The notes under the pieces: model-generated
What the model was told of the DNA's origin: nothing
Database searches by the model: none
The model's input: the letters and a program-made list of their open reading frames with translations, nothing else
Made by a program: the position numbers and the translations under genes
Assembly: GCA_006386115.1 (NCBI GenBank)
Contig: VFIW01000028.1
Coordinates: 1 to 64,000 of the forward strand
Length of the DNA stretch: 64,000 bases
DNA from: Globisporangium splendens
Lineage: Eukaryota; Oomycota; Peronosporomycetes; Pythiales; Pythiaceae
Reading direction: 5' to 3'
Shown: piece after piece, positions 1 through 64,000 of the stretch
Layout: every line of letters starts with the position of its first letter
Position numbering within the stretch: position 1 is the first letter of the stretch

Positions 1-2104
1 TGGTCACTGGACCACTCCCACTCAATGTCCTTCTTCAGGAGCTGTGTGAGGGGTTGCACCAACGCTGCATAGTTGCGCGTGTACTTGTGCAAGTAGTTGG
101 CCAGACCCAACCATTGTCTCAGCTGTTTGACATTCTGAGGCACAGGCCAATCGTCAATAGCTTTGACCTTCTCCGGATCGACTCGAACACCATGCTTTCC
201 CACAAAGCAACCGAGAACGTGATCTCTGGGGCACAGACTATGCACTCTTCAGGTTTAGCGTAGAGTCTTGTTCTCTCGCCTGACCTTACTAGACTTGAAC
301 GGAGGTGGTAAGATGAACATCACGTCCAGACTTTTCACACATCCGTGGTTTACTATGACGAATATATCGTCAAAGTAACTCGTGCAAACTCTCCAACTGG
401 ACGAAGTAAATTCGTGACCATCCTATTGAAAGTCGCAGGAGCGATTCTTCAGTCCCTGTGGCATCACTAACCATTCCCACAGCATACCACTCGGGGTACT
501 CACTTGCGTTAGTGTACATCGTACTTCGCAGCATTCGAATCTGCGAGAACCCCCTTTCACGAGCGATAGCACTGAAGACAGTACTTGCCACCCATTTCCA
601 TCAAGGATCAGTCCTTTGCGTGGAACCGGAGTTTGGGCTGGAATGGTAGCGTCCGTTTCAGCTTGTTGAAAGCGTGAACGATGCGCCAACCACCATTGCC
701 TTCTCACACAGAAGGTTGGCTACAATGTGGAGACTTGCTCTCCTGCGCACATGCCCCAGCCTTAGCGCGTTGCGCAAAGCTCGTCGCATCGCAACGACTT
801 GTTCTCTTTGCAACGGCCCTGCCGTGTGAATTCAGTACTTCGGGCCAGGAAGTTATGTCAATCTCATGACGAACCCTCTATCGAATGGCAGTTGCGTCCG
901 CCCCTTGTCAGGGAATATGGCCTCATATTCCTTGACAAGTTCCATAACCGGGGTTCGTTTTGAGCAGCGTCCCCACTACTGCGCATCCACCTTTCCTTCC
1001 TCCGTGTTTCCTCAGCTGAACACTTCCGCAGTGTTGATGACATCGTCGGCAAACTTCATCGACGATCATGCAGACCTGCGAATTTCGCCTTTCGCCGAGG
1101 CTACTCTTCAGCGTCTTTCTTGCTCCTCCACGGCAGGAAAACCAATCTTACAGAGCCTTGGAGGATTTTCAATCGTCCCGGTGACGGATTTCCAGTCCAC
1201 GTCCACCATCTTTTGTAGACCCGCGATATTCGCAAACGCGCTTGAAATGTCTTGTGCTTGACACTTCCTTCCGTCACCGGGGGGGGTAATTGTACCTTGA
1301 TCGGGCCACGGGACACTCTTCTTGCTGGGCTTCTTCTTCTTCTCTCGGGATGGCTCTTCGGCGCTTTTCCCCCATTCGTTGCTTCCCTCACATCGCCCTC
1401 GCTCTAGGGTCTCTGTGGCAAATGATACATTCCTTTTGTTGGCGCCTGACTGCTCCACCTCCAGTAGTCTTCTTCAAAATTGGTACCACTTGTGAACATG
1501 GGGGGCCATCGCACACCGCAATATCACAAGGGCCATCTGGGATCTCTTCCACAGATGTATACACCCATACCACTTCATCCGTTGTTGTGCAGCACAAGTC
1601 AACATCACGTGACTTGTCAACGGAGATCTTCATCTTCATCCAGTCAATGCTAGGTTGATAACGCTTTAACCATGGCATGCCCAGAATCAGATCAAACTTG
1701 TCATCGAGGTCGAGTAAAATGAACTCGTCTTCACCTCGGAAATCTTCACACTTGATCGCCAAGCGCACCACGCGCTTCGGCATCTTCACAGTTGACCCGT
1801 TGGCCAACCGGATAATCATCGTCTTGTCTTCATTCGCATCAGGCATTGGTACTTTATGCCTGACGATCACTTCATTTCGAACAAAATTGTTCGACGCACC
1901 AGTGTCAACCAAAGCACGCAGAGGTGTTGCAATACCGTCTACATGAACTTTGAGAACGATCAAACTCGACGTTTGACTGACACTGTTCTCCCTCGTGGAA
2001 ACTGCATGTGCATCATGCACATAGGGGCCAGAGTCCTGTGTATCCACAAACACAGTCCTCTTTTCGAGCCCAGTAGGAGGCCCCGCCCCTACTGGTCGTT
2101 CCCG
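1..2104 (-). pseudogene. pol of retrotransposon A, broken
   Basis: The N-terminal part is intact: a retropepsin-type protease with the DTGASN active-site motif lies near 1890, followed by a DDK-rich linker up to about 1390. From there to about 260 the frame changes repeatedly. Pieces of reverse transcriptase can still be read, including MLWEWLV near 470 and a YFDD catalytic box near 370. From about 230 to 1 a clean stretch resumes, covering the RT thumb and connection (GKHGVRVDPEKVKAI, then LRQWLGLANYLHKYTRNYA), typical of Ty3/gypsy. Integrase would lie outside the window. The pol frame is -1 relative to gag and is reached through the heptamer at 2104-2110. Confidence 0.88.
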
Positions 2105-2110
2105 TTTTTT
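2071..2110 (-). promoter_or_regulatory. Programmed -1 frameshift signal, gag-pol junction of copy A
   Basis: On the minus strand the gag frame reads A AAA AAC (2104-2110), the classical -1 slippery heptamer. Nine bases later a perfect 7-bp stem can form between CAGTAGG (2094-2088) and CCTACTG (2077-2071) around a 10-base G-rich loop. The gag stop lies inside the stem. Pol is open in the -1 frame across this point. The same arrangement occurs in copy B. Confidence 0.75.
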
Positions 2111-3144
2111 GAACGTTGGGAACGATCGAACCCACGGCCGCGACCGTAGTTGTTCGAGCGCGAACCCTGTGTCGTTTGCCGGTCAGGCAAGGACACTTTG
2201 CAGTTCCGAGCGAAGTGACCCGACTTCCCACAACGGAAACATTTTCCATCGTTGCGAGGACGTTCATTTCCAGGCGTGGAAATGTACGAGATGTCCATCG
2301 GCTCTGGGCCATCGTGCGCGACATTCGCTTGTCTTGGTGGCCTTGACGGAAACCCTTGGAACTTGGCTTGCTTGATGCTGAACTCTTCTTGCATCGCACG
2401 GCTGATGGCTTCGTCCAGCGTCTTGGGATACTCACGGAACAATTGGTTCCGGATTGGCCCGTCGTTCAGACCCGTCATGAACGTCACAACTTGCGTTGGA
2501 ACGTCAATCGGCTCGTCCACGATGCTTGAGACCAGGAAGCGCGCTCGTTGTGCATACGAATGCAGATCGAAACGGCCTTGGCGAAGCTTGAGGAACTCGG
2601 CACGCGCACGGAACTCGCTCTGCGGTGGTTCAAACGCTGCCTTGAGCTCCGCCTTGAAGTCTTCGTAGCTGTAGAAGCAGTTTGGATCCGACAAACGCTT
2701 CCCATAAGCCCAGCTCTTTGCACGACCCGCAAGGTTGGGCATCGCGAACAACACTCGCTGCATTGGGTCACGAAGTTGTCTTGCAGTGATAGCTGCATCC
2801 AACTCGACGAACCATCTCGAAAGAGGTTCGTTCTCTCCGCCACGATACGGAGAGACATCCAGCTTCAGCGGCACCGTCCTGAAGGACGAAACAGGGGTTG
2901 CGACCTGCTTTCGAGATTCAATAATCTCGTGGTGCATGAAACTGACCGCGGCGTTCTTCTGGCCTTCAGGAGACGCCGATCGTAGCAGGCTGATTACAGC
3001 AGCCTCCCCGATGACGTTTCGCATCCGCTCCAGCGCCGATCACTGATTAGAAGACAAATGAGGAAAATACTCATTCGTCAACTCGACAGTTTCCGGTACT
3101 GCTGGACCGAGTGGCACATCTACTCCTTCCATGTTCTCAGACAT
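2089..3144 (-). pseudogene. gag of retrotransposon A, interrupted by UGA
   Basis: This is a capsid-type gag polyprotein ending in one CCHC zinc knuckle (CFRCGKSGHFARNC) and a basic tail. Reading begins at the ATG at 3142-3144, equivalent to copy B's start. An in-frame TGA at 3040-3042 replaces the TGG present in copy B. Downstream the frame is open for 311 codons from an internal Met at 3024 and matches copy B closely, with scattered substitutions. Confidence 0.88.
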
Positions 3145-3248
3145 AGACGGATGTAGGTCTTGGACAGGAATGCGCGAAGTGCTCAAAGCCGCTTCGTCAA
3201 ACCTTTCTTGGCTTGGTCGCTGGAAGGACCGCTCGAAGTGCTACCAGG

Positions 3249-3902
3249 TGTAATGGGGCGCTGTTCACAACAGTCCCCAAAACACGGCACACACGCTTGT
3301 GCGACTTGAGGAAGCGATCTCCCGACTTGGAGGGAGAGAAGACGACTTGAGTACTTGAGGGTAAAATTGCAACTGAATTAAAATGCTTATGGTTCCTGTC
3401 GCTACTTGTAAATGAACCCCAAGGGCTCCTACACGTTTTATAACTAAAACCTAAACATACACAATAAAACCTATGAATCGGATGTATAAAACCTTGGGTA
3501 CACTGAGGTTGAACCCACGAGATCTTCGAGAAGCTTGAACTTGAAGTCCCGTGGAAAATTCCCTCCAAACTGATTGGCTACAGCCACTCACTTTAGGTGG
3601 CAGACACACGTCGGTCTCATCACCAGTGCAGTTTCCCAAGTAGGAACCATCACTCAGTACTTGATTAGTACATGGATGTCATCGCTCTGTACTGATTAGT
3701 ACATGTGAACAACATTCTGCAGTGATCAGCACAGAGAGCGCTCGTGACGTCATGGGATGACGTCACATGTGCATGTGGGGACTGTCGTACTGTAATCCCT
3801 TTGTTATTTGTCTCTCCACAGTGCACACTGAAGGTGGTGTGTGGCACACTAGATCTGGGAACAGATCCACCTTCATGTAATGGCTAGGTATAGCCCATTA
3901 CA
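3249..3902 (-). repeat. 5' LTR of retrotransposon A
   Basis: The repeat is 654 bp and is bounded by TGTAATGG and CCATTACA terminal inverted repeats. It matches the LTR at 6689-7340 almost throughout; the clearest difference is a short replaced and shortened segment near 3303-3360. The right end carries a 27-bp near-palindrome (3876-3902). U3 contains several imperfect palindromes of the type GTACTNATTAGTAC and two TGACGTCA octamers. Confidence 0.93.
3745..3765. promoter_or_regulatory. Pair of CRE-like octamers in LTR A
   Basis: Two perfect TGACGTCA palindromes (3745-3752 and 3758-3765) are separated by five bases. This is the consensus bound by CREB/ATF-type bZIP factors. The pair is preserved in the other LTR. 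Confidence 0.55.
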
Positions 3903-5540
3903 CTAACCATTCCCACAGCATACCACTCGGGGTACTCACTGCAGTTAGTGGTACATCGTCTTCGCGCATTCGAATCTGATAGAACCCATCTTTCAGATCG
4001 ATAGCACTGAAGACAGTGCTGCCGACCATTCCATCAAGGATCATGTCCTTGCGTGGAACCGGAGTTTGGGCTGGAATGGTAGCGTCGTTCAGCTTGTTGA
4101 AAGCGTGGACGATGCGCCAACCACCAGTTGCCTTCTTCACACAGAAGGTTGGGCTACAATGTGGAGACTTGCTCTCTCGCACATGCCCAGCCTTAGCGCG
4201 TTGCGCAAAGAACTCGTCGATCGCAACGACTTGTTCTCTTGGCAACGGCCACTGCCGTGTGATACAATACTTCGTGCCAGGAATTATGTCAATCTCATGA
4301 CGAACGCCTCTATCGAATGGCAGTTCGTCCGGCACCTTGTCTGGGAATATGTCCTCATATTCCTTGACAAGTTCATACACGGGGTTCTTCTTGAGAGCAT
4401 CCCATGACTGCTCCTCGAACCTTTCCTTCCGTGTCTTCTCATCGAACACTTCAGCCTCCGTTGCTGATACCGTGTTGATGTCTTCTGCGTCGTCAACATC
4501 GACGATCATGCAGACCTGCGAAATTTCGCCTTTCGCTAGGCTACGCTTCAGCGTCTTCTTGCTCATCCACGGCAAGGAAACCAAATCTTCAACAGAGCTT
4601 GGAGGATTTTCAATCTTCACGTGACGGATTATATCCACGTCACCATCTTCATTGTAGACCGCGATATTCGCAAACTCGCTTGAAATGTCTTGTGCTTGGA
4701 CACTTCCTTCGTCACCGTAACTTGTACCTTGATCAGGGGCACACGGGACACTCTCCTTGCTGGTCTTCTTCTTCTTCTCTCGGGATGGCTCTTCGGCTCT
4801 TTTCCCATTCGTTTCTTCCACGCACATCGCCTCACTCTTAGGGTCGATGGCAAAGGAGACAGTCTTTTTCTGGCGCCTGACTGCTCCACCTCCAGTAGTC
4901 TTCTTCAAGATGGGTACCGCTCGTGAACATGGGGGGCCATCGCACACCGCAATATCACAAGGGCCATCCGGGATCTCTTCCACAGATGTGTAAACCCACA
5001 CCACTTCATCCGTTGTCACACAGCTCAAGTCAGCATCGTGTGACTTGTCAACGGAGATCTTCATCTTCATCCAGTCAATGCTAGGTTGATAACGCTTCAA
5101 CCACGGCATGCCCAGGATGATGTCAAACTTGTCATCGAGGTCGAGTAGAATAAACTCGTCTTCACCTCGGAAATCTTCACACTTCATTGCCAAGCGCACC
5201 ACGCGCTTTGGCATCTTCACAGTTGACCCATTTGCCAACCGAATAACCATCGTCTTGTCTTCATTCGCATCAGGCATTGGTACTTTATGCCTGACGATCA
5301 CTTCATTTCGAACAAAGTTGTTCGACGCACCAGTGTCAACCAAAGCACGTAGAGGCGTTGCAATACCGTCTACATGAACTTTGAGAACGATCAAACTTGA
5401 CGTTTGATTGACACTGTTCTCCCTCGTGGAAACTGCATGTGCATCATGCACATTGGGGCCAGAGTCCTGTGTTTCCACAACATCCACAGTCCTCTTTTCC
5501 GGGCCAGTAGGAGGCCCCGCCCCTACTGTTCATTCCCGTT
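3903..5540 (-). CDS. Retrotransposon B Pol, N-terminal part (protease and start of RT), truncated
   Basis: An open frame of about 530 codons encodes a retropepsin-like aspartic protease (DTGASN near 5320, with a FDIILGMPWL flap-end motif near 5130), a charged linker, then the Ty3/gypsy reverse transcriptase fingers and palm start (GGWRIVHAFNKLND, FSAIDLKDGFYQIR). It ends inside the RT at SGMLWEWLV, at the junction with copy A's LTR. There is no convincing ATG: the frame is open upstream across the gag stop, so expression is expected through -1 frameshifting at 5538-5544. It lacks the YxDD box, RNase H and integrase, so no active polymerase is made from this copy. Confidence 0.9.
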
Positions 5541-5544
5541 TTTT
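5505..5544 (-). promoter_or_regulatory. Programmed -1 frameshift signal, gag-pol junction of copy B
   Basis: The slippery heptamer A AAA AAC (5538-5544, minus strand) is in the correct phase with gag codons CCA AAA AAC. A nine-base spacer leads to CAGTAGG (5528-5522), which can pair perfectly with CCTACTG (5511-5505). The gag stop TAG (5523-5525) sits in the 5' arm. The pol frame is exactly -1 and open through the region. Confidence 0.78.
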
Positions 5545-6584
5545 GGCCCAGGTGACCGATCGAACCGACGACCGTAAGAACGATCGTGGTTGTTCGAACG
5601 AGCACTCTGTGTCGTTTGCCGACCCGGCAAAGACACTTTGCAGTTCCGAGCGAAGTGACCCGACTTCCCACAACGGAAACACTTCCCATCGTTGCGAGGA
5701 CGCTCATTTCCAGGCGTGGAAATGTACGAGATATCCATAGGCTCGGGGCCATCATGCGCAACATTCGATTGCCGCATTGGTCTTGACGGAAACCCTTGGA
5801 ACTTGGCTTGCTTGATGCTGAACTCTTCTTGCATCGCACGGCTGATGGCTTCGTCCAGCGTCTTGGGATACTCGCGGAACAGTTGGTTCCGAATCGGACC
5901 ATCGTTCAGACCCGTCATGAACGTCACAACTTGCGTCGGAACGTCAATCGGCTCGTCAACGATGCTCGACACCAAGTAGCGAGCACGTTGTGCATACGAG
6001 TGAAGGTCGAAACGGCCTTGACGAAGCTTGAGGAACTCGGCACGCGCACGGAACTCACTCTGTGGAGTTTCAAACGCTGCCTTGAGCTCTGCCTTGAAGT
6101 CTTCGTAGCTGTAGAAGCAGTTTGGATCCGACAAACGCTTGCCATAAGCCCAGCTCTTTGCACGACCCGCAAGGTTGGACATCGCGAACAACACTTGCTG
6201 CGAAGGGTCTCGCAGTTGTCTTGCAGTGATAGCTGCATCCAACTCGACGAACCATCGCGAGAGGGGTTCGTTCTCTCCGCCGCGATACGGAGAGACGTCA
6301 AGCTTCAATGGCACCGTCCTGAGTGAGGAAACAGGGGTTGCGACCTGCTCCCGGGAGGACATGATCTCGTGGTGCATGAAACTGACCGCGGCGTTCTTCT
6401 GGTCTTCAGGAGACGCCGATCGTAGCAGGCTGATTACAGCAGCCTCCCCGATGACGTTTCGCATCCGCTCCAGCGCCGACCACTCATAAGAAGACAAATG
6501 AGGAAAATACTCATTCGTCAACTCGACAGTTTCCGGTACTGCTGGACCGAGTGGCACATCTACTCCTTCCATGTCCCCAGACAT
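5523..6584 (-). CDS. gag: Retrotransposon B Gag polyprotein
   Basis: This is an intact 353-codon gag from the ATG at 6582-6584. The in-frame codons upstream to 6626 have no ATG. It contains a retrotransposon capsid-type helical region (ESLSRWFVELDAAI-like, about residues 110-260) that packages element RNA into cytoplasmic particles. A single CCHC zinc knuckle (CFRCGKSGHFARNC) and an Arg/Ser-rich nucleic-acid-binding tail follow. Copy A's gag matches it nearly residue for residue apart from a Trp-to-stop change. Pol follows in the -1 frame. Confidence 0.92.
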   Translation of the reverse strand: MSGDMEGVDVPLGPAVPETVELTNEYFPHLSSYEWSALERMRNVIGEAAVISLLRSASPEDQKNAAVSFMHHEIMSSREQVATPVSSLRTVPLKLDVSPYRGGENEPLSRWFVELDAAITARQLRDPSQQVLFAMSNLAGRAKSWAYGKRLSDPNCFYSYEDFKAELKAAFETPQSEFRARAEFLKLRQGRFDLHSYAQRARYLVSSIVDEPIDVPTQVVTFMTGLNDGPIRNQLFREYPKTLDEAISRAMQEEFSIKQAKFQGFPSRPMRQSNVAHDGPEPMDISYISTPGNERPRNDGKCFRCGKSGHFARNCKVSLPGRQTTQSARSNNHDRSYGRRFDRSPGPKNGNEQ

Positions 6585-6688
6585 AGACAGAAGTAGGTCT
6601 TGGACAGGAATGCGCGAAGTGCTCAAAGCCGCTTCGTCAAACCTTTCTTGACTTGGTCGCTGGAAGGACCGCTCGAAGTGCTACCAGG

Positions 6689-7340
6689 TGTAATGGGGCG
6701 CTGTTCACAACAGTCCCCGAAACACGGCACACACGCTTGTGCCAGAGGAAGCAATTCTCACAGAGAATCTGGAGAGAAGACGACTTGAGGGCTTGAGAGA
6801 AAATTTGCAACTGAATTAAAATGCTTATGGTTCCTGTCGCTACTTGTAAATGAACCCCAAGGGATCCTACACGTTCTATAACTAAAACCTAAACATACAC
6901 AATAAAACCTATGAATCTGATATATAAAACCTTGGGTACACTGAGGTTGAACCCAGGGGATCTTCGAGAAGCTTGAACTTGAAGTCCCGTGGAAAATTCC
7001 CTGCAAAGTGATTGGCTACAGCCACTCACTTTAGGAGGCAGACACACATCGGTCTCGTCACCGGTGCAGTTTCCCAAGTAGGAACCATCACTCAGTACTT
7101 GATCAGTACATGGATGTCATCACTCTGTACTGGTTAGTACATGTGAACAACATTCTGCACTGCTTAGCACAGAGAGCGCTCGTGACGTCATGGGATGACG
7201 TCACATGTGCATGTGGGGACTGTCGTACTGTAATCCCTTTGTTATTTGTCTCTCCACAATGCACACTGAAGGTGGTGTGTGGCACACTAGATCTGGGAAC
7301 AGATCCACCTTCATGTAATGGCTAGGTATAGCCCATTACA
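6689..7340 (-). repeat. 5' LTR of retrotransposon B
   Basis: The repeat is 652 bp with the same TG...CA ends and terminal TGTAATGG/CCATTACA repeats as the LTR at 3249-3902. It ends in the same 27-bp near-palindrome (7314-7340). The two LTRs belong to different insertions, so their divergence does not date either one. Confidence 0.93.
7183..7203. promoter_or_regulatory. Pair of CRE-like octamers in LTR B
   Basis: TGACGTCA occurs at 7183-7190 and 7196-7203, the same spacing as in the other LTR, while nearby palindromes have drifted. Confidence 0.55.
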
Positions 7341-7732
7341 CACAATAGCACTCGAGACGTAAAGATGATGGTTCCTGATTGGAATCCAGTTGGTGACGAC
7401 GGCGACGTGTCACCAGCACTTGATGTGAGTGGCTTCAGCCAATCACATCGCGGAGAATCTTCCAGAACGTTCTCTTCAAGATTCTCGAGCGTCGTCTGAT
7501 TTAACCTCACCAAGTGTACCCAAGGTTAAAATGTGCATATCGTAGGTTTATTTTTCATGCGTAGGTTTTATGCACAAAGCGTCTAGTAGCCCAAGTGGTG
7601 TTTCACATGTAGTGTCAGGAACCATAAGCTCATTTCAATTCAGTTGTAATTTTGCCGAGTTCCTCTCAAGTCTTCCTCTTCAAGCGCAAGCGTGCGTGCC
7701 GTGTTTGAGGCTGTCTCGGATAGCCTCTTACA
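7341..7732 (+). repeat. Diverged, internally deleted LTR of a related family, opposite orientation
   Basis: The plus strand here aligns with the reverse complement of the two LTRs: GATGGTTCCT, a GTGAGTGGCT(T)CAGCCAATCA block, GTGTACCCAAGGTT, GTAGGTTTTAT, GTCAGGAACCATAAGC, TTCAGTTG(T/C)AATTTT, then a TTACA end near 7732. The U3 part with the CRE-like sites is missing. The similarity is patchy, so it is older than copies A and B. It meets copy B at the terminal palindrome. Confidence 0.8.
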
Positions 7733-8830
7733 CAACCGGCCGCGCAGCAGATCCAACCTGTGCGCTGCCGATCTTACCTACTTCCGCCCAGCATGCCGCC
7801 ACGATCCTTGCGTTTGCATCGCGGGTCATGCTGAGCCTGCATAAACAGTTGGCGTCAGTAACACCCCACAGGGGGCTGCATGTATTACATAGTTGTCCTA
7901 GGCAATCATACCTGCTAGACGACATGCATGAATATACACTCACTTTCAAACTTGCCTTGTGTCACCACAACAGGAGCAGCAGTGGCGGTGACGCCAACCC
8001 AGCGGTGGTACCGTTCGCACTGCGAATGCTCGCTGATACGCATTGATGTATATTACTTGCTGCTGCGGTGATCTCTGTGGCACGTAAGGTATAGACGGAG
8101 TGCTTGTGTGCGAGAGATCAACTTGGGGAATGACGGCAAGCGTGTGTGTGTGTGGTTTTGACCCATCAGCTTGTCAGTCTGCACAGGTGCATAAAAATCC
8201 AGAACTGCTGGCTGATTCAAGCGTGCAACTGGGGAGAAAGAAGGCGAATGATATCGTGTGTTGAGCCAGCATTCTGTTTGTTTGCTTTCGTTGATGTGGT
8301 GTGTGGACGCAAATGGCTGTCCAGAAGGTCCAGTCCCGTGTGGTGGATGACGTTCCCATTATTTGATGATTCACCAAAGTCAGCACGTGCATTGATCCAG
8401 GATGTCCGGGATGCGATACAATTCCAAAACCCAGTGAATTGGCGTCGGTGCTGAAAGCTTTTTGTCGATCAACGTCGGCAAGCGCCAGAATGAAATCAAA
8501 GCTGTTATTAGTACGGTTATGAATGGTGAGCACCAAAATCAATGTCTCCGCTCTTTGGTGTTTTCGTGTGTACGATCAAACTATCAGTACTGTAGTGCCA
8601 ACTGATCTTTTACATTGAGGTCCAAAACAACTTGCCTCCCGTCTGCACGACTCAGCGCTCCACGTTCGCATAGCTGTCAATGTCCACCGTCTTCAGCAAC
8701 AAGGTATGCTGTCTGTGTGGAGGGTTTCATGCCTCCATTGCAGTCAACAATGGCGAACAATCGTTAAATGACCGACACAATTCGTCGCGACATTTGCTCT
8801 CCATTGGCCGATTCAGTATGAGTGCGACAA
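7733..8830. other. Intergenic, no supported gene
   Basis: The open frames here are short, lack recognisable motifs and overlap on both strands. There is a short GT repeat near 8143. No feature can be supported. Confidence 0.5.
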
Positions 8831-10669
8831 TTACGTCTTGACTTTCTTTGTTGGAGCTCCACTGTCGTTCGTCGATGATCCTTGCTGCTGCTGTTCTTCA
8901 GTGTACTGCTGCTCAAGTTGCGCCAGCTGTTCGAGAGCTGCCGCTGCAGTGGGTCGTTGCGACGGATCGGCGTGCATCAATCACTCCATGAACGCTGTTC
9001 TCTCCCCCAAGTCGTACCAGCTCTCGTACACTGTTGTTCCGCTCGTTTGGATCAAACGTCCCACTGACCACATATCGACCGGAGTAGTATGCTGGTCACC
9101 GTTACGGATCTCCGGGGCGTGCTCTTCTCGACTCAAATGTCGGCCGCTCGGCGTGAACTGGGGACTCTTGGCTGCATCAAAAAAGTCAATGAGGAACCAT
9201 GAGCCCGAACCATCACGAGTCTTTATGATATTCGTCCATCGAATGTCGCGATGCATTCATCCGGCCACATGCAACTTCACAAGAGCCGACAAGACATCTC
9301 GAAGTGCGTGGAACAAGTCCTCGACACTTGATGGCTTTGTGTCATACCCCACGGGATAAAAACCATTCGTCCAGTTGGCTCGTCGGTACTAATCAAGCAG
9401 TCGACGTTGGGAACTTGATTGCCTTTTAGAATTGCATACACTCGCACCAAATGCTCCTTCGCGTCCTGAAAAGTAGCCACATCTGGGAAGATTTTTACCA
9501 CGCGGGTTGGCTCGAGGTGTACTTTAACGCCGTTTGTTCGGACCAAACACTTGTATTCATCTCGAGCACGCTCAGGACACAGACTCGCAATGTTCCGCAA
9601 CAATCGAGAGATGTTCAGTATAGCCAGCAGTAGCCGAAATCGTCCTCCAAGATTGTTCAGATCAAACGATCCCAACTCAACAGCGTCCACTTGACGCGAC
9701 ACACTGCTGTGTACGATGGCATATAAGCTGACCTTGAAGCCGACGGCTGCATACCCAAACAAGTATGGCACCTCCCCATAGGATCAAATGAACTTCTCAC
9801 AGAGTTCACGGCGTGCTGTTTCAATGTGTGCACCTGGAGCTTTTTCCTCTCCACGGAAGACGCAGAATGAATTCACAACGAACAAGAAATCTGGATGGAT
9901 GGATCCAGTTGATGAAGATCGATTCGAATCCCGAGCGCTCCCTCCAAATTCAGACAACACGATATCAATAACACTGCGGATCAACTCGTCCCAAAACCAA
10001 TGAAACGAACTCTCCGTAACCCCCTTTGGCTTCCTCGGATTGACAACACCGAGCAGCAAATCGTAAGTCAAGTCCATACACGGCGCGGAATTTGCAGTCC
10101 TAAACATCTTTGAGAGCAACTGGGGATCCCCCCTCTCGAGCGCCAAACCATCACTCCATTTTTTAAGAAAAGACTGGTGCACACCGATTTTCACCGGAAG
10201 ATCCTCTTGGATGAAATCTGCCAGCTCTCCAACCAAAGGTAACGCGTCCGAAGAATGCTGGTTCTGGAGGAACTCGCACAACCAAGCCACCGTCGAACCG
10301 TTATCGTCGGGGATTCCAGCTGACGCCATTTCATCTCGTTGATCGCGAAGGTCCACCAACACGTGAATCTCTTGTGTCGATGGATCGGGAAGGTATGACT
10401 TGGCCATCAAATCCCCAATACTGAATGTCGCATCCAATTCCTCAGTCATCAGAGCCGTGATGCTCTCAGGGATCTCCCCTTTGTTCATGGCATTTATTGT
10501 CCCTCTTCGCCAGGTAGAGGTGCAATCTATCGGCATCAACCGTCTTCAAGTCGTTCGCTTTCTTCGCCTTGATAGCGTCCTTCAAATGAGCCACTGTCTT
10601 GCTCGTCTCGATGTCAATGCACAGCGCGCTTCCCTCCGCACCCACAAGCATGCACAACAGCGTCTCCAT
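8831..10669 (-). pseudogene. Crinkler (CRN) effector pseudogene, nuclease-like plus kinase-like C-terminus
   Basis: The N-terminus (10669-10500) is a CRN header: a ubiquitin-like domain with SKTVAHLKDAIKAK and an LYLAK motif, the oomycete translocation signature. The middle (10539-9784) ends with PDFLFVVN and FRGEEK, typical of the PD-(D/E)xK nuclease-like domain of CRN-type proteins. The C-terminus (9771-8834) is protein-kinase-like, with HRDIRWTNI as catalytic loop and LIDFFDAA in the DFG position. Known CRNs act in host nuclei. The gene is dead as written: one-base frame changes near 10490 and 9350, and in-frame TGA codons at 9784-9786, 9257-9259 and 8981-8983, each where Trp is expected. 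The frame reopens after each, down to a TAA at 8831-8833 with a basic PTKKVKT tail. Confidence 0.88.
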
Positions 10670-11102
10670 CTCGAATTATTTCAACTCCCTCTCCAATTCT
10701 TTGTGCTCCAATATTCGTACTTACTCGAGGAGTACTGTACCCTTATCACAGACTACGCTTTAGTCTTCTGCAGTCACTTAGTAGCGTCGTGCCGTGGAGC
10801 AATGCATGTCGTGGGTGTAACTAGACTCAAAGCGTTCACATCCCGCAGCAATAATCGCACTTACAATTCGCAATTGCATGAGAGCATTAGGATCGCACAA
10901 AAAAGCTCCTCAGTGTTTGAGCAACATAGAAACTCGCCATCCTCATATAGAAACGACGCATCCTCCAAGTCAGTGGGTATTTCTAACGAGGTGTAATTGC
11001 TAACGTTAGCAATTGAGACACACATCGGATTTCTTCAGCAACTCGAATGCGTGTCGAGTTGTTCACATCGTACTCAGCTTCTCTTTCACACAGACGCGAA
11101 CC
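10670..11102. other. Divergent intergenic region between CRN relic and BROX-like gene
   Basis: This region holds no gene. It contains the 20-bp perfect palindrome listed at 10995. Confidence 0.6.
10995..11014. promoter_or_regulatory. Perfect 20-bp palindrome upstream of the BROX-like gene
   Basis: AATTGCTAACGTTAGCAATT is self-complementary over its full length and lies 88 bp before the ATG. Its core TAACGTTA contains two facing TAAC half-sites like those bound by Myb-type factors. The function is inferred from position and symmetry only. Confidence 0.5.
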
Positions 11103-12994
11103 ATGGCGGCCAACATGCGGCAGCCGCTGCCGCCGTGCTGCCACGCGGTCAACCCCGGGATCAAGGACACCACCAAGGTACGTACAAGTCGTCTTTATAT
11201 GCGCGTATGTACGCCTCACTATGTGTGTCTCATTATTTGTCGCTTGCGCAGGCTCGTTTCAAGACGGAACTGTCGAAATACGCGGTGCCTTCCAAGCAGG
11301 AGAGCGTCGCGCGCCTCGCGGATGCGCTCACGGAAGCGCGCGCTGCGCTGCGCTTGGATCGTGGCGCGACGTCAGCAGAGAGCAGTGCTAGCCAATCGGC
11401 TGCGTTCTCGCATGTCGAAGACATTCAAACGTACATCAAGAACATCGAGACGTACCTGGCACTCGTGAAAGGCTTCATGACACCATCGCAAAAAGGATCG
11501 GTGGTGATGCCTGTTGGGACGGTTGAGACAGATGGCGGCGCGTCGACGCCATCGTCCGCGCTGCGTCAGCCTCTGATTGAAGACTACAGCCCCAAGGACG
11601 CCGCGGCGAAGCTCGGAGCCGCGCCGGAGACGACTGACAAGACCCCGGAAGATGCCGCTGCTCCTAGTGCTAATGCTGGGAACCAGCATGATCCTACGAA
11701 GACTCTGAGTGCATGCCTGAGCTTTTGCCAGTGGAAGGACGTGCTCTCGAATGCTCTAACGTATGCACCGAATGCGCGAATCGAATGTGCGCAGTCGCTG
11801 CTGGCGAGCGGCGTGTTCATGATGAACAGTGCGCGAGAAAAAGTGGACGTGCTGCTCGCACGCCGCCTGTCGGAGATCGACGAGCAGGAGCTGAAGCTCG
11901 CGTACCAGCTGTTCCTGCATGCTGCGGGCGTGCTGGACGCGTGTCTCGAGTCCATCGATGTGACGCCGCGCACAGTTGGTGCGAAGACAACCGACCTGAG
12001 CGCTGAGCCCGAGCCCGACACAAAGACGGAAGGTAGTGGTGGTGATGATGTGATCCCAGATGACGACATGATGGCGAAGTGGAGAGCTGAGCAGCAAGCG
12101 TCGAGTTATCCCAGCTCTGTTACTACTGCTGCTCCAACGACTACTACGAAAGTGCCGAATCCTAAAAACGACGACCTCATCCACCTGGATCGTATCCCCG
12201 ATCTGGCACGTGGACGATACCCTCAGCTTCTCGCGTGGATCGCGCTCGCAGAAGCCCAGGAGCTCGTGATTCTGCGTGGCATCAGTCGCGAGTTCGTCGA
12301 TTACTCGCTCATGGCGCGACTCTCGATGGACATCTCGATCCGATACAAAGAGTGCCACGCGTTCGCCACGCAGACGCTCCCGTGTTCCACGTCTCTTGTA
12401 GCGGACAAGCTGCGGCTGTATTCTACGTTTAAAGAAGTCTACTACAGCGCGATTTCGTGCTACTTCCAGGGTGCAGCGTCCATGGAGAAGGATACTGCAG
12501 CCTCGTGCGCACAGGCGATCGCGAATTTCAAGAAAGCAAAGACGATGTTGCTTATCACCATAACGCGGAAGCAGAATTACGAAGCCAAAATGCAAAAGGA
12601 CGAAGGTAAAGAGCGACTGGAGACCTTCAAGTCGATTTTCATCCGATCGGAGCAGATCGTGGACCGGGACTTGGACATCATGACGCATCGGAACGACAGC
12701 GTGTATTACGAGCGGGTACGTTTTTGCGTGTGCTTGGACGATCTTGAGGGCCACTGTTAACAAACCAGACATATGTCTATGTGTACCTGTTAGGTTCCTC
12801 AACCTGAGCCGCCGTGTGAGCCTCTGAGTCTCGTTCGCGCTGTCACGTTCCCTACCGTCGACATCAACGGTTTGTGGCACGATCCTGAAATTGCTGCGTG
12901 TCTGCAACCTCCGTCGGCAGCCAACCAGACGGCTCCTCCCCCACACAAAGACCCGCCACGGTCGAGCTGCTGCGAGAGTTGCATCATCTCGTGA
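11103..12994 (+). CDS. BRO1-domain protein with C-terminal CaaX box, BROX-like
   Basis: Three exons (11103-11177, 11252-12715, 12794-12994), with phase-0 GTACGT donors, encode 579 residues. Most of the protein is a BRO1 domain, the banana-shaped fold that binds ESCRT-III CHMP4/Snf7 tails. Visible marks are AEAQE near residue 375, the conserved KLRLYSTFKEVYYSAISCYFQ helix region, AIANFKKAK, and the NDSVYYERVPQPEP segment rebuilt across intron 2. The protein ends ...CCESCIIS, where CIIS fits a prenylation CaaX box. Human BROX also pairs a lone BRO1 domain with a CaaX box, whereas ALIX carries V and Pro-rich domains instead. A membrane-anchored role in endosomal or nuclear-envelope ESCRT function is inferred. 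The CaaX ending supports using this stop. Confidence 0.87.
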
Positions 12995-13537
12995 GTCAAG
13001 TTCGTCGCCTGCTTTATTCAAAGTGGATATGTTTCTGTTGTGTGGCTGGTATGTTCCATCCAGTGACTTCGGACATGCACCTCATTGTATCGTTTTGGCT
13101 AGGTATGTTCGCACGGCAGCAGGTTCCAATGCAAAGAAAGACGATAAGCTACATTACGTGTTCTCCATATGCACCTATGCACTACGCGGCGGGTCTATGG
13201 CGATGAGTATTGACAAGCCAAGTCGCCAAATTCACTTCAGGTATCTGAGAGTCGCAGTGCTTGGCATGGATGCATCCCTATTAAATCAAACAGTCCAATA
13301 TCTCTTAGAAATGATTTCTTTCATCTCCCACCCCTTATTAAGGATTCCACTCTTCAGCTGATACGCCAATCAACCCTCAAGCGGATCCGCTCCACCCCTC
13401 TCCATACTTTGTCATTCCTCCATAGTGGAGCGCAGTGGACGCTCTCATTTGAAATCCGCTCTCCAACAAAACAAAAAGCGCGCGGAATAGTGGCGCCAGC
13501 ATTTCAGTCCCACATAACGAGATTTGGGCAACCTGTG
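12995..13537. other. Intergenic between BROX-like gene and kinesin
   Basis: This region holds the 3' end of the BROX-like gene and the kinesin promoter. An initiator-like GCTCTCATTTGAAATC lies at 13441-13456, about 80 bp before the kinesin ATG. Nothing else is seen. Confidence 0.45.
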
Positions 13538-16500
13538 ATGGATGCGATGGGGGACGCGAGTGATTCCTGGACGCCGTCGTCTTCGTCGTCCACAGGCGAG
13601 GCGGAGAACATCGCCGTGTGCATCCGCGTGCGGCCGCTGAGCGAGCGCGAGGTGCGGAACCGCGACGTGAACGTGCTGCGCGCCATCACTGCGATGAACA
13701 TCATCTCGATCACGGACGCGGACGGCGCGCCGCTGGGCGGCAAGCACAACGTGTTCCAGTACGACCACATCTACGATCAGCAGAGCTCGACGCAGCACAT
13801 GTACGACCAGGTGGCGAAGCGCATCGTGCGCTCGACGCTCGACGGCATCAACGGTACGATCTTCGCGTACGGCCAGACATCGTCGGGCAAGACGTACACG
13901 ATGCAGGGCGGTCAGCCGTTCGAACCAGAGCAGTCGCCGAACTCGCCAGGCATCCTGCAGCTCGCGGTCGAAGACATCTTCAACTACATTGAGAACTGCG
14001 ACGACCGCGACTTCCTGCTGCGCGTGTCGTTCGTCGAGATTTACAACGAAGTCGTCAAGGACCTGCTCAATCCGAGCGAGAAAGGCAACAACCTGAAACT
14101 GCGCGAAGATCCGCGCAAGGGCGTGTATGTGGAATGCAAGGAAGAGATCATCACCAACTACGAGAACATCCTGCAGCTGCTCGAGCAGGGGAACCTGCGC
14201 CGCACCGTTGGCCAAACGGCGATGAACGAGCGCAGTTCGCGCTCGCACAGCATCTTCCGCATTGTGATTGAGAGCAAGCAGAAGTCGATGTCGCGCCGCC
14301 AATCCGAGGACGACGTGAATGGTGCTGTGCTCGTCGCGTGCCTCAGCCTCGTGGATCTCGCGGGGTCCGAGAGCGTGCGCAACACGGCGGCGGAAGGGAT
14401 CCGACAGCGAGAGGCAGGCAACATCAACAAGTCGCTACTGACGCTATCTCGCGTCATCAATTCGCTCGCGAGCTCCTCGTCCGGTGGCCAGAACGCGCCT
14501 TTCCGAGACAGCAAACTGACGCGACTGCTGCAGAACTCGCTCGATGGGAACACGCGCACGCTGATCATTTGCTGCGTCACGCCATCGGATCGGTATCTGG
14601 ACGAGACGAAGAGCACGTTGCAGTTCGCAGCGCGTGCGAAAACCATTCAGACGTCGGCTTCAGTGAACGAAGTGCTGGACGACCAAGCGCAGCTCAAGCG
14701 ACTCAAGCGCGAGGTGCATGAGTTGAAGAAGCTCGTCAACAATGAAGCCTACAATGCGCTAAAAGCAGAAAATGAGGCGCTCATGCATGAGAAAAGCCTC
14801 CATAAAGAAGAGTATGCGCGCTTGATGGGACTGATCCTGACGAGTGGCACGACGCGCACGAGACCGTCGAGCGACAGCAAAGTGAACCAACGCACGAAGC
14901 GGTCGCGAGAGACGTGGTGTCCGGGCGATTTCCCCGTCAGTGTGACATCGTTGCGCAATAGTGGAGAGCACTGCGCGTCGGTGTTTGCTTCTCCCAACCC
15001 ACAGCCGCGAAAACGTCAAGATACTGACAGCGGATCGAAGGAAAACATTGTGCCGCAGAACCTTCTGAGCGCGCTTGAAGACGAAATGGATGACAATGAC
15101 GACGATGGAAACGAAGGGAGCAATGGATCTCATCGGCTGCAGTTGCTTAGCTCCACATTGCTTCAAGTGTTCGAGTTGGCGTTGCAGGAATACCGTGGCG
15201 AGAACGACGAAGTCCACGATCGACTCAACACGGCGATGGAGCAGATGCAGAATCTGGTCCCTGGCGAAGAAGATTTCGAGCGGCTCTCGGAACTGCTGCA
15301 GGAGTTGAAATATATGGTTGAACTCGGTGGGGAATCGGAAAAGCTTCGAGGAGCGAACGAGTTGCTGAATATGGAAAACGAGGAGCTCCGCCACAGGTCG
15401 AGCTTGGTGGCGAATCGGTCCAACCTATTGGAGCGCAGCAATGAAGACGTGGACATGTTGAGAGCTGAGCTAGCTGAAGCACAAAAATGCCTCGAACGAG
15501 AGCGTAAACTCGTCGCTGAGATTTCGAAGGAGAAAGAAGCTCTGGAGAAGCTGGTTGCTGAGAACTCGGAGGAATATGTGCAGCAAATTGAGTCATTACG
15601 AATCGAGATCGATGAAAAGCAAGCAATGTTCGACGCTGAACTCCAGGACCTTCAGAGTGCACTCGTAAAGAAAACAGAGCAGGTTGAGCAGCTGCATTCC
15701 GAAAATGATGCAAGTGATATTCTGGCGACGACCACGCAAAAGGTGGAAGCTCTTCAGCAGCAGTACGAATTGGCTCAACAAGAGATCGCGAAGCTGAAGG
15801 AAGCAGAGCACAAAATACTAAAGGCTCACGAAAACGTGGTGCTGGAGTTGGAAACAAGCTCGAAGAGTACAATCGACGAGCTTTCGCAGCAGCTGGAGAG
15901 TGCCTTTGTGGAAGTTGAAGAGCAAAAGCTTCTTCGGAGTGAAGAGGTGTCAAGACTTGAGAAGCAGCTTCAAGCTCAAGCTGTGGAGTTTGAAGAAAAG
16001 CTGACTGCTTGGAAGGATCGAGAGACCGATAGCTCAGAAGAGGCGTCACTGGATGGTGATGGAGAGAAAGAGGCTCTTCGCGAAGAGAGAAATGCGCTGG
16101 AAGGTATGCTTCAGGAAATGGAAGAAGCTCGTACCAGGCTTCAATCGAGAGTGGACCATCTTGAGAGCGAATTGAGCTCTATCAAAGCAAGCAGGGACCG
16201 AGAAGCTGAACCAGAGCTGGCTGAGACTCAACGAGAGCTGACCGAGTCGTTGAAGACTGAGAACGAGCATCTTCTCTCTGAGCGGGCTAACTTGACTGAT
16301 GCCATGATGGCGCTCGAAGAGCAGTTGCAGCAGACAGCGAAATACCATTCTGATCTCGACGCGCAGGTGAAGCATTTGATTGAGGAGAAGAGTGCACTGG
16401 TTGAAAAGGTTACAACGCTGGAGGCTGAATTGGAAAAACTTGGTGATCGAACGAATTCAGAGATGGAATCGCCCGACCAAGAGCCAAGTCTACAGCAAAT

Positions 16501-19500
16501 GAGCCCTGAAATCAGCGAGGGCGATGGCAAACTTGCTGTCGAATTGCAGAATCTGCTGCAAGACATGACGAAGCTGCAGTTTGAGCTTGAACAGGTGACG
16601 ACGGAAAAGCGTGAGTTCGCAAACACGACCGAGCAGCTTAAGCAAGAGTTGGAAACTGTAAAAGCAGACGGTGTTGGGAAGCAGGCAACCTTTGACAAGG
16701 AGAAGCAAGCATACAAGGAGGAACTGGAACGTTTGCGTACCGATTTGCAGTATGCCGCAAATGAAAAGCAGGCTAGTGATATTAACATCCAGGATCTGAA
16801 TGAGGAGAGAGCGCTGTTAGCTGAATCGATCCAGGCTGTGAAGCATGAAATGGACCAGCTGCTGCTGAAGACGAGTAACAAAGCGGAGCGACTTGAGATC
16901 GAAGTGATGGACTTGCGCGCAGCGAAGAAGAAGCTTGAAGGAGAGGCGAGTGCGCTTACGCTGAGCTTGCAAGCTGCGCAGGAGGAAAAAGCGACGCTGG
17001 TGCAGAAGAAGCAAGAGTACGACGAAGACAAAGAATCGTTGCTTGCGACCATTGCATCGCTCGAAATGCTGGAGTCGAAGCTTCAAGAGTTGCTGAGTGA
17101 AAAGGAGAATCACGCCAACCAAGTTACCACCTTGGAGAGTAAGTTGGTCTCTGTGTCTGCTGAAAACATTCACCTGCAAGAAAAGATTCAAGTGTTGAGC
17201 AGTGAAAAGCTGACGTGGCTCCAAAAGAGCGCGTCGAGTGAGGATCTTCAACAAGAAATCACTGCAACAAAAGAGGAGCAATCGCGTCTCGCATTACTGG
17301 TTGAAGAATTGGAGACACGACTGGCCCATAAGAGTCACGACAGCGACCACAACCAAAGTCAAGTGGCCAAGCTAGTCGCGGAAATCGCTGAGTACGAGAC
17401 CACAGTTGCAGAGCAGGCGACGGCGATCGAGCAATTAAGTACCGAGCTTCTTGAAAACGACGAGGAGCGGAACGTCCTGCAAGCCAGGATCGATGAACTC
17501 ACGCTTGCTGAAGATCGGGTTGCTGAACAAGATGAAGTGATTGTGCAGCTGAAGACGCTGAATGAAGAGTATGCTTCAAAGGTATTTGTATTAGAAGAAG
17601 CGAAATCAGAAATGGAGATGGCGCTCGAGCAGTTGAACGGTATGCAGCCGAAGCTGGGTGGGGAAAGTGTAAACTCAGCTCAGTTTGAGGAGTTGCGCGC
17701 GAAAATCACAGCCCTGGAGGAAGAGAAGAAGAAGCTCGCTTCGGAGTTGGACCGGTCCTCGAGCGAGCGAAGCGACTTGATCGAAGAACTCAGTGCGCTC
17801 GAGTCCCAGTTGATGGAGGAATCTCAAGAGAAGCTGAGGCTCACAGCAGCGTCGGAGGAGCTAGAAAAGAAACTTCGCGAGATGAAATCGAAGCAAAAGT
17901 CCACAAGCGACGGTGGTGATGCCAATGAGGATGTGGACTCGCTCCAGCAACGTCTTGAAATTGAAGCCGAACTCCGCGCAACCTTGGAACTGGACGTAAA
18001 ATCATACGAAGACACGCTCGCTGTACTGCGCAGTGAGCTCAAGGACAGCTCAGACACGATCTCAGATCTGTTAGAGAAGTTGAAGACCATGGAATTTGAA
18101 GTTGAGAGTATCAAGCAAGCAAAAGAGAGAGCTGAAAAAGATACTGAAGTTGCACAGGAGTTGATGCAGCGAGCTAAGGAAGAGCAAGAAGAACTTCGCT
18201 TCCAGAACCAACAGCGTGTGCTTTCATCTGAAGGTAAAGATTTGGCTCTCCACGACACTATTGAGGCGCTCAAGCAGGAGCTGAAGGATGCTAAGCAAGA
18301 GCTCGAAAGCAAACAGAAAGAGTTGGATGGGCAGATCCACCAGCGACTTCAATCGTCGGAAGCAAACGATACGGCGCTGCAAATGACCATTTCGGATCTT
18401 GAACGCGAGTTGATTGATACGAGGAAGCTGCTCGCCGTGCAGGAAGATGAGTGGAAGATGAAGCTGCTGGATGCCGAGAAGCAAGTCGGTCAAATGAACG
18501 ACGAACTGGATCAAAAGAGAGACGAACTTGCGCGATTGGAAGAGGTGGGTGCGAGTGCGCAAAGTGAGCTCTGCAAACTGTCAGAAGAGCTGGCTCATGC
18601 GCAGCAGACATACACGGAGTTGCTTCAATCGAAGGAGGAAGTCGAGAAGCAACTGAATGAGAACGACTCCAAGTGGAGAGCAAAGGAAGAAGAGCTGAGT
18701 CAGAAGATATCGAATGAGTTGCTGAGTTTGAAGCGCGCATACACCGAAATCGCTCAACAGAAAGAAGAGTTGGAGCACCAGCTCATTGAGATCGATGCGC
18801 AGTGGCGTGCCAAGGAGCAAGCGCTCGGCCAGAAAGCGTCGGCTGAGATGGACAGTTTGCGCGAGCAGTACCAGGAAGCTCAGGAAGAATTGGATTCGTA
18901 TCAGAAGTACGCGGATGACGAAATCCACAAACTGCGCTCATCCATCGCGGCGACCGAAGTGGAAATAGAGGAAACGAATCGTGCCTCCCAGGCAAAACAA
19001 GAGGAGCTCAACGATCGCATCAAGGAGCAGGAAGAATGGATGGTCCGCCTCAAGACGAAGCACGAAGAACTGGAGACCGAGAACGTCGAGTTGTACGCAG
19101 AACGGAAGGCGCTGACCGAGAAGCTTGAGAAAATGGAATCTTCCCACGATGTCGTGACGGATCAACTTCAGAGTGAGCTGCGTGACATGTCGATCAAGTG
19201 CGAGCAGGTAGAAGCGAGGTTCACGGAAGCCACAGAGAATGCGAAGGAGCTCAAGCTGGCAATGGAGAAGCTCGAAGGCGAAGCATACCAGCATCGCAAC
19301 GATCTCGAAGATATGTCGGAATCGCTCAAGTCTGTCCAGATGGAGGCGATGCACTACCAGAAACAGCTCGTCAGCGCTCAAACGGGTAAAGACGAGCTCG
19401 AAAAGATCGTGGAGACGCAAAAGAAGCGCATTGACAAGCTTGAGAAGGTGAAGATGACCACCGAAACCCTCGATCTCTTCCGCAAGCTGAAGAAAGACCG

Positions 19501-20200
19501 CGAGGAACTGCAGATCAAGGTGCAAGAGCTGCAGAACGAGCTCGCGGCTACGGAGAGATCAAAAATCCGATCCAAAGAAGCTTTCGAGCAGCAGCACACA
19601 CGATTGATTCAGCAGAAGGACGAAGAACTCGAGATGTTCAAGCAACAGGTCGAAGATCTGGAAGAAACCGTCAAAGCAGAGAAGGAGAGATCAGCACAGA
19701 TCAAAGCGGAATGGAAGTCTTCTGTGCGGGACGTGCTTGAGAAATCGCAGCAGGAAATCAGCGATATGCAAGATCTGCTGCGGGAGAAAGCTGACCAAGT
19801 GGAGTCCCTCGAGCAGCGTGTGGAGACTCTCGAGAAGGAAAATGTCGACATCATGGAGCAGAAAAGTGGGAAAGTGACGTATCTGGAGCAGGAAAACCTG
19901 GAGCTCCTGGTAGAGAACCGAAAACTGAAGAAGCGGCTGGAGAGTCAACCTCTTGGTCGTGCTGCCTCCTCAGTTCTCGCTGATCTTTCTGTCTACGACG
20001 AGTCTGCTACCGCAAAGACCTCGACCGACTTGGCAGCTTCAACTTCGGCTGTTCACCAAGACACTTCGTTGAAAGCAAGCAGTCTGACCGAAGGGAAGAG
20101 CGCGGAAGCAGGAACTCGTGCCGGCGGATTCCTCATCTCCTCGAAAGAATCATCTGTTACGACGACGGAAGAAGCGCGACCAGCATGCGCGCAGCAATAG
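13538..20200 (+). CDS. Kinesin-7 (CENP-E type) motor protein
   Basis: A single exon encodes about 2220 residues. The N-terminal motor (about residues 25-370) has the P-loop GQTSSGKTYTM, switch I NERSSRSHS and switch II LVDLAGSE. The neck (LQFAARAKTIQTSASVNEVLDDQAQLKR is split here by its SVNEV core) resembles CENP-E. Almost all of the remaining 1800 residues is charged heptad coiled coil, ending in a Ser/Thr-rich tail. CENP-E family motors move towards microtubule plus ends and link kinetochores to microtubules during chromosome congression; that role here is inferred. The ATG at 13538 was chosen over 13409 because the likely initiator lies between them and the first 43 residues of the longer form look unlike coding sequence. 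A cargo-binding domain cannot be recognised. Confidence 0.92.
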   Translation: MDAMGDASDSWTPSSSSSTGEAENIAVCIRVRPLSEREVRNRDVNVLRAITAMNIISITDADGAPLGGKHNVFQYDHIYDQQSSTQHMYDQVAKRIVRSTLDGINGTIFAYGQTSSGKTYTMQGGQPFEPEQSPNSPGILQLAVEDIFNYIENCDDRDFLLRVSFVEIYNEVVKDLLNPSEKGNNLKLREDPRKGVYVECKEEIITNYENILQLLEQGNLRRTVGQTAMNERSSRSHSIFRIVIESKQKSMSRRQSEDDVNGAVLVACLSLVDLAGSESVRNTAAEGIRQREAGNINKSLLTLSRVINSLASSSSGGQNAPFRDSKLTRLLQNSLDGNTRTLIICCVTPSDRYLDETKSTLQFAARAKTIQTSASVNEVLDDQAQLKRLKREVHELKKLVNNEAYNALKAENEALMHEKSLHKEEYARLMGLILTSGTTRTRPSSDSKVNQRTKRSRETWCPGDFPVSVTSLRNSGEHCASVFASPNPQPRKRQDTDSGSKENIVPQNLLSALEDEMDDNDDDGNEGSNGSHRLQLLSSTLLQVFELALQEYRGENDEVHDRLNTAMEQMQNLVPGEEDFERLSELLQELKYMVELGGESEKLRGANELLNMENEELRHRSSLVANRSNLLERSNEDVDMLRAELAEAQKCLERERKLVAEISKEKEALEKLVAENSEEYVQQIESLRIEIDEKQAMFDAELQDLQSALVKKTEQVEQLHSENDASDILATTTQKVEALQQQYELAQQEIAKLKEAEHKILKAHENVVLELETSSKSTIDELSQQLESAFVEVEEQKLLRSEEVSRLEKQLQAQAVEFEEKLTAWKDRETDSSEEASLDGDGEKEALREERNALEGMLQEMEEARTRLQSRVDHLESELSSIKASRDREAEPELAETQRELTESLKTENEHLLSERANLTDAMMALEEQLQQTAKYHSDLDAQVKHLIEEKSALVEKVTTLEAELEKLGDRTNSEMESPDQEPSLQQMSPEISEGDGKLAVELQNLLQDMTKLQFELEQVTTEKREFANTTEQLKQELETVKADGVGKQATFDKEKQAYKEELERLRTDLQYAANEKQASDINIQDLNEERALLAESIQAVKHEMDQLLLKTSNKAERLEIEVMDLRAAKKKLEGEASALTLSLQAAQEEKATLVQKKQEYDEDKESLLATIASLEMLESKLQELLSEKENHANQVTTLESKLVSVSAENIHLQEKIQVLSSEKLTWLQKSASSEDLQQEITATKEEQSRLALLVEELETRLAHKSHDSDHNQSQVAKLVAEIAEYETTVAEQATAIEQLSTELLENDEERNVLQARIDELTLAEDRVAEQDEVIVQLKTLNEEYASKVFVLEEAKSEMEMALEQLNGMQPKLGGESVNSAQFEELRAKITALEEEKKKLASELDRSSSERSDLIEELSALESQLMEESQEKLRLTAASEELEKKLREMKSKQKSTSDGGDANEDVDSLQQRLEIEAELRATLELDVKSYEDTLAVLRSELKDSSDTISDLLEKLKTMEFEVESIKQAKERAEKDTEVAQELMQRAKEEQEELRFQNQQRVLSSEGKDLALHDTIEALKQELKDAKQELESKQKELDGQIHQRLQSSEANDTALQMTISDLERELIDTRKLLAVQEDEWKMKLLDAEKQVGQMNDELDQKRDELARLEEVGASAQSELCKLSEELAHAQQTYTELLQSKEEVEKQLNENDSKWRAKEEELSQKISNELLSLKRAYTEIAQQKEELEHQLIEIDAQWRAKEQALGQKASAEMDSLREQYQEAQEELDSYQKYADDEIHKLRSSIAATEVEIEETNRASQAKQEELNDRIKEQEEWMVRLKTKHEELETENVELYAERKALTEKLEKMESSHDVVTDQLQSELRDMSIKCEQVEARFTEATENAKELKLAMEKLEGEAYQHRNDLEDMSESLKSVQMEAMHYQKQLVSAQTGKDELEKIVETQKKRIDKLEKVKMTTETLDLFRKLKKDREELQIKVQELQNELAATERSKIRSKEAFEQQHTRLIQQKDEELEMFKQQVEDLEETVKAEKERSAQIKAEWKSSVRDVLEKSQQEISDMQDLLREKADQVESLEQRVETLEKENVDIMEQKSGKVTYLEQENLELLVENRKLKKRLESQPLGRAASSVLADLSVYDESATAKTSTDLAASTSAVHQDTSLKASSLTEGKSAEAGTRAGGFLISSKESSVTTTEEARPACAQQ

Positions 20201-20514
20201 AGGCGCACTTCTATTTTATGTTCAGACTGAGCTCTCAACTTGCTCATTTTGTAGTAATTAACAAGCTGAATTTCACAGTCTAAATGGCAAAGCATCTCAC
20301 TTTTGAATACGAAGCAATGGCAATTATATCAAAGGAAACAGTGGTGAGGGACAATGGACAAAGTGTGGAACTCAAATGCATCTATTTTATTTAGTACGAG
20401 AATACGAAGGAAGAACACACGAGCGAGTGCAGCCATCTGGGTACACAGCTCCTCAGCAGATTGCTGCAAGACACTGCCAGCATCGCCGTGCTACTGCGAA
20501 GACAGTATGTTGAG
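20201..20514. other. Convergent 3' ends of kinesin and MAK16
   Basis: This is AT-richer spacer between two convergent genes. No feature is seen. Confidence 0.5.
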
Positions 20515-21673
20515 TTACCAACTGGTGTCTCCATTGGCAGTCTCCATTTCGCGCTCTTCTTCGTACTCGATCTCCACATATGGACCAGAGCCTGTAGCCA
20601 TTCAAGCAGAGCAAAACACACACAAAGGTTAGTACCACAGCTTCGTACAATAACCAAACAGAAAAGACACCGACGTACGCTTCTTCTGCTTCTTGGTCTT
20701 GGCGGCCGTGGAAGACGAGCCCGGGGACTTTCGCTTCTTGCTGGACGCAGGCGCTTCGTCTTCGCTGGAGTCGGCATCGTCGTCGTCCTGTTCGCTGTCC
20801 TCTTGGTCCTCTTCGTCGCTGTAGTCGTCGCCGAGGTCCTCGAGGTCGCTCTCGTCCTCGTCGAAGTCTTCGACGTACTCGACCTGCCCGTCGTCTTCGT
20901 CCTCGGACTCTTCCTCGAGCTCCTCTTCGTCCTCGTACTCCTCCTGCTCGCTTTCCTCTTCGAACTCCTGGCGCTCGCCCTTCTTGTCGAGCACCTTGGT
21001 GAACTCGCGCTCGGGGAAATTATAAATATCACCATACGTGCCCTTCTGCAGACGCTCGAGGAGCTCCTTCTCGATCGAGTTGTCGAGCTTCGCAGCAGAC
21101 TCGGCCTTCTTCTCACGGCGTTTCTCTCGTCGCTCAATCTTCTTGTTGATGACCACGAGCTTGGGCTTGGTCTTCATGCGCAGCTTGCGCATGCGCATCA
21201 GATACTGGTGGATCTTTGTGAGACGCTGCTTGTTCTTGTGGATCATCTTCTTGGGCCAGAACTGCAGCTGCTCGTCGATCTGCGTGAGCGACTTGGTGTA
21301 GTTCTTCGACAGCTTCACACGCTCCCATAACCGGTTCGGCGTGTGCGCGCGCTCGATCGTCTTCATGTACAGGTAGCACACGCCGTCGTGCTCGCGCACG
21401 GTCGCGTACCGACTGTTGGCCAGCGGACACGCATTGCGGTTGCACAGACCCGAGACGTTGTACTCGTTGCGGCAGAACATCGCGCCCGTGCCAGGCAACC
21501 TATATGCACACACATACACAGTCATAAGCGCATACACAGATATCATCAGTGCCAATGTCGTCCTCATGAGCGGAAGCATCATTATAAAAAGCAAAGCGGC
21601 GCAACACATACTTGCTCTTGAAGGAGCAGAATTGCTTGGAGATGACGCCCCAGATCACTTCGTCGTGCTGCAT
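20515..21673 (-). CDS. MAK16: MAK16, 60S ribosome biogenesis factor
   Basis: Three exons (21673-21612, 21499-20679, 20591-20515) encode 319 residues. The N-terminus [21 protein letters not shown], then [26 protein letters not shown] and [11 protein letters not shown], is diagnostic of MAK16, a nucleolar RNA-binding protein needed for 66S pre-ribosomes; the Cys residues form its zinc-binding core. [10 protein letters not shown] and a long acidic tract follow. The last exon supplies [10 protein letters not shown], a conserved C-terminal motif that would be lost if translation ran into intron 2. The introns are 112 and 87 bp and the joints keep frame. It is convergent with the kinesin gene. Confidence 0.95.
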
Positions 21674-22371
21674 GGTGGATCAAAGACACAGGCAGTTTGC
21701 TAAGCAGAGAGAGTCCGACGGTGCTGCAGGCAGGAGGCTCCGAAGCGCTGCTCTTCCGTGCAATGCTGCAGCAATGTGCTTCGCCACTGCAATACCAGAC
21801 GCAAGAGGACTTTGCAACCAATCAGTCCCAAAGGGTCAGGGGTCTCCCTGATTGGCGTATATTATATTTATAAATCCAATGAGGTGCATAGTAACTTTAT
21901 TTTAGCCAATAAGCGGAGAGTAAACGAAATGGTGAACGATTGAACCTTCGGAATGGTCGAGTGTCAAAGGCAAATGTAAAAAAAGGTCGAGTCTTCGAAC
22001 GTTCCATCGCATTCACGGAGCCTGAATGCAATCGAATGCCACACATTTTCACTGGCGATTGATCCCCGAGTCTGCTAGCGAGTTTCACTTGAGTGTGACC
22101 TGCAAGGTACTGTCAGGCAATCAGCTATCTCGGCAACGAAAAAGATGCATTCAGGACACTATTTTGTGCTTTTGTTTTGTTGGAATTTTGTCGACATTAA
22201 AAGGCACTTGTTTGATACGCTGCTCTGCTGCGATCGTCGGAGCTCCTCCGTTTGCAGCTTTGTACCAGGCCGTGCCCTGTTACTGGCCCTCTCTCTTGCG
22301 CTTTTTATCTCATCATGCGTCCACATACAAATAAAACGGGTGGGCGGGGTCACTCGTGGGAATCGCTATCT
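21674..22371. other. Intergenic between MAK16 and glutathione peroxidase genes
   Basis: This region contains the MAK16 promoter, with the inverted CCAAT pair listed separately, and the 3' flank of the peroxidase gene. No coding signal is convincing. Confidence 0.5.
21818..21855. promoter_or_regulatory. Inverted pair of CCAAT boxes upstream of MAK16
   Basis: CCAATCAG (21818-21825) and CTGATTGG (21848-21855) are exact inverted copies, 145-182 bp upstream of the MAK16 start. CCAAT is the binding core of the NF-Y complex. Confidence 0.5.
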
Positions 22372-23304
22372 CTATAGCTGCTTCTCAGTGCCCTTCATAT
22401 TCGTGGTGCCGCTCGACGTGGTGTCCAGCTTCATGAGCAGCTCAATGTCGTCCGAGAGACTCTTGAAGTCCAACTTTGGACTGAAGCGCTTGAATGGCAC
22501 GCCGTCAGGACCAATCAAGAACTACAACAAACACAGTAAATACGAGGGAGAATAACGTTAGCGCCTGCGCACATCGAATACATGATGCTCAATACAAACG
22601 ACACATACCTTTTCAAAGTTCCAGCTGAGATCTGCGCGCGACACTGGCATCCAGATTAATCGCATCGGGTGCGAGAACACGCCGCTGGGTGTCGACATCT
22701 CGTCCATGAGCGTGCGGTCGGCTGGGTACGGCAGCGAGAGCTTCAGAAAGTTGAACATCGCGTGTGCGTTCGCGCCATTCACTTCCATCTTCTCGGTCAA
22801 CTTGAACTTGGGCTCGAACCCTTTCCCAGGACGAATGTGCTTCAGGCTCATGTAGATCTCTTCGCCGTTCAGATTCTCCTGGTGCCCAAACTGGTTGCAC
22901 GGACAGCCAATGATGACCAGGTCCGGGTACTTCTCGACCAGCTCATTCATCTGCGTGTACGCCTTCGTGGTCGAGTTGCAGTGCGACGCGACGTTCACGA
23001 GCAAGATGACCTTGCCGGCATAGTCTGCCAGCCGGATGTACTCGCCGCCCGTGAGCGAGCGGAACGAGAACTGGTGCGCGGTCTTGCGGCGCTGCTGCTG
23101 CATGGACGCGTTGGGCGGCGTGTTGGGGGACCCTCCGGAGCGCTGGCGGTGCAGCGACGGCATATTGCTCGAGTGCACGGGCACGGCGACCGGGATGTTT
23201 TGTAAATACTGCTGCTGGTTCTGATGGTGAAAGTTGCTGCCGTTCGTCTGGTGCACGTGCTCATCCCCGCTGTCGCATCCGGAGCCCGACGGGAGCTTCA
23301 TCAT
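22372..23304 (-). CDS. Glutathione peroxidase family protein with N-terminal extension
   Basis: Two exons (23304-22609, 22521-22372) joined over an 87-bp intron encode 281 residues. The thioredoxin-fold peroxidase (about 78-265) has the peroxidatic site NVASHCNST (Cys109, a TGC Cys codon rather than selenocysteine), CPCNQFGHQE and SWNFEKFLI, which supplies the catalytic Trp and Asn. Such enzymes reduce lipid and hydrogen peroxides, often using thioredoxin. The first 75 residues are Gln/Asn/Ser-rich low complexity with no clear targeting signal. The Met pair at 23304 is the likely start; a splice-acceptor-like CCAATCAG just upstream suggests an intron in the 5' leader or an extra exon. GNxT replaces the usual CGxT at the active site. 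Confidence 0.9.
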
Positions 23305-25239
23305 TGTGCCGTACGGATACTGATTGGAAGGAAACCGAAAGGAAAATGGAGGTGCGTGCCTATGAGCCCGCGTTCCAGATGTGCACGCGCGCGAAGCTTT
23401 GCTGTCCGACACACACACGCTGTGTACGAGGAAAGAACCAAACTGCGGCGTTGGCGACAAACACAACGCGTCAGGCGAGCGCGCGACCCTAGTTTAAGGA
23501 TTCTCGTGCCCCATTAAACTAGGATCGAGGGATGCGAAAACAGACGGATGACGGAGGAGCCGAACTCTTGTTCTCGATAAAGTTGATATATTTGGGAGAG
23601 AGATGAGGGATGTGAGGATGCAAGCGTGAACTTAACAGGAGACTCAAAGAGTCGGTCGGATTAAAAAGAGCCATGGCTCTCATGGCGCGTGACACATTTC
23701 GTGAAAGGCAACGCGTGCCGACGCCGCTGGCCGAATGGAGCGATCTTGTAAAAACGGGCGGCGACCTGTATCAGAGCATACGTTTCTATCTTCTTCTGAA
23801 GCATCAAGCACTGAGGTCATGATGCCGAAGATTATGTCTGACTGCCTCTGGGATGCAGCACTTGGACACAGTTCTCAGAAGTCGTTAAGTATTTTTATGG
23901 ACACTGCGTACTTTACGAAAGCATTCACTCTGCCACGATGTCAAATGCATGGACGTTTGCATGGACATTTGCGCACAGCCGTTCATCTCGCTGCCTTAAA
24001 TAGTGTGTTCGACTGAGAGCTCGGTCTTTGCGATCCTATTTCAACCAAAGCGATCTTGTTAAACTAGATGAAGGGTGTGCATCCGTCACCACCTCAACGA
24101 CGGACATGGGTTGACCCCCGTCGCAGAGTCTCGAATTCCGTACACTGTAGGACACAGGTGCTCCCGTGGTCGGACATTGACACATCGAGGGGGTGCATGA
24201 AGCATGCAGAACGAGCGCATATCTTTACTGCTTCATAATCACAGTGTGAGTGAAGTTGGCGGATGCATGAGTGAAGGCGGAGGATGGACCAGGCTCCCCG
24301 CATTTTTATCTGAGGTAAAAAAGAAAAGCGAATCCAAGGCAGTACGATTGGATCTCAGATGAATTTCGCGACACATGAAGACCAAGAGGATATTGTAGCA
24401 AGCGTTCCTTGCATTGTTCGGACGAAAACTCCATTCCCAAAGCGCACTTAGTCGTTGCGTACTTAGTGAAGATCGAGCTCTGATTCGAGGAAGAAAGACA
24501 GATCGAGTCAGTCGACGGATTACGGTTCGCAAAATACTCGGAATAGGAGCTTCAAGCACAACGAATACTTTCGCATTCCTCACATATCCACTTACAAACA
24601 GCCCAGTGAATCTCTTCTTAATCGTTGATACCATCTGCTGCAAAAGGACTTGATCGTGGGTCAAACAGAGCAAAGATTTTGCCCCTGGAGCGATTAAAAT
24701 GCAGCATTTTTTTTACTAACGAACCAGTTTTAGTAAAAGAGCGACTACGAATGATATGTCCCGAACGTACGCATATTCGAGTCCGCACACGTGCGGCTCC
24801 TGGAAACCGCATGACGACCAGCGAGGAGCTGCAACTTGGAGTCCCAACATGACGGGTCAGTAAACAGATTCCAGATACAACGAGTATACAGAATCCAGTT
24901 GTCCACCCACAAGTCGGATTTGTAAGTAGCATCTTGAACAACGCAGAGCCGCAAACGCGATTTGATTACCCAACGGACACTAATCACCCAGATTGGAAGA
25001 CTGTTATGATGCCAGCAGCGTCTGAAAGCTTGCGAACGCTTAGTTCGTGGGGGAGATGACAACTCAGCGCTCAAGATGGGCGAATGGGATCTGTGGAGAA
25101 GCGAGGCGTGCGAGAACTGTCATGGAAAACATACAAGTACAATAAATGGTGTCTGCTACAAGAGCGCTCTACGGTGATTGAGTGAACGCGCGTCTGCCAT
25201 GATGAAAGAAAGCTAGACCAGCAATGAGTTCCAGGTACC
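23305..25239. other. Intergenic, no supported gene
   Basis: Only short open frames on both strands are present, with no family motifs. The frames at 24239-24673 and 24745-25074 (minus) are the longest, but their composition is not convincingly coding. An upstream exon or leader of the peroxidase gene may lie near 23350-23560. Confidence 0.45.
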
Positions 25240-26337
25240 TCACTCGCAGCCAAAGTCCGCGTTGACCAAGACTTCGCTCTTCAGCTCGCTCCTGTGGATC
25301 CATTCGATCGCGTCGTTGCGCTCGTATTCGACGCGCAGCGGTCGCTCTCTGTCTGCGTTCACAAAGATGCGGCTCACGAATCGTTTCTTTATGATGTGGT
25401 TGTCAACTACTGCACGCGACCGTGAGAGACACAGCAAGAAGAACGAGTTCATGTGCGTGCGGAACTTGAATGGCTGCATTGGATTCTCGGCACTCGAGAC
25501 AGCCTCCATGCCGTCGGAGCACGTCGCGTTTGTGGTCTTGGAATCAGATGGGGTCAAGTGGACGTTCGTGACATGCTCTACTGAGTCATTGTCGGCAACC
25601 ATGTCATGAACACGGACCCTGACACCTTCGTTGTAGTGCATGCACAGCGCGACGAATGGATCCTGGTCGCACCCGTCGTTGTAGTTGCCGCCTTCGATTG
25701 TGCCGTAAGGACAGCTTGTCGGGAAATGCGTGTTGTTCTCAACGACTTGAACTTTCGTGATCAACCGCAGGGGCCTGACTGGGTCCCATCTCCGATAGGC
25801 GATTGGACGGAAGTAGTGATACATGGAGTAGCTGGCGAAAACTTGGCCACCGCGGTCGTGGTTCATCGGCACGAGGTTTTCGTCGAGAAGCGAGGCGCTC
25901 TTGGTCTCGTTCACGAGGCAGAAGATCGCGCCGTCTTCTGGGCTTCGTCCAAGCGGATCATGCACGTGCGTCGCGCAGAACGAGTCGTCTCCGTTGTAGT
26001 TCGTCGCGTCGATCCAGATGTCCGATCTTCTGTGCCAACTTGTTGGTGCAGTGCTGTTGATTCTCCAGCACGTGATCATTGGGTCGTCTTGCTTTTCTAC
26101 GGCATCTCGTCGAAATACCAAGATCGAGAGCGCGAGGTTCTATCCGTGCTCTTCGTCCGATCGGTACTCTCGGACTTGATATTTTGTCGCGAACGGGCAG
26201 CACCTCTCGAGCACATGCACAGGAGTCATCTTGTCCTTCTCGCACTCTTGTGAGCTCCCAAAAGCCACCGTATGATGAGACAGCAGCGCCAACACCAGCA
26301 CCGATGCTATTACGAGAAGCTTTGGCATGTGAATCAT
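25240..26337 (-). pseudogene. Secreted protein gene interrupted by one stop codon
   Basis: The first 65 codons (26337-26143) start with a clear signal peptide (MPKLLVIASVLVLALLSHHTVA) and a Cys-containing mature start. A TAG at 26140-26142 then interrupts. The same frame reopens at once and runs for about 300 codons to 25240 with even Cys spacing, NxS/T sites and no frame changes, so the two parts look like one gene of about 365 codons with a single nonsense mutation (or sequencing error). The family is not recognised. An alternative 3' splice that replaces the last residues (donor near 25246, acceptor near 25120) cannot be excluded. Secretion suggests a wall or extracellular role, but no function can be assigned. 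Confidence 0.6.
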
Positions 26338-27084
26338 TACTGTGAGTGGATGGACTTCCTCTGTTGCTTCAAGTTACCGGTAATCGGTCGACGTGGTTGG
26401 CACTGGTGAAATTGAGGACTGATGATGGCTACGATCTCAGGGATACGATGTAATCGTACGGAAACCTGGAAGCGAGTGAGAATAGCCCATTGATCTGGCA
26501 GACACCTTTCTAGCGAGCAAGCAATGGGTTATCGTGTGCATTCTTTCTTGCATCCTGTGTTGCTTTATTCGTTCTGCCAATGCGCATTGGTCTTGCTGCA
26601 ATGCACGCTTTCCGTTCTGATTCTCCTCCATCCCATCAGTGCTTTCCGTTCCGATTCTTCCGATCTCGCAAAAGAATCCGTTCGAATTAGTCTCTATCCC
26701 AGTTTCCTCCATATTCTCTTCTCCAGGTCTGCCTCGTTTGCTTTGTTTGTGCCTTTGTCTGCTCCCTCCTCCCCTGTCCCATGCCGCTGTTCCCACACTC
26801 CCACATTTTCAAGGTTTTTTTTTGCCTCTGTCTGATGCAAACATCCAGTCTAAACGTGCCCAACAAATTTTTCCACCGAGGTTTTTTTTTCATCCTTCAT
26901 AGTGTGTGTGTGTGTGTGGTTTTTGACAGCAGAGGGCTCGCAACGTTGTTGCGTTGCGTTGTCAAGCGCCAACGAGCGAGAAGCTCAGCAGCTCTGCTCC
27001 CGCGCGCCAAGCTGCCTGCACTCGTGACTTCTTCCTCCTCCGGCTCCGTACAAGAGCACGACTGCCTCCCGCCCTCTTCTCGTC
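26338..27084. other. Intergenic, pyrimidine-rich
   Basis: This region holds divergent promoters for the secreted-protein relic and the coiled-coil gene. It is pyrimidine-rich on the plus strand (26530-26900), with poly-T tracts and a short GT repeat near 26902. Confidence 0.5.
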
Positions 27085-28494
27085 ATGGCGCCGCACTTTG
27101 CGTCTTCCTCGTCGTCGGTCTCCGAGTCCAGCAGCAGCCACATGGACGCGACTACCGCCGCTGACACCAATGCTGCCGGAGCTGCTGGACAAGCTCCAGC
27201 CAAGTCGCCCACGGCGTCGTCTGCGTCCACGGCGTCGTCTTCGACGCACAGGAACCGCCAGTCGGTCATGACCAAGCCCGTGCCCAGCCGCACGCACAGC
27301 ATGCCGCAGGTGTTCCGGTCGTTCTCCAAGGGCTCGGAGCACTCGTTGTCGCGGTCGTCGCTCGTGCCAGGCGGCACGCGCAGCGCCACGCGACAGAACG
27401 ATCCGCAGTGGCTGACGACCCAAGTCATGGACCGCGGCCTCTTTCGCAAGTTTGAAGAAGTGAGCGAAGAGCTCGCGAGACTCAATCGGCTGTCGTCCCA
27501 GTTGGAGACGCCGCCGATTGGCAACAACCCCGAGATCGAGCAGGTCCAGGGCGAGCTCCGACGCATGCAGCGCAGCTCCAGCATGGTGCTCCGGTCCCAG
27601 AAGGAGCTCCAAGAGAAGATCGAGCGCCAGGAGCGCAACTCGTTCCGAAGGTTCTTTACGTTCAACCGCGACCAAAAGATCGAGAAGCTCAAGCTCAAGC
27701 TCTGCGAGAAGATGTCCGAGTCGCTGCAGATCGACGCCGAGGTGCAGCATCTCGAGCGCAAGTCGGACTCGCTGCTCACAGACTGGCGCGCGTCCGTGTG
27801 CTCGTCCAGCAACCAGGCCGATGAAGCCAACCTCGCCGAGAAGATGGTCGAGCTCGAGCGCGAGAAGCAGGATATCCTGCGTTGCCTGTTCAGTTCACTG
27901 AGCATGCCGGACCCGAGCGCTACGCAGCTCCAGTCGCGCATCGCGATGTGCACGTCGGAGGTCAAGGCGTGCGAGTCTGTCAAGAAACAGGTCGAGAAGA
28001 TCACGTCATTGTACCGGAACGCACTCCAGTTGCTGCGCGCGGCGCTCGCGACCGTCGTCTCGGACGACTACACGGGTTCGGTCCGCGAATTTGCGAACGG
28101 TCCGTTCCCGTTCACCATTGAAGCCGGCCAGCTGATCGAAGCCTCGCGGAACTTTGTGCAGCCGGAGGCACGTCGACGGTACCGCGATTTCACACCCGAG
28201 CTGGTCAACGTGCACCCGCCAAAGTTCCCGCAAGCGATCGCGGACTTTGCGCGTCGCTCAAGAACGCACTATGACCCAAACAGCGCGCTCGCGATCGACG
28301 CGTCGCGAAGACTCGAAGCCGGCGAGAACGTGATCGTGCTCACGCACCGCATCGTGATCCAGAAGCTCGAGGTGCTGGAGCAGTGGAGCAAGACCGTCGA
28401 GGCGGACCAGGACCGCGCCGTCAAGGAGCAGCGGCGGCTAGAGGTCAAGCTGCAGCAGCGCATGGCGCTGCTCGCGCGTTCTGTGTCCGTGTAG
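27085..28494 (+). CDS. Coiled-coil protein of unknown function
   Basis: A single exon encodes 469 residues. Residues 1-110 are Ser/Ala/Thr-rich and probably disordered. Residues 120-260 form charged coiled coil with a distinctive NSFRRFFTFNRDQKIEKLKLKL segment interrupting it. A second helical part (260-340) and a C-terminal region with FTPELVNVHPPKFPQAI and a final coiled coil follow. No signal peptide or membrane segment is present. Strong third-position GC bias over the whole frame supports a real gene. I do not recognise the family; a cytoskeletal or cortical scaffold is possible but not shown. Confidence 0.8.
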   Translation: MAPHFASSSSSVSESSSSHMDATTAADTNAAGAAGQAPAKSPTASSASTASSSTHRNRQSVMTKPVPSRTHSMPQVFRSFSKGSEHSLSRSSLVPGGTRSATRQNDPQWLTTQVMDRGLFRKFEEVSEELARLNRLSSQLETPPIGNNPEIEQVQGELRRMQRSSSMVLRSQKELQEKIERQERNSFRRFFTFNRDQKIEKLKLKLCEKMSESLQIDAEVQHLERKSDSLLTDWRASVCSSSNQADEANLAEKMVELEREKQDILRCLFSSLSMPDPSATQLQSRIAMCTSEVKACESVKKQVEKITSLYRNALQLLRAALATVVSDDYTGSVREFANGPFPFTIEAGQLIEASRNFVQPEARRRYRDFTPELVNVHPPKFPQAIADFARRSRTHYDPNSALAIDASRRLEAGENVIVLTHRIVIQKLEVLEQWSKTVEADQDRAVKEQRRLEVKLQQRMALLARSVSV

Positions 28495-28859
28495 ATCAAG
28501 AAAAAAAGAACAAGGATCTTTTTTTCCTTCCAAAGCTGTAATTTATGACCCATCCCTCCTCCCATTTGGCAAGAAAGAATAAGAAACGCTAGACGACAAG
28601 GAACACGCGGAGAATCATGCGCGCGTATTCGTCCGAGATCAAGAAACCCCGCAGATGACGACGCCCGACGAGGCAAACGTGCAAAGTGCATGTGGACAAT
28701 TATGTGGACGACTAGAAATGACCTCTTCGGGTTTCTGTAAATCACCACCAAATTAAAACAAATGCCTTCTTTCTGTATATGCAGATTCACATATATTGTG
28801 AGGTTCGAGCTGAACAAGCGTCGAGGAGCTACAGATCGAAGAGCTACTTACTCTCTCTT
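28495..28859. other. Convergent 3' spacer
   Basis: This spacer lies between the coiled-coil gene and the RAMA-PHD gene and shows only A-rich and T-rich tracts. Confidence 0.5.
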
Positions 28860-31800
28860 TCAATTCCATTCGCCCATGTTGACATTGTCACCGCTCGACG
28901 GATCCATGTCTTGGTCTCGGTAGTGGCGACCTAGCAAGTGCGACTGGTAGTCCTGGTTCGTCAGGATAGACCGCGAGTGCTGCTGCTGTTGTTGTTGCTG
29001 TTGCTGCTGTTGCTGCTGTTGTTGTTGGTGGAGCTCGCTCGCAAACATGTGCTGGTGCTGGTGGTGCTGCTGTTGGTGGCTCGCGATCTGCGAGCCGTAG
29101 ACGTCGTGGGAATGCATCACCTGGTGGTGGCCGTGCTGCTGGCTGTCATCGCCGTAGTACGAGCGCTGCTGTTGCTGCGTCCCTCGCGTATCGTTCGAGG
29201 TCAAAAACGGAGAGGAGCGAAGCGAGTTGGAGCTGGAAAGCCCACTCGACCCAGCTCCGACAAAATGCGAGTTGAGACCCCCGCCCATGTTTCCATGGCT
29301 TCCAGTCAAGTCGTGGCCATGATGAGACCGCATCACATCATTCGAGGTCATGTGAGATTGGTGCAGATGCTGCTGCAGGTCCATGCCCATGTGCGACTGC
29401 TGGGTATGATCGTAGAGGTCTTGGGTGCCGCCCAATCCGGACATCGAAATGCCCTTTTGCACGTCGCCATACAACGGATGCTGCATCTGTCGCTGCGTCT
29501 GTGTCACATGTTGTTGTTGTTGCTGCTGCTGCTGTTGAGCGTGCTGCATCGTCTGCTGCTGTGGTTGAAGATGGAGTGGTGCCTGATGCTGTTGATTGAG
29601 CTGCTGGTGGGCGTGCGTCAACATCTGCAGATGAGACGCGTTAGACGAGTGGTGCACTTGCTGCTGCAGTTGGCTTGGAAGCTGAGGAGCTGCTTGCGTT
29701 TGTTGCTGCGGTGGCGAGTGCAGGTTTAGGTCCTTACCACGGCTAACTGGATGGGACTGAGTGGCTCGTTGGAACTGGTGCACCTGCGACTGGTGCATCT
29801 GCTGCTGCTGAAGTTGAGGTGGTTGTTGAGGTGGCAATGACATCGTTTGCTTTGGCTGCTTTGGTTGCTTCGGTTGCTTTGGCTGAGGAGGCTGCTTTGG
29901 CTGAGGTGGCTGCTGGGGTGGAGCACTCTTGCGTTGCATCTGCTGCTGTTTAAGCACTTCCAATGCTTGGTTGAGGAACGCATTCTGCTCTTCCTCCTGC
30001 TGCTGACGCTCGTGATCAGACTGCTGTTGCTGCAAGGTAGGACCCGTGTACTTGGCCGGCGGCGGCACGCTTTGCTTCTCCTTTTGCTTCGTTGGCTTTC
30101 TCTGTGGAGCCGCAATCGGCTGCTGCGAAAACGTCGGCAGCTGCTGAGGGACGATCCGATGCTGAAAAGATGATACCTCGGGCTCGTTGTGAACAGAGTA
30201 GGAAGAATGGTTGAGCTCCACGCGCTGCTGCTGCTGGAAGTTAGACTGAAACATCGGCTCCGGGTGGGATCCAACCGCAGGCAACTGCGGCTGTTGAGTC
30301 TCTTGCTGCTGCTGCAGATCAAGGAGATGACCCTGATCCACTTGTCCCGAGCTTCCCGAATACTGCTGTCGCTCTTCGCTAAAGTGGGGAAACTTGTTCT
30401 GGGCTGCAGTGTCCTGAACCACCGGTTTCGGTGCAGCAGGGGGTTCCACATTCACTATTGCTGGTTCAAAGGATGGTGCCGGCACAGGCTCCGGCACACT
30501 TGGTGGAGGCATCAAATTGACTACAGTAGGTTGGCTTTCAACGACGGCATTCTTGACTTCACTTGTTGTATCGGCATCGTTGAGAATAGCATCATGACCC
30601 ATATACTTCACAGGAGCTTCGGACGGCTCGTCAGGAGTAAGGTCGGCAAGCGTAGCACTGGCTTCGTTCAAAGGAATGTCTTCGGTGGTATCTTCTTGCT
30701 CCACCTTCGACTTGGCTTCAATGTTTTCGACTGGCAACGACGACTGAGAAACAGGCTGCTCAGGGACTGGCTCCGCAGCAGGTGACTCCTCGGCAACCGC
30801 TTCTTTTTCGTTTACCTGCTCTGGAGTCGCGACCGCATCAACAACAGGAGGGTCTTCCAAGCGCTGCTTCTTTTGCTCTGGTTCTTCAGTTTCCTGCCCC
30901 TCGATTTGCTCTTCCTGTTGCGGCGGCTCCTCATCCTCTTTTTCTTCTATACTGTCTTCGATTTCTTCATCTTCCAGTTTGCTCTCATCGTCCTCTTCTC
31001 CTTTCATTGGGCGGCACTTCTGATACAGAAGGTCGGTCAAGTCAATAATCTCTTGGCTCAAGTGCTCTTCTCGGGCGATCTTCAGCACGCCAGCGAGCGT
31101 TTTTCTAGTGTTCGCGCGATTTATTCTGATCGTAGTCATATTTACTTCGTAGTTTGCGATCTGTCGCTCAATCAAGCGTCGAGATGGCGGGATCTTCACT
31201 CTCGAGAAGAGCGCAGGAGTCGATGGTTTCTTCGGCAAGCCTGCCAAGTCCCGAGGTCGCTTCGTTCCAATAGTGATCAACGTTTCTTGCAAGCTTGACG
31301 TCATTTTCTCAAAGTGGGCTTCCATCTTCGCCCACTCGTTAATGGACTTTGCGATAGTGCGCAGTTTGTCCAAGAGAACAGTGTACAGAAGTTGGTCACT
31401 GCTCGTCGTCATTTGCTTCGTGTTCAGTCGATACGACGGAACAAACAAGTTGTTGATATTTGACGAGCGAATGAAGTTTCGGCGATGGATGATACTCTCG
31501 AGAATCACATGGTTAAGCTGAATCTTCTGCTTGCACTTCTGCAAGTCCTGGTCGTACTTTTCGATGAGATCGGCGACCTTTGTCACAGCACTCGCTTCAG
31601 TGGTCCGCGCTTCTTCCAGCTGCATGAGCTCTGCCTCCACCACACGCAAACGCTTTTCCGTGCGTGCTGACAAGGCGCTCGTCGTTTGCTTGAACTGGGC
31701 TTGCGAAGACAGGATCTGGTGACGCAAGTCAAAGATCTTGACCAGCGCGTCAACTTCAGATGTGCGAGACGAAGAGCCGCCAGTCGACACAGCTTCTTCG

Positions 31801-33666
31801 TCCGCTTCGTCGTCATCGATCGTCTCTTTTGTTGCCTCTAAGATCTCACGGTTGCCGCTCTCAACCAATTGAACGAGAAGAGTTTTCGAGAGGTGCACCA
31901 GAGTTGCGCCGGTACTGTTAGCGATTATGTTCTGCACGTAAAAAACACACACACACAATAAGAAATGCAAAAGTGGCGTGAGTATATGCGCCGCGAATGC
32001 TTACTAGACCAACCAGAGGTCGAATATTGCTTACCATACGATTCTTGCGGCTTGAAACTTCTTCAATCAACGAATCGATCAGCACCAAGAACTTTTCTTC
32101 GGGCTGTTGAGGCACAAGACATGAAGCTGTAAGGCTATGGGGTCTTGATGATAAAAGGAGCTATGCACTGAAAACTCACCGAAGATGGAGTCACGCGTTC
32201 CGCAACAACAGCAACAACTTGGTCGTTGCCTTTCTCCTCTGCAGGTTCAGCATCAGTGGTCTCCACACCATCGGTCTCAGAAGTGCCAGTCTCTGCTTTG
32301 TCTGCAACTTGCTCCTCCTCTCGTAGACCTTCAGCTACCTCGGTACCCTCATCAGCCGTCGCGATAGGCTCTTGGGTCTCGATTGCTGCGGTCCTCTCCT
32401 CACTTGCCGCACCCTCTTTCGCAGACAGCAAGGATTCATCATTATCATCGTCACGCATCGCGGTGTCCTCTGCGTCGAGGCTGGACACATCGATCGGACT
32501 CTCCTCCAGTTCCTTCTTCAATGGGTCTTTCTCAGTCGCCACAGTTTTCGCTTTAGCAGCAGCCTCGATTTTCTCTACGAGAATGCGACGCGTCTGCTGC
32601 AAAAACTCCAAGATACCATTCGCTTGGCTCGTCAAGCATTTGTCGCAAAACCATGGCGTCGACGGCGACTACAAAGACGAGGACACACAAAATGTAAGTC
32701 TACATCGGTATTAGCAGAGCGTTTGTGCGATTTTACCAAAATATACCTCGCTCAATGCCGGTTGCGCGCACTTCAAGTGCGTCTTCCCCTGACACGCACT
32801 GCACACTGCTGCATCTGCCGTCGCTTCCTTGCGGCACACTGGACATTTCTACATTGAACAGCAACGACCGATTGGTTTAGCTCTCTCGTCGGTCACACAA
32901 ACTTGCAAGCAGCACTAGTGACGGACTTACCGGGATGACAACGAGCCGCGAGATCTCTACCGCAGCGTTCACGAGCCGGTCTTTGGACGTCGGCGTCGCG
33001 CTCGGTGCAGCGACCAGTTTCTTTTCCTTCGACGTCGTGCGCGAGTTCGGGCCGCGCTTACGAATGTTCAGCCGGTCCTTGATGTCTTTCAGACTCTCGC
33101 CCGACGCCGCCGAAAACATCGACGACCAGCCCGCATCCGTCTTCAACGCTGCAAGAAAAGAACAAACACAAAAACACGAGGGCATCAGCAACAACAGGAT
33201 AACTCCACATTCACTAACCAAGAGAACTTCAACACAACATACAGGGGTTGAGCGAGCGCTTCATTTGCAGCGCACACGGCACGGGGGACGTGTACACGAT
33301 GTCCTTGAAGCGGATCGAACCATCGACGAGCAGGTCCGCGTACACGCGCTTGCGGTAGTACGACACATACAGCTTCTTCGGACCTGTTCAAGGGTCATAT
33401 CACATATATAAGCCTTCTCTCCGCGTATGCACTCGCATACACATGCAAATAGACAGCGGTACCTGGAACGAGGAGGTTCTCCTCAATGAGGGTCAGCAGC
33501 ACCGCGCGCGCGTCACCCTACAAGCCAACACACAACGGCCGAGATGCGTGAGACTATCGCAAGGAGGCAAGCGCACGCACAGAGATAAAGAGTCTCTGTG
33601 TGTGCGTCTCTGTCGCTGTGCATGATGGCGGGTCGTCATGGAGCGCGTTGTGCAACTACGTACCAT
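28860..33666 (-). CDS. RAMA-PHD chromatin protein with Gln-rich C-terminus
   Basis: Eight exons were rebuilt from phase-compatible GT-AG sites: 33666-33664 (ATG only), 33517-33463, 33383-33243, 33148-32931, 32848-32747, 32668-32180, 32103-32035 and 31931-28860, giving 1382 residues. Residues 2-80 resemble a RAMA domain (LIEENLLVPG, then VYADLLVDGSIRFKDIVYTSP, then GWSSMF), a module thought to bind modified DNA. Residues 141-184 form a C4HC3 PHD finger (CPVC, CSAC, HLKC, WFCDKC), which usually reads histone H3 tails. An acidic linker, a conserved helical region (about 360-640), a Glu/Pro-rich stretch and a long Gln/His-rich tail with a run of 17 Gln follow. A nuclear regulatory role is inferred. 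The ATG-only exon is the least certain part. Confidence 0.82.
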
Positions 33667-34592
33667 TGCTATCCCCTTCTTGGTGGGCTTTTAGATGGGC
33701 TCTGCGGGCTTTGGGGGCGGGTCTTTTTGAGCGCGCGTGGAGCGGACAAACCTCAAGATGGCGCGCTTTTTGAGATGGCGCGAGGTTTTTTGCATGCAGA
33801 TGGGCCTGAATGAGGCACAATTCAGGACACATAATGAAGAGCTGTGGGTGTGAAGCGAGTGTGATGAACACTTGTGGCAAGAGTCACTGAGGAGTTTTTG
33901 ATTTAGCCAAGGTTTTTTCAAAGATGACAACTACTGAACGCACTCTTTGATTTCATATTCAGAGTTGCTAACTCCAGAAGAGTATGATTGGGTATAATTT
34001 GCACTCCATGAGCTCACTTTTGAGCGAATCAAGCAACACCTCTGGATTTGGAGTGTACCCATGCGAATCGAGGACAAGTTGCCGCCGTTGACCTCAGCGA
34101 TGACGAAAACAAACAACAAGCACTTGAAGCTCTCTGGAAGTGCGCCTCCACGAAGTGCGTAAAGTAACAGCACTACGACGAAGTCCGTGCCAACAACAAG
34201 GAGATTAGAAATCATACGTGTATATGGCGTGAGCAGGCTTCAGTTGATGCGGATTGAACGAAAGCCAGGATCTCGATATCTGCTACTTGAGGTTGCGCTT
34301 ATAAGGCAACACTCACTTGTGCTTGAAGTAAACTAACCTGGTGAACAAAACTGTCGCTTTGTGCTGTCCATCGCTCTCACATTCTCGCGCGACACGGTCT
34401 GTCGTTTCGTCGCTCAACATAAACGCGCAAGGGGATGGTGACGGCATAAAAACACGCGCTTGTGCAACACAAACTGAACCTTCATTCACGACCATTAATA
34501 TCTCACTCCAACGGCTCTAGTAGGCACAAGAGAAAGACACGCACACACACACACGCGCAACTTACCTGTTCCACTCGCTTGCGGGTTTGCGC
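33667..34592. other. Intergenic with repeated promoter-proximal motifs
   Basis: Upstream of the RAMA-PHD start the minus strand has two copies of CTCAAAAAG and two of GCGCNCATCT-like sequence within about 110 bp (33725-33790), resembling E2F-type GC sites. The frame at 33931-34215 (minus) has no supporting features. Confidence 0.4.
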
Positions 34593-35123
34593 TTAAATAT
34601 CCTCGCACCACTTGTTCTCTTCGCGAATGCGCTGTTCTTCCTCGGGGGTGAACTCCTCAGTGATACCGAACGTCGCACGGATCTCTTCAGGGGTCTTGCC
34701 TTTGATCATCGTCGCGACTTTCGCGCACGCTAAATCGAGCAGACTCTTGATATCCAAGTAGTTCGCGGCGAGGATCAGCTCAAAGAGCAGCTCCTGGTCT
34801 TCCTGCTTCACTTCCACGAAGTCCGCATACCAGTCCGAGACCGCATCGCGCAAATCGTTGCTCTTGAGCGGCTTCTCCAGCTCCTTCATCGGGTGCACGT
34901 GGTGGTGCTCACAGAACGCGACCACTTTCTCGAGCACGTGCTTCTTGACATTCGGCAACGGCACTTCCTGCACGTCATCTTCGTCGGCGTCGTCCGAGAC
35001 CAGCGTGCTCACCAGTTTGCTGAGCGAGGCCACGGCGGCGTCCACTTCGTAGCTCTGGCCCTCCATCGAGACCAGCTTGACCTTGCGGCCGTCGAGAGGG
35101 GTGGTGGTAGCAGCGTCGCTCAT
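34593..35123 (-). CDS. SKP1: SKP1, SCF ubiquitin ligase adaptor
   Basis: An intronless gene encodes 176 residues. The N-terminal BTB/POZ fold (KVKLVSMEGQSYEVD) and the C-terminal Skp1 dimerisation helices (LFELILAANYLDIKSLLDLACAKVA, then GKTPEEIRATFGI and EEEQRIREENKWCED) are nearly canonical. SKP1 joins cullin-1 to F-box proteins. The ATG at 35121-35123 is the family start. A strong oomycete-type initiator lies 70 bp upstream. Confidence 0.97.
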   Translation of the reverse strand: MSDAATTTPLDGRKVKLVSMEGQSYEVDAAVASLSKLVSTLVSDDADEDDVQEVPLPNVKKHVLEKVVAFCEHHHVHPMKELEKPLKSNDLRDAVSDWYADFVEVKQEDQELLFELILAANYLDIKSLLDLACAKVATMIKGKTPEEIRATFGITEEFTPEEEQRIREENKWCEDI

Positions 35124-35192
35124 ACTGGGCAGGCGGGTAGAAAGGAAGAGGCTTGAAGAGGGAGGAGGAGGAGCTCTTGGGATGCTGACTGC

Positions 35193-35208
35193 AGATTTGG
35201 GAATGAGC
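35193..35208 (-). promoter_or_regulatory. Oomycete initiator element of SKP1
   Basis: On the minus strand GCTCATTCCCAAATCT closely fits the oomycete core promoter consensus (GCTCATTYYNCAWTTT) and predicts a short 5' leader of about 75 bases. Confidence 0.65.
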
Positions 35209-35635
35209 TCCTGAAAAGACAGAGAGGGGGAAGACACGAGAGACCATCATTCATCATACAATTAGGGAACCTCAATTAGGTACAGTCGGAATGTCACTCA
35301 TGTATGACAGAAGACAGCCTTTTCCACATGAAGGAGAACAAAATGTACCCAGAGACAGAACCTTCCAAGCTTGCGAGTCATTCATTAGCTTGCGCTTCTT
35401 CATTTGAATGCACCCACCAATGGATGGAGGACAGGTTGGCATGCGCGCTTTTGACAGCTTCTGACATCAACTTTGCACCAGAAGATGACTCACTTCGATG
35501 TTAAGTCTTGGTGATATGTAAGCGCTTTTGTTGATTATGAGTCTGCAGGCTGGCATGGAGTGGATTTGACAGCTTCTGACACCAAAGTGACAGAAAAAGC
35601 TCCCATTCATTGCAATTATGGTGATAGCTCATTGT

Positions 35636-36335
35636 GTGAGCGTGGATATAAATACTGCGGTGCCGAGTCAGCCAAACACGGCAGCGTTGGGCGAGGAGAA
35701 GCATGACGAAGTACCATTCCCAGACACTGGGGAGCGCCTCTTGTTGCTCATCGTTCTTGCGTCCTTTTAAAGCACTCAACGATGGCGTCCGAGGGACGAA
35801 GCGAACGTCTTCGCGATGAATCATTTCGTCCAGTAAATCGACTTGAGGTCATTCCAAGTGACTGGCAGCTTCCAGCGAACGACATTGACGAGTGCATCGA
35901 CTTCTCCCGGATCCGCTGCGTGTTTTCCCTGATCTCCTTGTTCCTCTTGGTGACGGACATCCCACGAACAGGTCTCGGGATCAAAAACGTCTACCAGTAC
36001 TTCCCGAGAAAAGCAGGACCGAGTGTCGCCGTTTACTTTGGTCCGTGGGCATACCCCGTTGCACAAATTTGGCAAAACCTCAGCACGAGCAACGTCGTCC
36101 AATTTGCTGGAACAAAAGGCACCAGCACGACCAAGTTGTGGTCGTACAAGTACGACACAACCTCAATCGGTCTCCGTGGCATTGGACAGCTCCTTCATCT
36201 GCCAGCACAATACCGTGAGCCGTCCGGAGACTATCAAACCATCTTGAGTCTAGCCACAGCATATACTTTCCTCGACAACTTGGCGTCCGAAGTACAAGGT
36301 CAGCTATCGACCCAAGTCGCTGATGACACCATAGT
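35636..36335 (+). pseudogene. Truncated inverted duplicate (B') of the 5' part of membrane-family gene B
   Basis: The sequence matches 47669-46964 in reverse orientation almost base for base, including about 145 bp of promoter. It encodes about the first 185 residues from the ATG at 35782 (DIDECIDFSRIRC, TDIPRTGLGI, YFGPWAYPVAQIW). One visible difference is a 6-bp deletion at the GTKGTS site. Homology ends near 36335, after which the frame reads 46 unrelated residues to a stop at 36480. It lacks the whole C-terminal membrane part of the family and is probably non-functional, though a short secreted or membrane peptide could be made. Confidence 0.85.
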
Positions 36336-36690
36336 GCGAGCTGAGCAAGCTGTCGAGTGTCAAGGAGATCGTATTGTACCCCGCGCCTGGAATCACGAGC
36401 GAGCTAGTCGCAACTCCATGATTGTTGTGCCGATCACAATGACGACTATGTTCTTGGCCGCGAACCCGCAGTTGAGCTAGCCGTAACACCATGAATGTGA
36501 CCACGATGACCGCAACTGTGATGCGTGTCCAGTAAACCGTATTGCTACTCCATACTTCGCTGGGATCTTGTAGCGGGATCGAATCAAGAATGACCAACAA
36601 GACGAGCGCTGGCACACAGTACAGTATCAGCACCAAGGCTACTCGCCACGCATTGTTCCTCGATTTGAAATCGACAGCTTTGGTAATCAA
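36304..36690 (-). pseudogene. N-terminal fragment of another multi-pass membrane protein
   Basis: A 128-codon frame starts MITKAVDFKSRNNAWR, then two hydrophobic segments (VALVLILYCVPALVLLVILDS; RITVAVIVVTFMVLRLA) joined by IPLQDPSEVW. This layout recurs in large oomycete membrane-protein families, but I cannot name the family. A second frame in its latter half reads hydrophobic (NIVVIVIGTTIM), hinting at a frameshift, and it is cut where the B' duplicate begins. It lies just downstream of gene A on the same strand. Confidence 0.5.
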
Positions 36691-36702
36691 AACTGGATGG
36701 AG

Positions 36703-39231
36703 TCAACCACAGAAAACCAGGAGTCTCCATGGAACCATCTTCGAGTTGACAACATCGACGCACTCGTAGATTTCGCCGTCAGTGTCACCCCGAACACTGC
36801 TGTCGGCCACATTGTGAGCGAGAGTGAACGGATTGCAGGGCAACAGGAACAACTCCGTCCAACTCGGCGAGTCTGCATTGTCATCCACGTGTCGTTGGGA
36901 CTGGCCATTCACGCGATACAAGTAGAGATCTTGTCCCCACACATAAATGCCGAGTAGTACGAGAGGCTCCGTTAGCAGAACGATGTTGACCAACTGGACG
37001 ACGGACCAGCTCTCTTTCGATCTGTCCTTGACTGACTGGAGCTTGTTCCTCAGGTTAAGGCAACCTTGAGCACCAGAGTATGGTCTATCCCCAAGAGCGC
37101 GCCTGGACTGGGGAAATATTTGGTTGCCATCGAAGACGCACTCAGCAACACACACCTTACTGCTGAAAAAGAGAGAGGCCAGCGCTTTCTGATAGTTGGA
37201 AACCCGGTTCTGGGGAGCTTCCGAGTTCCGTACACCAATATTCCAGAAAATGCCGAGCACCATGAGCGGGGCGAGGGTCCCCACGCTGTACGGGAGATCA
37301 TACGACCGAAAAATAGCAACCTGCGTCGAATGGTTCAACTTCGAAGCATCACTCAGCGTTTGCCAATGCGAAGGACGAGCCCACACTCTCGTCCCCATCA
37401 GGAAGACCTTAACAACAAGAACGGCCACAAGAATGGCTACGCTCGCGGCAAAAATGGCCCGCACGTCATAAAACAGCCCGAACTCGCTCGCGTTTTCGAA
37501 ACTCGAAGAAAACAAACGTTGCAAGCGTAGCGACTCGGGTGGCAGAATGCCAGCTGCAACAATCTTGGTATTGCGGAGCGTCGAGACTCGAAAATACGCG
37601 AAGATGGTGACGGATGATGTCATTCCGATTAACCCACCTCGAATTCCAAGAAGTCCATACTGACGCAACCACGGAAAAGAACGTTGCGCAAAGCCGTACA
37701 CTTGAAGCGTAACCAGAAACTCGACCACGAGAGCAATCAGCCAAACATTGCGCATTTGTACGGACGCCACATGCACATACGTCAAGAACTCGAACTTGAC
37801 GGCGCCATTGACAGACATCCACACTGTCTCACAAAGAGCGTGAAGCAAACAACTGTCAATCAAATGAGCCCACGAATACAACGAAATCGGGACCCAACTC
37901 CCATAGACGATCACGTGACTCGGGATTTTCATGCATGTCAGCCAGGTCAACTGGATCCGCTGACGTAAAGACAACGAGACAAACCTTGCTTCGTGTCGTC
38001 TTGCAAAGTAGCAACCAAGCCGCACGCAGAGAACGCGTACCCAGACGTAAAACTGAGTCACCGCACGCAAACAGCGCGTGACATTATACCACTCTTCACC
38101 GTTTGTAGACATGATACCTCTTTCGTACCGATAGTCATCAATGAGCACTGTCTTGCACGTTTCCGGGTCTTCACATCGTCGCCCGCAGACGAACGTCACG
38201 ACATCAATATTTTCGTCTCGAAAGTAGACTTTTGGGATGAACGAGTACTGGTGAAGGCTTGATCGCCCGAATTGCGTAGTCAATAGCGTCAGGTCAAACT
38301 GAAGATTTGGGTATTGACGTTCCAAAGTTGAGAGTCGTGCCGAGATATGGTCGGCAATTTTCAGTCGCATCGTTTGCGGATCTCCGCCAGTCGAAGTGCT
38401 GGTAAAATCAATCTCCCACGGGATATGGTGATCGCAAATCAATGGCCGGGTCGATGAAGAAGCTGCGTCTGGATGGCAAAGCTTCAATGGCGCTTGGTCG
38501 GCATCGAGTCGAGAATAGTAACGCGCTGCATACAAGCGAATGTCTTTGCGGTACCACCCAAATTTGCTCAGCAGGAGGTGATTCAGTTGGTCAATATAGA
38601 TACTTGTTGTCTGAAACACGAACGGTACGTGTTTCCGTTGTCTGGAGCTGTTTGTCGAAGGGATGGCGTCCACGCGCGTATCCAGCATCGTGAATGCTGA
38701 CTCGAGGCTTAGAGCACTCGACGGACATTCTTCCAAGTACAAGAGACAGCGAGGGTATTCTGAGACGTTGAAGATTCTTGCGATGCCGCGAAGTCCAGTG
38801 GAGAGCGAGTCGTATTTGTACGACCAAACCGTCGTCGCCGCTGTGTCGATGCTTTCACCAGCTCCTTTATACGCAACAGTTGTGTTTCCTGAATTGGCTC
38901 GTGCTGCATCGTCTTTTTCGATCTGGATGACGCTATACGCGTACGGACCAAACATCATCACTGAACCTGGAGCAACTCTCTTGAACCTTGTGCTCAGCTC
39001 TCCTGTCCCAAACTCAGTTCGCGGGATATCCGTGAGCACAAGCAGGTAGCCGAAAATCGAGAATAAACAGCGAAATTTCGAAAACTTGATACAGGAGTCG
39101 ATATCGCTCGATGGGATTCGTGTCCGGTGCGTTCGCTTGCGGCGCGCAGCTGGCACATCACAGTGTTCTCGCTCCCAGCGGTTGTCATCGGGATGCTGGA
39201 TCATTTTTCCACCGTCATCTTCGCACAGCAA
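36703..39231 (-). CDS. Oomycete multi-pass membrane protein, family member A (intact)
   Basis: A single exon encodes 842 residues. The N-terminus is polar, followed by a first membrane segment (FRCLFSIFGYLLVLTDIPRT, about 52-72) and a large ectodomain-like region with FGPYAYSVIQ, WSYKYDSLSTGLRGIA, YPRCLLYLE and VLIDDYRYERGIM. From about residue 400 come several membrane segments: FYVWVRVLCVRLGCYF, KIPSHVIVYGSWVPISLY, MRNVWLIALVVEFLVTL, GGLIGMTSSVTIFAYF, AIFAASVAILVAVLVVKVF and LAPLMVLGIFW, then a cytoplasmic tail. I know no function for the family. Three related loci occur in this window (B, C and fragments). It is the only full-length uninterrupted copy and the evident source of the fragment at 48079-49445. 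Confidence 0.82.
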   Translation of the reverse strand: MLCEDDGGKMIQHPDDNRWEREHCDVPAARRKRTHRTRIPSSDIDSCIKFSKFRCLFSIFGYLLVLTDIPRTEFGTGELSTRFKRVAPGSVMMFGPYAYSVIQIEKDDAARANSGNTTVAYKGAGESIDTAATTVWSYKYDSLSTGLRGIARIFNVSEYPRCLLYLEECPSSALSLESAFTMLDTRVDAIPSTNSSRQRKHVPFVFQTTSIYIDQLNHLLLSKFGWYRKDIRLYAARYYSRLDADQAPLKLCHPDAASSSTRPLICDHHIPWEIDFTSTSTGGDPQTMRLKIADHISARLSTLERQYPNLQFDLTLLTTQFGRSSLHQYSFIPKVYFRDENIDVVTFVCGRRCEDPETCKTVLIDDYRYERGIMSTNGEEWYNVTRCLRAVTQFYVWVRVLCVRLGCYFARRHEARFVSLSLRQRIQLTWLTCMKIPSHVIVYGSWVPISLYSWAHLIDSCLLHALCETVWMSVNGAVKFEFLTYVHVASVQMRNVWLIALVVEFLVTLQVYGFAQRSFPWLRQYGLLGIRGGLIGMTSSVTIFAYFRVSTLRNTKIVAAGILPPESLRLQRLFSSSFENASEFGLFYDVRAIFAASVAILVAVLVVKVFLMGTRVWARPSHWQTLSDASKLNHSTQVAIFRSYDLPYSVGTLAPLMVLGIFWNIGVRNSEAPQNRVSNYQKALASLFFSSKVCVAECVFDGNQIFPQSRRALGDRPYSGAQGCLNLRNKLQSVKDRSKESWSVVQLVNIVLLTEPLVLLGIYVWGQDLYLYRVNGQSQRHVDDNADSPSWTELFLLPCNPFTLAHNVADSSVRGDTDGEIYECVDVVNSKMVPWRLLVFCG

Positions 39232-40240
39232 GCGGGCTGTCTGTCTCCATCAGCACTTTGTCGTTTCACACGAAAAAATAAACACCAATGTTTCACCGCG
39301 TTTTCGAGTGAAAAATAGCCACTCCGAGCAGGTACAGAGTTAGCTCGATACGTTTCTTGAGGCAACTGGTGGCCGTGAGTCCTTACAAAAGGGGCTGCCG
39401 ACCTGGAAAATCGCTTCTTTTTTCTTCTCTCTCTCTCTCGGAGCTCGTCGCTGGAGTCTGTGGATATGGTCACTAATTGATCGTTTTCTTAAAGTATTGC
39501 TTGGAGAATCTCAACAAGCGCATAGCCGCAACGTCATGGTAGAAGCATTGCCGACATCGCCGCCTGTGCGCAGACGACAGCGACCATTGTCGCGATGAGT
39601 TGGCACGAGCTCTAGGCTCACGTTTCGCAGCTGGGCATGAGAAGGCAGTTAGCTGCGCGTTGAAGACAGCGACGACGTTCGCAGAAATGCGCAGCGCCAT
39701 TATGACAGCTCATCACGTCTCTCTCCAGTTGCTGCAGCCGACTCGATGATACAGTTGTGCTGCGCTTCATCTTCAGGGATTGTGGATTCTGCATTCTCAA
39801 CTGGAACCATTTGGTTTCGAAGGTCGCTCATTTGAGAAAAATCGCAGTGAGTCTTCCACTAATGTGGATTGGAGGGCATTGTAATAAACAGGTTGTTGCG
39901 TTCGAAATGGTCTCGTTTTGGTGGTGTTTGTATCTACACCAATCATGTTCTTAACACCGGTCAGGAATGTTTTCACAGGAAACGCACCAGTCGGTCTCCT
40001 CACGCACTAAAATACACTATTTCTGTGAGAGCCCGGACTCAGATCCGCATACACTAATTTGTATGCTTCTATCTGTTTACCGGGCAATGATGCAGCTCAC
40101 TTCTGCACAGGATTTCGGCGCTGGGTGCGGGTCTTTGCAACAACTATTGGCGAGCGGAAGGGAGCGGCGAGCGGCAGTCGGGTCATTCGGAATCGTTTCG
40201 AGAGCCCCCAAGCCACACAGACAGCAACGACAGACTCATC
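39232..40240. other. Intergenic, no supported gene
   Basis: Short frames on the minus strand (39473-39700, 39618-39800, 39797-40003) lack motifs. An initiator-like GCTCACTTCTGCACAG at 40094 and GGTCATTCGGAATCGT near 40179 may serve the small gene that follows. Confidence 0.4.
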
Positions 40241-40659
40241 ATGGCGCTTTACGGAATGATCAAGAACTTGCCAAAGGGCCAGGCCATCGGCGCCACCCTC
40301 AGCGGCGCCATCGCGCTCTCGTACGCGACCTTCGCCTTCTTCCGTTACACTGGTGCGTCTTCCCTCCCCCCTCCCCTTCCGTCTTCGATAATTAGCATGC
40401 CGCGCATTTCGGCGGTTCACGTCGGCATCTCGCATGCGCGATTGCAGGAGAATATTGTGCTGTAAGGACACAAGTAGTCGCTGACTCGTCATGTGCGTTT
40501 TTTGTTGTTGTTGTTGTTGTTGTTGGTGATGCTGCAGGCCCAGACCTTGGTGGCAACGTCCCTGGTTCCCCAAAGACCATGTCTCCTGAGTGGGAAGCTG
40601 CCTCGGTGGAGTACGCCCGCGTCCAGAAGGCCAACCCAATCCGTCACTTCAAGCAATAA
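40241..40659 (+). CDS. Small single-pass membrane protein, 77 residues
   Basis: Two exons (40241-40352, 40538-40659) are joined in phase over a 185-bp intron that contains a GTT repeat. One membrane segment (about residues 15-35: AIGATLSGAIALSYATFAFF) follows a short basic N-terminus. The rest is polar and ends ANPIRHFKQ. The size and layout resemble small accessory subunits of mitochondrial inner-membrane complexes, but I do not recognise it. The splice is supported by the frame-preserving join and by an uninterrupted polar C-terminus. Confidence 0.7.
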
Positions 40660-41166
40660 ATCATAAGAATACATACACTTTCTCACGCCTCGCAAGTGAT
40701 TAAAGGACAAATGGATGTGTACTCCTCCGCGTTTTATTCGGAGAGCAAACCACTCGGATCGTGTTGAATGCAAAAGGGAAACAAAAAGAAAGACGGTGAA
40801 AAATGCGTTCTCGTGTGTTGTTGCTTGAAAGTTCGTCTTTGAAAGCTGCCATGTTGCTGTCGGTGTGGCGCTCGTAATGAATCGACGGACGGAAGCAATT
40901 TCCACAGCGTGTCTTCATCACTTGTGCTCGACGCACTGAAAGAAGCGTGCAGTGTCACGAAGAGAAAACAAAGTAAAAAATGGAAGATAGAGCGGATTGG
41001 AGTGACATCATGCATTTCTACTCTGTACTGTTCGGTCAAACTTTAAGACGAAGCCTCGAAAAGCTCACAAAAACACTTGGAATATGCTCTTACGACTCGA
41101 TCTTCACGCCCTGTATTGACAGCACACAAATGAACCATCATGAGCACCTGACGCATATTTCAATAA
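40660..41166. other. Convergent 3' spacer
   Basis: This spacer lies between the small membrane protein gene and ISY1. No supported feature is seen. Confidence 0.5.
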
Positions 41167-42052
41167 TCACGCTCTTTGTGTTCGTACCAGTGCGGCGACC
41201 TGCGCTTTCCGCTCCGCTTCCGCTCGGTTCCACTCTTCAATGGTCGCTTTCTGCAGCGCGGCTTCGACCTCCTGCTCCTCTTGCAGCAATTGCGAGTCGT
41301 CTTCTTCGTCGCGGAAGCCATAATAATCGGGCTCAATGTTCTTGAACATGTCTTGTCTGTTCATGTCATACAGGAACACACATATTGGTTACGACGATAC
41401 AGACACATCACCACCATGCTGCAAAAAGATAAAGTTTCATACCTGGATCGCTTCTTTGGTGCGCGCTCTTCCTTTTGGAACAGCTCGCGCACGCCGGGGA
41501 GGTTCTTTGCCGCACCAAAGTACTTGTACCCGCCGCCGCCCTGGACCGAGCTGCCGTCGGCATCGTACGCCTGCGGCTGCGAGCGCGAGTAATCCGGTCC
41601 TCCGAGCTCTACGATCCGCTTTTCCCAGTGGCGCTTCTCGCGCATGCGCTTGTTGATCTCGTCATTCAGGTCGCGAATCACGTGCTCGCCCGACCCCGCT
41701 GCATGTGCAAAACGGACCAATCGTTTAGTTCGCTATACGAACATGGAGGAAATTACACAGATGCTAGCAGATACATAAAATGCACGCACCATTCTGGATA
41801 TCCGCAACTTTCTTGGAGATCTCGCGGATAATCTGTCGTCGCCAGCGCTCGGCGTCTTTGATGTTGTCGCACTGCGAGGCCAAATACGGACGGCGACTGC
41901 GCACAAAGACACAACGCCGTTGGTCCACGAGAAGAGCACAATAGCATAAGGCAAAACAAGGGCACGTACTTCTTGAACGTATCGGAGAAATCCTGTTTCA
42001 TGGACGTCCATCGGTTCAGCAGCGACTGCGCCTTCTCCTCATTGCGCGCCAT
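41167..42052 (-). CDS. ISY1: ISY1, pre-mRNA splicing factor
   Basis: Four exons (42052-41970, 41896-41790, 41698-41443, 41356-41167) join in frame to give 211 residues. Diagnostic stretches are MARNEEKAQSLLNRW, RRPYLASQC, RWRRQIIREISKKVADIQN, IRDLNDEINKRMREKRHWEKRI, GGPDYSRSQP, GGYKYFGAAKNLPGVRELF and a DYYGFRDEED segment. ISY1 is an NTC/Prp19-associated spliceosome protein in the catalytic core around U6/U2. The protein is shorter than the human one (285), lacking the distal C-terminal part after the acidic segment. The introns are 73, 91 and 86 bp. Confidence 0.95.
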
Positions 42053-42390
42053 GGTTGCTCCGGCAAGTTGCCTTGCGTCTTCGTTGTGTCTTAGCTGCGA
42101 TGGAATTGATCGCGATGCGGAGGTTGCCAGAAGGTGCTAGAAATGATTGCCGTAATTACCGTAAATTGACAGAAGCTAGCAACTCCCATAAATAAATGTC
42201 GCAATGCCATTTGAATAACAAACACCTCGAGAGATCATGCTGAGCTTGAAGCATTCCACAGTAAAAACGATCACTAACAAGATATCTATTGGCTGGTGCA
42301 TGCTGACGATCCCTTGTGTGTGTGTGTGTGTGCATCTAGCAGATCCGCTCATTCTACGCTCAGTCAATGCACACACACCATTATCACGTT
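42053..42390. other. Spacer between ISY1 and ALG13
   Basis: This region holds the ISY1 promoter and ALG13 3' end. A short GT repeat lies near 42315 and an AC repeat near 42370. Confidence 0.5.
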
Positions 42391-42906
42391 CTAGTTCGTT
42401 TTCTTGTCTGCCGTCGATCCTCCTGCCAGCACCACGTGGTCGACCAGACGTGGGAACGCGTATTCATCGGGGTCTGGATACGGCACGAGCTTGCTGAGGT
42501 CGGCGGTCTTCAGGGTCTCAAGCAGCGCGTCGCAAGTAGTTTGCACGCAGTAGTGCTGCTCGGCCATGGCTTCTGCGAGCTCCGTCTGGTGGTTGTCCAT
42601 CAGCGCGGTGTTGACGACGACGATGATCTTTTTCCGCAGCGAGAGCGCGTCCATGATGGATCCAGCACCCGCATGGCTGATGATCAAGTCGGCTTGCGCG
42701 ACGTCCTGCTTGTAGTGCGGGTTGTGTCGGTAGTGGCTGATCTCGATCCCGTCGAACGACTCGCGCGGGACGTGCTCGCCATGGCCGATCTGCAGCAGCA
42801 GCTTGGTGCAGCCCCTCTCCCTCAGCGCCTGCAGACACGCGTCCGTGTCCAACGCGCGCACCAACGCGTCGAACTTCGTCGTCCCCACCGTCACAAACAC
42901 GCGCAT
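42391..42906 (-). CDS. ALG13: ALG13, catalytic subunit of UDP-GlcNAc transferase
   Basis: An intronless gene encodes 171 residues, the size of yeast Alg13. It starts MRVFVTVGTTKFDALV and contains ISHYRHNPHYKQDVAQADLIISHAGAGS, KKIIVVVNTALMDNHQTELAE and a short tail, all typical of the family (GT28 C-terminal half). Alg13 binds the membrane protein Alg14 at the ER and adds the second GlcNAc to the dolichol-linked N-glycan precursor. It is divergent from the transhydrogenase gene with 235 bp between starts. Confidence 0.95.
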   Translation of the reverse strand: MRVFVTVGTTKFDALVRALDTDACLQALRERGCTKLLLQIGHGEHVPRESFDGIEISHYRHNPHYKQDVAQADLIISHAGAGSIMDALSLRKKIIVVVNTALMDNHQTELAEAMAEQHYCVQTTCDALLETLKTADLSKLVPYPDPDEYAFPRLVDHVVLAGGSTADKKTN

Positions 42907-43141
42907 CTCTTGCTCAATGTCGCCCCCAACATTCAGCCCAAGAGCTGCAATCGACCGAGTCAGCAGTCTTGCGATTGGCTGTATTCATGTTGATTAACAG
43001 CTGTTGGATTGGCTGATAAATGCGAAACGTCGCATTTCCACCAATCACGACAGATTGTCTGTCTTACCCACCACCTCAATTCTGAGGTTTTGGAGCCGCA
43101 CATGGTCGCCACAGTCCACATTCAGCGAGAATACGTCAACG
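42907..43141. promoter_or_regulatory. Shared divergent promoter with three CCAAT boxes
   Basis: ATTGG occurs at 42974-42978 and 43008-43012, and CCAAT at 43041-43045, clustered midway between the ALG13 and transhydrogenase starts. Confidence 0.5.
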
Positions 43142-45136
43142 ATGGCAGGCGCGAAGCTCATGATGCGCGCGGCGGTGGCCGCCAACAAGGCAGCGCTGCT
43201 GAACTCCAAGCAGCAGCAGTGGCGCGGCGTGGTGTCGTCTATCAAGCCGCAGGTCGCCAACTACGACCTCGTAGTGATCGGCAGCGGTCCGTCAGCCACG
43301 CAGTGCGCCATCGAGTCCTCCAAGCAAGGGAAGCGCGTCGCGATCGTCGACAAGAAGACGTCCGTCGGCGGCGTCTGCGTGCACACGGGGACGATCCCGT
43401 CCAAGACCTTCCGAGAGGCGGTGCTCCACCTTTCCGGATACCGCCACCACGGGTACGTGCATGCATCCTATTGTCAAATAGACAGACGGTGCTCGCTTAT
43501 TCGGCTCCTTAGTAACCATCGTTTTGTTGTATATCTATGATGGTTCCTTGCGTAATGTAGTTTCTATGGCAAGTCGTACTCGATGAAGACGGTGACGATT
43601 GATGACATCTTGTACCGCGTCAAGCGCGTCGTGAACTCGGAGGTCGACGTGATCAAGGCGCAGTTGAAGGCGGCGCGCGTGGAGTACATTCCAGGCTTCG
43701 CGCGCTTTGAGAACGAACACGAGATCTCGATTGTCCGTGATCCAGAGACGAGTGAGTCTCAAGATGTCGGGGAGGTCACGAACACGGTGTCGCGTCTCCG
43801 CGCCGATAAGTTTCTGATCGCGTGTGGGACGCGTCCAGCGCACAACCCGAACGTGCCGATCGACGGCAAAGTGATCTTCGACAGCGACCAGATCTTGAGC
43901 GGCGACATTCGTGACTTGCCGCGCTCGCTCATTGTGGTTGGCGCGGGTGTCATCGGCATTGAGTACGCGTCCATGCTGAATGTGATCCCAGGACACTCGG
44001 TGACGGTCATCGATGCGCGTCCAGAGGTTCGTGTCCCCATGTTTCCTTTGCGCCTTTACATTTCTACGTGCTCATAGTTTTCGAATGCCCACTGCTTTAT
44101 TTGTGATTTGCAGATCTTGTCTTTCTGTGACAACGAAATCATCAGCAACCTCACGTATGAGATGCGCAGCAAAGGCGCTCGATTCTTGCTGGGAGAGACC
44201 ATTAAGCGTGTGGAGGTACGACTGTGCAGTCTAAAGGCTTGCGAGCATGTATACTCATATGGTTATGTGCTGTTTGTAGAAAACCGATGCTGGTGTGACT
44301 GTGTATTTGAACAGTGGCAAGGTTACAAGTGCGGATGCGTTGTTGTACACTGTTGGTCGTCAGGTGTGTTGCTTAGCACTGAACACTTTCGAAAGGCTGC
44401 TGGAGCTGTGCTAATCTCTGTTCTTCTATATTTGTTTATTGATGTTCAGGCTAGCACGGATGGATTGAACTTGGAAGCCGTCAACCTGTCCCGCAATCCT
44501 CGTGGCTTGCTGAATGTGAACAAGAGCTACCAAACGGGACAGCCCAACATGTAGGTGCTTCTTGCGAGTTGGCAATTGTATTTTCCTTCTTGCTGATTGC
44601 TCTAACTCTGTCGATTCTGTTTCAGTTATGCTGTCGGCGATTGCATTGGTGCTCCGTCGCTGGCGTCGACGAGTATGGAACAGGGACGTCTTGCAGCGTG
44701 CCACATGTGGGATCAAGAAAAGCAACACGTGACGAGCCAGTTGGAGAGTGGGAACTACCCGTACGGCATCTACACAATTCCAGAGATCTCAATGGTCGGG
44801 AAAACGGAGCAGCAACTGACGAAAGAGGGTGTGAATTTTGAAATCGGTATCGCGAAATACTCGGAGCTCGCCAAGGGTCAAATGAGCGGCAGTACCGCTG
44901 GTGGCATGCTCAAGATCTTGTTCGACCCAACGACGTTGAAACTCTTTGGCGTCCACGCCATTGGCGAAGGCGCAACCGAGATCATCCACATCGGGCAAGT
45001 CGCGATTGCCATGGGCTGCTCGGTGACGTATTTCCGTGACGCCGTCTTCAACTACCCAACATTGGCCGAAGCTTACCGTGTGGCCGCGCTGAACGGACTG
45101 GGTCGTCTTAGCCGTGAGACGAACACCGACGAGTAA
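43142..45136 (+). CDS. Soluble NAD(P) transhydrogenase, probably mitochondrial
   Basis: Six exons (43142-43452, 43561-44026, 44114-44215, 44280-44363, 44450-44550, 44626-45136) give 524 residues. The protein is a two-dinucleotide-fold flavoprotein: FAD site VVIGSGPSATQ (44-54), active-site region GGVCVHTGTIPSK, NAD(P) site VVGAGVIGIEYASML, FAD site YAVGDCIGAPSLAS and the C-terminal dimer domain (EIIHIGQVAIAMG, FNYPTLAEAYRVAA). Dihydrolipoamide-dehydrogenase relatives carry CxxxxC; here the second Cys is Thr, as in bacterial SthA/UdhA, which moves hydride between NADPH and NAD. The Ala/Lys/Arg-rich first 38 residues look like a mitochondrial presequence. All introns preserve frame. Confidence 0.9.
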
Positions 45137-45175
45137 CTTACTTAATCGAGCGCACACAGGCATTTGGGGTGTGGG

Positions 45176-47524
45176 TCATAGATTAGACAAAAGAAGACGA
45201 TGAAACGATGAGCATCGAGAGACAAAAACAGAAGTCGATGGTGAAGACAATAAGTAAACACGACATTGGAAGGAGGAAAGAGAAAAGCTTTGCTTTGTAG
45301 CGATGTTCATCAATCGGCCGATCGAGTTGATCTCCCGCGTGCGTGTCTCAAAGCGCAGTGCGCGGTCGTGCAGAGAACTTTCGTTCGTCTCTGCTCCGTC
45401 ATCGTCGACGCCAAGAGACTCGAATACACTGTCCGAAATGCTGTTGTGACTGGAGAAGATTCTCGCTTTCGTAAAGCGACCACGGCATTTTTTCTGCTGT
45501 GCGTCAGGTACGTCTGACACAATCGATGTTGGCGCAACTCGTGCCGCGTTGAACGAGGGAGTAGTATCCCGCTTGGAACTTGCTGTACTGACGCGAAAGC
45601 ACACACTAAGAGCTGTTGTCGGCCATAGGAGGCCGGCACTGTAGGGGACGATAATGGACGAGTGAAACAAGACACCGCTATGAGAACCAGGTCGAAGCCG
45701 CGTCACGATTACTCTGATCACGATAACGATGGCGAGAACAGCCAACACAGCCATCAGTGTCATTTTCATGTCTTTCGCGAAGCCCTCCATGCTGACATTG
45801 AAGGGATTGCTCGATCGCGCTTGCACACGACTCATGGTATTCCCTCCATTGTGATCGCCGCTGATGCTGCTCGTGGTGAATGCGGTGAGAATGGACGTGT
45901 CACGAAATGCAAGAGAGCGGAACGGACCCAAGACTGAGAGAGCACATGAAAGACTGATCGCGTGGCCGCGGACGCCTTGAATGCCGTTGTGGGGGCACCA
46001 AAGCAGCACGTGGGTCTGGGAGAAAATCATGACCTTCATGAACAGCGCCAGGATCCATACATTACGCATCTGCAACGAGGCGTGTTGGATAAATGCCATC
46101 ACGTCGAAATGCGTCGTCCCGTTCACTGTTGTCCAATACGTCTCGAGGAAGATATCGACAAAGCTGCAGTCGATGTAGTGCGCCAAGACGTAGCAGACCA
46201 CGGGGAACAAGCTCCCGTAAACCACCACTTGGAACGGAATCTTGCTTAGCGTCTTGAGAGTGCTTACAAGTCGATCCCAGATTAGCGGGTGGCGGTCGCG
46301 AGATGTGCGGAACGTCACTGCGAACAGCAAAACCAAGCGGATCCACACGTATAGCTGCGCGACGCCTCGTAGAGTGGCCGTGAAAGGATACCATTCGGCG
46401 ATGTTGGACTCGAGAACGCCTCGCTCGTAGCGATAGTCGTCGACGAGCACCGTGCGGCACTTTGATATCGAGCCATTTCGGTGGACGCTGCTATTGGCTG
46501 ACTCCGAGATATTTTGTGTCGAGCAGTTCTGGCCACGAGCGAGCATGACGATCTCGAGGACTTCGGTCTGAAAGTACGCCGAGACGACACTTGTGGACGA
46601 AGTGGATGGATTGAACGTCGTGAACACAGTCAAATCCAGTCGCAAGCCTGGGTATTTCTTCTGCAGTGAGAGCAAGCGGAGATCGACGTGGTCCGAAATC
46701 GGAACTTTCGGGAGGGACGCGTTAATCGGATGCGTGCACATTCACCGGACCGGGCGATCACAAAACAATGGCCGACGCGCTCGAGTCACTGACGAGCAAA
46801 TGTTGAGTGACTCAGCTGGCTGCTCCGTGTTTTTCTTGTACGTGAAGACGCTATGCATTCGCCACCGCGTATTGACCTTTGTGAATCGGTACAAATAGTG
46901 GTGCAAGCGATCGATCCAGTAGTGCTGCGTCTCAAAGGCAAAGTACCCTTGCTGCTGCGAATGTATGGTGTCATCAGCGACTTGGGTCGATAGCTGACCT
47001 TGTACTTCGGACGCCAAGTTGTCGAGGAAAGTATATGCTGTGGCTAGACTCAAGATGGTTTGATAGTCTCCGGACGGCTCACGGTATTGTGCTGGCAGAT
47101 GAAGGAGCTGTCCAATGCCACGGAGACCGATTGAGGTTGTGTCGTACTTGTACGACCACAACTTGGTCGTGCTGATCGCGCTGGTGCCTTTTGTTCCAGC
47201 AAATTGGACGACGTTGCTCGTGCTGAGGTTTTGCCAAATTTGTGCAACGGGGTATGCCCACGGACCAAAGTAAACGGCGACACTCGGTCCTGCTTTTCTC
47301 GGGAAGTACTGGTAGACGTTTTTGATCCCGAGACCTGTTCGTGGGATGTCCGTCACCAAGAGGAACAAGGAGATCAGGGAAAACACGCAGCGGATCCGGG
47401 AGAAGTCGATGCACTCGTCAATGTCGTTCGCTGGAAGCTGCCAGTCACTTGGAATGACCTCAAGTCGATTTACTGGACGAAATGATTCATCGCGAAGACG
47501 TTCGCTTCGTCCCTCGGACGCCAT
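45176..47524 (-). pseudogene. Membrane-family member B, interrupted by UGA and with eroded C-terminus
   Basis: One frame runs from the ATG at 47524 to 45176 (about 782 codons) with a single TGA at 46742-46744. Members A and C have Trp there (HIPWEID and PIPWRCD against RPVR-stop). The N-terminus (DIDECIDFSRIRC, TDIPRTGLGI), VLVDDYRYERGVL, KIPFQVVVYGSLFPVVCYVLAHYID and QMRNVWILALF define the family, and hydrophobic segments match A. After IGRLMNIA the sequence departs from A and C and ends in Ser/Leu-rich residues, suggesting a late frameshift. Its 3' end lies 39 bp from the convergent transhydrogenase gene. Its 5' part is duplicated at 35636-36335. Confidence 0.78.
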
Positions 47525-48078
47525 CGTTGAGTGCTTTAAAAGGACGCAAGAACGATGAGCAACAAGAGGCGCTCCCCAGTGTCTGGGAATGGTACTTCGT
47601 CATGCTTCTCCTCGCCTAACGCTGCCGTGTTTGGCTGACTCGGCACCGCAGTATTTGTATCCACGCTCTCTCTCTCACACACACACACACGCACACTCCG
47701 AGCCTGAGCATCTATCTAAATTTGCATCACCATCATCTCAACTGCCATCAAAGCAGCCTCACACAGCGACTAGAATCCATGAACTCCCTCGAACAAGCCC
47801 GAGATTTAATTCAAGTATTGGAAAACAAAAAAAGGAAAGGATAGATCGCTAACGAACAACTCGAATCGGCCGTTTGCACGTCTCATTTTCGCTGTTATGA
47901 TCTTGTTCTCTACACCAAGACTGCAGCGCAAGCGCCAAGTATCCTCAGTCTCAGTCGCCCTTTGTTTCTCTGATCTGGCTATCGATATGCATGGCACGTA
48001 CAGGGGAGCACCATGGAGAACGATGGGGAATAAGAGAAGCGTGAAAGTGCATTGCGAATGTGCGCGATGATGAGCGAC

Positions 48079-49445
48079 GATTCGACAAACAGCTCCAGAC
48101 AACGGAAACACGTACCGTTCGTGTTTCAGACAACAAGTATCTATATTGACCAACTGAATCACCTCCTGCTGAGCAAATTTGGGTGGTACCGCAAAGACAT
48201 TCGCTTGTATGCAGCGCGTTACTATTCTCGACTCGATGCCGACCAAGCGCCATTGAAGCTTTGCCATCCAGACGCAGCTTCTTCATCGACCCGGCCATTG
48301 ATTTGCGATCACCATATCCCGTGGGAGATTGATTTTACCAGCACTTCGACTGGCGGAGATCCGCAAACGATGCGACTGAAAATTGCCGACCATATCTCGG
48401 CACGACTCTCAACTTTGGAACGTCAATACCCAAATCTTCAGTTTGACCTGACGCTATTGACTACGCAATTCGGGCGATCAAGCCTTCACCAGTACTCGTT
48501 CGTCCCAAAAGTCTACTTTCGAGACGAAAATATTGATGTCGTGATGCTCATCCGCGGGCGACGATGTGAAGACCCGGAAACGTGCAAGACAGTGCTCATT
48601 GATGACTATCGGTACGAAAGAGGTATCATGTCTACAAACGGTGAAGAGTGGTATAATGTCACGCGCTGTTTGCGTGCGGTGACTCAGTTTTACGTCTGGG
48701 TACGCGTTCTCTGCGTGCGGCTTGGTTGCTACTTTGCAAGACGACACGAAGCAAGGTTTGTCTCGTTGTCTTTACGTCAGCGGATCCAGTTGACCTGGCT
48801 GACATGCATGAAAATCCCGAGTCACGTGATCGTCTATGGGAGTTGGGTCCCGATTTCGTTGTATTCGTGGGCTCATTTGATTGACAGTTGTTTGCTTCAC
48901 GCTCTTTGTGAGACAGTGTGGATGTCTGTCAATGGCGCCGTCAAGTTCGAGTTCTTGACGTATGTGCATGTGGCGTCCGTACAAATGCGCAATGTTTGGC
49001 TGATTGCTCTCGTGGTCAAGTTTCTGGTTACGCTTCAAGTGTACAGCTTTGCGCAACGTTCTTTTCCGTGGTTGCGTCAGTATGGGCTTCTTGGAATTCG
49101 AGGTGGGTTAATCGGAATGACATCATCCGTCACCATCTTCGCGTATTTTCGAGTCTCGACGTTCCGCAATACCAAGATTGTTGCAGCTGGCATTCTGCCA
49201 CCCGAGTCGCTACGCTTGCAACGTTTGTTTTCTTCGAGTTTCGAAAACGCGAGCGAGTTCGGGCTGTTTTATGACGTGCGGGCCATTTTTGCCGCGAGCG
49301 TAGCCATTCTTGTGGCCATTCTTGTTGTTAAGGTCTTCCTGATGGGGACGAGAGTGTGGGCTCGTCCTTCGCATTGCCAAACGCTGAGTGATGCTTCGAA
49401 GTTGAACCATTCGACGCAGGTTGCTATTTTTCGGTCGTATGATCA
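48079..49445 (+). pseudogene. Inverted duplicate (A') of the central part of membrane-family gene A
   Basis: The sequence matches 38660-37294 in reverse orientation, nearly base for base, from STNSSRQRKH to AIFRSYD. It has no family N-terminus: the frame opens with about 10 unrelated residues at 48052 and continues after the match with about 40 unrelated residues to 49572. Substitutions against gene A include FVCGRR to LIRGRR, VEFLV to VKFLV, YGFAQ to YSFAQ and SHWQT to SHCQT. No frameshift is present, so the duplication is recent or constrained. Confidence 0.88.
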
Positions 49446-52400
49446 CCCATACGGTGCCTTCAGCGATCGAATTTGGATCAATCCGCCCGGACTGAAAGTG
49501 CAGCAGGCACAAAGTGACGCTGATCTCATCCGATGTGTTGTTCTACAAGCTTTTGCTGTGAACAGACAGTGACGGCATCACTTGAGAGGATTTCAATCCG
49601 ATTAGGAGTCCTTGGTAAACTGAAGTCTGGATAGTCTCGAGAGAACAGAGGACCCTCTTTGATCACGAATTGGCGCTTGCCCCGAGTAATGTTTCCAGAT
49701 ACGACTCGGCCATTTCAGCAACCTGCCACTGCCCGAACCAAGTAATACCAAAACTCGCCACTCTGGGGTATCGAGAATTCTTGCCTTCTCATCTCCGTCT
49801 GGGCATCTTCTGTATTTTTATCATCCGATGTGCTTGAACCACCTCTGATTTGCTTGTTGCCATAAATCTCGGTTGGCATACAAACAACATGGCCTGCTAT
49901 CAATGAGAGGAACCCACACAGACGCGTCTCATCAGTGCCGCACACGTCTCATCGATTCTTTGAAGCAGCGCCACCACCAATTAACCCGACCGTATATTGA
50001 CGTCAATCGAAGAAGCCATGATGCCAATGGATGAGCAGGTCGAACTCGACAGCTGACAGCAGCAGAGCGAATGAAAGCGCCGTGTCCTGCAGAGCACAAC
50101 GCTTTCCTGCGGATTGTGAGCCACTTCAGCGCGTGCTGCAGTCAAGAGCCACTCGCGATGCAGTTTGTGCATCCGTTTAGATTCATCCGCGCATCGTCAA
50201 GCGAGAGCGTGTGCCACAGCCACATGCTCTTGCCTGAGCAGCTCCCAAAATGGTTGCTTTCGGTGATGCTCTGACGAAAAATATCCAAGTTAAAAGGTGC
50301 ACTTGATGAAAATGATAGACGTTTTCAAAGGGCATGCAGTTTATACAGGTATCTCACAAATGCATGCTCTTGACTGTTGCATGCCACAGTTGTACTCTTT
50401 CTTCCCGCTTAATAGAGAATCTACAGCAGTGCCATTTTGTAAGGGAGTATGTCGAAGTTGTCGGTGTCGATCGCTCTTGTGTGTCGAAATCAAAACCATG
50501 TTGAGTCGAAAGCATTTCGACCATTTCATGAGCCAAACGAGCAACTCGCACACATTCTTCCGCACAAAACCAATCAGTCGCCAAAGGGCTATTTGAAAGC
50601 GATGACCGACCAGCGCCAGCTGCACCGGTTGACGCAAAGCGCAAAGGCAGGTGAACCTGTTCTGCCGCCGCAGTCGATGAGCCAACGACGTCACCACCGG
50701 CTCCGACGATGGAAAACAAAGCACCTCCTGCCGTGAAAGCAAAAGCCAAATCGAAAGCCAAGGCTCCTGCCGGAGCAGGCGACGAAGAAAGAAAACCAGG
50801 AGCCAGCCTCCGCGTTGCTGTGTTCTTTCGAAATGTGTTTGTTTCTTCCTGTTTTCGATTCCATTGTTGCTCGTCCGTTGATGCAGAATGTTCACTACAA
50901 AATATGTGAATTTACCAATCGGCTTGGGCTGAATGTTAAAATCGTAGTTGCTGTCTTGCTGATAACACGCTCGCGCTCATACCAGAAACTCCACGATGAA
51001 CCAAAGGCGCAACTTCAAGCTGGGATAAAATCTGCCCTCCAATTGTCTCGGACAGAGACGGGAACAAAGACCTGATTATGCAGTCATGACATTCTGGCAT
51101 TGCGGGTAGGAGTCGTGGTCGTGGTTGGCATGGTTTGAGACGGGGTTGCTCGCATCTCCTTGAGAGCCACACTCGAGCCTACTGACGTGCCGACCAGGTG
51201 GTTGGTGGTCAACTGGAGAAGCTCGAAACACGCACCAGCAGAGCTCTTCGAACACGATTTTCTCACTTTCAAGCACGTTGCTTCGCGTAAAAGTTCTTCA
51301 AACTCAACCACAGAGCATCACCCAAGTTGACACATGCAATCGCTTATTCTCCTTTCCATGCGGTTACCATTTGTGATGTCTCTGGTTTATTCATTTCGAT
51401 AATGGTGCTCGCATGGCACTTGGTCATGATTACCACCTGCAGTCACACCACCAATTAGCCCAGCGAACATTGAACTCGACATGCGAGACAGCCATCTTCG
51501 ACGTGGATACACCCGAGACATCGCTGGTATGGTAGATGGCACCAACCAACGAAAGAGAGAGAGATTGAAATGATTGTATCCGTAGAAAGTGACGCGTAGT
51601 CGTCGAGTTTTCTCACAATTCACTCAGTGGGAAGACTTGAGTCACAGTGTCACAATTGTTGGCATGCGCCGAAGCGGCACTGGCGCACAATAGAAGCGAA
51701 GAGTGCGGTGTTTCTAAGCGTATCGGGCAGAGTACTTCAGGGCCGGCGAAATTTCGAGTTTCGCGACACATTTCGGCAGTGTGAAGCAGAGAACCCTCGC
51801 ATTTGGATGACGCCTCGCAGTCCACAAACACGAAGTATTTGCTCCAAAGCCTCATAAATCAGCGCCGACGGACTGAACCCATTTCACACACACCCGAGCC
51901 AAATCTATCGAAGAAGAATCCGACCAATGGCTACTTCAACGTGCATGGGCTTTTCGCTTGTCCCCCCACCCCTGCACAGTACAGTGTTGCTGGTAAACAT
52001 CTCGAATCAACATGCTCGGAAAAACAAAAAAAGTCAGAAATGAAAAGTAATGATTGTGCGGCTGCTGTGCGCTTTCAGTGTATATGCTGCTTGTTTTGTC
52101 TCTTTGGCATATACACCAAATGTGCAACAGGTCTCCATAAACATGCAAATCTGTGAAACGCAGAGCATCTGACGCGCTTGGATTTTTCAGACTCGTATCA
52201 CATCGGTGAGAGAGAAGGAGAAAAAACGAAGGAGCCGATCCGATCCATATGAGCCGGTCGCACACACACACACACCTCTTTTTATTTTTGTTTTAGTGAG
52301 GTGTATATTATGTTGCGCGTGCGCACACACCTCATGCACACTTAGTATACTGTATTACGCCGCAGCTGATGACCACTTCAGTTTCGCCAAGCCCACGAAA

Positions 52401-53722
52401 AACTCACTTGAAATTTATACACTGCAGCGCCTCGTGAAACTCGGTCAAGAACTCCAGGTACCGATCTCACTTTGAAGCCATTTACCAATTTTCCGACCTA
52501 AAAAGACGGGGAAAGATAACTCGGATTGCAGAATGCGCTGTGTTCCATTGGGATTTGTTTAGTCTGCTCTAATGACGAATTCATGTGGACTGGAAATGAT
52601 TCTAAAGTGTGTGATCACCAGACAGGACAAGCGTCATTTTGCTTGGCCGAAATTTTAGATTCGCTTTTTGCAGCGAAGCAGCTCTTTTTGTTGTGGATAG
52701 ATACACAACGGACGATGGGCATTGCGGCTCTTCTAGCGAGCGCGGCAGCCAGCCGTTCCGCGGCCATGACGAGATGCCAGACGCGCGCCGATGGCTGCTT
52801 TGCCTTTTCTACCAGCAGAGAGATTCAGTCCCACTTCCGCCATCTCTTTAACGTCGCAAATTCACTCTTGTCATTTCCCTTTTCCAAGTCCATAAAAACC
52901 TTATAAACTGTTCCTTTTGACAGAATTTCAGCCAATGAAAGTTCTCAAAGTCGTTTCCGAAGCTTGCAAAAGAACCTTTTTATGGTAGAAAATCAAACAC
53001 TAACGGGTCAGCGTCCTGTCTGCTTGGTTCTTCTTTTCCGTTTGCAGTTAGCAGGTTTGCTGAACTGGCCAGCGGCTCGGCGGATGAAACATGACGAGAA
53101 ACTAGATGCGCAGCCTCTGAGCATGCGTCGTCTGCCCGAATCGGAGAGTGTCCCACCACAGGAGGAGGCGAAACTTTGAACAACAGCAAGCGCCAAACAG
53201 CAGAACGACCGTGTCGGAGACTCCCCCGCTCTTTGAATCTCGATATCACTGCGTGCAGCTGCAGTACATTTACAACCGTGCTATTACATCTGTATGGGTA
53301 TCGATCGAGCGCAGCGCCATGCTGCCGCGATCTTTTTCTTCAGGCTTTGGTGTATGATCTGGGGCGTCATGCAGTGTTGTGTGCTGGTGATAATAACAGG
53401 AAACAAATAATCTGGTTCCCAGCTGGGAATAAATAAGAGACAAGGGAGACAGGGCGGTGGCGACACCCAGCCCCACTGCCATCCATCTGCCTTTTGGTGG
53501 TAGGTCGCGGGTAGGGTTTTTGATGCAGACAACTCTCGCATTTCTATTCGCTGAAAACTGTACGAATAGCTATTTCCGCCAATCAGAGATCGCCAAACGC
53601 GACGTTTCTGTCCCCCATCCCATCTCACAGAGTGAAGGTGAGCTTTTCAAGTGTCGTTGCTATTGCAAAAAGACACGAAGGCGCATGCACATTCATATTC
53701 GAAAACCCCAAGAGCTGCAGAG
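49446..53722. other. Gene-poor region, no supported gene
   Basis: About 4.3 kb has only short frames on both strands. A possible coding relic on the plus strand (about 50600-50800) reads Ala/Pro/Lys-rich (PPAVKAKAKSKAKAPAGAG) across a stop. Another on the minus strand (51084-51311) reads FEELLREATCLK. Neither is identifiable. An AC repeat lies at 52261-52275. Confidence 0.45.
53573..53585 (+). promoter_or_regulatory. CCAAT-containing motif shared with the downstream paralogue
   Basis: TTTCCGCCAATCA lies 138 bp before the ATG at 53723, with GCGACGTTT about 20 bases on. The same 13-mer occurs at 55296-55308 before the next gene, also followed by CGACGTT. Confidence 0.5.
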
Positions 53723-54397
53723 ATGACCGGTCCGCGCCAGGAGAGCAGTCACCACGACCACCACGACCACCACCACCACGACCAGCAGCAGCAGCAGCAG
53801 CAGCAGATCGTGTGCGTGAGCAGCGCGTCCTCGTCGTCGACGCACTCGTGGCTGCGGAAGCTGCACCTCGCCGGCCACGCCCGAAGCAAGAAGCAGTCTT
53901 TGTCCAATAACAACAGCACCGCACAAGATGCGTACGCCTTGGCTTCGTATCCGTCGTGCACGTCGATCGACGCACTGGCGCCGCAGCAGAAGCGCAAGCA
54001 GCCGTCGCTCCTGAGAGCGCTGTTCAAGCCCCACGAGCACAAGGCGGTGTCGAACGCCAGTCGAAAGCAACTGACAGGGGGGAAGCAGGACAATCAGGCT
54101 GAGAACGATAAACAGCAGCAGCTACAACAAGGCAACACCAAGGAGAACGAGATTCAGCGCGTCGTGCCGCCTGTTGAGATCCCAGGCATGTACATGGGTC
54201 GAGGACGCATCTCGACTGTGGGCGGGAAGCACGTGCCGTTCACGCGCGACGCGCACTACAGGAAGAAGAAAGGCGTCAAGCCGCTGCCGCGCATCGCAGA
54301 GGGCCACGCCGTGTCCACACTCTGCTCCATGAGCATGGAGGCGTACCGCAGTCGAGCGTACTACCCCGCGAAGAAGCAGCCCAAGGAGAAACGATGA
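53723..54397 (+). CDS. Low-complexity protein, first of a diverged tandem pair
   Basis: A single exon encodes 224 residues. A His/Asp and Gln-rich N-terminus (HHDHHDHHHHD then eight Gln) leads to Ser-rich and Lys-rich disordered sequence. A conserved-looking C-terminal module (about 145-215) reads VVPPVEIPGMYMGRG, VGGKHVPFTRDAHYRKKKG and MEAYRSRAYYP. The C-terminal module resembles residues 150-235 of the gene at 55548. No signal peptide or membrane segment is present. The function is unknown; the His-rich start could bind metal. Confidence 0.7.
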   Translation: MTGPRQESSHHDHHDHHHHDQQQQQQQQIVCVSSASSSSTHSWLRKLHLAGHARSKKQSLSNNNSTAQDAYALASYPSCTSIDALAPQQKRKQPSLLRALFKPHEHKAVSNASRKQLTGGKQDNQAENDKQQQLQQGNTKENEIQRVVPPVEIPGMYMGRGRISTVGGKHVPFTRDAHYRKKKGVKPLPRIAEGHAVSTLCSMSMEAYRSRAYYPAKKQPKEKR

Positions 54398-55547
54398 AAG
54401 CGACGCGACATTCAACCTCGACACCACAACGGCTGCGCGCGCGCGCAGTTTTATCATTCCAGTACCATTACAATTTTCCCAACTATTGCAACAGCACCAC
54501 GCAAAGCAATCAATAAATAAAGTCTGCACTATTTAATTTACTGTTCACACACCGTCATCTTGAAGTTCCAAAAGGCAAAAGGGGTAGGCTCCAACAATGC
54601 CTGTGCAAGCTGTTCAGCTGGCGCCAGAAACCGTTGTTGCGCGCAAATATCCTGGTGCGTTCCATACAAAGCTACCACAACGAGCGCGACATATAAAAAA
54701 GAGCGTCTCGGTTTCACTCCTCTGCGTTTTTTTTGTTTTGTTTTTTGTTTTTTGTTGTTGTTGTTTCGCCTGAAAAGATCCCAGTTGTAGGGACGCGGCT
54801 ATTCAGAACGCCAGTAGAAGTCAAGCATTGTGAAAACGATTGTGTGCTGACGCAAGTGCAAGCAAACACGAAGATGCAGCAAGTGTGCGCCAGAAGAATG
54901 CAATGGCAGTGCGGTCTATCGACGAGCTCTTTCGCTACGGCGGCTCAACACTTGTAAGAGAGAGAGAGAGAGAGAGAGAAAGCTGATGATAAAAACCAAG
55001 TGGGTTCGAAAACCTACACAAAGCATCTTCAAAGGACGCATCATTATCCGCGATGGACGAGGGGTGGCGTCAGCCATTTTTCTCCATTCCATCCATCCAT
55101 CTGCTCGGTATAATCCTTTGGCTACTGTCCGCAGTATCAGAAGAGACCGCGGAATGCGTTCATATGGCCGCCATGTCTCTACCATTCGTTCAACCACGAG
55201 GTCGTTTTGCTTCTAGGTTCATTTATTTCGCTAAACCCAACGGTCGCAATTCGATTTGCGCTCTCTAATTGGTTGGAGTATTTCAGGAATGATATTTTCC
55301 GCCAATCATCGACGTTACGACGTGAACTGGCTTCGCTTTTTTCGCGTCGTTTGCCTGGTAATGGCTTCCTCTGGCTGCTGAGGGGCTCCAGACGCAACGG
55401 AAGAGACCGCCAAACCAGACGCGGCACTCTCTTTGCTGCTGTCACAGGCGCACTCCCATGCATCTCTGAACGCTCTCACTTTGCAAATCCAGTGCTAGCC
55501 GCCAGCAGCACGAGACCAGAGTGAAACTTCAGCAGCTGATCACGATC
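54398..55547. other. Intergenic between the tandem pair, with GA repeat
   Basis: There is no gene. A T/G-rich tract lies at 54726-54766, a perfect AG/GA repeat at 54958-54979, and the shared TTTCCGCCAATCA motif at 55296-55308. Confidence 0.5.
55296..55308 (+). promoter_or_regulatory. Second copy of the shared CCAAT-containing motif
   Basis: TTTCCGCCAATCA is followed by TCGACGTT, about 240 bp before the ATG at 55548. Confidence 0.45.
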
Positions 55548-56282
55548 ATGAAGGAAGCATTGCGCACGCTTCAGCCCACGGTGTCGTCCAATGATCAGAA
55601 CCAGTTGGTGGTCGCCAACAACAACAACAGCCACCGTAGTAGTCTGACGCGCAAGACCCGGTCGGCAGTCGAGGCGTGGCTCGGCAGGCTCTTCCTTTCC
55701 GACGCCAAGAAGAAACCCAAGCAGACGAAACGGCAGCTCACGCGACGCGCATCCACGGGATCCTTGACGACAGATACACCACAGGAAAGGAAGCGGAGAC
55801 ACACTTTGTTCTTCTCTCGAAAGTCCAAGGACGACAGCGCCACCAGTAGTACTCAGGACCCCGCGGCACTGTGGCTCCAGTTTGTCCCAAGCCTCTCGGA
55901 TCTTGATTGCGAACTCACGTTCGACGCATCACTTGACGACCAAAACAGCGACTTTGGTTCAGATGCCTCGTTTTATGCGGAGACCCTAGTACCAGAGCTA
56001 GAGGACGAGCCCGTGCTGCAGAGCTACATTATCCCACCAATTTCGATGCCAAACGACTATCGATTGCAAGACCGACGCGGGGGAATGATCGTCGCTGGCC
56101 GCCTCGTACTTTTCACGAACGCTGCGTTCAAGCGCAAGCTACGCCACATCAGCGACCTCGATGTGATCCCGGAAGACAAACCAGCCTACGTGTACGACTC
56201 GCGCTTGGACATGTACCTGTCCGGCCGAACCACAGAGTTTGATGAAATCGCGGGCATCGCACCGCTTTCTCAATGGATATGA
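55548..56282 (+). CDS. Protein of unknown function, second of a diverged tandem pair
   Basis: A single exon encodes 244 residues from the first ATG (55548) in the frame. The N-terminal half is basic and Ser/Thr-rich (SRKSKDDSATSS), the middle acidic (LDCELTFDASLDDQNSDFGSDASF). The C-terminal module reads YIIPPISMPNDYRLQDRRGG, VAGRLVLFTNAAFKRKLRHI and YDSRLDMYLSGRT. The order PP-x-P, G-x-x-V-x-FT-x-x-A and Y-x-S-R/G-R/T matches the C-terminal module of the preceding gene. The two share orientation and an upstream motif. No known family is recognised. Confidence 0.72.
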   Translation: MKEALRTLQPTVSSNDQNQLVVANNNNSHRSSLTRKTRSAVEAWLGRLFLSDAKKKPKQTKRQLTRRASTGSLTTDTPQERKRRHTLFFSRKSKDDSATSSTQDPAALWLQFVPSLSDLDCELTFDASLDDQNSDFGSDASFYAETLVPELEDEPVLQSYIIPPISMPNDYRLQDRRGGMIVAGRLVLFTNAAFKRKLRHISDLDVIPEDKPAYVYDSRLDMYLSGRTTEFDEIAGIAPLSQWI

Positions 56283-56419
56283 GAGAAGATTTGACGGATA
56301 GCAGCAACATATAGCGTATAGACAGACACACCATCCACATTCAACACACCTTGTAAATATAACCAGAACCATTCACTACCACATATGCAGGAGTTCAGAG
56401 AGACGGACTTGCCTGGAGC

Positions 56420-58786
56420 TTAGAGACGCACCGCATCCTCGTCGTCCATTTTGTGATGCAGGTCGACGGATTCGACCGCGAACGCACTCAACTTGAGCGC
56501 TTCACCCGTTTGTCCGATGCGGATGCGCTTCTTGTACAGCAAGTTTGGATAGATCTCCTCCGTTTGGATCGCGACGAAGCGCTCAGCGCGCGCGTTTTTC
56601 CCCATCATGGGTGTCAATCGCGCGCGCTCATTCGGGAACAACAGCGTGACGAGCGCGAGCAGGAGCAAGATGATGCATCCGACGCCTATCGAGTACAGAC
56701 CAACTCCCGTGTTGACCAGCTTAACCTTCGACACTGCACGGTCCCCCTGAAAGTGGAAGTTCGAGTTCGTCCCCTTTGTGACCGACGCGCTCTGGAAGAG
56801 GTACAAGACAGCAGCCATATACATCGGCTGGAACGTTTGCAGCAGGTGGTACTGGTTCGTGTCGATATGCTGCATGTACGCGTCGGCGAGACGCGAGCAC
56901 TGGTCACGTGGTGAAATTATACTTGTCACGGGATTTTCGCCATCGAACGAATCATTGTAAAGCATCTCCAGCATTGCAGACTGACCTTTGACTCGAGGCG
57001 TGTTGATAATCGGCGTGATCAGCTGGAACAGATCGATTGGTTGTCGAAAGTCCGACGTATTAAGCTTGGTCGGAACGTATTCCTTACCGAGAAGAACATG
57101 CCGCACGCTCTCATTCAGGTACAGTGCTAGTCCCTGGCACGCCGGATTGTTCACAGTGTCCTCGCAGGTCGCGTTGAGAGCGTCAGCTATGTCAGCAAAC
57201 TCCCACGACAACTTCCCGAGCGTAAATGTCAAATATCGCCGTGGATTCTGAATGTACGGAAGCTCGAGCCCGAAGGTCTCGACCCCCAAGGTATCTGCAA
57301 AAATACGGGAACCAAATCCGTAGAGGAACGCCGAATCCGGTTCACGCTCACAGTCGGCTGGAATGTACACACCCAAATTCGCGTCGTACACTGACTTGGA
57401 TTGCTCGCACTTTTTCGCGTATTGCATCATAGACGCGTGCTTTCTCGGGATCTGCTGCGCGTGCCAGTCTGGAAAAATGCATGCTCGCTCCCCGCAAAAC
57501 GTATCTCTATCGAGAAACCTGTACAGGTAATCGCAGTCGTCCCCGGTGCATCCTTCAGGCGAGGTCACAGTATCTCCGTCGATGCCGTACTCATAATCAG
57601 CCTTGAGGGCAACCGCAATGCCCATAAACTGGATCGTCATTTGAGAGCTGAAGGGGAATGTCAAATAGTCCACATACAAAGTCGTCTCGTCAAGGTCACC
57701 AAAGAAAGTGTTTTGCAATGAACGCAAAATCTCGTCCTGCAGAGCATCTCGTGTTTGCTCCTTCGTGCCGTTCAGATACCCAAAGAAGTTGTCGAACGCA
57801 GTCCCGTTTCGAGTCCGACAGTCGGTATCTTTTCCTATACGTCGGCATCGCTCCTGGGCGAGACCGCCAATGGAGCGCTCGAGTAGTGCTTGGCCCTGAA
57901 AGGCCAGCTCGAACGCCGTGTTGAGATCCAAACTCGCGTTGTTGAAAAACGGCGAGCCCTGAGGATACACTTCTCGACTCCACTCCTTGAACGGAAATCC
58001 GAAGACGGCCGAGGTCGAGTCAATGTCGGCGAGGCGTTTCAACGCCGACTTCTTAGCGTCCAGACCCTCCCCGAGCGTCTTGGAGCAATTTGAGTCGACA
58101 TAACGGAACGGCGTCGAGCGTCGAAGGACTGCGGTCTTGAGAATCGTGTCTTCGTGGCGCATCCAGTTCGTCAGCTCGTTCGGAATGTTGCGCACATTCT
58201 CTCTATCAACCCCAAGGGTTGTCGCACTCATCTGAAGCAAGACACCAACGGTCGATGAGCCAGCTTGCAGCGTCGAGAAGCTGTTGCCGATTGCGACCAT
58301 CACGACGGGAAAGAACAACAGTAGCGAAACTTTCTTGACCTTGCTCGTCTTCACGAGCGGGTCGTCGCCAGGCCACCACTTGAGGTTGTGCACGTACACT
58401 ACAAACGCTGGGAAGAAATTTGCGAAGCCGAGACCAATGAAACACTCGAAGATACCCACCGCCACACCCGACAGCGCGTTGTAGAGCTGCAATCGGTCTT
58501 CACTAACCATAGAATCGCCCACGGGCTCGACGAGCGTCATGATGGGGATCCCGTAGTAGAAGAGAACCGTGAGCCCCACGATGGCGCTCGCAGCGAGCAC
58601 CACGGCGACACCGAAGCGGATCCATCGCAGCGTTATCTCTGGCCGTGGTGGCCACACGTCCTGGAGGTCCACGATCTCCGTCATCTCCGTCATGGCCATG
58701 GACTCGTCTCGCTGCAGCGCCGGGTCGTTGCGCGGCGCTTTCGGCGGCGCCTTGAGCAGCGCATTCGGCACGTGCGACGGCGTCAT
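56420..58786 (-). CDS. Large multi-pass membrane protein with ectodomain, paralogue D
   Basis: A single exon encodes 788 residues. Hydrophobic segments lie at about 55-80 (WIRFGVAVVLAASAIVGLTVL), 108-135, 157-175 and 685-710 (GLYSIGVGCIILLLLALVTLLF). Between the third and fourth is an approximately 500-residue region rich in Cys pairs and NxS/T sites, so it is probably extracytoplasmic. The tail reads LTPMMGKNARAERFVAIQTEEIYPNLLYKKRIRIG. The same architecture and tail occur in the gene at 61282, so they are paralogues. The family looks oomycete-specific; no enzyme motif is seen. A receptor or transporter-associated role is a guess only. Confidence 0.8.
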   Translation of the reverse strand: MTPSHVPNALLKAPPKAPRNDPALQRDESMAMTEMTEIVDLQDVWPPRPEITLRWIRFGVAVVLAASAIVGLTVLFYYGIPIMTLVEPVGDSMVSEDRLQLYNALSGVAVGIFECFIGLGFANFFPAFVVYVHNLKWWPGDDPLVKTSKVKKVSLLLFFPVVMVAIGNSFSTLQAGSSTVGVLLQMSATTLGVDRENVRNIPNELTNWMRHEDTILKTAVLRRSTPFRYVDSNCSKTLGEGLDAKKSALKRLADIDSTSAVFGFPFKEWSREVYPQGSPFFNNASLDLNTAFELAFQGQALLERSIGGLAQERCRRIGKDTDCRTRNGTAFDNFFGYLNGTKEQTRDALQDEILRSLQNTFFGDLDETTLYVDYLTFPFSSQMTIQFMGIAVALKADYEYGIDGDTVTSPEGCTGDDCDYLYRFLDRDTFCGERACIFPDWHAQQIPRKHASMMQYAKKCEQSKSVYDANLGVYIPADCEREPDSAFLYGFGSRIFADTLGVETFGLELPYIQNPRRYLTFTLGKLSWEFADIADALNATCEDTVNNPACQGLALYLNESVRHVLLGKEYVPTKLNTSDFRQPIDLFQLITPIINTPRVKGQSAMLEMLYNDSFDGENPVTSIISPRDQCSRLADAYMQHIDTNQYHLLQTFQPMYMAAVLYLFQSASVTKGTNSNFHFQGDRAVSKVKLVNTGVGLYSIGVGCIILLLLALVTLLFPNERARLTPMMGKNARAERFVAIQTEEIYPNLLYKKRIRIGQTGEALKLSAFAVESVDLHHKMDDEDAVRL

Positions 58787-59169
58787 ATGCGACCAGCGTG
58801 ACTCTCTTGGAGCGTGTGGCGGAATGGTCGGACGCCTGCACGCCTTTCAATTCTGCGAGATCTCTTGGCATGATTGTGCACGCAATATTGTGGTTCAAAG
58901 TGTGAACCCATTGGTGGAAGGTCTCTCATAGTTGATAAACTACAAGTTGTGTCGGTGCATCTCGTTGACCAATTAGCTGGTGAACCGAATGAGGTTTTAA
59001 CCGGTTGTGCTTGCCTGCTTTTCATGGGGTATCCATTCATGAACCCACAAAAAAAGAACCCAGTAGGCTATTTCTAGCGCCACGTGCAATTTCAGAACAT
59101 TGCACCTTCACGGCTGCGGATGTCACCAATCGCGCTTCCTCCGAAAGACCGCCGAGAGCTGCCGGATGG
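58787..59169. other. Divergent spacer between gene D and gene C
   Basis: This region holds promoters for both divergent genes. No recognisable element was assigned. Confidence 0.4.
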
Positions 59170-61151
59170 ATGGTCGCGCCGCACGAAGCGTCCGGCGACG
59201 CAGAGCACGAGACCACGAGCGTGCGGCTGCCGCACCCACCGTCGCCGCGCGCCGTAAGCGTGCACGTGCCGCCCAGCGACATTGACAAGTGCATTCAGTT
59301 CTCGTTGCTGCGATGCGTTGTGTCGCTTTGCAGCTTCGCGTTGGTCATGACCGACATTCCCCGCACGGGTCTGGGGATCCGGTCCATGAGCAACCGCTTC
59401 GATCCCGTCAGCACGGACACTGTCATGTACTTTGGTCCGTACGCGTACCAAGTGGCATATATCATCAGGAACGCTGGTGACGACACGCTCGAATATACAG
59501 GCGCGTGTGAAGGTGAACGCATCGACACTCTGGACTTGTGGGCGTACAAGTACGACTCGCTGTCGATCCCAACGCGAGCCCTCGCAGAGCATCTCAGCAT
59601 GAGTGCGTATCCTCGCTGTGTATTGTACCTGGAGCCGTGTGTGGGCGACGTGCTGGGCTTGCAGACCACGTTCACGATGCTGGACGAATTGGTGACACAC
59701 TTTGCGGCAACGCGCAGTCGTGATGCGCCTCGCGATGCGCTCACGTTCGCCACGCGGTCGCTGTGGATTGACTGGCTGCACCACTTTCTGGTCAAGCCCG
59801 TGTGGAAACGCAAAGAGCGACGCGTCCATTCCGCGCAGTACTTTGCGCCGTCGAGCAAGCAGCTTTACACGCACATCTGCGACAACACGGTGTCTGATCA
59901 CTTGACTCGACCGTTCATTTGCGATGTTCCGATCCCTTGGCGATGTGACCACCCGGAGCTTGGACCTAGCGTCCAAATACCGCTGCGGGAACACGTCACC
60001 TTCCGTTTATCGGCACTACGAGCGCAGCACCCGGAGCTTGAGTTTGATCTGATGATGACCACCAGTCGCACATTGCTCCGCAGCTCGAATTGGCTCGTCA
60101 TTCCGTCTGTGTACTATGCCAGTGACAATTTGGAGATCACCACGATCGTTCGAGGCCGAGAATGTTCTCCACACGCGAACACTGACTCGGGTGATGGTAT
60201 GCGCCGATGCACGACAGTCATTGTCGACGACTATCGATACGAGCGCGCCGTTGTCGAAAGCGACGCAAGTCAGTGGTTTTTCTTCACCAGCGTCTTGCGC
60301 ACCACCAGCCAACTTTATATTTGGGCTCGCATCATTCTTCTCTGGCTCGGGTGCTTCGAGGTTCGATCCGCCGAGAAGAAACTCCGTGCTGCAGGCTTGC
60401 GAGCACAGTTGCTGTGTACCTGGCTGACATTTCTGAAGATTCCGAGTCACGTGATCGTGTACGGGAGCTGGGTCCCGGTGTCTTGGTATGCACTTGCTCA
60501 CTACATCTCGACTTCAATCGCCACTCGAGCGCTCACTACTCTTGGTTTCGAACTAAGATTGCACCTAGTACACCAGTGGTGTCAGGGCGAATACGGCAGC
60601 CCAGGATCTTGCTCTTTGCGTCTCTGCAGTCGACCGGAGAATGCCAGTTGGGCTGCTTGGCGCATCGAGGCAAGGTTAAATACCGCTGGCAGTTCATTCA
60701 GGGATGCGCCAATCGCGACAACCTCGTCGATATTGAGCAGAGAACAAGAGAGCACTGGTCCGTCGTTCGGCTCATAAACATTGCGATGATGACGGATCCC
60801 GTCGCACTCGCGCGGATGTACCTCCTCGGACACCAACTCTTTATCTACTCCGTCAAGCGCCAACAAGTGATCCCTCGCCGGACAGACGGAATCATGGGGG
60901 CACGGACTGGAAGTCGAGTCGTGAGCTCCGTGTCAGGAACACGACCCTTCCTGAGTGTGCTGCAAGTAAACGAAAGCTCCGCTCACAGCGATCCTGTACG
61001 ATTATACCTCTTGCCTTGCCCTCTGAGTGAGCTGCTTCAGTGCTTCGCCTCCGACCCTGACTGCTGCAACGATCTCTTAGCGCGGTATAAATTGATTGGC
61101 ACGACAAGCTCGCACCTGCTTCCATTTTCGCTGCTGGTCAACTGTGGATAA
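59170..61151 (+). pseudogene. Membrane-family member C, internally deleted and frameshifted
   Basis: Starting at the ATG at 59170 the frame encodes the family N-terminus (DIDKCIQFSLLRC, TDIPRTGLGI, YFGPYAYQVAYI, WAYKYDSLS, YPRCVLYLE), VIVDDYRYERAVV and KIPSHVIVYGSWVPVSWYALAHYIST, then loses the frame near 60530. A second frame carries the family C-terminus (REHWSVVRLINIAMMTDPV, then LLGHQLFIYSVKRQ) to 61151 with the same LLVxCG ending as gene A. About 250 residues present in A, holding most membrane segments, are missing between. No splice pair restores them, so this is a deletion pseudogene. Confidence 0.8.
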
Positions 61152-61281
61152 CCAGCGTGGACAACAAACAACACAACGAAAACGCACCAGTGTTTAAACA
61201 AGCGTGCTTCCATTTTGACATGGTCACGCGGTCAGCAACTTTCCCTGTTCACTACTGTCCAATGTGGCAAAGATCGGGCTT

Positions 61282-63852
61282 TTATAGATAAATCTTCTTG
61301 CTGTGGTCTCGCTTAGCGTGAAGCACGATGTTGTCGACGATGTACTCGTTCATCAACAACACGTCGCCATTGTCGAATCGGAGCCGCTTCTTGTGAATGA
61401 CATCAGGGTACATATCGTCCGTGAGGATTTGAACATACTGAGCAGCTGGGGTCGTATTTGGACTGAGCTTCACGCGGTCCGTCGGCAGCAAGATCACTGC
61501 GGCTGCAAGAAGACACATCGCGAGACAACCGGTGAATGTGGCGATTCCAGACGTCAGCGGGATCGAAAACTTGATCTCCTTGATCTCAAGCGCACCGTCG
61601 AGATCCAAGCGCGTCGCATCCTTCTCCTCGACTTTGTACTCCACAAATCTTGATGCAAGACCATTCTGGAGGAGGTAATACAGTGCCGAGGTGTACATCG
61701 ACTGCAGCGGCTTTTCCAGATACAGGTGATTCCTCTCGATGTGGTCAATATACGAATCCGCCAAGCTGTCACATTGAGAAGTGCTTCCACCATCTCTTGC
61801 TGTGATTCCCGAGCCAACATTGGCGAGATTGATAGGACTCCAGATCCATTCTGTCATATTGCCGTCACTTGCTGTCTGCGGAACCACAATCGAGTTCAAG
61901 GTCAGCAAGCGCAGTGGACGGAGGAACGTGTTGTTCACATGGTCGGTGGGAATAAAGTCCTCTCCCACCAAGAGAACGTTATTTCCACTGTTGTATGGGA
62001 TCGATAAGCCCGAGCATTTATCGTCCGTGCAATCCGCGCCGTATTGCTTGTCCAGCATCTTGTACTTCCACGATACCCGCCCGAACGAAAGTGCCACGTA
62101 CGATCGGGGGTTCACAAGCACAGATTTGCCTTTCGCCGAGTCGAACCGAAAAGCGTCAGCCTTGATATAGGTTCCGAGTCCATACGTCATCAGCGAGTTC
62201 TCCTCGGGAGTACACCCGGCTGGGAAGAAGTTCTGCAAATCTTCGTCTACGTAGAGGTTCTCGGTATTGCACCCAGTGACGTAGGGTGTCAGCGAAGTCT
62301 CATGACGGTAAAACGAAAACGTGTTGGACGACTTGTAAACGCACTTGTTTCGCCCGCAGTCTTCCACATCGAGATACAAAACGGAAACGTTGCTCACAGG
62401 ATCCAACTCTGTCTCGAACTGCGCGAAGTCTCCATCCAGGGGAATATCGATCGCGATGGTCTCCATGCTGATCAAGTCAGCCAAGGAATACGTGTCAAAG
62501 CTCATCTCGACATCATCCGTTGCCACGGCGGGCTGAGAAATCTCAAAATTCTCGATCATTTTTTCCACCATAACCTCGTACGTTGCGTTCCCAAAACGTA
62601 ACTGGTCAAGGATGAGCTGAGCACTGCTATTAAAACCCCAGCACTTGGCATCTTTGATAGTCCCCTCTGTAGACCCATCATCACCTCCGAAATCTTCGTC
62701 GGTATTGTCGCCTTCATCGTCTTCAACTTCTTGAAGCCTTCTTCGCCGCCTTCTTCTCGCTTTTTCTATCTGATATGAGCAGTCGTAAGTTTGCGTAAAG
62801 TCCATGTCCGTGATGGATCGCTCAAAGAGCACGGTGCCCTGCAACATGGTCTCAAAGACACGGGTCACGTTCAGGCCACTCGCGAGAAATTCCTTGTCAT
62901 ACTTGGACGACTCCTTCTTGTATTCTCCATAGGTAAAATTCACGCTTGTGTTTGCGACCAACCCGACGGGTAGTATGTCATAATTCCAATCATTCAATGG
63001 GAACCCAATTGAAAGCGTCGTCGTGTCGATCTGCGCCAATTTCGGACGCGTTCCACTTTGGTTCGCGGTGCCGCAGTCGGTCTTCAATTCGAAAGGCTCC
63101 GCATTGCCCGTAACGACGCTTCGGAGAATCGTGTCCATAACATTGATCTCTTTCTCGTTGACACTCACAGTGCTCTCCGAGTTCGCAATGGTATTTATTG
63201 AGTAGAGATCTTGTGTCGAAATATTGCGCTCGATGCCTGCCGAAAGCTGGCTGACGTAGAGACTCGCGAGACCGACGTTGATGAGGATGTAAATGATCTT
63301 GAAGAACCAGAACAGCGCGTTCTTTTTCGCCTTGGACTCGACGCGTTGCGGCTGGTCGCCTGGGAAGAAGCTGCAGTTGTGCAAGTACGTTTGCAGCGTC
63401 GGGAACACGAGCGTCTCGCAGTAGAATTCGAGGATCTTGCTGACAGCGAACATGAGCGGACCCGTGATCGAACTGTACTGACTCACATACCTATCGGCAT
63501 TCGTGGACGATCCTTCTTCGTCGTACACGTTGTGGCGGAGCACCATGCCCTTAAAACTGAACCCGGCGTACGCGATCGCGAACCCAAGACCGAACACGAG
63601 CACCACGACGTACCGCACCGTGCGCAGCGTCATGTCGACGATCGTGTGGTGGTCCGCATCGTCGACTTCGATCTTGTATTGCGGCGCGTTGTCGTAGCTC
63701 GTGTCGGCACCCGACTCGGACTTCCGCGAGCGCGAGTCCTGCTTGAGCGCAGCCGTGTCGTCGTCTGCGCGGTGCTCCCCGCCGATCTGGTCCAAGCGGT
63801 GCGGCATCTCGGACGCTTTTCGCTGAATGCGCTTGTGAGTCCGTCTGCGCAC
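61282..63852 (-). CDS. Large multi-pass membrane protein with ectodomain, paralogue E
   Basis: A single exon encodes 856 residues from the first ATG at 63852; an alternative start at 63807 (MPHRLDQ) would remove 15 basic residues. Membrane segments lie at about 78-100 (YVVVLVFGLGFAIAYAGFSF), 128-150, 182-203 and 765-790 (GIATFTGCLAMCLLAAAVILL). The approximately 550-residue loop between the third and fourth has many NxS/T sites and Cys, plus an odd tract of eight consecutive basic residues followed by a strongly acidic run (about 365-400). The tail KLSPNTTPAAQYVQILTDDMYPDVIHKKRLRF matches paralogue D. The function is unknown. Confidence 0.8.
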   Translation of the reverse strand: MRRRTHKRIQRKASEMPHRLDQIGGEHRADDDTAALKQDSRSRKSESGADTSYDNAPQYKIEVDDADHHTIVDMTLRTVRYVVVLVFGLGFAIAYAGFSFKGMVLRHNVYDEEGSSTNADRYVSQYSSITGPLMFAVSKILEFYCETLVFPTLQTYLHNCSFFPGDQPQRVESKAKKNALFWFFKIIYILINVGLASLYVSQLSAGIERNISTQDLYSINTIANSESTVSVNEKEINVMDTILRSVVTGNAEPFELKTDCGTANQSGTRPKLAQIDTTTLSIGFPLNDWNYDILPVGLVANTSVNFTYGEYKKESSKYDKEFLASGLNVTRVFETMLQGTVLFERSITDMDFTQTYDCSYQIEKARRRRRRRLQEVEDDEGDNTDEDFGGDDGSTEGTIKDAKCWGFNSSAQLILDQLRFGNATYEVMVEKMIENFEISQPAVATDDVEMSFDTYSLADLISMETIAIDIPLDGDFAQFETELDPVSNVSVLYLDVEDCGRNKCVYKSSNTFSFYRHETSLTPYVTGCNTENLYVDEDLQNFFPAGCTPEENSLMTYGLGTYIKADAFRFDSAKGKSVLVNPRSYVALSFGRVSWKYKMLDKQYGADCTDDKCSGLSIPYNSGNNVLLVGEDFIPTDHVNNTFLRPLRLLTLNSIVVPQTASDGNMTEWIWSPINLANVGSGITARDGGSTSQCDSLADSYIDHIERNHLYLEKPLQSMYTSALYYLLQNGLASRFVEYKVEEKDATRLDLDGALEIKEIKFSIPLTSGIATFTGCLAMCLLAAAVILLPTDRVKLSPNTTPAAQYVQILTDDMYPDVIHKKRLRFDNGDVLLMNEYIVDNIVLHAKRDHSKKIYL

Positions 63853-64000
63853 TCAGAGTCGCATCCGCGCCAGTGGATGCCCATCCATACCCCACATATA
63901 GCAAACGTGCATGCGGTGAGCTCTCTTCTGTTTCCGCGACTGTTACTGGCTCGATGTAGTTTGTGTAGTTCCAGAAGAAGTGATTTGCCTTTTTTTGGAA
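63853..64000. other. Upstream flank of paralogue E
   Basis: Short promoter sequence runs to the window end; nothing specific is seen. Confidence 0.4.

What the first reader, a model, noticed from the sequence alone, without database searches (positions are those of the whole stretch)
28860..33666. RAMA-PHD-polyQ protein: candidate reader of modified adenine plus histone marks
Once the small 5' exons are spliced, an N-terminal RAMA-like domain and a C4HC3 PHD finger precede a long Gln-rich tail. RAMA is proposed to bind modified DNA, and oomycetes are reported to use N6-methyladenine with little or no 5-methylcytosine. A protein joining the two reader types would be a direct link between DNA and histone marks. 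I know of no description of this combination in oomycetes.
Basis: partly seen in the sequence, partly recalled or inferred. Interest (0 to 1): 0.75.

Follow-up and report, generated by a model that had tools for sequence, protein, structure and literature searches.

The report
Oomycete RAMA-PHD chromatin protein
This is a real, intact gene for a conserved oomycete protein that joins a DNA-binding RAMA domain to a PHD zinc finger; it probably helps organise chromatin, but nothing found here shows that it reads methylated adenine.

Summary
A minus-strand gene of eight exons (33666 to 28860) encodes a 1382-residue protein with a RAMA domain (PF18755, E 3.5e-14), a C4HC3 PHD finger (PF00628, E 1.1e-5), an acidic linker, a long helical core and a Q-rich tail. 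A relative's full-length RAMA model matches the MPND-DNA crystal structure (E 6.9e-6, TM 0.76). Orthologues occur in Globisporangium, Pythium, Phytophthora and downy mildews, and in Aphanomyces. RAMA is 84-93% identical in 18 of 20 relatives aligned.

The closest solved RAMA, MPND, binds DNA without sequence or 6mA preference (PMC9963953). In this genome no cytosine DNA methylase was found and only one MT-A70 gene, METTL4-like rather than the AMT1 type tied to robust eukaryotic 6mA (PMC12695648). PHD keeps its zinc ligands but lacks the aromatic position of H3K4me3 readers. Best reading: a dimeric chromatin adaptor that docks on DNA through RAMA and contacts histone through PHD. A 6mA-reading role stays possible and testable.

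The parts
33664..33666 (-). coding exon 1: start codon only
   Evidence: ATG followed by GTACGT donor; several orthologues start MGDAR; splice site kept in the second copy
33463..33517 (-). exon 2: RAMA first helix (residues 2-19 and part of 20)
   Evidence: orthologue RAMA profile hits it, E 1e-4
33243..33383 (-). exon 3: RAMA core strands and second helix (to residue 66)
   Evidence: PF18755 six-frame hit 33199-33384; orthologue profile E 1.4e-27
32931..33148 (-). exon 4: RAMA end with the GW motif and third helix (to residue 96), then basic linker (to 139)
   Evidence: orthologue profile E 5.8e-21
32747..32848 (-). exon 5: PHD finger, first six zinc ligands (residues 140-173)
32180..32668 (-). 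exon 6: last two PHD ligands, conserved helix after PHD, acidic linker (residues 174-336)
   Evidence: net charge -25 over residues 190-336
32035..32103 (-). exon 7: start of the helical core (residues 337-359)
28860..31931 (-). exon 8: helical (coiled-coil-like) core to about residue 690, acidic stretch, Q-rich tail, C-terminal DNVNMGEW motif shared with many orthologues, stop

Best explanation
The gene encodes a conserved, probably nuclear and dimeric oomycete chromatin adaptor. Shown by sequence and predicted fold: RAMA domain, PHD finger with all zinc ligands, long helical core, acidic linker, Q-rich tail. Inferred: RAMA docks on the double-stranded DNA backbone, without strict sequence or methylation preference, as MPND does; PHD contacts a histone tail, more likely unmodified H3 or a surface without methyl-lysine than H3K4me3; the core pairs two copies as a coiled coil, so that one dimer can bridge DNA and nucleosomes; the acidic and Q-rich parts recruit other regulators.
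For: Pfam RAMA 3.5e-14 and PHD 1.1e-5, both over cut-off. MPND is the best solved relative of RAMA by sequence (2.1e-6; profile 2.5e-8) and by fold (7ydw E 6.9e-6, TM 0.76, 31% identity over 91 columns; ten-residue block pLDDT 81-93 over residues 11-90). Two of MPND's three DNA-contact residues are present: S113 = S52, W135 = W74; S115 = V54 (alignment; residues from PMC9963953, chain numbering read as residue plus one); S, V, W in 19 of 20 rows that reach there. RAMA is 84-93% identical in 18 of 20 relatives, PHD 48-65% in 17 of 20, helical core 45-69% in 18 of 20. The solved PHDs closest by sequence are ORC1b, WSTF, BAZ2A/B, BHC80 and AIRE, and by fold BAZ2A/B, BHC80 and UHRF1; several of these entries are complexes with unmodified H3. 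Long helices 480-581, 587-645 and 673-710 in the model of P0007. MPND itself binds histones as well as DNA (abstract and Discussion of PMC9963953).
Against: No binding, localisation or expression data. PHD falls below Pfam's cut-off in 6 of the 7 RAMA-bearing orthologues scanned (20.4-23.8 bits in five, 16.0 in one, cut-off 24). No acidic residue stands in the two places before the first Cys, as ORC1b has, in 19 of 21 sequences, so histone binding itself is uncertain; the TAF3 PHD also matches the family profile (1.3e-3), weaker than the unmodified-H3 type. Against the nearest relative, P0001, RAMA (91%) is no more conserved than PHD (90%) or core (94%). Overall pTM is 0.26, so domain arrangement is unknown. 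Dimerisation is inferred from helix length alone; nuclear location was not tested. The Aphanomyces protein lacks a long Q-rich tail.
Confidence: 0.62

Rival explanations
1. It is a true 6mA reader: RAMA prefers N6-methyladenine in DNA and PHD couples this to histone state.
For: RAMA has been proposed as a 6mA-reading domain (PMC8885841 and PMC11037411, passages), and an earlier study reported 6mA-selective pull-down by MPND (cited in PMC9963953). In Phytophthora 6mA is reported, most DAMT enzymes were active in vitro, and DAMT knockouts in P. sojae lowered 6mA; a DAMT gene is reported in Pythium ultimum too (PMC6211444, abstract and passages), and one PF10237 gene is found here. RAMA is strongly conserved. 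Cytosine DNA methylase PF00145 was not found, while eight AlkB-type matches (PF13532), some perhaps haplotype pairs, were. A PHD on the p1 subunit of the AMT1 complex in ichthyosporeans is a precedent for joining adenine methylation to histone reading (PMC12695648).
Against: MPND RAMA binding was not affected by 6mA (PMC9963953). MT-A70 gives one hit in this genome even at E up to 10, METTL4-like; robust 6mA was found only in AMT1-encoding species among 18 profiled (PMC12695648 abstract), though the words Phytophthora and oomycete do not occur in that text, so no oomycete may have been tested. P. sojae METTL4-type mutants kept their DNA 6mA level (PMC11449341).
Confidence: 0.15
2. It is an oomycete counterpart of animal MPND by descent, whose RAMA end was kept while the MPN end was replaced by PHD, helical core and Q-rich tail.
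For: RAMA closest to MPND by sequence and fold among solved proteins; the Plasmopara protein carries the name of an MPN-type proteasome subunit.
Against: No MPN/JAMM match in the window protein (E up to 1) or in the eight relatives scanned (E up to 0.1). MPND was the only RAMA among the 50 fold hits shown, so nearest-neighbour status is weak evidence of descent. No tree was built.
Confidence: 0.1
3. PHD is a degenerate structural zinc knuckle, and the protein is a DNA-bound helical scaffold without histone reading.
For: PHD scores hover around the cut-off and its sequence drifts faster than RAMA in most relatives; neither the aromatic position nor, mostly, the acidic residues of the two common H3-binding classes are present (classes recalled).
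Against: All eight zinc ligands are present in 20 of 21 sequences, Aphanomyces included; the exception, P0015, has a gene model that goes astray there. Fold matches are to histone-binding PHDs.
Confidence: 0.13

Closest known systems
MPND (animal MPN domain-containing protein; PDB 7ydt, 7ydw)
   Same: RAMA domain of the same fold (TM 0.76-0.78, 31% identity); S and W of the DNA-contact set conserved; acidic stretches near RAMA
   Different: No MPN domain here; instead PHD, helical core and Q-rich tail; third contact Ser is Val (in Aphanomyces it is Ser, but the first contact Ser is Asn)
CcrM-type bacterial adenine methylases with a RAMA domain (as described in PMC9963953; not compared directly here)
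   Same: Contain the RAMA domain family
   Different: No methylase domain here; no enzyme family passes its Pfam cut-off
H3-binding PHD proteins (ORC1b, WSTF, BAZ2A/B, BHC80, AIRE)
   Same: C4HC3 PHD; best sequence and fold matches
   Different: Acidic residues before the first Cys mostly missing; no other chromatin domain passes Pfam's cut-off here apart from RAMA
PHD-bearing p1 subunit of the AMT1 6mA writer in ichthyosporeans (PMC12695648, passages)
   Same: Joins a PHD to DNA adenine methylation
   Different: p1 is the DNA-binding partner of a writer; no AMT1-like gene was found in this genome

Membership tests
RAMA domain (PF18755) | Profile score over the curated cut-off | tested here: met
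   53.1 bits against 35.2; 7 of 8 relatives scanned also pass, the eighth (P0018) starts inside RAMA
RAMA domain (PF18755) | RAMA fold as in MPND | tested here: met
   Model of orthologue P0007: Foldseek to 7ydw_B E 6.9e-6, TM 0.76; helix, two long strands, short strands, helices. The spliced window protein itself was not folded
RAMA domain (PF18755) | DNA-contact residues known from MPND (S113, S115, W135) | tested here: inconclusive
   S52 and W74 match, V54 does not; S-V-W in 19 rows, N-S-W in Aphanomyces, one row too short
6mA reader | Preference for N6-methyladenine DNA | not testable with these tools
   Needs binding assays; the nearest solved RAMA showed none (PMC9963953)
6mA reader | AMT1-type MT-A70 writer in the same genome | tested here: inconclusive
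   None found: one MT-A70 match in 53.3 Mb even at E 10, best PDB relative 7cv6 (plant METTL4, identity recalled) 2.2e-33; METTL3 3.8e-8; 7f4r, 7yi8 (AMT1/MTA1 complexes, recalled) 7e-5 to 4e-4. Exon-by-exon search, no tree, so a split gene could be missed
PHD finger (PF00628) | Profile score over cut-off and C4HC3 ligands | tested here: met
   25.8 bits against 24; ligands in 20 of 21 sequences; 6 of 8 relatives scanned score below the cut-off
H3K4me3-reading PHD | Aromatic residue two before the ligand His (recalled CxxCxxW[FY]H motif) | tested here: not met
   K in 17, Q in 2, R in 1, S in 1 of 21 aligned sequences
H3K4me0-reading PHD | Acidic residues just before the first Cys (as in ORC1b, shown) | tested here: inconclusive
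   Absent in 19 of 21 sequences, yet best matches are PHDs of this class
MPND | RAMA plus MPN domain | tested here: not met
   No MPN/JAMM match at E up to 1 in the full protein

The most novel reading that the evidence does not exclude
The protein is the ancestral oomycete reader of N6-methyladenine: RAMA senses 6mA, and PHD with the helical core hands that signal to histones, in a lineage that seems to lack both cytosine methylation and the AMT1 writer and would therefore use a different 6mA system.
Probability: 0.14. Interest if true: 0.82.

Novelty: new variant of a known kind. Interest (0 to 1): 0.5.

Why it matters
PMC12695648 calls finding eukaryotic 6mA readers key. This family is a strongly conserved test case in a lineage with reported 6mA and no detected cytosine methylation; it is the only RAMA detected in its genome (both hits are the two copies of this gene, a search that may miss RAMA split over exons). 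Either outcome is useful: a 6mA-selective RAMA would be firm evidence for a eukaryotic reader of this type; an indifferent RAMA would support the view that RAMA is a general DNA-docking domain and weaken its use as evidence for 6mA signalling.

Tried and rejected

Corrections on rechecking: an earlier count gave the contact residues as 51, 53 and 73; the right numbers are 52, 54 and 74. Residue counts were first made by eye and then recounted with the same result.

Full report
WHAT IS THERE. The gene lies on the minus strand. Eight exons (33666-33664, 33517-33463, 33383-33243, 33148-32931, 32848-32747, 32668-32180, 32103-32035, 31931-28860) with GT-AG introns join into 4149 bases: 1382 residues and a stop. 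Pfam finds RAMA at residues 5-96 (E 3.5e-14) and PHD at 141-184 (E 1.1e-5), both over the curated cut-offs; no other family passes its cut-off. A profile of nine orthologous RAMA domains (none from Globisporangium) hits exactly three of 2084 six-frame pieces of the window, those holding exons 2, 3 and 4, in order. A second copy on contig C167, 98.3% identical over 7.8 kb including flanks and most likely the other haplotype, keeps every splice site and codes for 1379 residues, with 16 substitutions and three missing residues, none in RAMA or PHD.

RELATIVES. The first search (residues 1-700) gave 24 proteins, 18 with RAMA and 13 with PHD listed, 12 with both; the 20 that bear a name are all oomycetes, the nearest from Globisporangium ultimum at 89%. 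The species of the window is therefore probably a Globisporangium. Proteins without RAMA include truncated models such as P0018, which starts inside RAMA. A RAMA-only search gave 19 proteins of 83 candidates, one of them new: Aphanomyces astaci P0025, with RAMA over the cut-off (42.4) and PHD just under it (23.8 against 24). It shares RAMA (47%), PHD ligands and helical core (25% over 345 residues), so the architecture probably predates the split of the Saprolegnia and Peronospora lines; it has no long Q-rich tail, though its gene model may be incomplete. Identity to the window protein among 20 relatives: RAMA 84-93% in 18 (P0018 has only 20 residues of it, Aphanomyces 47%); PHD 48-65% in 17 (P0018 82%, P0001 90%, Aphanomyces 25%); helical core 45-69% in 18 (P0001 94%, Aphanomyces 25%); acidic linker 8-23% in 19 (P0001 72%). 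Outside the same genus RAMA is thus the most constrained part.

FOLD. A model of the G. ultimum protein, whose annotation lacks the first RAMA helix, matched MPND weakly (E 8.1e-3). A model of the P. kernoviae protein with complete RAMA (block pLDDT 81-93 over residues 11-90) matches the MPND-DNA complex at E 6.9e-6, TM 0.76, 31% identity over 91 columns. PHD matches BAZ2A/B, BHC80 and UHRF1 fingers, at E 4e-3 and above. The core is long helices; overall pTM is 0.26 in both models, so relative placement is unknown.

DNA CONTACTS. In MPND, S113, S115 and W135 hydrogen-bond to the DNA backbone and mutants almost lose binding; no base contact was seen, and 6mA did not affect binding (PMC9963953, Results 2.1-2.5 and Discussion read; Results 2.6 and Methods not read). 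By the alignment these are S52, V54 and W74 here; 19 of 20 rows that reach there keep S-V-W, Aphanomyces has N-S-W. The RAMA region is basic (net +10 over residues 1-110). DNA docking is therefore likely; methyl reading has no sequence support of its own.

HISTONE SIDE. All eight zinc ligands stand in 20 of 21 sequences; the exception, P0015, has a gene model that goes astray there. The position that is Trp in H3K4me3 readers (recalled) is K, Q, R or S in all 21. The nearest solved PHDs are mostly of the unmodified-H3 type, but acidic residues before the first Cys, as in ORC1b, are lacking in 19 of 21, and 6 of 8 relatives score below Pfam's PHD cut-off. Histone contact is plausible, its specificity open.

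IS THERE 6mA TO READ? In this 53.3 Mb genome: no PF00145 cytosine methylase, no PF01555, one MT-A70 gene whose best solved relative is 7cv6 (E 2.2e-33; that this is plant METTL4 is recalled), one PF10237 gene, eight AlkB-type matches, and this gene as the only RAMA detected. These searches read exon by exon and could miss split genes. PMC6211444 (abstract and passages) reports 6mA, no 5mC and active DAMT enzymes in Phytophthora, with knockouts lowering 6mA. Against a general 6mA system stand PMC12695648 (abstract and passages: robust 6mA only with AMT1 among 18 species; METTL4 role unclear; no mention of oomycetes), PMC11449341 (passages: METTL4-type mutants of P. sojae keep DNA 6mA) and PMC10238732 (passages: N6AMT2 is an eEF1A lysine methyltransferase; that it belongs to PF10237 is recalled). 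Whether Globisporangium has 6mA to read is open.

CONCLUSION. A real, conserved oomycete protein family with an architecture for which I found no paper (listings only). Public databases already list both domains on orthologues, so the combination is recorded though, as far as I could see, not discussed. Most likely a DNA- and histone-contacting chromatin adaptor; 6mA reading is a minority hypothesis that a simple binding assay would settle.

Noticed in passing
34593-35123 (-): Skp1 homologue (PF01466 2.2e-26, PF03931 4.1e-18) just upstream on the same strand.
   Followed up: yes
27088-28491 (+): 468-aa reading frame with no Pfam match at E 0.01, convergent with the RAMA-PHD gene.
   Followed up: partly
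33666-32669, compared with G000:C167 (L006): No difference between the two copies across the first 998 bases of the gene, five introns included, against 58 substitutions in the remaining 3809 bases: loss of heterozygosity, gene conversion or assembly collapse.
   Followed up: partly
window protein residues 1316-1328, exon 8: The histidine/glutamine-rich stretch is three residues shorter in the second copy.
   Followed up: no
P0001, P0010, P0018: Public gene models look faulty or oddly named: G. ultimum lacks the first RAMA helix, [Pythium] brassicae (partial) starts inside RAMA, and Plasmopara is called RPN11, perhaps by RAMA similarity to MPND.
   Followed up: partly
L003 (G000:C140:72776-73300): The only MT-A70 match of the genome is METTL4-like.
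   Followed up: yes
BFVD M4QMU8: An unnamed viral protein of 128 residues matches the P. kernoviae model at E 1.1e-5 over 100 columns, possibly a viral RAMA domain.
   Followed up: no
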